Below are positions 1-33,791 of a stretch of 33,791 nt of DNA, piece after piece; the first letter of the stretch is position 1; each line of letters starts with the position of its first letter. A model generated the notes under the pieces. The model did no database searches. It was not told the DNA's origin and saw only the letters and a list, made by a program, of their open reading frames with translations. Source of the stretch: a virus; the IMG/VR virus record IMGVR_UViG_3300028790_000012, positions 1 to 33,791 of that record; one strand, given 5' to 3'. The position numbers and the translations under genes were made by a program.

Positions 1-70
1 CCCTGTCGTACCCCCTACAGTACGGCGTGCAGTACCGCGTATCGGACGCTGTCCAGTACGCTGTTCGCAT
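1..70 (-). CDS. Partial tetrapeptide-repeat protein, N-terminus only
   Basis: This open frame begins with an ATG at 70-68 that shares its A with the TGA stop of the preceding gene (a TGATG junction). It runs off the left edge after 23 codons with no stop. After the initiator Met and an Arg, the residues follow a four-residue pattern, Thr-x-Tyr-x. Thr falls at residues 3, 7, 11 and 15, and aromatic or small residues fall at 5, 9, 13, 17 and 21 (Tyr at four of these). The DNA shows the matching 12-bp period. The coupling to the upstream gene supports real translation. Function is unknown, and I do not recognise a family with confidence. The rest of the gene lies outside the window. Confidence 0.45.
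   Translation of the reverse strand, partial: MRTAYWTASDTRYCTPYCRGYDR
6..65. repeat. 12-bp tandem repeat, five units
   Basis: The hexamer CAGTAC occurs at 18, 30 and 54. Degenerate copies, TCGTAC at 6 and TCGGAC at 42, keep the exact 12-bp step. The 12-bp period corresponds to the tetrapeptide pattern of the minus-strand ORF at 1-70. The array may continue beyond the left edge. A coding repeat is the simpler explanation, although iteron-like protein-binding sites would look similar. Confidence 0.6.
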
Positions 71-282
71 CACATGCGCGCCGCGCGCTCGATCGCGATG
101 CGGGCCTCGTGGCAAGGTTCGTCGAACTGCCGATGCCAGTCCTCTACCGCCTGCGTGCGTGACCCCGACGAGGTCATCGAGAGGTCGCAGACGGGGCAGT
201 GGAAGCGCCACCACCCAGCATGGTCCTGCCAGACCTTGACCTTCAGGGATGCGCAGAAGGCGCACGCGGTCGACTCACGCAC
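70..282 (-). CDS. Lar-like small zinc protein (restriction alleviation family)
   Basis: A 70-residue protein with a GTG start at 282-280 that overlaps the stop of the upstream gene by 8 nt. Two CxxC pairs are visible, CAFC near residue 7 and CPVC near residue 30. They are followed by an alanine/aromatic helix ending in EDWHRQ. This is the layout of the Lar-type restriction alleviation family: a zinc knuckle, a beta segment, then a helix ending near W-N/H-R. Family members were named for modulating host type I restriction in Rac-like prophages, but many phage homologues are untested. The anti-restriction role here is therefore inference from the motif layout. It ends the recognisable early operon before the repeat ORF. 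Confidence 0.55.
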   Translation of the reverse strand: MRESTACAFCASLKVKVWQDHAGWWRFHCPVCDLSMTSSGSRTQAVEDWHRQFDEPCHEARIAIERAARM

Positions 283-1024
283 GACGAGCGGCCTCGATGA
301 GCGTCAGGCATGCCTCGGGGCGCACGCCTGCGGTGGGGTACATCTGTTCGAGTAGGGCGTAGACCGGCAGCACGTAGGCCGCGAGCGCGTCGAGCTCCTT
401 GCCCTGCTCCACGTTGCTGCCATGCGAGCACGCCGCCTCGATGAGCTTGGGTAGGCCCGAGACGATGGATGCCTCGACCTCATGTGCCTCGGCAGGTCGA
501 CCCTCTGCGTACCAGCGCACCGTCTGCGGATCCCCAACGTGGAACAGCACGCCCTCGTTGCCACCGTAGGCCCGGAACGGCTTGTAGTCCCTGCACGTCC
601 ACACGGCCGAGACGCCAGGGTTGCGCTTCAGCATGTCGCCTGCCGGCTGGTAGATGCCCTCGGGCATGCCGGCTTCTCGGCGGTGGGCGTGGGGTCGGCT
701 CAGGAACGGGCACGCCTGCACTGAGAAGAGAGCGCAGCCGAGGTGCGCCGGGGGTTCTCCGCTCGTGCGCGTGATGCAGCACATCGGCCCGAGCGTGAAG
801 ACGAGGAACCGCCCGAGCGGCTCGCCGCAGACCCAGCACCGGCGTTCCTTCACGCACTTCGTCAGCTTCGCCGGATCGACGATGCGGTGGTCGGGCTCGC
901 CGTTCACCCAGGCGACGAAGAACGGCACGGGATAGCCGCGCGCGTCGATGGGCAGGCGCTCGATGCGCTCAGGCATCGAGGGCAGGCCGGGCCGCAGCGC
1001 CGGCGTTTTCGCAATCGTGCTCAT
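275..1024 (-). CDS. Conserved cysteine-rich phage protein, function unknown
   Basis: A 249-residue protein. The ATG at 1024-1022 is chosen because AAGGGG lies just upstream and the ATG overlaps the TGA of the upstream ORF (ATGA). The frame stays open upstream but becomes arginine-rich and unlike coding sequence. Cysteines cluster at residues 63 and 66 (CWVC), 82-83, 97 and 105, with nearby histidines, which suggests a structural metal site. The N-terminal part has the pattern RLPIDARGYPVPFFVAW. I recall this from conserved hypothetical proteins of Proteobacterial phage early regions, none with a known role to my knowledge. No signal peptide or membrane segment is visible, so it is probably cytoplasmic. 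Confidence 0.7.
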   Translation of the reverse strand: MSTIAKTPALRPGLPSMPERIERLPIDARGYPVPFFVAWVNGEPDHRIVDPAKLTKCVKERRCWVCGEPLGRFLVFTLGPMCCITRTSGEPPAHLGCALFSVQACPFLSRPHAHRREAGMPEGIYQPAGDMLKRNPGVSAVWTCRDYKPFRAYGGNEGVLFHVGDPQTVRWYAEGRPAEAHEVEASIVSGLPKLIEAACSHGSNVEQGKELDALAAYVLPVYALLEQMYPTAGVRPEACLTLIEAARRA

Positions 1025-1185
1025 GGGTTCCCCTTCTGACATGCACAGCGCGGCATGACACCTTGCGAGGCCGCTTCGATCGTCGCGGCCGGCGCGAGCA
1101 GAGTCATCGAGCCGCCCGCGTCGCACTCGACGACGCGGTGCACGCCTTCGTCGACTTCGAGCTCGATGCGGCACGGCCCGTCCAT
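1021..1185 (-). CDS. Small hypothetical protein, start uncertain
   Basis: A 54-residue frame from an ATG at 1185-1183. It ends in a TGA that overlaps the ATG of the next gene (ATGA), which supports real translation. Codons in this part are GC3-rich. The frame is open further back to a GTG at 1320, which would overlap the stop of the GH5-like gene as GTGA and give a 99-residue protein containing an LLAGC lipobox-like stretch. The extra part uses many A/T third positions and looks less coding, so the short form is preferred. The 131 bases at 1186-1316 otherwise hold only a small GC hairpin (GGGAG/CTCCC). Function is unknown. Confidence 0.45.
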   Translation of the reverse strand: MDGPCRIELEVDEGVHRVVECDAGGSMTLLAPAATIEAASQGVMPRCACQKGNP

Positions 1186-1316
1186 GCTCACGCAGCCGGC
1201 GAGCAGGTATACGATCGCCCCCGGGAGCGCCCCTCCCAAAAGCCTCTCGTATGACGCCGGCCAGGCATTACGGCGTGTCCAAGGGGGCGCGGCGCTCCCC
1301 TCCGTTGCCGGCCGGT

Positions 1317-2435
1317 TCACGCCGCCCCCCAATGCTCGGCCAGGAGCGCGAGCTCGTCCTCCTTCGCGATCCAGCCCCGGCCGTCCGCGGTCTTGAAGTT
1401 GAGGCCGTACTCGTTCGGGTTCGCGGTGTTCTGTTTCCACTGCCACCAGTTCGAACCGATCTTTTCCTCGTGCGTGCGTTCGAGCGCGTAGCGCATGTGC
1501 GTGAGCGTCGGGTCGTCGCCGGTCTTGCGCCCCAGCTGCTGAATGTGGACAGGCGCGCCCGTGTCCTCGCGCAGTCGCGTCAGGTCGGCGAGCCCCGCGT
1601 CGAACTTCTGCGCGTTCGTGACCCGGCCCGAGAGTTGGTTGCCGGTGTAGACCACGTCCGAGCGCTCGGGGAGAACGGCCTCGGCCACGAGGTTGATGTT
1701 GTAGCCGTCGCGCGGCCCGATCAGGAACGGGGTGTCGGCGTCGACCTGGCGCACCGCGTCGATGACCTCGCGGTAGAAGTCGCGCACCGCGGCGGCAACC
1801 TCGGGGGGACGGCCCTCCATCATCTCGGGCTGGAGTTCGAGCAGCGCGATGCGCGCGATGGGGCGCAGGCGCGCGGCGGCGGCGCGCCAGACGACCTGCG
1901 CGAACGTGTGCCGCATCGACGGGTCGGTGAGGAAATTTCGTCCCCGCGCGCCGAACGATCCCTTCTTGTCACACCAGGCCCGCGTCTCGGCGTCCTGCGT
2001 GCCGGACTGGCCGCAATTCGAGTCGATGAACGGGATCACCCACATGCCCGCGGCTGAGCATGCCGTGATCATGTCGAGCCACTTCGCGACGTTCTCTCGC
2101 TTGAGGAACGCTACGCCGTCGTTGTCGCGGCTGTCCACGTCCTCGGGGTTGCTGCCGTGCCGGCCCCACCAGCGCAGCGCGATGCGCACGCAGTTGGCGC
2201 CGAGCGCCTTGACCTGCGGCGCGTCGTCGCCCGAGTCCTCGCCCCAGCTGCCGAAGGAGACGCCGCGCAGGATGATCGGCTGGCCGTTGGGCTTCAGGAG
2301 CTCGCCGCCCGAGCAGCGCAGCCGGGGCGGGAGTTCGTTGCCCTCGCGCTGGCGCGTGTAGGCATCCTCGATCGCCTCTCGGATGCCGTAGGGCTGGCTC
2401 GGATCAGGTCGCGAGTCCGGGTGTTCGACCATCAT
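1317..2435 (-). CDS. GH5-like (cellulase family) TIM-barrel protein with altered catalytic motifs
   Basis: A 372-residue protein starting at the first of two tandem ATGs (2435-2433), behind GGAGG. It overlaps the HNH gene stop as ATGA. The fold call rests on a GH5-style opening strand near residues 44-60 (GQPIILRGVSFGSW), a conserved ANCVRIALRWWG segment at 80-91, and a C-terminal NWWQWK motif at 329-334 like the GH5 W-x-W/Y-K strand. The expected acid/base NEP motif is replaced by ELQPEM at 200-205. The expected nucleophile motif ExG is replaced by QQLG at 299-302. No signal peptide is visible. Without the canonical glutamates it may be inactive on glycans, a binding protein, or a divergent enzyme. 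It lies in the early operon, not in a tail or lysis block, so a depolymerase or endolysin role is not supported by context. Confidence 0.65.
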   Translation of the reverse strand: MMVEHPDSRPDPSQPYGIREAIEDAYTRQREGNELPPRLRCSGGELLKPNGQPIILRGVSFGSWGEDSGDDAPQVKALGANCVRIALRWWGRHGSNPEDVDSRDNDGVAFLKRENVAKWLDMITACSAAGMWVIPFIDSNCGQSGTQDAETRAWCDKKGSFGARGRNFLTDPSMRHTFAQVVWRAAAARLRPIARIALLELQPEMMEGRPPEVAAAVRDFYREVIDAVRQVDADTPFLIGPRDGYNINLVAEAVLPERSDVVYTGNQLSGRVTNAQKFDAGLADLTRLREDTGAPVHIQQLGRKTGDDPTLTHMRYALERTHEEKIGSNWWQWKQNTANPNEYGLNFKTADGRGWIAKEDELALLAEHWGAA

Positions 2436-2809
2436 GGTTGCCTCCGATTCCAGTGGTGAAGGGCCGACGTGGGCAGGCCGTCCGCGTCGACCTTGCGCAG
2501 CGCGTGGCCAGCGACGCCCTGGCCCTTCTCGGCGTGCCGGCGCGCATCGCAGACGGTGCAGAGCACGCGCAGGTTGGCGAGCACGAGCGAGAGCGCCGGG
2601 GCCTCGCGGCGCGGGCGAATGTGGTCGACCCGCGACGCGCCGCGGGCGCGCACATCCGCGCCGCACCACGCGCAGTGATGCCCTGCGATGACGAGGGCGC
2701 GCCGGCGCAGCGCCCGCCACGCTGCGGACGAGTAGAACGGATCGCCACCCCGTTTCACGTGGAACCCGTTCGGGCGCACACTCGGCGTTGGCACCTTAGC
2801 CGTTGCCAT
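2432..2809 (-). CDS. HNH endonuclease
   Basis: A 125-residue protein with AAGGAG upstream of the ATG at 2809. Its stop overlaps the start of the GH5-like gene. A zinc-stabilised HNH fold is visible: CAWC at 46-49, VDHI with the metal-proximal His at 62-64, an Asn at 79 in the NLRVLC strand, and a second CxxC at 84-87. Such proteins cleave or nick DNA using one divalent metal ion. In phages they serve packaging, recombination or homing. Here it sits in the early/replication operon next to a conserved phage protein and far from terminase, so a recombination or replication role, or a free-standing homing enzyme, is more likely than packaging. Confidence 0.85.
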   Translation of the reverse strand: MATAKVPTPSVRPNGFHVKRGGDPFYSSAAWRALRRRALVIAGHHCAWCGADVRARGASRVDHIRPRREAPALSLVLANLRVLCTVCDARRHAEKGQGVAGHALRKVDADGLPTSALHHWNRRQP

Positions 2810-2815
2810 TGCTTT

Positions 2816-3880
2816 TCACTCCTTGAGCCCCGGAGGCGTCTTCGCCCCGGGGCTTTTTTCGACCTCGGGCGTAGCGTCCTTGACGTCGAGCTCGTGCATC
2901 CGGGCCTTGACGGCATCGAGCACGCGGCTGCGGCCGGCCCGAGAGAGCGAGCGGGCGACATCAAGCAACGCCTCCAGCGTCGGAACGTCCGACGTGTGCG
3001 CGACCTCTTCCAGCAGCGACTCGACGCTGGGGCCGGCAGGCGGCGCCACGGGCGGCGGCGCGGTCGGCGCGACAATCTCGCCCGTCGACGGCTCGATCGG
3101 CGAGCCGGGCGGGGGCGGCGGGTCGGGCTCGAAGAAATCGCGCGCCACCCCGACGCCGTCGCGGAGCGACGCGAAGACGCGCCGCAGGCCGAGCACCTGG
3201 GCTGCGGAGATCGAGGCGAGCGGGCGCTGGAGGCGGCGCTCGATCATCGTGCGCGTCACGCCGACCTCGGCGAACGCGTCGACCATCTTCGCCAGGCCCT
3301 CGGGTGACGTGTCGGCCTTCGCCTTGACGGTCGCCGCTGCCTGCTCCATCGCCATGTCCACGATGTCCTCGGGCAGCAGCGCCAGGATGCAGGCGCGCAC
3401 GCGCCGCGCGGCCTGGTTCGCGCAGAGCTCGTAGGTTTCGCGCTCGTCGCGCACGGGGCGCGGCCCGTCGCGGGTGTCAATGACGTGCTCGCAGACGAAG
3501 CCGATCGTGCGGCGGGTGCGGGTCTGCAGGTCCTCGGCGAAGGCGACGATGTCGGAGTAGGGCACGCCGTTCGATCCGATGCTGCGGCTCGTCTCGCGCC
3601 AGCCGGCCGAGGTGTTGCCCCAGGCGCGGGCCATCGCGGTCGCGGCTTGCGCGGACGGGCCCGTGATGAGGGTGCCGCCGCGGCCGTACTCGTAGGACGC
3701 GCGCTCGGCGAGCGAGGGCCGTTGGAACGCCACCCGAATCGCGTCGAGCGCACGGAATTCGTCGCGCGGGAACCGCTGCGCGAGCAGGTAAGCCGCCTGC
3801 GCTTCGGCGACCTCGCGGTGCGCCCCGAGCGCCGCAGACGGCGACTCGGTCGGCGCGGTCAGCATCGTGGTCGAGTTCAT
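2816..3880 (-). CDS. Conserved phage early protein (RFPRDE family), possibly in recombination
   Basis: A 354-residue protein. Its ATG at 3880 overlaps the preceding stop as ATGA. The first 240 residues match a pattern I recognise from many phage early regions: QRFPRDEFRALD near 36-47, then a GTLITGPS segment near 69-76, an ANQAARRVRACILALLPEDIV helix near 155-175, and KADTSPEGL. These are usually annotated as hypothetical. A proline-rich linker (PPPPPG and APPPVAPP) separates this from a shorter C-terminal helical part and a charged tail. Position in a replication/recombination block beside an HNH gene makes a DNA-binding or single-strand annealing role plausible, but no catalytic motif is visible. 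The last codons also hold a plus-strand terminator-like hairpin. Confidence 0.75.
   Translation of the reverse strand: MNSTTMLTAPTESPSAALGAHREVAEAQAAYLLAQRFPRDEFRALDAIRVAFQRPSLAERASYEYGRGGTLITGPSAQAATAMARAWGNTSAGWRETSRSIGSNGVPYSDIVAFAEDLQTRTRRTIGFVCEHVIDTRDGPRPVRDERETYELCANQAARRVRACILALLPEDIVDMAMEQAAATVKAKADTSPEGLAKMVDAFAEVGVTRTMIERRLQRPLASISAAQVLGLRRVFASLRDGVGVARDFFEPDPPPPPGSPIEPSTGEIVAPTAPPPVAPPAGPSVESLLEEVAHTSDVPTLEALLDVARSLSRAGRSRVLDAVKARMHELDVKDATPEVEKSPGAKTPPGLKE
2826..2859 (+). terminator. Plus-strand intrinsic terminator inside the 3' end of a minus-strand gene
   Basis: A perfect 8-bp stem, AGCCCCGG (2826-2833) and CCGGGGCT (2847-2854), encloses a 13-nt loop. The arm runs into six T residues (2854-2859) on the plus strand. 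No T-run follows on the minus strand, so only rightward transcripts would stop here. It lies within the last codons of the gene at 2816-3880 and would block antisense transcription into the early operon. Confidence 0.6.
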
Positions 3881-4089
3881 CCGTCCTCCCCGTCGTTGTA
3901 GACCTTGAGCACCGGCTCGTTCAGGAGCGCCTCGGCGAGCAGGTACAGCACGTTCGCCGGGTTGCGGTCGAGGACCGTCACGACGGCGGCATAGCCCTTC
4001 GGCGCGTGGACGACGATCGTCTTCAGCACCGGATCGCGCAGGCGCTCGATGCGCCAGCCCAACGGGATGAGTGCGGAGTTCGAGCTCAT
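3877..4089 (-). CDS. Small hypothetical protein
   Basis: A 70-residue protein joined by ATGA overlaps to both neighbours (upstream gene at 4086, downstream gene at 3880), which is the main support for its reality. Its codons have the strong GC3 bias of the window. Composition is mixed alpha/beta with a hydrophobic core around residues 25-58 (IVVHAPKGYAAVV, VLYLLAEALL) and an acidic C-terminus. There are no cysteines, no signal peptide and no motif I recognise. It is probably a cytoplasmic accessory protein of the early operon. Confidence 0.7.
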   Translation of the reverse strand: MSSNSALIPLGWRIERLRDPVLKTIVVHAPKGYAAVVTVLDRNPANVLYLLAEALLNEPVLKVYNDGEDG

Positions 4090-4283
4090 CCCGCGCGCTC
4101 CTGCCCGTTGCCCTCGACCTCGCGGGCGAAGTCGATCAGCTTTGCCGCCACCTGCTTCGCCTGCGCTGCCGTCAGCGTGACCTGATAGATCGGCAGGTCA
4201 TCGTGCGCGGAGGCGCGCAGGCGCAGCAGCACGACCGCGTCGGAGCATTCGAGCTCCAGCCGGCCGAGTTCCATGTGGCTCAT
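4086..4283 (-). CDS. Small hypothetical protein
   Basis: A 65-residue protein with an ATG at 4283 overlapping the preceding TGA and a stop overlapping the next ATG. The N-terminal half is beta-like with alternating hydrophobic residues (GRLELECSDAVVLLRLR). It is followed by one amphipathic helix, LTAAQAKQVAAKLIDFAREVE. This helix pattern (TAAQAKQVAAKLIDFA) is seen in several small phage proteins I cannot name precisely. No catalytic residues are evident. Function is unknown. Confidence 0.7.
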   Translation of the reverse strand: MSHMELGRLELECSDAVVLLRLRASAHDDLPIYQVTLTAAQAKQVAAKLIDFAREVEGNGQERAG

Positions 4284-4498
4284 GCCTCGGCCCTCCGGTG
4301 CTCGCCCGTCGCCGCCTCGCGGTCGAGTTGCTTCGCGAGCATGCGCATGGAGTCCGAGGCGACCGACTCCACGAGGTTGACGGCGATCTCGTCGCGCGTG
4401 CAGGCGAAGGCGTAGTCGTCGGCGCAGTGCGCGCAGGCGCGCAGCGCGGCGGCGTAGGTGCGTGCCGCCTCGCGGCGGGTCGTCTCGGTCGTCTTCAC
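4280..4498 (-). CDS. Small hypothetical protein, GTG start
   Basis: A 72-residue protein. The GTG at 4498-4496 is chosen because GAAGGAG lies seven to eight bases upstream and the GTG overlaps the TGA of the preceding frame (GTGA). The frame stays open upstream, but that extension has shadow-like arginine-rich composition. The product is mostly helical, with a CAHC pair near residues 22-25 and a further Cys at 33. No recognised domain is present. Its stop overlaps the start of the gene at 4086. Confidence 0.65.
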   Translation of the reverse strand: MKTTETTRREAARTYAAALRACAHCADDYAFACTRDEIAVNLVESVASDSMRMLAKQLDREAATGEHRRAEA

Positions 4499-5039
4499 GG
4501 AGTCTCCTTCACGGGTACGGGTGCGGGCGTGACGCGCACGATGACGATCCCCAGGCGCGGCGCGAAGTCGACGGCGAAAGGCTCGTCGAGCGCGAAGGCC
4601 GACGCGGGGCGGTTGAGCGCATCGCCGAACGCTTCCAGCAGCGGGGCGAGCGCGACGGCTGCGCCCTCGGCGTGCCAGTCGCGCGGATGCGCCGGCAGGA
4701 ACATCGCCGTGCAGGCGATCGGCCCGCACGCGAAGCGGTGCGCCTGCTCGCGCCAGCCGGCCAGCCGCGCGAGTGCGTAGGCGTTCAGGCGCGCGGACTT
4801 CGCGGCGGCTTGCGCGGACGGCCCCCAGGTGATGCGGAACGTTCGCCAGAGGACGAGCGCGGGCCAGTCCACGGCCAGGGTGAGCCCGGCGCATGGGCCC
4901 GGAGTGCGCGGAAGATGGCCCAGCGAAACGCGGCGTAGTGTTCGAGCTCGCCGAGGGCGCAGAGCAGGCCCCGGTGGCGCGCCGGCGCCGTCTCGATCCA
5001 CGCGACCGTCGAGGGCGTGTCGGTCAGGTCGAAGATCAT
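4495..5039 (-). pseudogene. Frameshifted early gene (coding signal changes frame near 4900)
   Basis: From the ATG at 5039 a GC3-rich frame with normal protein composition (MIFDLTDTPSTVAWIE...) runs about 50 residues. Past roughly 4905 that frame turns into a proline/arginine shadow ending at 4785. The coding-quality signal then continues in the -1 frame, from about residue segment LTLAVDWPALVLW, to the stop at 4495-4497. That stop overlaps the next gene as GTGA. In the -1 frame the only local start is a GTG at 4872 with no ribosome site. A 1-nt loss in the GGGCCC/CCGGGC stretch at 4880-4905, or a sequencing error, would explain it. No canonical -1 slippery heptamer is seen. An alternative ATG at 5052 opens the -1 frame but has shadow composition. 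The intact product, about 180 residues, is unrecognised. Confidence 0.6.
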
Positions 5040-5048
5040 CGGCGTCGA

Positions 5049-5447
5049 TCATCGCGGAGCGTCCTTCACAGGGGGCACCGGCAGGGGCATCCAGTGCGTC
5101 GGCGCGTAGTCGTCGTCCCATTCGGCCTCTTCGCTGTCCCACTTGCCGTCGATGAACGAGGGCACCCGATAGCACTTCGTGAAACACCAGCCGTCCGCGT
5201 CGGGGTAGCTGAACGTGCCGATCCACAGGCCCTCGGTGGCGCCCCACAGCCACACCGGCTCGTCCTCGGGCGGCTTGCGTTGCTCAATGCTGATCCATGT
5301 CGGCCCTGAAGCCCGAGCGTCGAGACAGCGCTTGATTCGCGTGAATTGCTTCTGCCAGTAGTGGCCGCACTCGCCATCCATCGACTGCCGATCACACCAC
5401 TTCGAGAGTTCTCTCGCTTCCACCGCGAGCTGTGCGCGATCAGTCAT
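5049..5447 (-). CDS. DUF551 domain protein
   Basis: A 132-residue protein. The ATG at 5447 overlaps the preceding TGA (ATGA), and GGAGG lies a little far upstream. Residues 51-122 fit DUF551: an opening WISIEQRKPPEDEPVWLW, a central GLWIGTFSY strand with tryptophans, and the closing THWMPLPVPP. The N-terminal 50 residues form a helical extension with cysteines at 18, 27 and 41. DUF551 proteins are common in phage early regions and have no established activity. The lone tryptophan-rich fold suggests a small ligand- or protein-binding module. Confidence 0.8.
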   Translation of the reverse strand: MTDRAQLAVEARELSKWCDRQSMDGECGHYWQKQFTRIKRCLDARASGPTWISIEQRKPPEDEPVWLWGATEGLWIGTFSYPDADGWCFTKCYRVPSFIDGKWDSEEAEWDDDYAPTHWMPLPVPPVKDAPR

Positions 5448-5878
5448 TGGGCGGATGCCTCCCCGAGCACTTCGCGCCAGGCGCTGCGCTGCGGCTTCGT
5501 GAGCGTCTTGCCCTGGCGCTCGCGCTCGCGCAACTCGATCGCCCATGCCCGCGCGGCCGGCGTCGGGCGGGCGGTGAGCTCCGCGCGCAGGGTCGCGAGA
5601 CGCGCTTTCTCGTGCGCGACCGCCTCGGCGTCGACCGGCTCACGCTGGAGCTCGGGCGGCAGGTCGGCAGCGGCGCGCAGCTGCGCGTCGGTGATGAGCG
5701 ACCAGAGGCGGGGCGGGGCGACGCTGTGCGCGTGGCAGAGCCGGCGCAGGCCGATGCCGTTGCCGGCGTCGACGCGGCTCGTCCAGCGGTTCGGGCATCC
5801 GCTCGCCTCGCAGGCGAGCTCGTTGCGCGCCGGCGCGCCTGCGTCGTCGTCGTCGGCGTTGAAGGGGGCGCGGGTCAT
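5444..5878 (-). CDS. Hypothetical phage protein with a Cys/His cluster
   Basis: A 144-residue protein with ATG at 5878 overlapping the preceding stop and a stop overlapping the next ATG. A possible metal site is formed by C23, C28 and C48-x-A-H51 (CEASGC and LCHAH). This resembles small phage zinc proteins that sit near replication genes. The C-terminal two-thirds are helical and charged (RLATLRAELTA, RAWAIELRERERQGKTLTKPQ). The open frame continues upstream of 5878 as arginine-rich shadow, which was rejected. A DNA-binding role is plausible but not shown. Confidence 0.7.
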   Translation of the reverse strand: MTRAPFNADDDDAGAPARNELACEASGCPNRWTSRVDAGNGIGLRRLCHAHSVAPPRLWSLITDAQLRAAADLPPELQREPVDAEAVAHEKARLATLRAELTARPTPAARAWAIELRERERQGKTLTKPQRSAWREVLGEASAQ

Positions 5879-6038
5879 GGCCGCGGCCCCCGGTCGCGCA
5901 TGTAGTCCCAGACGCCCCAGGCGATCCAGCCGAGCGCCGCGAGCCCGAGCGCGATCCAGGCGACCGTCTCGGGGGCCACGAACCACATGCCCCCGACGAC
6001 GGCCACGGTAGCCGCGAGGGCCACCCAGACGTTCGTGT

Positions 6039-6042
<4 letters not shown>
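5875..6042 (-). CDS. Small membrane protein with two transmembrane segments
   Basis: A 55-residue protein with ATG at 6042, preceded by AAGGAG and overlapping the rep-like gene stop (ATGA). Two hydrophobic segments, about residues 4-22 and 27-46, are split by a short polar APET turn. The C-terminal tail is basic (MRDRGPRP). This is a size and topology compatible with an early phage inner-membrane protein. A class II holin would look similar, but there is no endolysin beside it and it lies inside the early operon, so I do not call it a holin. Confidence 0.7.
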
Positions 6043-6943
<901 letters not shown>

Positions 6944-6947
<4 letters not shown>

Positions 6948-7324
6948 ACGGGGAGTTCGAGTTGTCCGTTCCCGACGAGCGCGTCGATGCGGGCGCACGC
7001 GTTGCGCAGCGCGACGAGCTCCGAGCGCAGCGCCCGGTCCCGCGCCTCGCGCGCCTGCGTGTCCGCGACCGCCGCCGCCTCGTCGTCGGCCGACAGCGCC
7101 GGCAGGGGATCCATGCCGGCCAGGCCCCGCACGTCGTTTGTGCGCCAGCGCAGGTGCGTGCCGTCGCCGAGGCGGTGGGGCTGGATCGGGCCGTCCCCGG
7201 TGCTCGCCCAATGCCGCAGCGTCGAGGGTGAGTAGCCGAGGGCCGTGGCGGCTTCCACCGTCGACAGCAGGGGCCGGGTGATCGAGGACAGGGACGGCGC
7301 CGCGGGGCGCAGGGAACGAGGCAT
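6944..7324 (-). CDS. MerR/excisionase-like helix-turn-helix DNA-binding protein
   Basis: A 126-residue protein with a strong AGGAGG site 8 nt before the ATG at 7324. Residues 20-70 form a winged-HTH of the excisionase/MerR type: LLSTVEAATALGYSPSTLRHWASTGDGP, then a short wing ending PHRLGDGTHLRWRTNDVRGL. The C-terminal part is a charged helix with likely coiled-coil character (DTQAREARDRALRSELVALRNACARIDAL), suggesting dimerisation. It opens the leftward early operon after a small membrane protein gene and is coupled to the replication gene. It may act as early regulator or excisionase. No lambda-type cI or Cro was found in the window. Confidence 0.8.
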
Positions 7325-7382
7325 GGCGTCGCCTCCTTCGCAGGGTGAGGGGTGGGGGTCGAGCAGGGGGGCAGACGTGGTC

Positions 7383-7649
7383 CTACCCGAAGACGGTGTA
7401 GAGCGCGCCGAGGATGATCGCGAGCGTCGCTGCCGAGATCAGCAGCGCGACGCGCAGCACGCGCGGCTCCATCACACGCGGGTCGCGCGGCATGGTTGAG
7501 TCGTCCTCGTAGAGCCGGCCCTCGTTGGCCGAGACCGCGGGGTCTTGGAGCCAGTCGCTCGGGTCGTGCTCGGTGTCGCGCAGGGTGCGGGCCGCGGGGC
7601 CGAGGCCGTCCGGGTCGGGCTGCGTCGTGTGCTGGTACTGAAGAGTCAT
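7383..7649 (-). CDS. Small tail-anchored membrane protein, first gene of the leftward operon
   Basis: An 88-residue protein from the ATG at 7649. The upstream in-frame extension to 7694 is rejected for poor codon use and lack of a ribosome site. The first 60 residues are polar and acidic. A single hydrophobic helix at about 65-86 (VLRVALLISAATLAIILGALYTVF) ends the protein, so a C-tail-anchored topology is likely. A GGAG lies about 12 nt upstream. It is the first gene after the control region, and a perfect dyad lies 47 bases before its start. Function is unknown. Confidence 0.6.
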   Translation of the reverse strand: MTLQYQHTTQPDPDGLGPAARTLRDTEHDPSDWLQDPAVSANEGRLYEDDSTMPRDPRVMEPRVLRVALLISAATLAIILGALYTVFG

Positions 7650-7695
7650 GGCAGGGGGTGTCTCCGACGTTTCGCGCTGTTTCGCGCGGTTCACA

Positions 7696-7715
7696 CTGTA
7701 CCGATGCAGGTACAG
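7696..7715. promoter_or_regulatory. Perfect 20-bp dyad, candidate operator
   Basis: CTGTACC (7696-7702) and its exact reverse complement GGTACAG (7709-7715) flank a 6-nt spacer GATGCA. The dyad lies 47 bp upstream of the ATG of the first leftward gene. That matches the usual placement of a dimeric repressor site over or just downstream of a promoter. A nearby half-like GGTAC recurs at 7717 and 7727. No T-run follows, so it is not a terminator. Confidence 0.5.
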
Positions 7716-7800
7716 GGTACGTCTAAGGTACTCCTGCGCTAAACCTACTCGAACAATAGAAAATGAATCGGTTCTGCCGAGCCGTTATCTATCGCCCTGA

Positions 7801-7983
7801 GTGTGCCCCGGGTGTGCCCAGCCGCTTCCCGCGTCGAGCCGTGACCCGCATGAATGCTGGCGCTGCGCGGGTCGGGGGTACTGCCAGAGGGCTTACCTCC
7901 TAGGCACCAATCGGATCAATTTGCACGCTTTCGCGCGTTTGTGTGCCCCACTTTTCATAGGTAAAGGAGCCAAAGGGGATTAA
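7801..7983 (+). CDS. Doubtful small zinc-ribbon ORF
   Basis: A 60-codon frame beginning with GTG directly after an in-frame TGA. It has no ribosome-binding site. The first 30 residues carry CPGC, CWRC and a further Cys in GYC, which is the spacing of a small zinc ribbon. Codon use is less GC3-biased than in neighbouring genes, and the C-terminal half looks non-coding. It could be a degraded remnant of a zinc-ribbon gene or a chance frame. The frame lies on the plus strand, reading towards the integrase cluster. Confidence 0.25.
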   Translation: MCPGCAQPLPASSRDPHECWRCAGRGYCQRAYLLGTNRINLHAFARLCAPLFIGKGAKGD

Positions 7984-8029
7984 ACTAGCTCCAAGCTGTT
8001 CCAGTGTGCAGTGTGTGCCCATGTGCCCC
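7801..8029 (+). repeat. Direct repeats of GTGTGCCC(C) in the control region
   Basis: GTGTGCCC occurs at 7801, 7812, 7941 and 8013, with a near copy ATGTGCCCC at 8021-8029, all in the same orientation. The 9-mer GTGTGCCCC is exact at 7801 and 7941 and occurs again at 27890-27898, in the other large intergenic region just upstream of the capsid gene. Concentration in non-coding spacers suggests binding sites for one regulator. The first two copies lie within the candidate zinc-ribbon ORF and could partly reflect coding. Confidence 0.4.
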
Positions 8030-8099
8030 AGGGTGGGAACGCACCGAAGCACGCGAAAACAGCCTAAGCTTTCTCCCTTCACTCTTCGAGGAATTCGGC

Positions 8100-8381
8100 A
8101 TGCTCCACCGAACCCCCGCCGCAGGCAGCGCCGCTGCTGAACGCCTTTCCCTCCTGGCCCTCTTCGAGCGCCGCGCCGCGAAAGCGACCGGCTCCGCTCG
8201 AAGCGCGATCGAAGCGCAGATCGTGCACCTGCGCGCCGGCAAGATCATCGTCCAGGCGTACTTCCCCTGCGGCACCCTGCACGCGACCGTCTACTGCGCG
8301 ACCCGCGCCGAGGCCGATGCCGAGTTCGACGCGCTCGTCGCCGAGGGCTGGTCGATCACGCGTGAAGAGGTGCGCGTATGA
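8100..8381 (+). CDS. Hypothetical protein, first gene of the integrase cluster
   Basis: A 93-residue protein. The ATG at 8100 follows GAGGAATTCGGC, an acceptable ribosome site, and its stop overlaps the next ATG (ATGA). Residues 15-55 are helical and alanine/arginine-rich. The C-terminal part has a beta-like segment (KIIVQAYFPCGTLHATVYCAT) and an acidic helix. Two cysteines are present and there is no clear motif. It heads a five-gene rightward operon that includes the integrase, so it may assist in lysogeny control or recombination, but this is only context. Confidence 0.65.
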   Translation: MLHRTPAAGSAAAERLSLLALFERRAAKATGSARSAIEAQIVHLRAGKIIVQAYFPCGTLHATVYCATRAEADAEFDALVAEGWSITREEVRV

Positions 8382-8686
8382 GCAGCCAGCGCATCGACGC
8401 CGCCGTCGCCGCCCTTGCGGCGCTGAAGGCGCAGAAGAGGGCCGCAACGCACACGCCGGCCTCGCTCGGGGGCCGTTGCGCCACCGGCTATGAGCGCGAC
8501 CAGGGCACGCGAGTCCACGCCGTTCCGACCAGCGATGCGCTACTGCAAAACGGCTACTGTCTGACGCGCGCCGCCTGCGGCGCGAAGCCCGGCCCGCGAA
8601 GTGTCGGGTGGTCTTTGCGCGCCGGCTCTACGGTGTCGTGCCCCCGCTGCATCGCCGCCCTCGCCAAGATCGGGGGTGCGCAATGA
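8378..8686 (+). CDS. Hypothetical protein with a C-terminal CPRC motif
   Basis: A 102-residue protein coupled on both sides by ATGA overlaps (8378 with the preceding gene, 8683 with the integrase). The first 25 residues form an alanine-rich amphipathic helix. Later cysteines occur at 34, 61 and 67, and a CPRC at about 88-91 could build a zinc ribbon. It is immediately upstream of the integrase, in the position where some phages encode recombination-directionality or regulatory proteins. No HTH is visible, and the role is unassigned. Confidence 0.65.
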   Translation: MSSQRIDAAVAALAALKAQKRAATHTPASLGGRCATGYERDQGTRVHAVPTSDALLQNGYCLTRAACGAKPGPRSVGWSLRAGSTVSCPRCIAALAKIGGAQ

Positions 8687-10056
8687 CCGCCGCCCCGAAG
8701 CGCGGCACGCGCGCCGCCCCGATCCGTCGCGCCGTCCCCGGCGCACTGAGCACGCAGGAGTGCTCGGCCGCGCGGGTGCCCGAGGGCAAGTCGGAGCTCA
8801 TGCTCCACGACGGCGGCGGGCTGTACCTGCGCGTGCGCCCGAGCGGCCGGAAGACGTGGGTCTATCTCTACGGCTCGCGCCCCCGGGTGCGCGTCGTGAA
8901 CGTCCTGCCGTACCCCGAGCTCACGCTGGCGAAGGCGCGCCTGTGGGGCGCGGCGCAGCGCGACATGCTGCGCACGAACGCGGCCGACCCGGTCGTCAAG
9001 GCCCGCGAGGCGCGCGTGGCGCACACGACCGCGCGCACGCAGACCCTGTGGGCGATGTGCGAGGCGGTGTGGGAGGACATGAAGGAGCGCGGCCAGATCT
9101 CCTGGCGCAGCGATCGATCCGCGTTCAAGCACATTCCCGAGTGGGCGCGCACGATGCAGCCCGTGCACATCACGCGCGACCACGCCGAGCAGATCCTGTG
9201 CGAAGTGCGCGACGCGACGCCCGAGGGCTCGAAGACGGTGAAGGTGTTGAAGAAGGCCCTTTCCGCAGCCTTCACCCGCGCGAGCGTGGCCCGTGCGGGC
9301 ACGAACGCGAAGCGCAAGAACGCCGCCCTCGCCGCCTTCGGGGTGCGCGATAACCCGTTCCTCAAGCACGACCTGGGCATCCCGGTGGGGGTCGGTGGGC
9401 GGCACCTGCCGCGCGACGAGGCGCAGGCGTTCATCGCACGCCTGCTCGCCGAGCCGCAGGACGATCGGCGTGACCTCCTGCTGCTGACCCTGTACCTTGC
9501 CGGGCAGCGCAGCGCGCAGCTGGCCGCGGCCACGATCACGGTGGAGGCCGAGACGCAGGCGCCGTGCCTGCTCATCCTCGACGCGAAGCAGCGTGGCGAC
9601 ACGCCCCGGCCGCACGTGCTCCCGCTGCAGGGGCCGGCACTCGACCTGCTCGCCGGGCGCGGGCTGCTCGAAGACGGCGCGGCGATCTTCGGCGTCGACT
9701 ACGTCGGCGGGCACGCGCTCGCGAAAGCCGCGGGCAAGCTGTGCGCGCGGCTCGTGAAGGAGTGGCAGGCCGAGCTTGCCGCCGAGGGCAAGACGTTCGC
9801 GCACTTCTCGAAGGGGGCGATCCGCTCCGGCGCGTCGACCGGCCTCGCGCAGCTGGGCGTCGGCGACCAGATGGTCGACCTGCTGCTGTCGCACGGCCAG
9901 AAGACGGTCGACTGGGTGCACTACAACCGCTGGGAGTACCTGCCCGAGAAGCGCAAGGCGCTCGCGAAGTGGGAGTCGTGGCTCTCCGAGCCCGTGCCCG
10001 CGCCCGTCCTCGACGCCAACGCCGGCAAGGTCATCCCCCTGCGGCGCGCCGCCTGA
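8683..10056 (+). CDS. int: P4-type tyrosine recombinase (phage integrase)
   Basis: A 457-residue protein with ATG at 8683 overlapping the upstream TGA. An arm-binding DUF4102-like N-terminal domain is visible around residues 33-105 (LMLHDGGGLYLRVRPSGRKTWVYLY). It is followed by a SAM-like core-binding domain and a C-terminal catalytic domain. The catalytic set can be traced: R276 in AGQRSAQL, a lysine near 302 in the DAK hairpin, H374 with R381 in HFSKGAIRSG, H404 in LLSHGQ, and the nucleophile Y414 in VHYNRWEYL. The enzyme joins attP to a bacterial attB. The gene lies between early and tail genes with phage genes on both sides, as in a non-integrated genome map. Confidence 0.93.
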   Translation: MTAAPKRGTRAAPIRRAVPGALSTQECSAARVPEGKSELMLHDGGGLYLRVRPSGRKTWVYLYGSRPRVRVVNVLPYPELTLAKARLWGAAQRDMLRTNAADPVVKAREARVAHTTARTQTLWAMCEAVWEDMKERGQISWRSDRSAFKHIPEWARTMQPVHITRDHAEQILCEVRDATPEGSKTVKVLKKALSAAFTRASVARAGTNAKRKNAALAAFGVRDNPFLKHDLGIPVGVGGRHLPRDEAQAFIARLLAEPQDDRRDLLLLTLYLAGQRSAQLAAATITVEAETQAPCLLILDAKQRGDTPRPHVLPLQGPALDLLAGRGLLEDGAAIFGVDYVGGHALAKAAGKLCARLVKEWQAELAAEGKTFAHFSKGAIRSGASTGLAQLGVGDQMVDLLLSHGQKTVDWVHYNRWEYLPEKRKALAKWESWLSEPVPAPVLDANAGKVIPLRRAA

Positions 10057-10065
10057 AAGGTTCCC

Positions 10066-10335
10066 ATGCGACACGCAATCACGACCCGCTACGTCGGGCC
10101 CACGAACCACACAGGCGCTCGCATCGCGGCGACGAGCCCCGGGCGCTCGCTGTCGGTGCGCTACGATCACGCCGCCGACGAGGCCGCGAACCACCAGAGC
10201 GCGGCCGAGGCGCTCGCAAAGCACCTGCAGTGGCGCGGGCGTTGGCAGGGGGCGCACACCCCGGACGGCTTCGTGTGGGTGCTCCTGGAGCGGTGCCCGA
10301 GCTTCGTTGTCGATCCCGACCTGGAGGCCCCATGA
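10066..10335 (+). CDS. Small conserved phage protein
   Basis: An 89-residue protein with AAAGG just before the ATG at 10066 and an ATGA overlap with the next gene. The sequence begins ITTRYVGPTNHTGARIAAT and has a YDHAADEAANHQSAAEALAKHLQW helix. This pattern recurs in small proteins of many phages of Gram-negative bacteria: a short beta hairpin followed by a helix that ends in a W-x-G turn. No activity is established for that group to my knowledge. It is expressed with the integrase here. Confidence 0.75.
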   Translation: MRHAITTRYVGPTNHTGARIAATSPGRSLSVRYDHAADEAANHQSAAEALAKHLQWRGRWQGAHTPDGFVWVLLERCPSFVVDPDLEAP

Positions 10336-10913
10336 GCGACGCCCCGCTTTCCTGGTCAGCGCTCGAAGCCGTCCACGAGCACTTCCGCCGCAAGGCGTTC
10401 GCCCTGGTCGAGGACGGGCAGGAGCTCGCGCCCCAACTCTTCGCGGTGCGCGCAAACCCGCGCGGGGAGATCCTGCAGATGAAGCCGTTCCCGGCGGACA
10501 TCATGCGGCGCGCGTTCGCCGACGACCTGGGCAAGCGGGCCTTCGCCCTCATGCTGCGCGACCTGACCAACGACACGACGTTTAGAGCGGCCAACCTGCG
10601 CCTGCTCGGCTTCACGCCGAACGTGTACGTGCAGATCGCCGAAGCGTGGTTCGTGATGCGCGATGCGGAGGACGGCAAGCTGATCGAAGCGTCGCTGCCA
10701 GTCTCCGCGCAGGCCGATCGCCGTGAGTGCGTGTTCATCGCGCTGCACCTGACCGGCCGCTCGGTCGTCGTCAGGCACGAGATCGTCGACAAGCCGCGCC
10801 GCCATGCGCTGCGCGGCGCGTTCCCCGCGGACAACGCAGACCTCGCGGCCTCGCGCGGTCTCTTCGCGATGCAGGATCCGACCCGGGGCAAGCGAGAGAA
10901 GCGGGACGGCTGA
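10332..10913 (+). CDS. Hypothetical protein, last gene of the integrase cluster
   Basis: A 193-residue protein from an ATG at 10332 that overlaps the preceding TGA. It is a mixed alpha/beta protein with a single long helix at the N-terminus, a central LRLLGFTPNVYVQIAEAWFVMRD segment and an ECVFIALHLTGRSVVVRHEI strand pair. It ends in a basic tail (RGKREKRDG). No cysteine cluster or membrane segment is present. I do not recognise the family. The gene is followed at once by a strong terminator that ends the rightward transcript. Confidence 0.7.
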   Translation: MSDAPLSWSALEAVHEHFRRKAFALVEDGQELAPQLFAVRANPRGEILQMKPFPADIMRRAFADDLGKRAFALMLRDLTNDTTFRAANLRLLGFTPNVYVQIAEAWFVMRDAEDGKLIEASLPVSAQADRRECVFIALHLTGRSVVVRHEIVDKPRRHALRGAFPADNADLAASRGLFAMQDPTRGKREKRDG

Positions 10914-10959
10914 ACGCCCTCACCGGCGCGCCGATTGCTGCGCGCCTTGTCCCTCTTGC

Positions 10960-10983
10960 GCCCGGCCTCGCCGGGCTTTTTTT
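10960..10983 (+). terminator. Intrinsic terminator of the integrase cluster
   Basis: A perfect GCCCGGC / GCCGGGC stem (10960-10966 and 10970-10976) with a CTC loop is followed by seven T residues on the plus strand. It sits 46 nt after the last rightward gene. No T-run follows on the minus strand, so it serves rightward transcription only. The converging tail transcript ends near 11014 without a visible terminator of its own. Confidence 0.9.
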
Positions 10984-11013
10984 CGCCCCGGCGCAGGGGC
11001 GCTGCGGCCCCGC

Positions 11014-11277
11014 CTACGGCTTGGCGCCGTCTGCCAAGGGGAGGGTAGCGGGTGGGTCGTCCGCGGCGCTCCTGCGGGCCTTGCCGCGTCGACCCGACTC
11101 CACCGCATGCAGCGGAACGACCGAGGGGGCCGGCGCCGGGGGCGCGTCCTGCTCGCGGCGCTGCTGCTCGATGCTGTCGATCAGGAGGCGCACCTCGTCG
11201 TGCTTGCACTGGCCGATGACTTGGCGCACGTAGTCCAGGCCGGCAGGAGCGAACACGATCACGTAGCGGTCGGGCAT
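11014..11277 (-). CDS. Small hypothetical protein at the end of the tail operon
   Basis: An 87-residue protein from an ATG at 11277 preceded by AAAGGA. The first 45 residues (DRYVIVFAPAGLDYVRQVIGQCKHDEVRLLIDSIEQQ) look globular, with a YVIVF strand and a helix. The remainder is proline/alanine-rich and low-complexity, then basic. It follows the tail fibre genes and is the last leftward gene before the convergent terminator. Position suggests a small tail-associated or regulatory protein, but no motif supports either. Confidence 0.65.
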   Translation of the reverse strand: MPDRYVIVFAPAGLDYVRQVIGQCKHDEVRLLIDSIEQQRREQDAPPAPAPSVVPLHAVESGRRGKARRSAADDPPATLPLADGAKP

Positions 11278-11290
11278 CTCGGGTTTCCTT

Positions 11291-11707
11291 TCAGGCGGTG
11301 ACGGTGACATTGAACGTCACGGTGGAGCGGGCGGGCGCGGTGCCCGCGGCGTTGTTGAAGATCTCGGCCTTGATCTGCGCCTGGGTCGTGCCCGAGGTGC
11401 CCCGGTCCCAGGTCAGCACGCGCGCGACGTTCAGCGCCACGACGGCGCCCATGGTGACGCCGGTCGGATCGGTGCCGGAAATTTTCGTGAACTTGATCCA
11501 GTGCAACGCGCCTGGCGACCCTCCGGGCGGCGTGTACCACCGCGACGGCGTCGCACTAGAACCATTGCCGGAAACGTTGATCGATCCGTCCTGATTCCAC
11601 GCCGCCGCCGCGCGGTGCAGGCCACTAAGGACATCCGAAAGGACGAGCGTGTAGGGACTGGGGCCACTGCCACCGCCCGCCACCAACACATGCAAGATGC
11701 CCGTCAT
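11291..11707 (-). CDS. Small tail-fibre-associated protein
   Basis: A 138-residue protein. The ATG at 11707 overlaps the stop of the tail fibre gene (ATGA). It is glycine- and threonine-rich, with many short beta strands (LVAGGGSG, SINVSGNGSSATPSRWY, TVTFNVTVTA). This matches phage virion surface or fibre-tip proteins and not an enzyme or chaperone. Codon use is less GC-biased than in upstream structural genes, like the 3' part of the fibre gene. It may be a fibre cap or decoration protein. A chaperone role is less likely from its composition. Confidence 0.65.
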   Translation of the reverse strand: MTGILHVLVAGGGSGPSPYTLVLSDVLSGLHRAAAAWNQDGSINVSGNGSSATPSRWYTPPGGSPGALHWIKFTKISGTDPTGVTMGAVVALNVARVLTWDRGTSGTTQAQIKAEIFNNAAGTAPARSTVTFNVTVTA

Positions 11708-13482
11708 GACAGGCCCTCTCCCAGCACCCGGAAAATGTTGTTTGTCCCGTTGAGGCAAACCACGGTAATGAAGGCATGCGGCGCAAGCGTCCGATTCCCG
11801 GTTAGATAGGTGCCAACTCCCCACCGGATCTCCGTGCTGATCGCTTGAATTAGCGTGCGTGCCGCCGATTGCGCATTGTAGATAGTGACAACATCTCCAT
11901 CGACGAACTGCCCCGGGACAATAATTGGATTGCCACCCGTCATTTGGATAAAGCCTCCACGATGCGCGTAGGCAACGTTCAGGTCGCTACCCTGAATGAA
12001 ATTCCTGAGTCGACTCCAGCCCAGCTCCAACCCGTTGATGCTGTCGATGATGTTCGTGTTGTTGATGGTCAGCTTGATCTGACCGTTGACGCCGAGTTGC
12101 AGGTTGCCCGTTGGCACCTGCATGAGCGAGGTATTGTTGCCGTCGCAGTAGGCATAGAACTTCGTCGCGTTGCCCGTGTCCAGGCCCAGAAAGGCCGCCG
12201 ATGCCCCGTTGACTTCGAGCACGCCCCGGCCGCTCGCCGAGTTGGCGGTCGTTTTCACACCGACAAGCATCTGGGCCTCGATCGATCCGAGCAAGCGCAT
12301 CTTCTCGACGCCGACCGTGGAGAACGCGAGCGTGTTCGAGGCCGCGCGGAACATGCCCATGTCGAGGACGGTCGAGAACGAGTAGGCCGGCGCCGTCTCC
12401 AGGCCCGCCGAGGTCGCGACCTGCGTGCCCGCGCCGACGGTCGCCAGTGCGGCTGTGAGCGTCAGGCGAGCGACGCTTTGCGTGGCGAAAACCATCGAGT
12501 CGGTTGAGTGGACGAATTGAATCAGCCCGGCCCCATTGTTTTCGGGATCGCCGAAGGCGATGTACGCGTTGTTCGTGTTCGGCGTGAGGATGGCCATGCC
12601 GGTGTTGCCGGCGGACTCCACGACGAAACCATTCGACGACGAAGTCGGCCCCGTCCCCCCATAGACCCCACCATCGCGCACGCCGAGCGCGCCGTAGGTC
12701 GAGCCGCCCAGTAGCAGCTGTGTCGCATTCACGCGCATGCGCTCAACGCCAGAGGTGGAGAAGGCGAGGACGCCCGCGCCGGGGCGCCAGAGGCCGGTGG
12801 AGGCTTCGTTGATGAAGGCAAGCGATGGCGCGGGCTCGGTGCCATCGGGCAAGCGAATCAGCGAGCCCGCGCCGGTGCCGATCAGGTCCCACTTGACTCC
12901 GTTGAAAACGAGTTGTTGCGATGGCACGATCGACGTGTTCGCGGGCAGGCCCCACGACGCGTCGGCCAGGCCGGTGCCTGTGTTGATGTAGTAGTCGCCT
13001 GCCGTGTTGAGCCCTGCTGGCACAGGCAACGTCGCGTCGACCGAGCCGCGATAGCCCCCGGTCGTGACCGTGATGAGCGAGGGATCGATCTTGCCCGAGG
13101 CCGCGGTCTTGACGAGCTTGCCCGCGTCGCTCGCGCCAGCGCTCGAATCAATCGCGGGCGGCAGCGGAATCATCCCAGCGGGCAGCATGCCGTATGGATT
13201 GAGGCGCGGCACCTTGTCCGGCGTGGCGACCGTCACCACGTCGGCGAGTTTCAGGTAGCGCGCATCGCCCTCGACGTCCGTCAGGTACTCCGGCGGGACG
13301 GTCGGCGTCATGGTCAGGAACGGCAGCGCGGCGTACTTCGCCGCACCATTGCCGGCCTTCATCTTGATGCCCGCGCCGGCGCGTTCGAGCACGAGCTCGC
13401 CGTCGCCCAGCACCAGATCGTGCGCCGCCCAGTCGGCCGTCGTGCCGACGAGCAGTCGCGTGCGTGCGTTGATGTCGGCCAT
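11704..13482 (-). CDS. Tail fibre protein (receptor-binding candidate)
   Basis: A 592-residue protein with TAGGAG upstream of the ATG at 13482. The N-terminus (RLLVGTTADWAAHDLVLGDGELVLER, residues 8-33) has the form of tail-fibre N-terminal domains that attach to the virion. Next comes a middle region with a roughly 35-residue repeat seen twice, about 218-251 and 363-397, each ending LAFSTxGVExMR. These repeats are common in trimeric beta-prism fibre shafts. The last 130 residues are Asn/Gly/Thr-rich and are encoded by DNA of clearly lower GC, as expected of an exchangeable receptor-binding tip. No intramolecular chaperone catalytic Ser-Asp motif was recognised. Confidence 0.88.
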   Translation of the reverse strand: MADINARTRLLVGTTADWAAHDLVLGDGELVLERAGAGIKMKAGNGAAKYAALPFLTMTPTVPPEYLTDVEGDARYLKLADVVTVATPDKVPRLNPYGMLPAGMIPLPPAIDSSAGASDAGKLVKTAASGKIDPSLITVTTGGYRGSVDATLPVPAGLNTAGDYYINTGTGLADASWGLPANTSIVPSQQLVFNGVKWDLIGTGAGSLIRLPDGTEPAPSLAFINEASTGLWRPGAGVLAFSTSGVERMRVNATQLLLGGSTYGALGVRDGGVYGGTGPTSSSNGFVVESAGNTGMAILTPNTNNAYIAFGDPENNGAGLIQFVHSTDSMVFATQSVARLTLTAALATVGAGTQVATSAGLETAPAYSFSTVLDMGMFRAASNTLAFSTVGVEKMRLLGSIEAQMLVGVKTTANSASGRGVLEVNGASAAFLGLDTGNATKFYAYCDGNNTSLMQVPTGNLQLGVNGQIKLTINNTNIIDSINGLELGWSRLRNFIQGSDLNVAYAHRGGFIQMTGGNPIIVPGQFVDGDVVTIYNAQSAARTLIQAISTEIRWGVGTYLTGNRTLAPHAFITVVCLNGTNNIFRVLGEGLS

Positions 13483-13491
13483 GAGTGACTC

Positions 13492-14025
13492 CTAGAGAAA
13501 GACGGTCGGCGCTTGCAGCGTGCCCGGGTTCGTGAATATCGGCGCGGGGGCGGTCGGCGTGCCGCCGATGATCCAGTCGGGGGCGGGCGCGGCCGGCGTC
13601 GAGCCGATGATCCACACGCCGTCCATGACCAGGAAGTCGCTCGCGAGCGGCAGGTACTCGGCGGCGACGCTGATGCGCCAGACCCACAGGCGCGCGACCG
13701 GGACGAGCTCCACCTGAAGGTCGGTCATGAACTTGACAGGCGTCGGCGCGGTGTTCGTGCCGGCAACACCTGCGCGCAAGCCCGGCAGGTTCATCGTGAC
13801 CCACTCGTCCCAGGCGTGCGCGTTGACCCACGACAGCCACGCCCCGTAGAGCGTCTGATCGATCATGAAGACGAGCGCGATCTGGTGCGGCAGCGCGCGG
13901 TGCATGCGGCGCTGGCGCGTGTTGCCCGCCTCCATCGGGGTGCGCACGAGCCCCGCGAACGCGGTCGCGCTGTGGCCCTCGATGCGCGAGGCGCACGGGA
14001 AGCTGGCAGGGTAGGCGGTCGCCAT
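13492..14025 (-). CDS. Conserved tail-tip accessory protein, function unknown
   Basis: A 177-residue protein whose ATG shares a base with the stop of the J-like gene (TGATG). It is rich in tryptophan and hydrophobic residues: ALVFMIDQTLYGAWLSWVNAHAWDEWVTMNLPG at about 50-82 and LVPVARLWVWRISVAAEYLP later. The C-terminal 40 residues contain a twice-repeated (W)IIG-TP-A-AP pattern. It lies between the tip protein and the tail fibre, so it probably helps connect the fibre to the tip or is itself a small tip component. I cannot assign a family name. Confidence 0.7.
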   Translation of the reverse strand: MATAYPASFPCASRIEGHSATAFAGLVRTPMEAGNTRQRRMHRALPHQIALVFMIDQTLYGAWLSWVNAHAWDEWVTMNLPGLRAGVAGTNTAPTPVKFMTDLQVELVPVARLWVWRISVAAEYLPLASDFLVMDGVWIIGSTPAAPAPDWIIGGTPTAPAPIFTNPGTLQAPTVFL

Positions 14026-16529
14026 CAGAGCACCCCCGGATCGAGCGCGAACGGCGCTCGCGTGAAGTCCGCCGCCGCTGCGTAGATCGACGGCGCGTAG
14101 TTCGTCGCGTCGATCGTGACCGTATCACCCTGAGGCGTCACCTTCGACACCGTCCAGTCGGTCGTCTCCGCATCCTGCACCCCGAACGACAGCGTGGTCG
14201 CCTCCTGGTCGGCGTTCGCGCCCGTGAAGGCGTAGGTGCCGGGGGGGAGGACAATCTCGAACGGGGTCGCGCCGGGCGTCACGCCGAGGACGCGGAACGG
14301 CTTGCCCGTCTCGTCGCGGAATTGCACCGCGTGCGTCGCGGCCGGCGTCCAGGTCAGCGCACGGTCGACGCGGATCGTGGTCGGGTTAAGCACTGCCTCG
14401 ACGCGCGCCCCTTGCGCCCACTGCACCATGCCTGCCTGCACCCCGATGCGGTCGCCCGGCAGCAGGTTCAGCCCTTCGAGCTCCGTGTCGAAGGTGATCG
14501 TGGTTCGCTGCTGCGTGCGCTTCGCCGCGATCAGGTTCGCGTGTTCCTGGGCGACCGCCTGCGAGGTGCAACCGAACAGGTCGACGACGACGAAGTCGAC
14601 CGCGGTCGTCGGCACGAGCAGCACGGCAGGGGAGAAGGTGCGCGGGTCGCGCCAGTTCACCTGGATGCCCTCGGGCGTGCCCGGCTTGTCGAAGGCGTAG
14701 TTGACCTTGAGCGAGCCCGCCACGATGTTCGCGTCGGTGAACTGCTGCAGCTGCTGGGGCTGTACCTGGTCGTGGATCAGGCTCATGCGCGAGCCCACCG
14801 GCAGGGGCGCGGCATGCACGGTCTGCACCACGAGGCCGAGCGCCTCCCAGACCGTGCTGCGTTGATCGAAGACGGCGTTGAACCCGTTGTGGCCCACCCA
14901 GGCGGCGCGGCTCGCCGTGAGCTCGTCCAGGTCGAGCTCGTCGGCGTTGCGCGGGCGCGCTCCCCCGTAGGGGGCGCAGACCACGTCGACGAAGGCGTCG
15001 GCCGGGTTCGAGGTGACGACCGGCGTGCCGAGCCCGAGCGGGGCCAGGCGCCGCGTGCAGCGAAAACGGATCGAGCCCGACGCCGAGGCCGCGACCCCGT
15101 TCGTCGCTTTCAGCTTCACGGCGACGAGCGTCACCTCCCCGTAGACCTTCTGCGTCGGGGGCAAGTCGTTGAGCACGAACTTCAGCCCCGTCCACAGGCA
15201 CCGGTCCTGCGTGCCGAGCTTGCCGTCCAGATCCGAAATGCGCGCGACGCGCACCCGGTAGCGCCCCGACGCGACCGTGACCGTGCGCGTCCAGCGCTGC
15301 GGCGTGTTCGGCGGGTTGACGATCACCGTCAGGTTCTGGTCGTACAGCACGGGGGGCCCGAGCGTTCCCCCGAGGTCATTGATCGGCGTGACCTCGATCG
15401 TCACCAGGATCCCGCTCGGGGAGATCATGCCGCTGCCGTCGTCGAAGTAGGCATACAGCCCGTTCGGAAAGACGAAGTCGCATTCGATGCGCGTCCCGGC
15501 TTGGCCCGGCTTGCTGACCTCGAAGGGGCCGATCCACTGGCGCGAGCCGGTGCCCGCGTTGGGGGCGGCGACGAGGTCGGCGTACTTCACCTGGGTGACG
15601 TTCTTCTGGTAGTCGCTCGCGACGTAGTCGAACACCTCGTAATACCCGGGCCCGCGGTTGCGGTAGGTTGCGACCTGCACGACGCCGATATTCGGGTTCT
15701 GCGGCATGAGTGCCATCTTGCCGTCGACCGAGAGCGCGACCGAGAGGTCGATGCCCACCGGCGTCGCGCTCGTACGCCCGTTCGTCGCGCGCCAGTACCA
15801 GAGCGGATAGTTCGGCGAGCCCGTGCCCGCGTTCGGGGCAAGTAACTCCTGGTCGGCGACGTTCGAGCACGACACGACGTTTTCGCGCACGCCGCGCTCG
15901 GTCTGGATCACGCCGAACTTCGATTGATGCTGCGACGGCAGGTACATCCACCACTGTGCGATGGAAGTCGGCAGCGGCGTCGCCGACGAGTCGCCGATCA
16001 GGAGCTCCGAGATCGTGTGCTCGCCCATGCCCAGGCAGAAGATCGCGTGGAGGTACTGCTCGTTGTTCTCGAAGTAGGTGTAAGGCTGGCAGGCGTAGTC
16101 GGGCGTGGCGATTACCGCCCCGTAGATCACGGGGATCGGCTGGCCCAGGCGCGCCGCGTTGCGCCCCTTCGCGATGCCGTAGACCTGCGAGGGATCGGGC
16201 GTGTCGGCCGCGGCGGGCTGGCTCGGCGCGAACAGTCGGTTGATGACGACGCCGATCATGTAGGCGAAGACCGACTGGACGAAGAACTCGGCCAGCGCGA
16301 GCTCGCCGCCGCCCGGCGTGAAGGTGACGAGCACCTCGTCGGCGTCGCGCGTGCGGTAAGTGCGATCGAGGCACGGCGCGCCGTTGACCGTCACCGTGCG
16401 CTGCAGCCCCTCGACGGGCGTAGGCACATGCGCGTCGAGCCAGTCGAGCAGCCACTCCCCCGCGGCGAGCTTGCAGCGCCGGCGCCGGCTCGGGTCGAGC
16501 GGGTTCGTCAGGACGAGCAGGTCTGCCAC
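14025..16529 (-). CDS. Tail tip / central fibre protein, lambda J-like
   Basis: An 834-residue protein. The GTG at 16529 is chosen because GGAG lies 8 nt upstream, and it overlaps the NlpC/P60 gene by 22 nt. Early residues carry the FAYMIGVVINRLFAP hydrophobic segment and the QVYGIAKGRNAARLGQPIPVIYG pattern characteristic of phage tip proteins of the gpJ/TipJ type. These are followed by beta-rich baseplate-hub-like domains and fibronectin-like strands. The protein sits at the distal tail end, nucleates tail assembly on the tape measure, and often contacts the receptor. Gene order (DUF1833, NlpC/P60, J) supports the call. Confidence 0.88.
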   Translation of the reverse strand: MADLLVLTNPLDPSRRRRCKLAAGEWLLDWLDAHVPTPVEGLQRTVTVNGAPCLDRTYRTRDADEVLVTFTPGGGELALAEFFVQSVFAYMIGVVINRLFAPSQPAAADTPDPSQVYGIAKGRNAARLGQPIPVIYGAVIATPDYACQPYTYFENNEQYLHAIFCLGMGEHTISELLIGDSSATPLPTSIAQWWMYLPSQHQSKFGVIQTERGVRENVVSCSNVADQELLAPNAGTGSPNYPLWYWRATNGRTSATPVGIDLSVALSVDGKMALMPQNPNIGVVQVATYRNRGPGYYEVFDYVASDYQKNVTQVKYADLVAAPNAGTGSRQWIGPFEVSKPGQAGTRIECDFVFPNGLYAYFDDGSGMISPSGILVTIEVTPINDLGGTLGPPVLYDQNLTVIVNPPNTPQRWTRTVTVASGRYRVRVARISDLDGKLGTQDRCLWTGLKFVLNDLPPTQKVYGEVTLVAVKLKATNGVAASASGSIRFRCTRRLAPLGLGTPVVTSNPADAFVDVVCAPYGGARPRNADELDLDELTASRAAWVGHNGFNAVFDQRSTVWEALGLVVQTVHAAPLPVGSRMSLIHDQVQPQQLQQFTDANIVAGSLKVNYAFDKPGTPEGIQVNWRDPRTFSPAVLLVPTTAVDFVVVDLFGCTSQAVAQEHANLIAAKRTQQRTTITFDTELEGLNLLPGDRIGVQAGMVQWAQGARVEAVLNPTTIRVDRALTWTPAATHAVQFRDETGKPFRVLGVTPGATPFEIVLPPGTYAFTGANADQEATTLSFGVQDAETTDWTVSKVTPQGDTVTIDATNYAPSIYAAAADFTRAPFALDPGVL

Positions 16530-16900
16530 TGCCAGCACTCCAAGGCGCCGCACACGCCCGTCCAATGCGCGAGCGTCCACGCCATGACGCCGCCGCGCGC
16601 CTGCGTGTGCAGGACGAGCCGCCCGACGAGCACGCCCGCGTGCGCGCCCGACGTGCTCATGACGACCGCGCCGTGCGAGGGCGCGACACGCTGCCAGCCC
16701 GCAGGCCAGGGGGCATCGCTGAACAGCGCATGCACCTCGGCGCGCGTCAGCGCGGCCGAGGCGAAGTCAGGCGGCAGCGCGAGCCCCAGGCGCCGGCGCA
16801 CTTCGAGCACCAGTCCCCAGCAGTCGAAGGCGTCGGGGCCGCGCGCCCCGCGCACGAAGGGGCGCCCCACGAGGTCGTTGAAATCGGCCGGGGCGTTCAT
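16508..16900 (-). CDS. NlpC/P60-family tail assembly peptidase
   Basis: A 130-residue protein with ATG at 16900 overlapping the upstream TGA. The nucleophile is Cys27 in DAFDCWGLVLEVRR, the canonical D-C-W-G-L of NlpC/P60 peptidases. The catalytic His is in SGAHAGVLVG near residues 85-87. Family members cleave peptidoglycan stem peptides. In siphophages the gene just before J (lambda K position) helps tip assembly or local cell-wall digestion during infection. No signal peptide is present, consistent with a virion protein. Confidence 0.9.
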   Translation of the reverse strand: MNAPADFNDLVGRPFVRGARGPDAFDCWGLVLEVRRRLGLALPPDFASAALTRAEVHALFSDAPWPAGWQRVAPSHGAVVMSTSGAHAGVLVGRLVLHTQARGGVMAWTLAHWTGVCGALECWQWQTCSS

Positions 16901-17415
16901 CGGTCGAGCCCCGGAAAGCGCAGCACGTCATACGTGAACGCGGGAAAGCGCCGGTTGAGCACGTCCGAGCGGCCGGCCGTGCCCGCGACCGCCTCTTCGG
17001 TGATCTGGATGCCGTCGAAGGTCAGGCGCAGCGGGGGTGCCTGCGGGGTCTGCGTGCTGCCCAGGCTGGACAGGAATACCCGATACGTCGCCGTGATGCG
17101 CTTCGTCGGCGTGACGTGCGCCAGCTGCACCGCTTGCGCGATGAGCGGGTCGGCGTTGGTCAGCGTCACCGGCAGGTCCTGCTGCCCCGCGCCGTCGACG
17201 GCGGGCAGCACGACCGAGAACGGGAACGGCTGGAACGTGACCGTCGGATTGCCGACCGTCTCCAGCCGCGCGGTGAACGCGACCGGCGACGAGGTCAGGT
17301 AGAACGGCGTGGCCCACGCCTCGTGTTCGAGCGTCAGCGTCTCCCACAGCTGCACGCCGGCCGGGGCGCTGGCGCGCACGCGGGCGAGGTCGGCGGTGGC
17401 ACCGGTGGCGGGCAT
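16897..17415 (-). CDS. DUF1833 minor tail protein
   Basis: A 172-residue protein from an ATG at 17415. The upstream in-frame extension is arginine-rich shadow and overlaps the tape measure end. The WETLTLEHEAWATPFYLTSSP opening, the beta-strand-rich middle and the PLRLTFDGIQITEEAVAGTAGRSD end match DUF1833 phage proteins. These occupy the position between tape measure and NlpC/P60 genes, comparable to lambda M/L. They form part of the tail tip. The stop overlaps the NlpC/P60 start (ATGA), so the two are coupled. Confidence 0.82.
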   Translation of the reverse strand: MPATGATADLARVRASAPAGVQLWETLTLEHEAWATPFYLTSSPVAFTARLETVGNPTVTFQPFPFSVVLPAVDGAGQQDLPVTLTNADPLIAQAVQLAHVTPTKRITATYRVFLSSLGSTQTPQAPPLRLTFDGIQITEEAVAGTAGRSDVLNRRFPAFTYDVLRFPGLDR

Positions 17416-17419
17416 GGCG

Positions 17420-19498
17420 TTAGAACGGCGCCGACGCGCCGCGCGAGAGGCGGAACGCCGCCTCGTGCGCCCGGGAGATTTCGTTCCCCCCGCGGCGGAT
17501 GTCGACGGCCATCGAACGCTTCGTCGCCTCGATGATGATCTGCAGGTCGCCCGCGCCGTCGCGCTGTGCACTCACGCGCGCGTCGGCGTGGTTGTGGATC
17601 GCGATGTTCAGCGGCACGGTGCCGGCCGACTCCACGCCGAGGTTGCCGTTCGCGCCCCGGCGCAGCGGGAGCACGGCCTCGGGGCCCGCCTCGCCCATCA
17701 GCGCCATCGGCAGGGTGAGCCCTTGCGAGATCACGCCCCCGCGTGCGAAGGGCAGCACGCGCCCCGCGGCGAAGACGGCGCCGAGCGCGGCCTGGATGCC
17801 CGTCGAGGGCGGAGGCGCGACCGCCGCACCGGCGCCGCCCGTGAACATCTTCAGGATGGCTTGCTTCGCAAGCAACTTCAGCAGGTCCGCCAGGATCGAC
17901 TGCACCATCCCCCGGAACGCCTCGGCCGCAGTGACCGAGCCCGAGGACAGGCTTTCGACGAAGCGATCGAAGCCGGCGCTGACGATCTCCTGGGCTTCGG
18001 TGATCTCGTCATACACGGGGGCGATGTGCTTGAGTGCGAGCTCGTGCTCCAGCCATGCGCCGGCGAGTTTCTTCTGTTCGTCGGTGCCGGTGACGGTCAG
18101 CGCGATCATCCCCTGCATCTCCAGGTCGGCATCCTTCTGCGCCTTGATCTGCGCGTTGATCGAATCCTCGACACGCCGGTTCGCGTTCGCCTGATCGATG
18201 TTGGCGTCGGTGATCTTGCCCGTCGTGTCGACGTAGACCCCCATCGCATCGTTGAGCAGGCGCTGTGCGCCAGCCGTCTCGATCGTCTCGGTGCGCAGGT
18301 CCTCCCACAGCTTGCGCATCGGGGCGCTCGCCGCGTACAGGTCATCGGCAGCACGCGCGGCGATGCGGTCGGCTTCGGCCGCGTCCTTCTTTGCCTTCGC
18401 AGCTTTCTCTGCCGCCTCCTTCTCTGCGCGGAGGCGCTTCTCGACATCGGTCTCGGGCGGCAGTGCGAGCGGGATGTGCCACGGCGTCTCGATTTCCTGC
18501 TTCGTCTTCTTCCACTCGCGCACCAGGTTTTCCAAGCTGGTGATCGTCTCGGCGTTGGCCTTGCCGATCTTGTCGGTGGTCTCCTTGTAGATGTCGCCCC
18601 ACTCCCACGCCGGGCTGGTGGCGAACTTGCGGATGCCCTCCTGCACGGCCATGACATCGCGCAGGCCCCCGGCCAGCAGCGAGACGCCCATCGCGATACG
18701 CACGACGTCCTCACCGATCGCCGCGCCCCACTCGTGCAGGCCGCCCGTGCCGCCGCTGACCCGCACGAGCTCCTTCGCGACCGACTGCAGCGCGGGCAGC
18801 AGGCCCGAGACGAAGGAGCGCGCGGCGCCCGCGGCCGTGTTGCCCAGCAGGTCCAGCTGGTTGTTGAAGTCCTCCGCCGCCTTGAGCGCGTCGTCGGAGA
18901 GCACGAGCCCCAGCTTCTTCGCCTCGTCGCTCATCGCGGCCAGGCCCTTCGTGCCGGCGTTCAGGGTGGGGATCAATTCGTTGCCGTTCCGGCCGAAGAT
19001 CGCCACGGCGAGCGCCGACTTCTGCGCGCCGTCCGGCAACTTCGCGAACGCGTCGGCGATCTTCGCAAGCGCCGACGCGGTCGTGTCGCCGCTCGTGACC
19101 CCGAACGCGCGCAGCGCCTGCGCGGCGTCGCTCGTGCCTTGGCTCACGTCTTGCAGGTTCTGCGACAGGTGCTGCAGACCGCGGTCGAGCGCCTCGGCGC
19201 TGGAGCCGCTCGCCGTCGCCGCGTAGCGCAGTGCCTGCAGCTTGTCGGTAGCCACGCCGATGCGCTGCGCTGCCTTGACGACCTCGTCCATGCTCGCCAC
19301 GACGGCCATGAACCGATCGACGATGACGCCTGCGGCGAAGGAGACGCCGAGCGCCGCGCCGGCGTTCCTGATGCCTTGCGCCAGACTCGCCATGCGCTTG
19401 TCGACAGAGTCGGTCGAGCGGGCGATCTTCTCCAACTCGCGCACGGCGGGCGTGCCGTCGACGGACAGGCGGTACAGGCGTTCGATGGCGTCGGCCAT
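17420..19498 (-). CDS. Tail tape measure protein
   Basis: A 692-residue protein with AGGA before the ATG at 19498. Features are: an N-terminal helical region with an amphipathic/hydrophobic stretch at about 49-66, a region resembling tail-length tape-measure domains (SAEALDRGLQHLSQNLQDVSQG), and long charged coiled-coil helices near 370-420 (EKRLRAEKEAAEKAAKAKKDAAEADR). The C-terminal FARGGVISQGLTLPMALMGEAGPEAVLPLRRG is the signature of phage minor tail/tape proteins. Using the usual figure of about 1.5 angstrom per residue, the tail would be around 100 nm. It determines tail length and is ejected with DNA. Confidence 0.92.
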   Translation of the reverse strand: MADAIERLYRLSVDGTPAVRELEKIARSTDSVDKRMASLAQGIRNAGAALGVSFAAGVIVDRFMAVVASMDEVVKAAQRIGVATDKLQALRYAATASGSSAEALDRGLQHLSQNLQDVSQGTSDAAQALRAFGVTSGDTTASALAKIADAFAKLPDGAQKSALAVAIFGRNGNELIPTLNAGTKGLAAMSDEAKKLGLVLSDDALKAAEDFNNQLDLLGNTAAGAARSFVSGLLPALQSVAKELVRVSGGTGGLHEWGAAIGEDVVRIAMGVSLLAGGLRDVMAVQEGIRKFATSPAWEWGDIYKETTDKIGKANAETITSLENLVREWKKTKQEIETPWHIPLALPPETDVEKRLRAEKEAAEKAAKAKKDAAEADRIAARAADDLYAASAPMRKLWEDLRTETIETAGAQRLLNDAMGVYVDTTGKITDANIDQANANRRVEDSINAQIKAQKDADLEMQGMIALTVTGTDEQKKLAGAWLEHELALKHIAPVYDEITEAQEIVSAGFDRFVESLSSGSVTAAEAFRGMVQSILADLLKLLAKQAILKMFTGGAGAAVAPPPSTGIQAALGAVFAAGRVLPFARGGVISQGLTLPMALMGEAGPEAVLPLRRGANGNLGVESAGTVPLNIAIHNHADARVSAQRDGAGDLQIIIEATKRSMAVDIRRGGNEISRAHEAAFRLSRGASAPF

Positions 19499-19502
19499 TG
19501 CG

Positions 19503-20279
19503 CTAGATCCTCACGCGCCGAACGCGCGGGCTGATCACGATCATGCCGGTGCCGGACGTGCGCGTCATGAGCTCGCCCGCGACCATGTGCGCCTTGGAGA
19601 AGACGACTCGCACATGGAATTGCTTGAAGGCAATGCGCTTGCGCACGCCCTCTGCGGCCCAGAAGAAGTAGCCGCGATTCTGCTTCGACTTCGCCGGGCG
19701 CCCCTTGCGCCCGATCGGCGCCACCAGTCGCCCGCCGCGCGCCACGTTGCGGTTCGTGAGCGTGGCGTAGCCGATGTCCTTGGGCACGAGCACGAGCCGG
19801 TCGCCGGCGCCGAAGAACGGCGGCGCATTGCCGGGGGTGGTCGGGCGCGGCGCGCCCCCCTTCGGGATGTAGAGCCACTGCCAGTTGCCGCCGACGTTGC
19901 CGAGTTGCCCCGAGCGCATCGTCGTCGAGCGCGCAATGGCACCGGCGAGCTCCATCTCCACCTCGCGCATTGCTGAAGCCGCGAGCATCACGCCGTAGAG
20001 CACGACGGTGCGCTTGTCAACATCCTCGACCCGCTTGCCCGTGCGCGCGTCGACTTCGAGCAGGGTCGGCGGGTTGCCGATGCGCAGCTGCTGGTTCGTT
20101 TCCTCGAACGTGATGCCACGGATCATCGAGCGCACGTCGGCCAGCGACTGCGTGCGGATCTCCTTGACGAGCGTCTCGCGCAGGAACGTCTCGCCGCCGA
20201 GCGTGACCGTGCGAAAGCGCGGGATCACGGGCGGGGGCAGGCCCCCCGCCTTCGTCCAGTTCGCGCTGGTGGATGCCAT
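19503..20279 (-). CDS. Unassigned tail-region protein
   Basis: A 258-residue protein starting at the ATG at 20279, between the tail-terminator-like gene and the tape measure gene. It has no transmembrane segment. The N-terminal third is polar with an FLRETLVKEIRTQSLADVRSM helix. The middle is Gly/Pro-rich (GNWQWLYIPKGGAPRP and later GGRLVAPIGRKGRPAKSKQNRGYFFW). The end is basic and beta-like. This slot is not filled in lambda-type tail operons, where the chaperones abut the tape gene. It may be a minor tail protein. The family is not recognised. Confidence 0.65.
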   Translation of the reverse strand: MASTSANWTKAGGLPPPVIPRFRTVTLGGETFLRETLVKEIRTQSLADVRSMIRGITFEETNQQLRIGNPPTLLEVDARTGKRVEDVDKRTVVLYGVMLAASAMREVEMELAGAIARSTTMRSGQLGNVGGNWQWLYIPKGGAPRPTTPGNAPPFFGAGDRLVLVPKDIGYATLTNRNVARGGRLVAPIGRKGRPAKSKQNRGYFFWAAEGVRKRIAFKQFHVRVVFSKAHMVAGELMTRTSGTGMIVISPRVRRVRI

Positions 20280-20289
20280 CGCCGGGGCC

Positions 20290-20667
20290 TCACGTCGGCG
20301 GCTTGCCGGCCGCGAGCCACTGCCCCTGGATGCGCCAGGCGCGCACGTTCGGCTCGAAGAAATCGCTCTCGCCCTGCAGGCGCCAGCCGCCGAGCGCCGC
20401 GGTCGCGTCGCGGATCGCGGTCGCGAGCGCGCGGCCCTCTTCGTAGTGCAGCGTCCACGAGTCGATCACGAGCACCGTGTTGCCGACGTAGGGGGCGTGC
20501 TGGCACATGTCTTCGTAGTCGGCCGTGGAGAACGTCTGGCGCTGCACGACCACGAGCGGGAACGCGGGCACCTCGCCCGCCGATTCGAAGGGGGCATACC
20601 CCCACCAGACCGGCACCGGCGAGAGCGCGGCCAGGAGCGTGGCGACGAGGTCGCGTTCATCAGCCAT
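20290..20667 (-). CDS. Tail terminator-like / tail completion protein (tentative)
   Basis: A 125-residue protein from the ATG at 20667, which overlaps the preceding stop by 8 nt. The first helix (DLVATLLAALSPVPVWWGYAP) is followed by a VVVQRQTFST strand, a long LVIDSWTLHYEEGRALATAIRDATAAL unit and a C-terminal beta strand. This order of secondary structure resembles tail terminator or completion proteins. Those normally lie upstream of the major tail gene, whereas this one lies after the chaperones. The assignment rests on fold impression and context only. Confidence 0.5.
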   Translation of the reverse strand: MADERDLVATLLAALSPVPVWWGYAPFESAGEVPAFPLVVVQRQTFSTADYEDMCQHAPYVGNTVLVIDSWTLHYEEGRALATAIRDATAALGGWRLQGESDFFEPNVRAWRIQGQWLAAGKPPT

Positions 20668-20887
20668 GCGAGAAGGCCGCACGCAGGTCGGCGCGCGACG
20701 CCGTGCGCGGATCGAGCGCGTCGGCGTCGGCGAGCGCTGCCGCATCGTTGGCCGCGGCCGGGGCGCGCGGCCAGAAGAATTCCGCCCACGCGACGAGCTC
20801 GCGCAGGGACAGCCGCTCGATCTCGGAGGCGGTCTTGTGCAGGCGCGAACCGAGCTCGAAGAGGATGCGCACGCCCGGCTCGCTCAC
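20660..20887 (-). CDS. Second tail assembly chaperone-like ORF (gpT position)
   Basis: A 75-residue frame starting at a GTG (20887) that overlaps the stop of the first chaperone gene as GTGA. It has helical composition with an EIERLSLRELVAWAEFFWPRAP segment. This is typical of the short C-terminal extension that lambda-like phages add by -1 frameshifting. The relation of the two frames is indeed -1. However, the local GGGGGAG stretch does not form a proper X-XXY-YYZ slippery heptamer. Reinitiation through GTGA or a frameshift fusion are both possible. Confidence 0.65.
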   Translation of the reverse strand: MSEPGVRILFELGSRLHKTASEIERLSLRELVAWAEFFWPRAPAAANDAAALADADALDPRTASRADLRAAFSHG

Positions 20888-21294
20888 AACTCCCCCGGCG
20901 TGTCGTCCCCCTCGGGGGTGTCCTCGTCGTCGTCGCCTTCCGCGAACGCCTCGGCCGTCAGCCCGTAGAGCTCGTTGCTGCGCGCGATGGCTTTCATCAG
21001 GCCGACCACGGCCGAGCCCGGTACGGCGTCGAGCACGGCGAGCGCCGCGGTCGCCGCCGGCTCGTCGAAGGTGTCGAAGGCGTCGCGCGCCCAGGGCTCG
21101 CCGCCGCTGGTTTCCGTCGCGCGCCCGAACGGCTCGCCGTCGACGAACAGCGAGACGACGAACAAGAGTTCGTTCTTGCGCGCGAAGCCGCCCGTCAGGA
21201 TGGGGCGCACGACCCCGTAGCTCTGCTCGCGCAGCTGCACGTGCGCGCCGAGCGCATCGAGCCCGGAGAGGTCGACCGTTTGCAAAGCGAACAT
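20884..21294 (-). CDS. Tail assembly chaperone-like protein (gpG position)
   Basis: A 136-residue protein from an ATG at 21294, in the gene slot directly after the major tail protein and before the tape measure. It has an RKNELLFVVSLFVDGEPFG strand pair, a helical FDTFDEPAATAALAVLDAV part and a very acidic C-terminal tail (EGDDDEDTPEGDD). In siphophages such proteins coat the tape measure before tube polymerisation and are absent from the virion. The call is from position, size and the acidic tail. Sequence similarity cannot be tested here. Confidence 0.7.
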   Translation of the reverse strand: MFALQTVDLSGLDALGAHVQLREQSYGVVRPILTGGFARKNELLFVVSLFVDGEPFGRATETSGGEPWARDAFDTFDEPAATAALAVLDAVPGSAVVGLMKAIARSNELYGLTAEAFAEGDDDEDTPEGDDTPGEL

Positions 21295-21314
21295 GGGATT
21301 GGTGCCTTTCGTTT

Positions 21315-21992
21315 TCAGAGCGCCCAGGAGTACGTCGGCATTTCGGTGTACTGGCCGGAGCCGGAGAATTGCAGGCCCTGATTCGTCGCGGCGTTCTTGC
21401 TCATCTCGCCGATCTGGGCGGGGCCCATCGCGTAGCCGCCCTCGGGGCCGAAGTCGAACAGCACCCAGACGACGGGCTTCGGGTTCAGGATCGAGGCGCG
21501 CCAGAGGTTGCGATACCCCGGCGAGCCGGCGTCCGCGAGGCCCGAGAAGGTGAACGTCGGGGGCTTGGGCGACCCGAGCTTCGTTGACGAGCCGCACATA
21601 TCGTCGAGTGCGATCGAGTCGGGCGCCTGCCCCGCGATCGTGACCGCGGCCAGGCAGACGTGCATCAGGTCGACCTCGCCGCCCGCGAAGGTCAGCGCCT
21701 GCAGGGTGCCCGTGGCCACGGCCGCATTGAACTTCGTGCCGTCCACGTCCGGCAGCAGGAACCCGGTGGCCGATACCGTGGCGACCTTGAACGCATAGCC
21801 ATCGAGCAGCGGCTCCCCCGTGTCCTGGAACCGCACGTAGTCGCCGGCCGCGATGCCGGGGGGCATGGTCGCGGGCGTCACGACCGGGGGCGCCGCCTTC
21901 GTGATCGACGTGACCGCGACCGCCGTGGGCGGCGATACGGTCGCGTCGACGTTGCTCACGTACATGTGCGCTTCGCTAACGATCTTGGTCAT
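21315..21992 (-). CDS. Major tail (tube) protein
   Basis: A 225-residue protein with GGAGGG upstream of the ATG at 21992. The all-beta composition, the YVSNVDATVSPPTAVAVTSITKAAPP opening, and the GLADAGSPGYRNLWRAS...KPVVWVLFDFGPEGGYAMGPAQI segment fit a tail tube protein. A short gap separates it from the connectors upstream and the chaperones downstream, which is the standard position. It forms hexameric rings that stack to build the flexible tail. The final FSGSGQYTEMPTYSWAL strand is typical of tube proteins. Confidence 0.82.
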   Translation of the reverse strand: MTKIVSEAHMYVSNVDATVSPPTAVAVTSITKAAPPVVTPATMPPGIAAGDYVRFQDTGEPLLDGYAFKVATVSATGFLLPDVDGTKFNAAVATGTLQALTFAGGEVDLMHVCLAAVTIAGQAPDSIALDDMCGSSTKLGSPKPPTFTFSGLADAGSPGYRNLWRASILNPKPVVWVLFDFGPEGGYAMGPAQIGEMSKNAATNQGLQFSGSGQYTEMPTYSWAL

Positions 21993-22016
21993 GGTGCGGC
22001 CCTCCTTTGCGGGCGG

Positions 22017-22361
22017 TCAGGGGTTCGAGAGGCCGCACGTCGCGGCGATCGTGATGTCCGCGCGGTTGTGCGAGGGCAGGATCTCGACGAAGTCGAACGT
22101 GCGCGCCGCGTCGTCGTCGAGGTCGACCGCGCGCCAGTCCGGCTCCACCGTCACGCCGGGCGTCTCCCGGATCGTGATACGCCACGTCACGCCCGCGAGC
22201 TCGCGATCGGCGGCGAGGTACTCGCGCCCCGAGATCGAGTCGACCGCGGCGTCGACCTCGATGACGGGCGCCCATTCCTTGACCGCGCCCCCGAAGGCGT
22301 CGCGGGTAACCCCGATCGGCCGCTCCAGGCGCAGCCAGTGGCGCAGGCGTCCGGCTTTCAT
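22017..22361 (-). CDS. Head-tail adaptor (SPP1 gp16 / HK97 gp10-type stopper)
   Basis: A 114-residue protein whose ATG (22361) overlaps the preceding stop. It opens with MKAGRLRHWLRLERPIGVTRDAFGGAVKEW and continues with the DAAVDSISGREYLAADRELAGVTWRITIRE pattern. This is the recognisable sequence plan of phage head closure (stopper) proteins: basic N-terminus, a beta barrel, then an FVEI...RADITIAAT end. The protein plugs the portal/adaptor ring after DNA packaging and provides the tail docking face. Confidence 0.85.
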   Translation of the reverse strand: MKAGRLRHWLRLERPIGVTRDAFGGAVKEWAPVIEVDAAVDSISGREYLAADRELAGVTWRITIRETPGVTVEPDWRAVDLDDDAARTFDFVEILPSHNRADITIAATCGLSNP

Positions 22362-22936
22362 GCGTCGGGCCTCCAGAGCAGGACGGAGCCCGCCTCCTGC
22401 GGCTCGGCCAGCCCTTCCGGGGCTTCGCGGTGTTCGTACAGGGCCGCGGCCCGGCGCAGGATCGCGCGGCGCACGCTCGGCGAGAGCTCGTCCGCGGTGG
22501 CACAGCCCGCCGTGAACGTGAACAGGCCCCCGGCCGGCGCGGCGACGAGCGCCGGGGCGCCCAGCACGCAGGAGCCCACGCCGCCCGGGTCGGTCTGGAA
22601 CACCTCGTAATCGAGCGACACGTCGAGGCCGTCCGCGTCGAGCACGACGAGGGTCGTGACGTTGTTGAAGGGCAGCTTCATCAGCACGCGCTCGCCCGGC
22701 ACCGTCACGCCGCACGCATCCCACCACGGCGTCCACAGCGCCTCGGGCTGCAGCACGATCACGCGCTCGAAGAACGTCGCGTTCGTCTGGCGCTCGATGT
22801 CGTCGATCGCCTGCGCGACCTGGTCGGTGATGAAGAGGTCGTCGCGCGTGTGGCGCACGCGCATCTGGGACTTCGCGAGGTCGAGCAGCGCGGCCGGCAA
22901 GCCCGCGCGATCGATGGAGTCGACGGTGTAGCTCAT
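22358..22936 (-). CDS. Head-tail connector (gp6/Gp15-like adaptor)
   Basis: A 192-residue helical protein starting at the ATG at 22936 and coupled on both sides by ATGA. It has the LAKSQMRVRHTRDDLFITDQVAQAIDDIERQTNATFFER opening that is characteristic of phage connector adaptors. A tail of helices follows (SVRRAILRRAAALYEHREAPE). Twelve copies would form the adaptor ring under the portal. Neighbouring genes, the portal upstream and the stopper downstream, confirm the module. Confidence 0.88.
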   Translation of the reverse strand: MSYTVDSIDRAGLPAALLDLAKSQMRVRHTRDDLFITDQVAQAIDDIERQTNATFFERVIVLQPEALWTPWWDACGVTVPGERVLMKLPFNNVTTLVVLDADGLDVSLDYEVFQTDPGGVGSCVLGAPALVAAPAGGLFTFTAGCATADELSPSVRRAILRRAAALYEHREAPEGLAEPQEAGSVLLWRPDA

Positions 22937-23721
22937 GCGTCGGCCCTCCGCAGGGTGCGCACCTCGTCGACGATCGCGTCGACGAGCGGCTCCAGTGCCA
23001 GCGTCTCGGTGCGGCGCGCTCGCTCGCGCCCCGTCGCCCAGGTGATCGCAAGGCCGAGGGTGTCGGCGTCGAAGGCGAGCGCCTCGATGGTGTCGCCCGC
23101 CTCGCCCGGCGCGCCGGGTTGTCCGGGTAGACCCTGAGCCCCCCGCTCACCGGGTGAGCCATCGCGTCCGGCTCGGCCGCGCCCGGCGACGACCGTATCC
23201 GCGCCCCCGGCATGCAGGACGAGCCCGAAGTCGCGCACGTACAGGTCGCCCTCGACGTAGGTCGCGCCCTCGCGCCAGGGCGGCGCGAGCCGAAAACCGG
23301 CGCTGCCGATGCGCGCCCAGTCCTCGGGGGCGTCGGGGCCAGGCGCCGCGGCCGTGTCGCGCAACGCGCGCCAGTGCTGGCCGATGAACGCCTGCACGAG
23401 CGCGCCCTCCCGGTAGACGCCCGGCACCCAGGACGCGGCCTCGATGCCGGCGCCGTCGTGACCCGCTGGACCGGCCTCGCCGCGCTCGCCAGGGGCGCCG
23501 GGCTCGCCGGCCGGTCCGGGCTCCCCCGCGGCGCCGGGCTCGCCCGCAGGACCGGGCTCGCCGCGTTCGGGGGGCGGGCGCCGCTCCAGCGCGTCGACCT
23601 GGCGGCGCAGCGCGTCGAGCTCGGCGCGCACGGGGGCGAGCTCCGAGCGGATGACCTCGCCCACCGTCACGCCGAGCTCGTGCAAGCCCAGCACTTCGAG
23701 CGCCGACAGTCCTGCATTCAT
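22933..23721 (-). CDS. Collagen-like (Gly-X-Y) phage structural protein
   Basis: A 262-residue protein from an ATG at 23721 overlapping the portal stop (ATGA). Residues about 10-48 form a helical, possibly coiled-coil head (VRAELDALRRQVDALERR). A Gly-X-Y triplet tract at about 54-90 (GEPGPAGEPGAAGEPGPAGE and on) follows, then a Trp/Tyr-rich globular part (WVPGVYREGALVQAFIGQHW) of the carbohydrate-binding type. A second Gly-X-Y tract lies at about 183-210, followed by a C-terminal helix. Bacteriophage collagen-like proteins are usually fibre shafts. Here the gene lies between portal and connector, so it may be a head fibre or decoration protein. A role in surface or mucus adhesion is possible. 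Confidence 0.8.
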   Translation of the reverse strand: MNAGLSALEVLGLHELGVTVGEVIRSELAPVRAELDALRRQVDALERRPPPERGEPGPAGEPGAAGEPGPAGEPGAPGERGEAGPAGHDGAGIEAASWVPGVYREGALVQAFIGQHWRALRDTAAAPGPDAPEDWARIGSAGFRLAPPWREGATYVEGDLYVRDFGLVLHAGGADTVVAGRGRAGRDGSPGERGAQGLPGQPGAPGEAGDTIEALAFDADTLGLAITWATGRERARRTETLALEPLVDAIVDEVRTLRRADA

Positions 23722-25181
23722 GATCGCGCCTCGCAGGTTTGAACAATCGCCGCGCGCAGGATCGCCGCGCGTGCGGCCATCAGTGCTTTCGCGGCGCTAC
23801 CATCGTCACCGCTCGCGCCGGCGTTCGGCGGTGATCCATCGGACGCGTTGCCGTCCCCGCTCGCCGGCGGTGCGCCGGCCGCTGGCGCCGGTGCGGGCAC
23901 CCCGGCCGGCTTGGGCTCGGTGCCCATCGGTACCATCTGCGCCTGCAGGTACGGCTGATCGCCGAACGGCACCGGGGACAGACCCTCCCTGGAGCGCGCC
24001 TCGTTGGGCGTCATCAGCCCGCCCTGGATCGCCTTGCACGTCGCATCGATGCGCCCGGCGAAGTCCGAGCGCAGCAACGCCCGCACGTCGAGCTCGACGT
24101 AGTCGCTCGGCGACTGCAACCCGAAGAGGGCGTCCAGCGATCGCTCGATGTTCTCCAGCAGCGCGCCGAGCGACACCGCGAGCCACTGATTGACGAGCGC
24201 CTCGACGTTGGTCAGGGTCGCGTGCGTCAGGTCGCCGATCACGGGCAGCGGCACCCCGAACACGCGCGCGATGTCCTCGATGGACAGGCGCTGCGCCTCG
24301 ATGAGTTGCGCGTCGACGGAAGAGATCGCGAACGGCGCGAACTTCAGCCCGTTCGACAGGATCGGCATGCCGCCGTTTTCCAGCCGCGCCGCCTGCTCGT
24401 CGAACGCGGTGCGCAGTTCGCGCATCTTGTCGGTCGTCATCGCCATATCGGTGGACAGCGCGCCCGAGGGGCGGCGCATCTGGCTGAAGAACGACAGTTG
24501 CGAGCGTTGCAAGGTGACGTTGATGCCTGCGGCCATCGCGGCGGAAGCGAGCGGCGTCTCCCCGATGAGCGGGTGGCGCGGGCAGTAGGTGCGCAGGTGC
24601 AGCACGTCGGTGGCGCGGGCCATGCCGGACGTGGTGTCGACGATCGGCAGGTCGGGCGCGAGCGGGTTGTCGCCGAGCGCGTAGAAGATCGTGCCGTCCT
24701 CGGCGACGTAGGGCGCGCACGAGCCGTGCGGCATGCGCCAGAGCGCGACGACCTCGCCGCGCGCGTTGCGCATCGCCACCGCGTAGGCCGCGCCCTCGAA
24801 CTGGAGCGCGGCGACCATGTTCAGGATGAACTGCGGCCACGTCTCGGCGGCGTTGGGCTTGCGCAGCACGCGCGACGCGGCGCTCGTCGTCACCGTCGTG
24901 ACGTTGCCTTTTTCGTCGACGTGCTTGTGCGCGGCGTAGCACTGCGAGACGGCCCGCGCGTTGGACAGCACCGCGGCATAGGCCGCGGGGATGAGTCGGC
25001 CCTCGTAGCCACCGATCGCCAGCCCACGCTGGAAGCCGTCCTCGATGCGCCCGAGCGGGAACAGGTGCCCGAGGTGGCCGGTCGCGAAGAACGGGCCGCG
25101 CCAGGAACCTTCCGGTCCGCCGAACAGATCCTTCACGCGCGCGGTCAGGCGCTCGATCCAGGGGCGGCGGGCGTCGGCCAT
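23718..25181 (-). CDS. HK97-type portal protein
   Basis: A 487-residue protein from the ATG at 25181. The central region contains LRTYCPRHPLIGETPLASAAMAAGINVTLQRSQLSFF. It is followed by the helix PSGALSTDMAMTTDKMRELRTAFDEQ, then GGMPILSNGLKFAPFAISSVDAQLIEAQRLSIEDIARVFGVPLPVIG. This last pattern is diagnostic of HK97-family portals. The C-terminal 80 residues are Ala/Pro/Gly-rich and disordered. Twelve copies form the DNA gate at the capsid vertex. Unusually, the gene lies after the capsid gene in transcription order. Confidence 0.93.
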   Translation of the reverse strand: MADARRPWIERLTARVKDLFGGPEGSWRGPFFATGHLGHLFPLGRIEDGFQRGLAIGGYEGRLIPAAYAAVLSNARAVSQCYAAHKHVDEKGNVTTVTTSAASRVLRKPNAAETWPQFILNMVAALQFEGAAYAVAMRNARGEVVALWRMPHGSCAPYVAEDGTIFYALGDNPLAPDLPIVDTTSGMARATDVLHLRTYCPRHPLIGETPLASAAMAAGINVTLQRSQLSFFSQMRRPSGALSTDMAMTTDKMRELRTAFDEQAARLENGGMPILSNGLKFAPFAISSVDAQLIEAQRLSIEDIARVFGVPLPVIGDLTHATLTNVEALVNQWLAVSLGALLENIERSLDALFGLQSPSDYVELDVRALLRSDFAGRIDATCKAIQGGLMTPNEARSREGLSPVPFGDQPYLQAQMVPMGTEPKPAGVPAPAPAAGAPPASGDGNASDGSPPNAGASGDDGSAAKALMAARAAILRAAIVQTCEARS

Positions 25182-25195
25182 CGCGGGGTGCGCCT

Positions 25196-25498
25196 TCAGC
25201 GGCGCCGACGCGCGTTCGCCTGCAGGTCGGTGGTCTGGTAGACGCCCGCCCGGCGCGCGGGGTTTACCGCAGCACGCGCCGCTCCGACGGCGGGCAGGAC
25301 GAGCACCCGGGGCGCAGGTGCTGCGGCGGGCGTTGCGGCACGCGCAGCTGCTCCCCCGCGCCTCGGGGTCGCCCGTGCGGAGGATACCGCACCCGGGGCG
25401 TCATCCTCGCGCGTGGCCGGAAGCGCGACCTCGTCGAGCTCGTGATCGTCGAGCGCGACGACGAGGGTCAGGCCCCCCGGGGGATCGTCTTCGATCAC
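25196..25498 (-). CDS. Small hypothetical protein, low-complexity C-terminus
   Basis: A 100-residue frame from a GTG at 25498 with GGAGG 8 nt upstream, overlapping the preceding stop as GTGA. Residues 1-30 are acidic and hydrophobic (GGLTLVVALDDHELDEVALPATRE). The rest is an Ala/Pro/Arg-rich tract ending in a basic tail. Such composition could be disordered. It lies between the capsid cluster and the portal. No family is recognised. Support is the ribosome site and the coupling. Confidence 0.55.
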   Translation of the reverse strand: MIEDDPPGGLTLVVALDDHELDEVALPATREDDAPGAVSSARATPRRGGAAARAATPAAAPAPRVLVLPAVGAARAAVNPARRAGVYQTTDLQANARRRR

Positions 25499-25728
25499 TT
25501 CACGATCCTCCGGGGCTTCGCCGGCGCGGCGTCGGGCGCGGCCGGCGCGGCCCGGCGCGCGGGCTTCGTGTCGATGGGGCGCAGGAGCCGATCGCCGATG
25601 CGGGGGTCTTGCGCCAGGTCGGCCGCGATCAGGCGCTCGGCCACGTCCTCGTCGCACTCGACGATGCCCGTGGCCCCGCCGAGGTCGTCGAGCGGGCGGG
25701 GGGCCCAGACGACGGTGCGGCGCGTCAT
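25495..25728 (-). CDS. Small hypothetical protein after the capsid gene
   Basis: A 77-residue protein with ATG at 25728 overlapping the capsid stop (ATGA). The N-terminal 50 residues look globular (VVWAPRPLDDLGGATGIVECDEDVAERLIAADLAQ), with a pattern common to small phage head proteins that follow the capsid gene. The C-terminal third is an Ala/Pro/Lys-rich tail. It may be a head-completion or decoration component, by position only. Confidence 0.65.
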   Translation of the reverse strand: MTRRTVVWAPRPLDDLGGATGIVECDEDVAERLIAADLAQDPRIGDRLLRPIDTKPARRAAPAAPDAAPAKPRRIVK

Positions 25729-27758
25729 GCGTGCCACGCCACGGCCGAGAGCGCCTGAACGGCGCCCGCGCGCATGACGGCCCAGTCGATTTCCCAGAGT
25801 GCACGCAGCGCGGCCGAGTTCGTCTGGAAGAGGGATCGCACGGGCGCGGCGACCACCGCGCCGGCCGAGATCGGCAGCGGCGTCGTGTCGTCTTCGTGGA
25901 GCGTCGCGACATCGGTGCCGACGAACGAGGGCGCGCCGCCTGCGAAGCTGACGCCCGAGCCGTCGATGAGCAGCACGATGTCCAGCGGCACGGTGGTCGA
26001 GGTGATCACCGGGAAGCCGAGCAGCGTCCCGCCCTGGGTCGTGGTGCCCGGGAAGGCGGGGTTCCCGATCGCCGTGAGCGAGAAGGCCAGCCATGACGCA
26101 TTGACGGGATTCATGACCCAGACCGGGCGCTTGAGCAGACCCGCGGCGCCCATCGCCGAGACCATCGATTGCAGGTCGGCCGTGATCGCCGCAACGCCGG
26201 CACCCGTCGAGAGCCGATTGGCGTTGCCCGGCAGGTTCGCGCGGATGCCGCCCGGGCTGACGCCAGCGATCGGCGGGGTCAGCGAGACGAAGTAGGCGTC
26301 GAGCATGATCGCCGTGTCTTCGAGCATCCAGGTGCGGATCGCCTGCTCGATGTTCGGGGTCGAGCGCTCGAAGAGTTCGTTCGTGAACGTGCCGATCACG
26401 CCGAGCGACTTCGGCGTGAGGGTCTTCGAAGACAGCTTCGCGGCGCCGACGCGAATCGGCGCGCCCTCGGCCCGGAAGGCGCCGGCCAGGTTTGGCGTCG
26501 CGACCGGGTCGCGCATCGGAATCTTGATGGAGTTGTAGCCGTCGAAGGAGTAGCGCTCCATCGGGATGCGGGGCACGACCGACTCGGGGGCGAGTAGCTC
26601 CATGAAGGCGCCGAAGGTGTCGCGCACGAGCTCCGCGGCCCAGCCCGGGACGTTCGTCATCGCGGGGTTCTGCGCTGCCTTCGTGCACACGCGCGCGACC
26701 GTGGCCGTCCCCTCGTCGTTGGGGTAACGCGAGCGCATGAGTTCTTCGAACGGCTTGCGCGTGACGTGCGCTTCGAGCGCGAGGATGGCCGAGCGCACGA
26801 TGAGGTTGGCGTCCGGCTTCGGGCGGCGGCGGATGATCGCGGCTGAGCCGCCTGCGGCGGCAGGCGTCGTCGCCGCCGCGGCGCCCGAACGCTGCACGCT
26901 GCCGGCCGGCGTCGCCCCTGCGGCGAGCGCGACCTCCGTCTGGCGCAGCAGGTCAAGCGACTTCGTCGTGCGGCTGACGCGGGCCAGGAGTTCCTCGACC
27001 TGCGCCTGGGCGGCGTCGGTGGCGTCGTCGGCGAGCGCGTTCTGGGCGGCGTCGAGCGCGTCGCGTTGATCGACGAGGGCGGCTTCGGCCGCGGTGATGC
27101 GTTCGGCGAGCGTGGGCATGGAAGTCTTTCCGACGACGGCGCGGGTCGCGACAGGACGCTGGCCGGGGGCAACAGGGGACGCCGCGGGCGTGGCGAGCAG
27201 CTGCTCGAACGTCGTGCGGTCGGTGGGCGAGAGCAGGCTCTTGGCGAGCGACAGCGCATCCGGGTTCGCGGGCACGACCACGACGGACGCTTCGACAAGC
27301 GCCGAGCGCTGGTAGCGTTCGCCCGTGATCCGATCGTTCGCCGCGTCGCGGATGTACTCGCTGGCGAGGGGCACGAAGCCGATCGACGCGGCCAGGCGCA
27401 GGCCGGCATCGAGCAGTGCGCGCACGAGGTCGGCGGCGCGGCTGATGCCCTTTTCCAGGAGCACGAGCTCGGCGGTCGTGCGCGTGCCGGCGCGCTTGAA
27501 GTCCGTCCAGTGCCCGATCAGGTCCCACATCGAGCCGCCGTGATCGATCTGGGCGGGGATGCGGTCGCTGATCAACTCCATGCCGGACTGCACGACCACG
27601 TCGCCCATGAGGTCGACCGACTCGGAGGACAGCACGAAGCGCGGCCCCTTGCCGGGGGTCGTCGAGCGTTCGCAGAGTTCGCCGGCGACCTTGCGCACGA
27701 CGGCCGAGGCGGCAGCGGCGCTAGCGGTTCGGGAGGGGAAGAGCGCCAGGGACGACAC
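25725..27758 (-). CDS. Prohead protease fused to HK97-fold major capsid protein
   Basis: A 677-residue protein from a GTG at 27758 with AAAGG upstream. Residues about 35-190 are a U35-type prohead protease: His73 in IDHGG is the likely catalytic His and Ser158 in LVEASVVVVPANPDAL the likely nucleophile. Residues about 214-280 form a charged coiled-coil delta/scaffold-like segment, and an Ala-rich linker with an RRRPKP basic stretch follows near 310. Residues about 320-677 are HK97-type capsid (PGWAAELVRDTFGAFMELLAPESVVPRIPM and on). Autoproteolysis would free the mature capsid subunit. An in-frame ATG at 27119 preceded by GGAAAG could give a protease-free scaffold-capsid product. Confidence 0.9.
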   Translation of the reverse strand: MSSLALFPSRTASAAAASAVVRKVAGELCERSTTPGKGPRFVLSSESVDLMGDVVVQSGMELISDRIPAQIDHGGSMWDLIGHWTDFKRAGTRTTAELVLLEKGISRAADLVRALLDAGLRLAASIGFVPLASEYIRDAANDRITGERYQRSALVEASVVVVPANPDALSLAKSLLSPTDRTTFEQLLATPAASPVAPGQRPVATRAVVGKTSMPTLAERITAAEAALVDQRDALDAAQNALADDATDAAQAQVEELLARVSRTTKSLDLLRQTEVALAAGATPAGSVQRSGAAAATTPAAAGGSAAIIRRRPKPDANLIVRSAILALEAHVTRKPFEELMRSRYPNDEGTATVARVCTKAAQNPAMTNVPGWAAELVRDTFGAFMELLAPESVVPRIPMERYSFDGYNSIKIPMRDPVATPNLAGAFRAEGAPIRVGAAKLSSKTLTPKSLGVIGTFTNELFERSTPNIEQAIRTWMLEDTAIMLDAYFVSLTPPIAGVSPGGIRANLPGNANRLSTGAGVAAITADLQSMVSAMGAAGLLKRPVWVMNPVNASWLAFSLTAIGNPAFPGTTTQGGTLLGFPVITSTTVPLDIVLLIDGSGVSFAGGAPSFVGTDVATLHEDDTTPLPISAGAVVAAPVRSLFQTNSAALRALWEIDWAVMRAGAVQALSAVAWHA

Positions 27759-27876
27759 GGCCGGACCTTTCAGGGGTCGGCCGAGCCGGGAAACCGTCGC
27801 TCGGGCGGGAGGGGGGCGGCGCGGGCTGCTCCCGGCGCACCGGAAGGGGCGGGCGGTTGCGGGGCGCGTCGCTCAT
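27721..27876 (-). CDS. Doubtful proline-rich short ORF
   Basis: A 51-codon frame from an ATG at 27876 that overlaps the start of the capsid gene by 38 nt in another frame. It is rich in Pro, Arg and Ala and shows some GC3 preference at its beginning, but it has no clear ribosome site and no motif. It could be a leader ORF affecting capsid translation or a chance frame in GC-rich DNA. Confidence 0.2.
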   Translation of the reverse strand: MSDAPRNRPPLPVRREQPAPPPSRPSDGFPARPTPERSGRVVPGALPLPNR

Positions 27877-28082
27877 GCGTTGCGGCGGAGTGTGCCCCGT
27901 GCCTGACCCCCGCGTCAAGTTAGGCGCCTGCTTCGGGTGCGTCGTGTGCAAAACGCGCGCAAAAAGACGCCCCAGGGTCTGCGTTTAGAAACCCTGGGGC
28001 GTGTCGAGGGACAACGGCTCGCGTCAGTGGGAGAACGTGCGCGAGGGGGCTTTCAGCGGGCCCCGTGCCCTGCGGAAAACGG
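27759..28082. promoter_or_regulatory. Intergenic region upstream of the capsid gene
   Basis: A 324-bp spacer separating the small-gene cluster from the capsid gene. It contains the minus-strand terminator at 27961-28002 and one GTGTGCCCC motif at 27890-27898, identical to those in the main control region. A TTGACG hexamer reads leftward at 27918-27913, but no convincing -10 box lies at the right distance. A promoter for the head genes is expected here because of the terminator. The remainder, 28003-28082, shows nothing recognisable. Confidence 0.45.
27961..28002 (-). terminator. Strong minus-strand intrinsic terminator
   Basis: A perfect 12-bp stem, ACGCCCCAGGGT (27967-27978) and ACCCTGGGGCGT (27991-28002), has a 12-nt loop. 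On the minus strand the stem is followed by C and five T residues (27965-27961). It lies 80 nt after the last small gene and would stop the terminase/modification transcript before the head genes. Confidence 0.85.
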
Positions 28083-28340
28083 CTATCCGTTGCGGTCGCT
28101 GCGGCCGGGCTCCCCCTTGGCGATGATGTGCTGGCGCGGGGCCTCGGCCACGGTGCGTAGGATCTCTTGCAGGTGTGGCGCCAGCTCCGGGTCGCCGCTA
28201 AAGGCGACCGCCGCCGCCGCGTCGCGGTGAATCACGATCACGATCACGGCAGCCGGGTCGTCGTTGTGCATGGCTTTGAAGGCCATCTCCGCGACGATGT
28301 TCGCGTTGCGCGAGCGCAGGTCTTTCTGTTCCTCGTTCAT
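28083..28340 (-). CDS. Small hypothetical protein, paralogue of its neighbour
   Basis: An 85-residue protein from an ATG at 28340 that overlaps the preceding TGA. A central strand-helix unit (AVIVIVIHRDAAAAVAFSGDPELAPHLQEILRTVAEAP) resembles the core of the next gene upstream, 28337-28546, in order and spacing. This suggests an old tandem duplication. There is no membrane segment, cysteine cluster or known motif. It is the last gene before the strong terminator. Confidence 0.65.
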   Translation of the reverse strand: MNEEQKDLRSRNANIVAEMAFKAMHNDDPAAVIVIVIHRDAAAAVAFSGDPELAPHLQEILRTVAEAPRQHIIAKGEPGRSDRNG

Positions 28341-28546
28341 GGTGCTGCCCTCCTGGTGTCGCGCTCGATCTGGTCGGCCATGTAGCGCAGCGTCGCCGGC
28401 AATTCGGAAACGACCTCGGGTGGCCCCTGCACCGAGAAGCCGGACCCGGAATGCCCTCGAATGACGACGAGGATGATCGCGCTCGCCTGCGTGGCCACGC
28501 GCACGGCCGTACAGGCGTCGTCGTATTTGCCGGGGCCGTTGCTCAT
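28337..28546 (-). CDS. Small hypothetical protein, paralogue of its neighbour
   Basis: A 69-residue protein. The ATG at 28546 overlaps the upstream TGA and the stop overlaps the next ATG. The core AIILVVIRGHSGSGFSVQGPPEVVSELPATLRYMADQIE matches the plan of the downstream neighbour: a hydrophobic strand, a short loop, a beta strand, a Pro-containing turn and an amphipathic helix. It is probably a compact alpha/beta fold of unknown role. An upstream in-frame extension to 28579 is rejected because of the coupling. Confidence 0.65.
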   Translation of the reverse strand: MSNGPGKYDDACTAVRVATQASAIILVVIRGHSGSGFSVQGPPEVVSELPATLRYMADQIERDTRRAAP

Positions 28547-28875
28547 GCCGCCACCCGCTGGTCGTGATCCTTCAGCCACGCGCGCCGGCGCCGCGCCGCG
28601 GAGCGCTCGAATTGCTTGAAGTCGATTCCGGCACCGAAGCGGACGACGAGCCCGCCTGCCCCGGGGCGTATGTGGTAGACCGCGACGCCCGTGTGGCGGT
28701 TGAAGATCACCGCCTTCTGGTACTGCCCGAGGAACACGCGCACGAGCGCCGCCCGGATCGCGCCTTCTTCGCTCGCCGCCGCACCGCGCGAGACGGTATC
28801 GGCCTCGCGGTCGTTCGCGAGCGTGAAGTAGTGCGTGGCATAGGGACGCTTAATCTCTTTGTCCACTTTTGGCAT
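28543..28875 (-). CDS. Hypothetical protein downstream of TerL
   Basis: A 110-residue protein. The ATG at 28875 is chosen because AAAGGAG lies 9 nt upstream. An earlier GTG at 28902 would place this ribosome site inside the gene. The sequence has a KRPYATHYFTLANDREADTV beginning, a GAIRAALVRVFLGQYQKAVIFNRHTGVAVYHIRPGAGGLVVRFG central beta region and a basic C-terminal helix. It heads a three-gene coupled cluster. The function is unrecognised. Confidence 0.7.
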   Translation of the reverse strand: MPKVDKEIKRPYATHYFTLANDREADTVSRGAAASEEGAIRAALVRVFLGQYQKAVIFNRHTGVAVYHIRPGAGGLVVRFGAGIDFKQFERSAARRRRAWLKDHDQRVAA

Positions 28876-28891
28876 GTGCCTAACTCCTTTA

Positions 28892-28916
28892 CTGCGATCC
28901 ACCGCAGCCAGTGGAT
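28892..28916. promoter_or_regulatory. Overlapping dyads before the small-gene cluster
   Basis: CTGCG (28892-28896) pairs with CGCAG (28903-28907) across the spacer ATCCAC. That spacer (28897-28902) is itself the inverse of GTGGAT at 28911-28916, giving two alternative pairings. The dyads lie in the AT-richer 78-bp gap between TerL and the cluster, about 10 nt upstream of the ribosome site of the first gene. The nested symmetry could be an operator or a small RNA switch, but no T-run follows. Confidence 0.3.
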
Positions 28917-28953
28917 ACTAAACCAATGCAAACCGGACAATCTAGTCTCTCGC

Positions 28954-30666
28954 TTACCCCACCATCGAGGCAACGTTCACTTCGGTGAGCGGCGCGCGGA
29001 TCTTGCCGACCGCCATCGCGAGCGCCACCAGGCCGTCGATGCGCCCGGTCGACTTGCGCTTCGAGAAAATGCGCGAGCGCTGATCGTCTTCCAGCGTGAC
29101 GGCGCTCGCTGAGTTCCAGGTGAGGATGGGGCTTCGGCGCACGCGCAGCTTGCCTGCGAGCACGGCCTTTTCGAGCTCGTTGATCGACTGCGGCATCCAC
29201 AGCGCCGGAATCGTCTCGTCCTTCGGCGTGACCTTCACCCACCCTTGCGGGTGCTCGATGAGCGGCAGGCTGATGCCCTCGTCGTCGAGCGCCTTGCGCA
29301 AGTAGCCCATGCGCCAGCGGTCGAAGACGAGGCATTGAATGTCGAGCACGTCGACGAGCTCGCCGATGCGCCGCGCGAGCGCCGTGTAGGTCAGCGTGGC
29401 GCCGGGCTCGGTCTGCAGGAACCCCTGGCGCACCCAGGTTTCGTAGGGCACGCTGTCGCGCTCCTGCCGGCCGTGCAGGTTCTCGGCGGGCGTCCAGTAC
29501 TCCACTGCGGCGTCGAGCGTGCCGCCCGGCCCCGGCGCCACGATGGCCAGGGCGGACAGGTCGGTCGTTGCGGAGAGGTCAACCGCGAGCGTGACCTCTC
29601 GGCGCGCGAACGCTTCGGCCACGGTGCCCGCGGGATCCCGCTCGCACGCAAGCCACGCCTCGCCCGAGATCCAGGGCGAGGCGGCGTCCGTCCACTGGCA
29701 GAAGTGCAGCCGGCGAACGAGCGACTCCTTCGCGGGCATCGCGCGGGCCTCGGCAACCTGCCCTTCGAGAAAGTCCAGCTGGATCGACACGCCGAGATTC
29801 GGATTGGCCTTCGCCCAGCAGGCCGGATCGTGCAGCGGGTCGTCGCCCTCGTCGAGCGCGCAGACGTAGGCAAAGAGGCGGTCATCGACGACCTGGCGCG
29901 CGGCGACCTTGCGCGCGTGCTCGTGGTAGCGCCAGCACACCGACGTGCGATCCACGCCCGAGTTCGTGATGATGAACAGCAGCGGCTGCGTGCGTTGCTT
30001 GAAGCCGGCGCGCAGCATTTCGATCACGCCGTCGTTCTTGTGCTCGTGGAGCTCGTCGACGAGGCCGCAATACGGCTTCGGCCCCGACTGGCTCGCTGCA
30101 CTGCTCATCGTGCGAAAGAACGAGCCGCGAAAGACGATGTTCCACGGGTTCACGCCGCCCACGACCCGCACCCGGCGTGAGAGCGCAGGAGACTGCTGCA
30201 CCATCGCGACGGCGTCGCGGAACAGCACCGCGGCTTGTTCCTCCTTCGACGCCGCTGCGTACACCTCGGCGCGGGCCTCGCCGTCCGCGATCATCATCAG
30301 CAGGCCGATCCCTGCGGCAAGGGGGCTTTTCCCGTTTCCCTTCCCGGCCTCGACATAGGCCACGCGGAACCTGCGCAGGCCCCGCACGCGGTCGACCCAG
30401 CCGAACAGGCTCCCCACGATGAACGCCTGCCAGGGCGCGAGGCGGAACGGCTCGCCCTCGAATTCGCCCGCGTTCAGGCGCAGCACGTCGGCGAAAAACT
30501 CGAGCGCTCGCACCGCGCGCACCGCATCGAACTTCCAGCGCCAATCCTTGCGGGTGCGCTCGGCGAGGTGCCGCGCGCAGGCCCCTCGCACGTGCGGGCC
30601 CGCAACGATGCGTCCGGCAACGACGGCGCGTGCGTAGGCGGTGACGGGGTCGCTCGTGCGGGCCAT
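28954..30666 (-). CDS. terL: Terminase large subunit (Terminase_1 / HK97-like)
   Basis: A 570-residue protein with ATG at 30666. The ATPase Walker A is EAGKGNGKS at 106-114, preceded by FRLAPWQAFIVGSLFGW. The Walker B is GLVDELHEH at 201-209, and FIITNSG near 231-237 fits the coupling motif. The nuclease domain starts at LAVDLSATTDLSAL near 360-373, with further acidic residues in CLVFDRWRMGYL and a C-terminal KRKSTGRIDGLVALAMA. It cuts concatemeric DNA and drives packaging into the prohead through the portal. The small subunit gene lies four genes upstream, separated by DNA-modification genes. Confidence 0.95.
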   Translation of the reverse strand: MARTSDPVTAYARAVVAGRIVAGPHVRGACARHLAERTRKDWRWKFDAVRAVRALEFFADVLRLNAGEFEGEPFRLAPWQAFIVGSLFGWVDRVRGLRRFRVAYVEAGKGNGKSPLAAGIGLLMMIADGEARAEVYAAASKEEQAAVLFRDAVAMVQQSPALSRRVRVVGGVNPWNIVFRGSFFRTMSSAASQSGPKPYCGLVDELHEHKNDGVIEMLRAGFKQRTQPLLFIITNSGVDRTSVCWRYHEHARKVAARQVVDDRLFAYVCALDEGDDPLHDPACWAKANPNLGVSIQLDFLEGQVAEARAMPAKESLVRRLHFCQWTDAASPWISGEAWLACERDPAGTVAEAFARREVTLAVDLSATTDLSALAIVAPGPGGTLDAAVEYWTPAENLHGRQERDSVPYETWVRQGFLQTEPGATLTYTALARRIGELVDVLDIQCLVFDRWRMGYLRKALDDEGISLPLIEHPQGWVKVTPKDETIPALWMPQSINELEKAVLAGKLRVRRSPILTWNSASAVTLEDDQRSRIFSKRKSTGRIDGLVALAMAVGKIRAPLTEVNVASMVG

Positions 30667-30688
30667 GCTTGCCCTTCGGGCGACGCCT

Positions 30689-31549
30689 TCACGGCCTCGG
30701 CTTGCGCCACTGCTCCGCGAGAATCACCGGCACCGTGTGCTGCCAATTGACGGTGTGATGCAGCCGGGCCTGGCCCGACAGCGTCGGCGGATAGAGCGCG
30801 ACGCGCACCGAGGACGGCTGGTACATCACGGTGTAGAACGACTTCACGTAGGTGCCACTCGACAGATAGAGCTCCGTCATGCCGCCCGGGTTGCTTTGCG
30901 TCGTGAGTTGCTGCAGGCCGACGTGCATCGTCATGAGGAATAGCTCGCCGCGCGAGCCGAGCGTCGTATAGGTGTTGACGTCTTCGTTGATGCGCCCGAC
31001 GAACTGGAACGGCCGATCGACGGCGCACAGAAAGCTATTCATGCACTTGCGAAGCACCCGTTTCCAATTGCCGCTGACGCCCGCGCCGATATAGTCGCCG
31101 CCTTGCGCCATCGCGAGCGAGCGCAGGCGCGGGGTGGCCTCGAAGAATTCGAGCATCGCCGCGAAGACGCCGTCGAGGTCGCGCACGCGCCAATCGCCGT
31201 AGGTGTCGCCGGGCGTGCGCTTGTGCGAAAACCCGGTGTAATCGTCATCGAGTTGCATGAAGTAGCGCAGGCCCAGGTCGCGCGCAATATCGAAGCACGC
31301 GTTGCGCGCGTAGATGATCGCGCGCCGGTCGTTGAAGTTGTCGCCCTCGTCGATGCGCTGCGCGACGGCCCGCTTGTCGAAGACGACGACCTCGTCGAAG
31401 CGGGCGCGGTAGTCCTCCAGGGTCGGGTCTTCGTCGTCGCACACGATGACGATGCGCCCCGTGTAGCCTTGCCGGCGCAGCGAGCGGTGCGTCAGCACGC
31501 GATCAGCGCGGCCGTGCGTCAGGATGAACGCGGCGAAGTCACTGCGCAT
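30689..31549 (-). CDS. TET-associated-type glycosyltransferase (TAGT-like, DNA hypermodification candidate)
   Basis: A 286-residue protein from an ATG at 31549 that overlaps the ParB-like gene by 11 nt. It opens AAFILTHGRADRVLTHRSLRRQGYTGRIVIVCDDEDPT, typical of a GT-A fold. It has a D-rich metal/nucleotide motif LDDDYT at 100-105. It then carries the KCMNSF and FQFVGRINEDVNTYT elements I recognise from phage glycosyltransferases named for association with TET/JBP oxygenases. Members are thought to add sugars to 5-hydroxymethylated pyrimidines in phage DNA, protecting it from nucleases. No TET/JBP gene is visible in this window, so the substrate is uncertain. Confidence 0.8.
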   Translation of the reverse strand: MRSDFAAFILTHGRADRVLTHRSLRRQGYTGRIVIVCDDEDPTLEDYRARFDEVVVFDKRAVAQRIDEGDNFNDRRAIIYARNACFDIARDLGLRYFMQLDDDYTGFSHKRTPGDTYGDWRVRDLDGVFAAMLEFFEATPRLRSLAMAQGGDYIGAGVSGNWKRVLRKCMNSFLCAVDRPFQFVGRINEDVNTYTTLGSRGELFLMTMHVGLQQLTTQSNPGGMTELYLSSGTYVKSFYTVMYQPSSVRVALYPPTLSGQARLHHTVNWQHTVPVILAEQWRKPRP

Positions 31550-32438
31550 CGGTGTTGCCCTCGCCCGCGTCGTCCTCAGGGATGCTTTGCGCGAACACTT
31601 CCCCGAGGCGCTCGGTCATCCTCACGAAGCCGCGTTCGATCGCCTGCTCGAAGTCGATGATGATGAGGGCCGACGCTTCCATGTGCGACTGCATCGCCGC
31701 GCTCGCGTGACAGTAGTATTCCGCGATCCGGTGGTAATCGAAGACGGTGTGGCGCGCTGCGGCGAGCAGCAAGAAGGCGCGCTCGTCTTCCGAAATATCC
31801 GCGGCGTCGCGAATCGCCTGCACGAGCGCGTCCGACTTCGTGAGGTCGGCCAACTCCGCGAGCGCGGGCTTATCGCCCTTTGGGGTATAGACGGGCGCCG
31901 TGACCGAGGGCACGTAGCGCAACGCCGATTCACTCGCGCCCCAATCGCCGAAAACCACATCGGCCAATTCGTCGTCCCCGAAGGCGAGCACGCTGGTATC
32001 GAATTCCTCGGCCTCCAGGTCTTCGAGCTCCAGGCGCAACAGGCTCGCATCCCAGCCCGCGTGCTCCGCCAGCTTGTTGTCCGCGATGACGTAGGCGCGG
32101 CGTTGCGCTTCGCTCCAGCCCGAACAGTCGAGCACGGGCACGAAGCCGGCAGGCAGCACCGTCCCGTTGGGCAGGCGGATCGCCCGTCCGTTCTCGTGCA
32201 GGCGTCGCGCCGCGAGCACGCGCCCGTGACCGGCCACGATGCCGCGCTCGTCAGCGAGGACGGGCGCCGCAAAGCCGAATTCCTCGATCGAGGCGGCGAT
32301 CTGGGCAACCTGCGCTTCGCTGTGCGTGCGCGCGTTGCGCGCGTAGGGCACGAGCGTGTCGAGGGCACGCCAGTCCAGTAGCTGATACGGGAACGCTGGC
32401 GTGTCGAGCGGTGCGGCGGCAGGCTTGCGGGCGGTCAT
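31539..32438 (-). CDS. ParB/Srx-fold nuclease-domain protein
   Basis: A 299-residue protein. The ATG at 32438 is chosen for GGGAG 8 nt upstream, over a GTG three codons earlier. Residues 22-85 form a ParB N-terminal domain: LVPYARNARTHSEAQVAQIAASIEEFGF, then PVLADERGIVAGHGRVLAARRL with the conserved GHGR motif. The rest has RRAYVIADNKLAEHAGW and an acidic helical region and contains no methyltransferase motifs, unlike the commoner ParB-MTase fusions of phages. In phage modification modules such proteins are associated with MTases and glycosyltransferases and may nick or guide DNA. The neighbours support that context. A partition role is unlikely without ParA. Confidence 0.85.
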   Translation of the reverse strand: MTARKPAAAPLDTPAFPYQLLDWRALDTLVPYARNARTHSEAQVAQIAASIEEFGFAAPVLADERGIVAGHGRVLAARRLHENGRAIRLPNGTVLPAGFVPVLDCSGWSEAQRRAYVIADNKLAEHAGWDASLLRLELEDLEAEEFDTSVLAFGDDELADVVFGDWGASESALRYVPSVTAPVYTPKGDKPALAELADLTKSDALVQAIRDAADISEDERAFLLLAAARHTVFDYHRIAEYYCHASAAMQSHMEASALIIIDFEQAIERGFVRMTERLGEVFAQSIPEDDAGEGNTDAQ

Positions 32439-32453
32439 TCGTCGCACTCCCGT

Positions 32454-33269
32454 TCAGCTGCGGGCATCGAGACAGGCGCGCACGAAGGTCGCGGCGAGCG
32501 GCGGCACGACGGCGTTACCGTAGGCGCGCAGGCGTCCCACGCGGCCGGGAATCCCATCAGCCAGCGGGCATGTGCCGGGCTCAACAGGGCGCCACCGTTC
32601 ATCCCGGCAGCGCAGCCAATCAGCGTCACTCCATTCGTGGTGCGTCGCGCGGGGTGCTCGTGCAGGAGCATGCGCACCATGTCCTGCAGGCTGACCTGTC
32701 GCCCCTGCGCGATCCGTTTCTCGGGGTCGGTGCCCCTGCCACGCAGGTTCTGCGGCGAGCACGCGGTCGGCGTCGGCCAGCCAGTACAGGCGGTGGCGGA
32801 TGTGCGGGGCGCCTGCACCCGCTGCGCACAGATCAGCCGCCGCGACGGCGTAGCCCGCGTCTTCCAGGTCAGCGAAAACAAGATCGAGCCAGGCAAGTCC
32901 GTCGAAGCTTGCAACCTGCTCGCCAAGGATGCAGCGAGGTCGGCACTCGCGCACGAGCCGCGACCATGTCGGCCATAGGTGGCGCTCGTCCGCATCCCCA
33001 CCACGAGCGCCGGCTTCGCTGAAGGGCTGGCAGGGGCAGCTACCTGTCCAAACAGGTCGAGCGTCGTGCCAGCCGGCCAGACGCAAGGCAAGACTCCAGC
33101 CACCGATGCCAGCGAAGAAATGGCACTGGGTGAACCCGGCGAGGTCGCCGGGGGTGACCTCTTCGATGCTTCGATCATCAACATGCCCTTTCGCGATCAG
33201 GCCGCGCTCGATCAGGTTGCGCAGCCACTGCGCCGCGAACGGATCGTTCTCGTTGAAGTAGGCCGTCAT
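32454..33269 (-). CDS. DNA cytosine-5 methyltransferase (Dcm-like)
   Basis: A 271-residue protein whose ATG overlaps the TerS stop (ATGA). Motif I HFFAGIGGWS is at 50-59 for S-adenosylmethionine binding. Motif IV SCPCQPFS is at 77-84, with catalytic Cys80. Motif VI is GEQV at 116-119, where ENV is usual. Motif VIII is HIRHRLYW, and the C-terminal motif X region is RLRAYGNAVVP. The YFNENDPFAAQWLRNLI N-terminus is typical of phage enzymes. The target recognition region is short. It methylates C5 of cytosine to evade restriction or prepare bases for further modification. A second long open frame overlaps it (see findings). Confidence 0.92.
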   Translation of the reverse strand: MTAYFNENDPFAAQWLRNLIERGLIAKGHVDDRSIEEVTPGDLAGFTQCHFFAGIGGWSLALRLAGWHDARPVWTGSCPCQPFSEAGARGGDADERHLWPTWSRLVRECRPRCILGEQVASFDGLAWLDLVFADLEDAGYAVAAADLCAAGAGAPHIRHRLYWLADADRVLAAEPAWQGHRPRETDRAGATGQPAGHGAHAPARAPRATHHEWSDADWLRCRDERWRPVEPGTCPLADGIPGRVGRLRAYGNAVVPPLAATFVRACLDARS

Positions 33270-33745
33270 TTCAAGAACCGTTCGAGCTCGTCCGCTGCGC
33301 CTGGGGGGACGACGGTCACGCGCGCCCGTGCGCTCGGCGTAAACCCGAGCTCGCCTTGAAGCATGCGCATCGATTCGGCCAGGCGCCGGAGCTCGCGCAT
33401 CAGCGGGTTCGTCACCGTGCCCGTGTGGCCCTCGGCGGCGCGCACGAGCACCTGACAGCCGGTCTCGTTGAACAGGACGAGCGCCTTGTCGCGCGCGGCG
33501 ACCGTGACAACGTAGTTGACGAGCAGGTCCCGATCGACACCGGTCAGCAGGCCGGGCGGTGCGTCCTCGACGAGACGCGTCCAGATCGCACGCTGATCGT
33601 CGTTGAACGACGCGGGAGCGTCGCCCACCGGGCTTCGAGGGGTCGCCAACAGCGGCAAACGCGCGCGAGCAGCCGCCCCCATGTGGCGCATCGATCCATC
33701 GATCAATTTCAGCGCTACAGGCTTCGGTTTCTGTCCTCTTTGCAT
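33266..33745 (-). CDS. terS: Terminase small subunit, P27 family
   Basis: A 159-residue protein from an ATG at 33745. It opens with the basic MQRGQKPKPVALKLIDGS segment characteristic of the P27 family. The RLPLLATPRSPVGDAPASFNDDQRAIWTRLVEDAPPGLLTGVDRDLLVNYVVTVAARDKAL helical plan follows, then a C-terminal RRLAESMRMLQGELGFTPSARARV region. These proteins bind pac/cos DNA and regulate TerL. The 46 bases upstream to the window edge have no clear cos or promoter. TerS and TerL are separated here by three modification-related genes. Confidence 0.9.
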   Translation of the reverse strand: MQRGQKPKPVALKLIDGSMRHMGAAARARLPLLATPRSPVGDAPASFNDDQRAIWTRLVEDAPPGLLTGVDRDLLVNYVVTVAARDKALVLFNETGCQVLVRAAEGHTGTVTNPLMRELRRLAESMRMLQGELGFTPSARARVTVVPPGAADELERFLK

Positions 33746-33791
33746 CGTTTAGCCCCTAAACCACCCGTATGACGGGCACAGAAAATCCGCC

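Follow-up and report, generated by a model that had tools for sequence, protein, structure and literature searches.

A ParB-like gene and the glycosyltransferase gene of the TAGT family (Pfam PF20691) that follows it form a conserved dyad, located just upstream of the terminase in many unrelated phages. On balance, and with some reserve, comparison of the sequences leads us to favour the reading that the two genes constitute a self-contained unit that would glycosylate DNA independently of any TET/JBP oxygenase. The window, the whole stretch of DNA analysed, derives from an uncultivated tailed phage; it is linear and fragmentary, measures 33,791 bp and carries no completeness estimate. The dyad resides there in a run of genes, all on the minus strand, in the order TerS, C5-MT, ParB-like, TAGT and TerL:

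33266-33745, minus strand: TerS, terminase small subunit (PF05119, 2e-13)
32454-33269, minus strand: C5-MT, phage orphan C5-cytosine methyltransferase (PF00145, 4e-15; phrog_363, 1e-82)
32435-33184, minus strand: ALT, predicted gene of 249 aa nested within the MT gene, +1 frame (phrog_1008, 7e-22; phrog_31772, 8e-21)
31539-32447, minus strand: ParB-like, ParB/Srx-domain protein of 302 aa (phrog_620, 1e-48)
32058-32372, minus strand: ParB N-terminal domain, residues ~26-130 (profile matches; closest to the ParB domains of phage DNA methyltransferase fusions)
31623-31916, minus strand: conserved C-terminal domain of the dyad ParB, residues ~178-275 (column conservation; presence in dyad loci)
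30689-31549, minus strand: TAGT-family glycosyltransferase (PF20691, GT-A type) of 286 aa (Pfam, 4e-37; phrog_842, 3e-70)
28954-30666, minus strand: TerL, terminase large subunit (PF03354, 5e-25; PF20441, 3e-30)

The ParB reading frame overlaps the start of the TAGT gene by 11 bp, and the ALT stop overlaps the ParB start. Profile matches confirm the gene positions given in a preliminary description of this DNA, which had placed a C5-methyltransferase, a ParB-like gene and a glycosyltransferase between terS and terL; the motifs FILTHGR, LDDDYT and GRINEDVNTY that it had listed for the glycosyltransferase are all present.

The glycosyltransferase belongs to PF20691, matching the full domain (profile positions 3-205 of 205) with a score of 128.7 bits (family cut-off 27.5), and its putative activity, by family, is sugar transfer to hydroxylated or glucosylated DNA pyrimidines. 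In an alignment of 21 divergent sequences, the GT-A type DxD and catalytic-type residues D101-D103, D190, H264 and H265 are invariant, and relatives that keep the active-site residues span 29-72% identity. The active-site-type residues are intact, and the loss of catalytic residues that, together with unmodified cytosines, had been named as evidence against the preliminary reading is not seen. No relative of the window TAGT with a solved structure was found by sequence.

A scan of IMG/VR with the window glycosyltransferase as query yielded 80 loci. Two of these, on contigs that begin inside the gene, were left out of the ParB count; in all of the others (78/78 loci with room) the same ParB-like gene lies directly upstream of the glycosyltransferase, with the two frames overlapping or touching. 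The pair also occurs in the Lactobacillus phages c5 and jlb1, the haloarchaeal (Haloarcula) virus HHTV-2, the Nocardia phage NTR1 and a Porphyromonas phage, and the hosts of dyad phages include Gram-negatives, Gram-positives and archaea. A branch of giant Vibrio phages carries the TAGT without a ParB neighbour. Several of the dyad relatives are fragments, and Salmonella phage SPF_0923 was not counted among the complete phage genomes because it contains host genes (sitABCD and others) that make the record look like a prophage assembly. Clustering of the flanking open reading frames over 53 dereplicated groups recovered the glycosyltransferase in 53, ParB in 51 and TerL in 24, followed by other downstream genes, and revealed one small HTH, small-terminase-like family 0.6 kb downstream of the dyad. 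No third recurrent enzyme emerged from these flanks, where besides ParB only terminase-type genes recur. In annotated dyad phages, the terminase is found from immediately to ~3 kb downstream of the pair.

In E. coli, the pair corresponds to ynaK (the ParB) and an adjoining gene annotated as 'GREB1-related protein' (the glycosyltransferase), which are carried by prophages in the Rac arrangement, next to trkG. It was matched in 1575 of 5426 complete genomes (~29%), with 887 genomes covering at least 80% of the pair; a plasmid search with the E. coli-type glycosyltransferase gave no match. In contrast to strains with an intact pair, the Rac prophage of K-12 has lost the glycosyltransferase and the genes after it by deletion and retains a ynaK truncated to only 87 aa. 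Such erosion might suggest that the dyad is cargo that has decayed or has no function, but the invariance of the active site across distant relatives and the intact pairs in phages of archaea and of several bacterial phyla render this reading extremely improbable.

The N-terminal part of the partner is a ParB N-terminal domain by profile comparison, with matches to the PDB entries of Noc, Spo0J and ParB at 1e-7 to 1e-9; Foldseek also returns ParB matches with probabilities of up to 1.00, yet at E-values of 2e-3 and weaker. Residues G73, R76 and D123-N124 are conserved, consistent with putative CTP binding and clamp formation. Dyad members aside, the named top matches of this domain are mostly ParB domains inside phage DNA methyltransferases, to which it is ~40-63% identical over ~105-165 residues. 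These fusions carry a methyltransferase, whereas the dyad protein carries a C-terminal domain of its own and has a separate glycosyltransferase beside it. The C-terminal domain, with the pattern Y..KI..P.YEP.G.KP ... RH.VF.Y..IA.YYAHA ... LMEDSALVIIDF, is the best conserved part of the dyad ParB (mean column conservation of 0.57-0.68 versus 0.43 for the ParB domain), and a search for its fold gave no convincing PDB match. All dyad loci with room (87/87) encode it and none of the TET loci (0/18) does; it therefore tracks the glycosyltransferase clade. We propose that this domain couples ParB to the glycosyltransferase.

The preliminary description had remarked on the lack of a TET/JBP gene in the window and had offered, as one option, that the oxygenase lies outside it. 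A search of the record with PF12851 (Tet_JBP) gave no match, and for the record itself this negative is meaningful because the same search recovers 6/6 known TET phages. PF12851 was likewise absent from the 50 dyad records (0/50), where a lone weak match (11.1 bits, E 0.0025) lies far below the family cut-off and was taken as chance, and no TET was found in the complete dyad phage records HHTV-2, c5, NTR1 and Porphyromonas phage005b (0/4). Moreover, a profile derived from phage TET loci recovered all of the 18 loci used (18/18) and gave 0 matches across 1.25 Mb of dyad sequence. Since TET is missing from complete genomes with the pair too, its absence beside the TAGT is not an effect of the window edge: the glycosyltransferase without TET is real. 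By extension from these relatives, the full genome of the source phage, beyond the ends of the record, is probably free of TET as well.

TET/JBP-associated glycosyltransferases reportedly figure in the MT-TET-GT phage clusters treated by Burke in 2021 and Pyle in 2024. Such clusters resemble the dyad locus in that their glycosyltransferases belong to the same Pfam family, PF20691, and in that the mycobacteriophage version likewise has a ParB-like gene close by. There the order is ParB-like, TET, TAGT, with the TAGT directly after TET, and in mycobacteriophage Nigel the ParB-like gene precedes TET. The dyad differs in having no TET, in the additional conserved C-terminal domain of its ParB and in a methyltransferase that is probably incidental to the locus. 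In a maximum-likelihood tree, used for clade separation rather than branching order because its branches are long, the TET-linked TAGTs form a clade of their own (support 99/98), which is separated by a very large distance from the ParB-linked clade with the window TAGT. Could the window nevertheless show part of an ordinary MT-TET-TAGT cluster for 5-hydroxymethylcytosine (hmC) hypermodification, with TET just beyond its edge? A C5-MT does lie upstream of the glycosyltransferase, and the record is a fragment; however, the window has neither a TET nor a glycosyltransferase of the TET-linked clade, and the closest relative, with 72% glycosyltransferase identity on a 46 kb contig, has neither TET nor C5-MT. 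On the evidence of the tree and of the TET-free complete genomes of relatives, a TET just beyond the window was rejected, and we regard an ordinary cluster as very improbable.

The methyltransferase itself is well formed, with C5-MT motifs I (FAGIGGWS), IV (PCQPF, containing PC), VI (GEQV, containing E), VIII (IRHR) and X (YGNAVVP). Its family is very common in phages (at least 599 stretches matched), and among the dyad loci compared it adjoins the dyad only here. A C5-MT (PF00145) was found in only 4/50 dyad records, and membership of the conserved module was rejected on these two counts. The gene is probably an independent orphan methyltransferase, an accessory neighbour rather than a part of the dyad. 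Accordingly, a reduced MT-TET-GT route, as the preliminary description had envisaged for this phage, is not supported: the methyltransferase is outside the conserved unit, the TAGT falls in a separate clade and the constant partner is ParB. What stands of that overall reading is a route free of TET; its unit is the ParB-TAGT pair, to which the methyltransferase is probably incidental.

Within the methyltransferase gene we observed a further open reading frame, ALT, that the preliminary description does not mention. Both PHROG families that it matches, phrog_1008 and phrog_31772, are labelled 'DNA methyltransferase'. ALT is open in the same +1 frame in 81/81 MT genes (the window and 80 relatives), over 216-300 codons. 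Under a null in which the MT protein is fixed and its synonymous codons are shuffled, 2.75 stops are expected per gene, whereas none occur in the 81 genes; the other alternative frame, with 12.8 stops versus 10.9 expected, is near expectation. For the window alone, 22% of shuffles are also free of stops in the ALT frame, so that the evidence for ALT is comparative. Within the overlap, identity at fourfold-degenerate MT sites is 57% where 27% is expected, compared with ~32.5% versus 28% outside it and 28% versus 26.5% in the glycosyltransferase, which served as the control gene. ALT protein identity is 47% versus 27% in the null. A GGAG properly spaced before the in-frame ATG position is present in 27 of 59 distinct sequences, 25 of them with ATG, versus 9.6 expected (p ~1e-7); these counts are not independent because the sequences are related, and the GC content is 52-70%, while the effect is large. 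Given the excess of third-position identity, the comparison indicates that the overlap is dual-coding and under purifying selection beyond the MT frame, with a predicted protein product. Phage N15 gene 58 (gp58) has a similar long open +1 frame of ~240 codons. A standalone form of the protein, which had been expected, was not found among the loci examined, all of which (77/77) have ALT nested in the MT. An AlphaFold model of ALT is of low confidence (pLDDT 61), and we therefore claim no fold. An HNH gene concealed out of frame within a different phage methylase offers a precedent for the arrangement, rather than for the ALT protein (PMC11855218). In this very common family of phage cytosine methyltransferases, ALT would thus represent an overlapping gene of considerable length under strong selection, which annotation conceals by the label 'DNA methyltransferase'.

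With TET lacking, the acceptor of the dyad glycosyltransferase could still be a hydroxymethylated or hydroxylated base, as in the T-even or TET phages, prepared by an unrecognised enzyme of the phage or by the host. To our knowledge, none of the host groups involved, Gram-negatives, Gram-positives and archaea, is known to supply hmC. The T6 beta-glucosyl-HMC-alpha-glucosyltransferase (ggt/TAGT), from which the family takes its PHROG name, shares PF20691 and the GT-A fold type with the dyad enzymes but is very distant from them in sequence. According to the portion of the literature available to us, it acts on glucosyl-hmC in DNA and requires a prior hydroxyl and sugar (PMC13216743), and TAGT members of known activity such as T6 use hmC-derived bases (PMC13216743, PMC13390438), which favours a prepared acceptor. 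T6 pairs its TAGT with a dCMP hydroxymethylase and an alpha-GT, whereas the dyad records lack a hydroxymethylase of the thymidylate-synthase family: a PF00303 search, along the lines that the preliminary description had suggested, was negative in the 50 dyad records (0/50) and positive in the control genomes. This sets the dyad apart from the T-even hmC glucosylation system, and the hydroxymethylase route was rejected on this basis. The c5 genome (31.8 kb) is annotated, over its full length, with no enzyme of base or nucleotide modification other than the pair. Many small genes of dyad phages are without annotation and could harbour a precursor enzyme; on the other hand, nothing but ParB and terminase-type genes recurs with the glycosyltransferase in the flanks, TET and the thymidylate-synthase-family enzyme are both absent from the 50 records, and the hosts span groups not known to supply hmC. 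We therefore judge an acceptor prepared in this way to be unlikely, if still deserving of attention.

Among the options in the preliminary description, the third, a different substrate for the glycosyltransferase, gives the best fit if a different route is included in it. We infer that DNA is the target because most of the named kin of the ParB domain, dyad members aside, sit in phage DNA methyltransferases, because a ParB-like gene precedes TET in Nigel and because the T6 TAGT is DNA-directed, as far as the accessible part of the source relates (PMC13216743). In the favoured two-gene reading, the ParB domain would bind DNA, perhaps loading on it in the manner of CTP-dependent ParB clamps; the glycosyltransferase would be recruited by the C-terminal domain and would use a nucleotide sugar, via its DDD/NED/HH site, to modify the DNA. 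Modification would probably take place late in infection, near packaging, and may protect the DNA from host nucleases. As acceptor, a canonical base may serve; alternatively, ParB or its C-terminal domain may prepare the base, or the host may provide a modified one. If there is no precursor enzyme, then either a canonical base would be glycosylated or the ParB protein would do more than bind DNA. A stronger version, in which the dyad amounts to a complete DNA hypermodification pathway, with a ParB-guided or ParB-activated glycosyltransferase acting on a base unprepared by any oxygenase or hydroxymethylase, and is widespread in tailed viruses of bacteria and archaea and in E. coli Rac-type prophages, we put forward tentatively, as the less probable form of the proposal; a canonical base may then be glycosylated directly, or the hydroxyl may be made by the ParB C-terminal domain.

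GT-A/GT2-like enzymes frequently glycosylate proteins or glycans, and the pair might instead regulate packaging or superinfection by glycosylating a protein, be it ParB itself (for example its C-terminal domain), the terminase or a virion protein. The position of the dyad beside terminase and structural genes is in keeping with such a role, as is the C-terminal domain, the most conserved part of the partner, which tracks the glycosyltransferase. The ParB domain, however, recurs in DNA-modifying proteins, and the T6 enzyme is directed at DNA, so that we deem a protein target quite unlikely and retain DNA as the preferred one.

A 2026 NAR study of T4 glucosyltransferases counts solitary TAGTs, without an alpha/beta-GT, in 288 of 753 genomes and, in the part of the text accessible to us, leaves their function yet to be defined (PMC13216743). 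The dyad phages are similar in carrying a TAGT without an alpha/beta-GT; that part of the article makes no mention of a ParB partner or its C-terminal domain, of TET being absent or of Rac-type prophages (PMC13216743). Among open papers, we found none that describes a ParB partner of TAGT, and a 2013 NAR comparative-genomics paper and a 2024 Cell Reports paper may touch on the subject. Where a TET had seemed to be missing, the dyad now offers a defined unit of two genes that is widespread and in which the partner is constant. It provides the solitary TAGTs with a genomic context and with a clean system for laboratory work, in which E. coli K-12 is a natural null beside the many E. coli strains that carry an intact pair. 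If ParB and the glycosyltransferase suffice for DNA modification, the dyad would represent a route of phage DNA hypermodification that proceeds without a known acceptor-preparing step.

The C5-cytosine methyltransferase gene (MT) of the window carries a second gene within it, here called ALT:

window 32435-33184, minus strand: ALT, a gene of about 250 codons nested inside the phage MT (32454-33269) and read in its +1 frame

The ALT frame is uninterrupted in all 81 of the 81 MT genes examined and is under purifying selection beyond what the MT accounts for. The database label 'DNA methyltransferase' conceals this nested gene.

Two loci concern the dyad formed by a ParB-like gene and a TAGT glycosyltransferase gene (GT) and its remnant in the E. 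coli Rac prophage:

L280, 9378-9641: ynaK of E. coli K-12 Rac
L279, 9001-10717: the second locus

Intact E. coli strains retain both ParB and GT, whereas K-12 has lost the GT; Rac ynaK is a leftover of the dyad ParB. In the intact strain PF9285, ynaK is tagged partial in the RefSeq annotation, yet its full 263-aa frame is open.

Elsewhere, one viral contig bears two dyads in tandem (L042, 7012-9522). Large Vibrio phages (~195 kb; L088, 7890-8891) are the exception to the dyad: their TAGT, from the ParB-linked clade, lies in a replication region with no ParB neighbour.

Another gene of the record is found near its left edge:

window 1317-2720, minus strand: GH5 cellulase-like protein (PF00150, 2e-12)

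Its product possibly degrades polysaccharide, or else it may be a host gene flanking the phage.

Mycobacteriophage-type clusters (L191, L192 and L276-L278) have the order ParB-like, TET/JBP dioxygenase, TAGT. In L191 and L192 two further ORFs follow these genes: one bears a PIG-L-like PHxDDxExG motif and the other resembles a P-loop kinase, both judged by eye. This arrangement suggests a longer hypermodification pathway.
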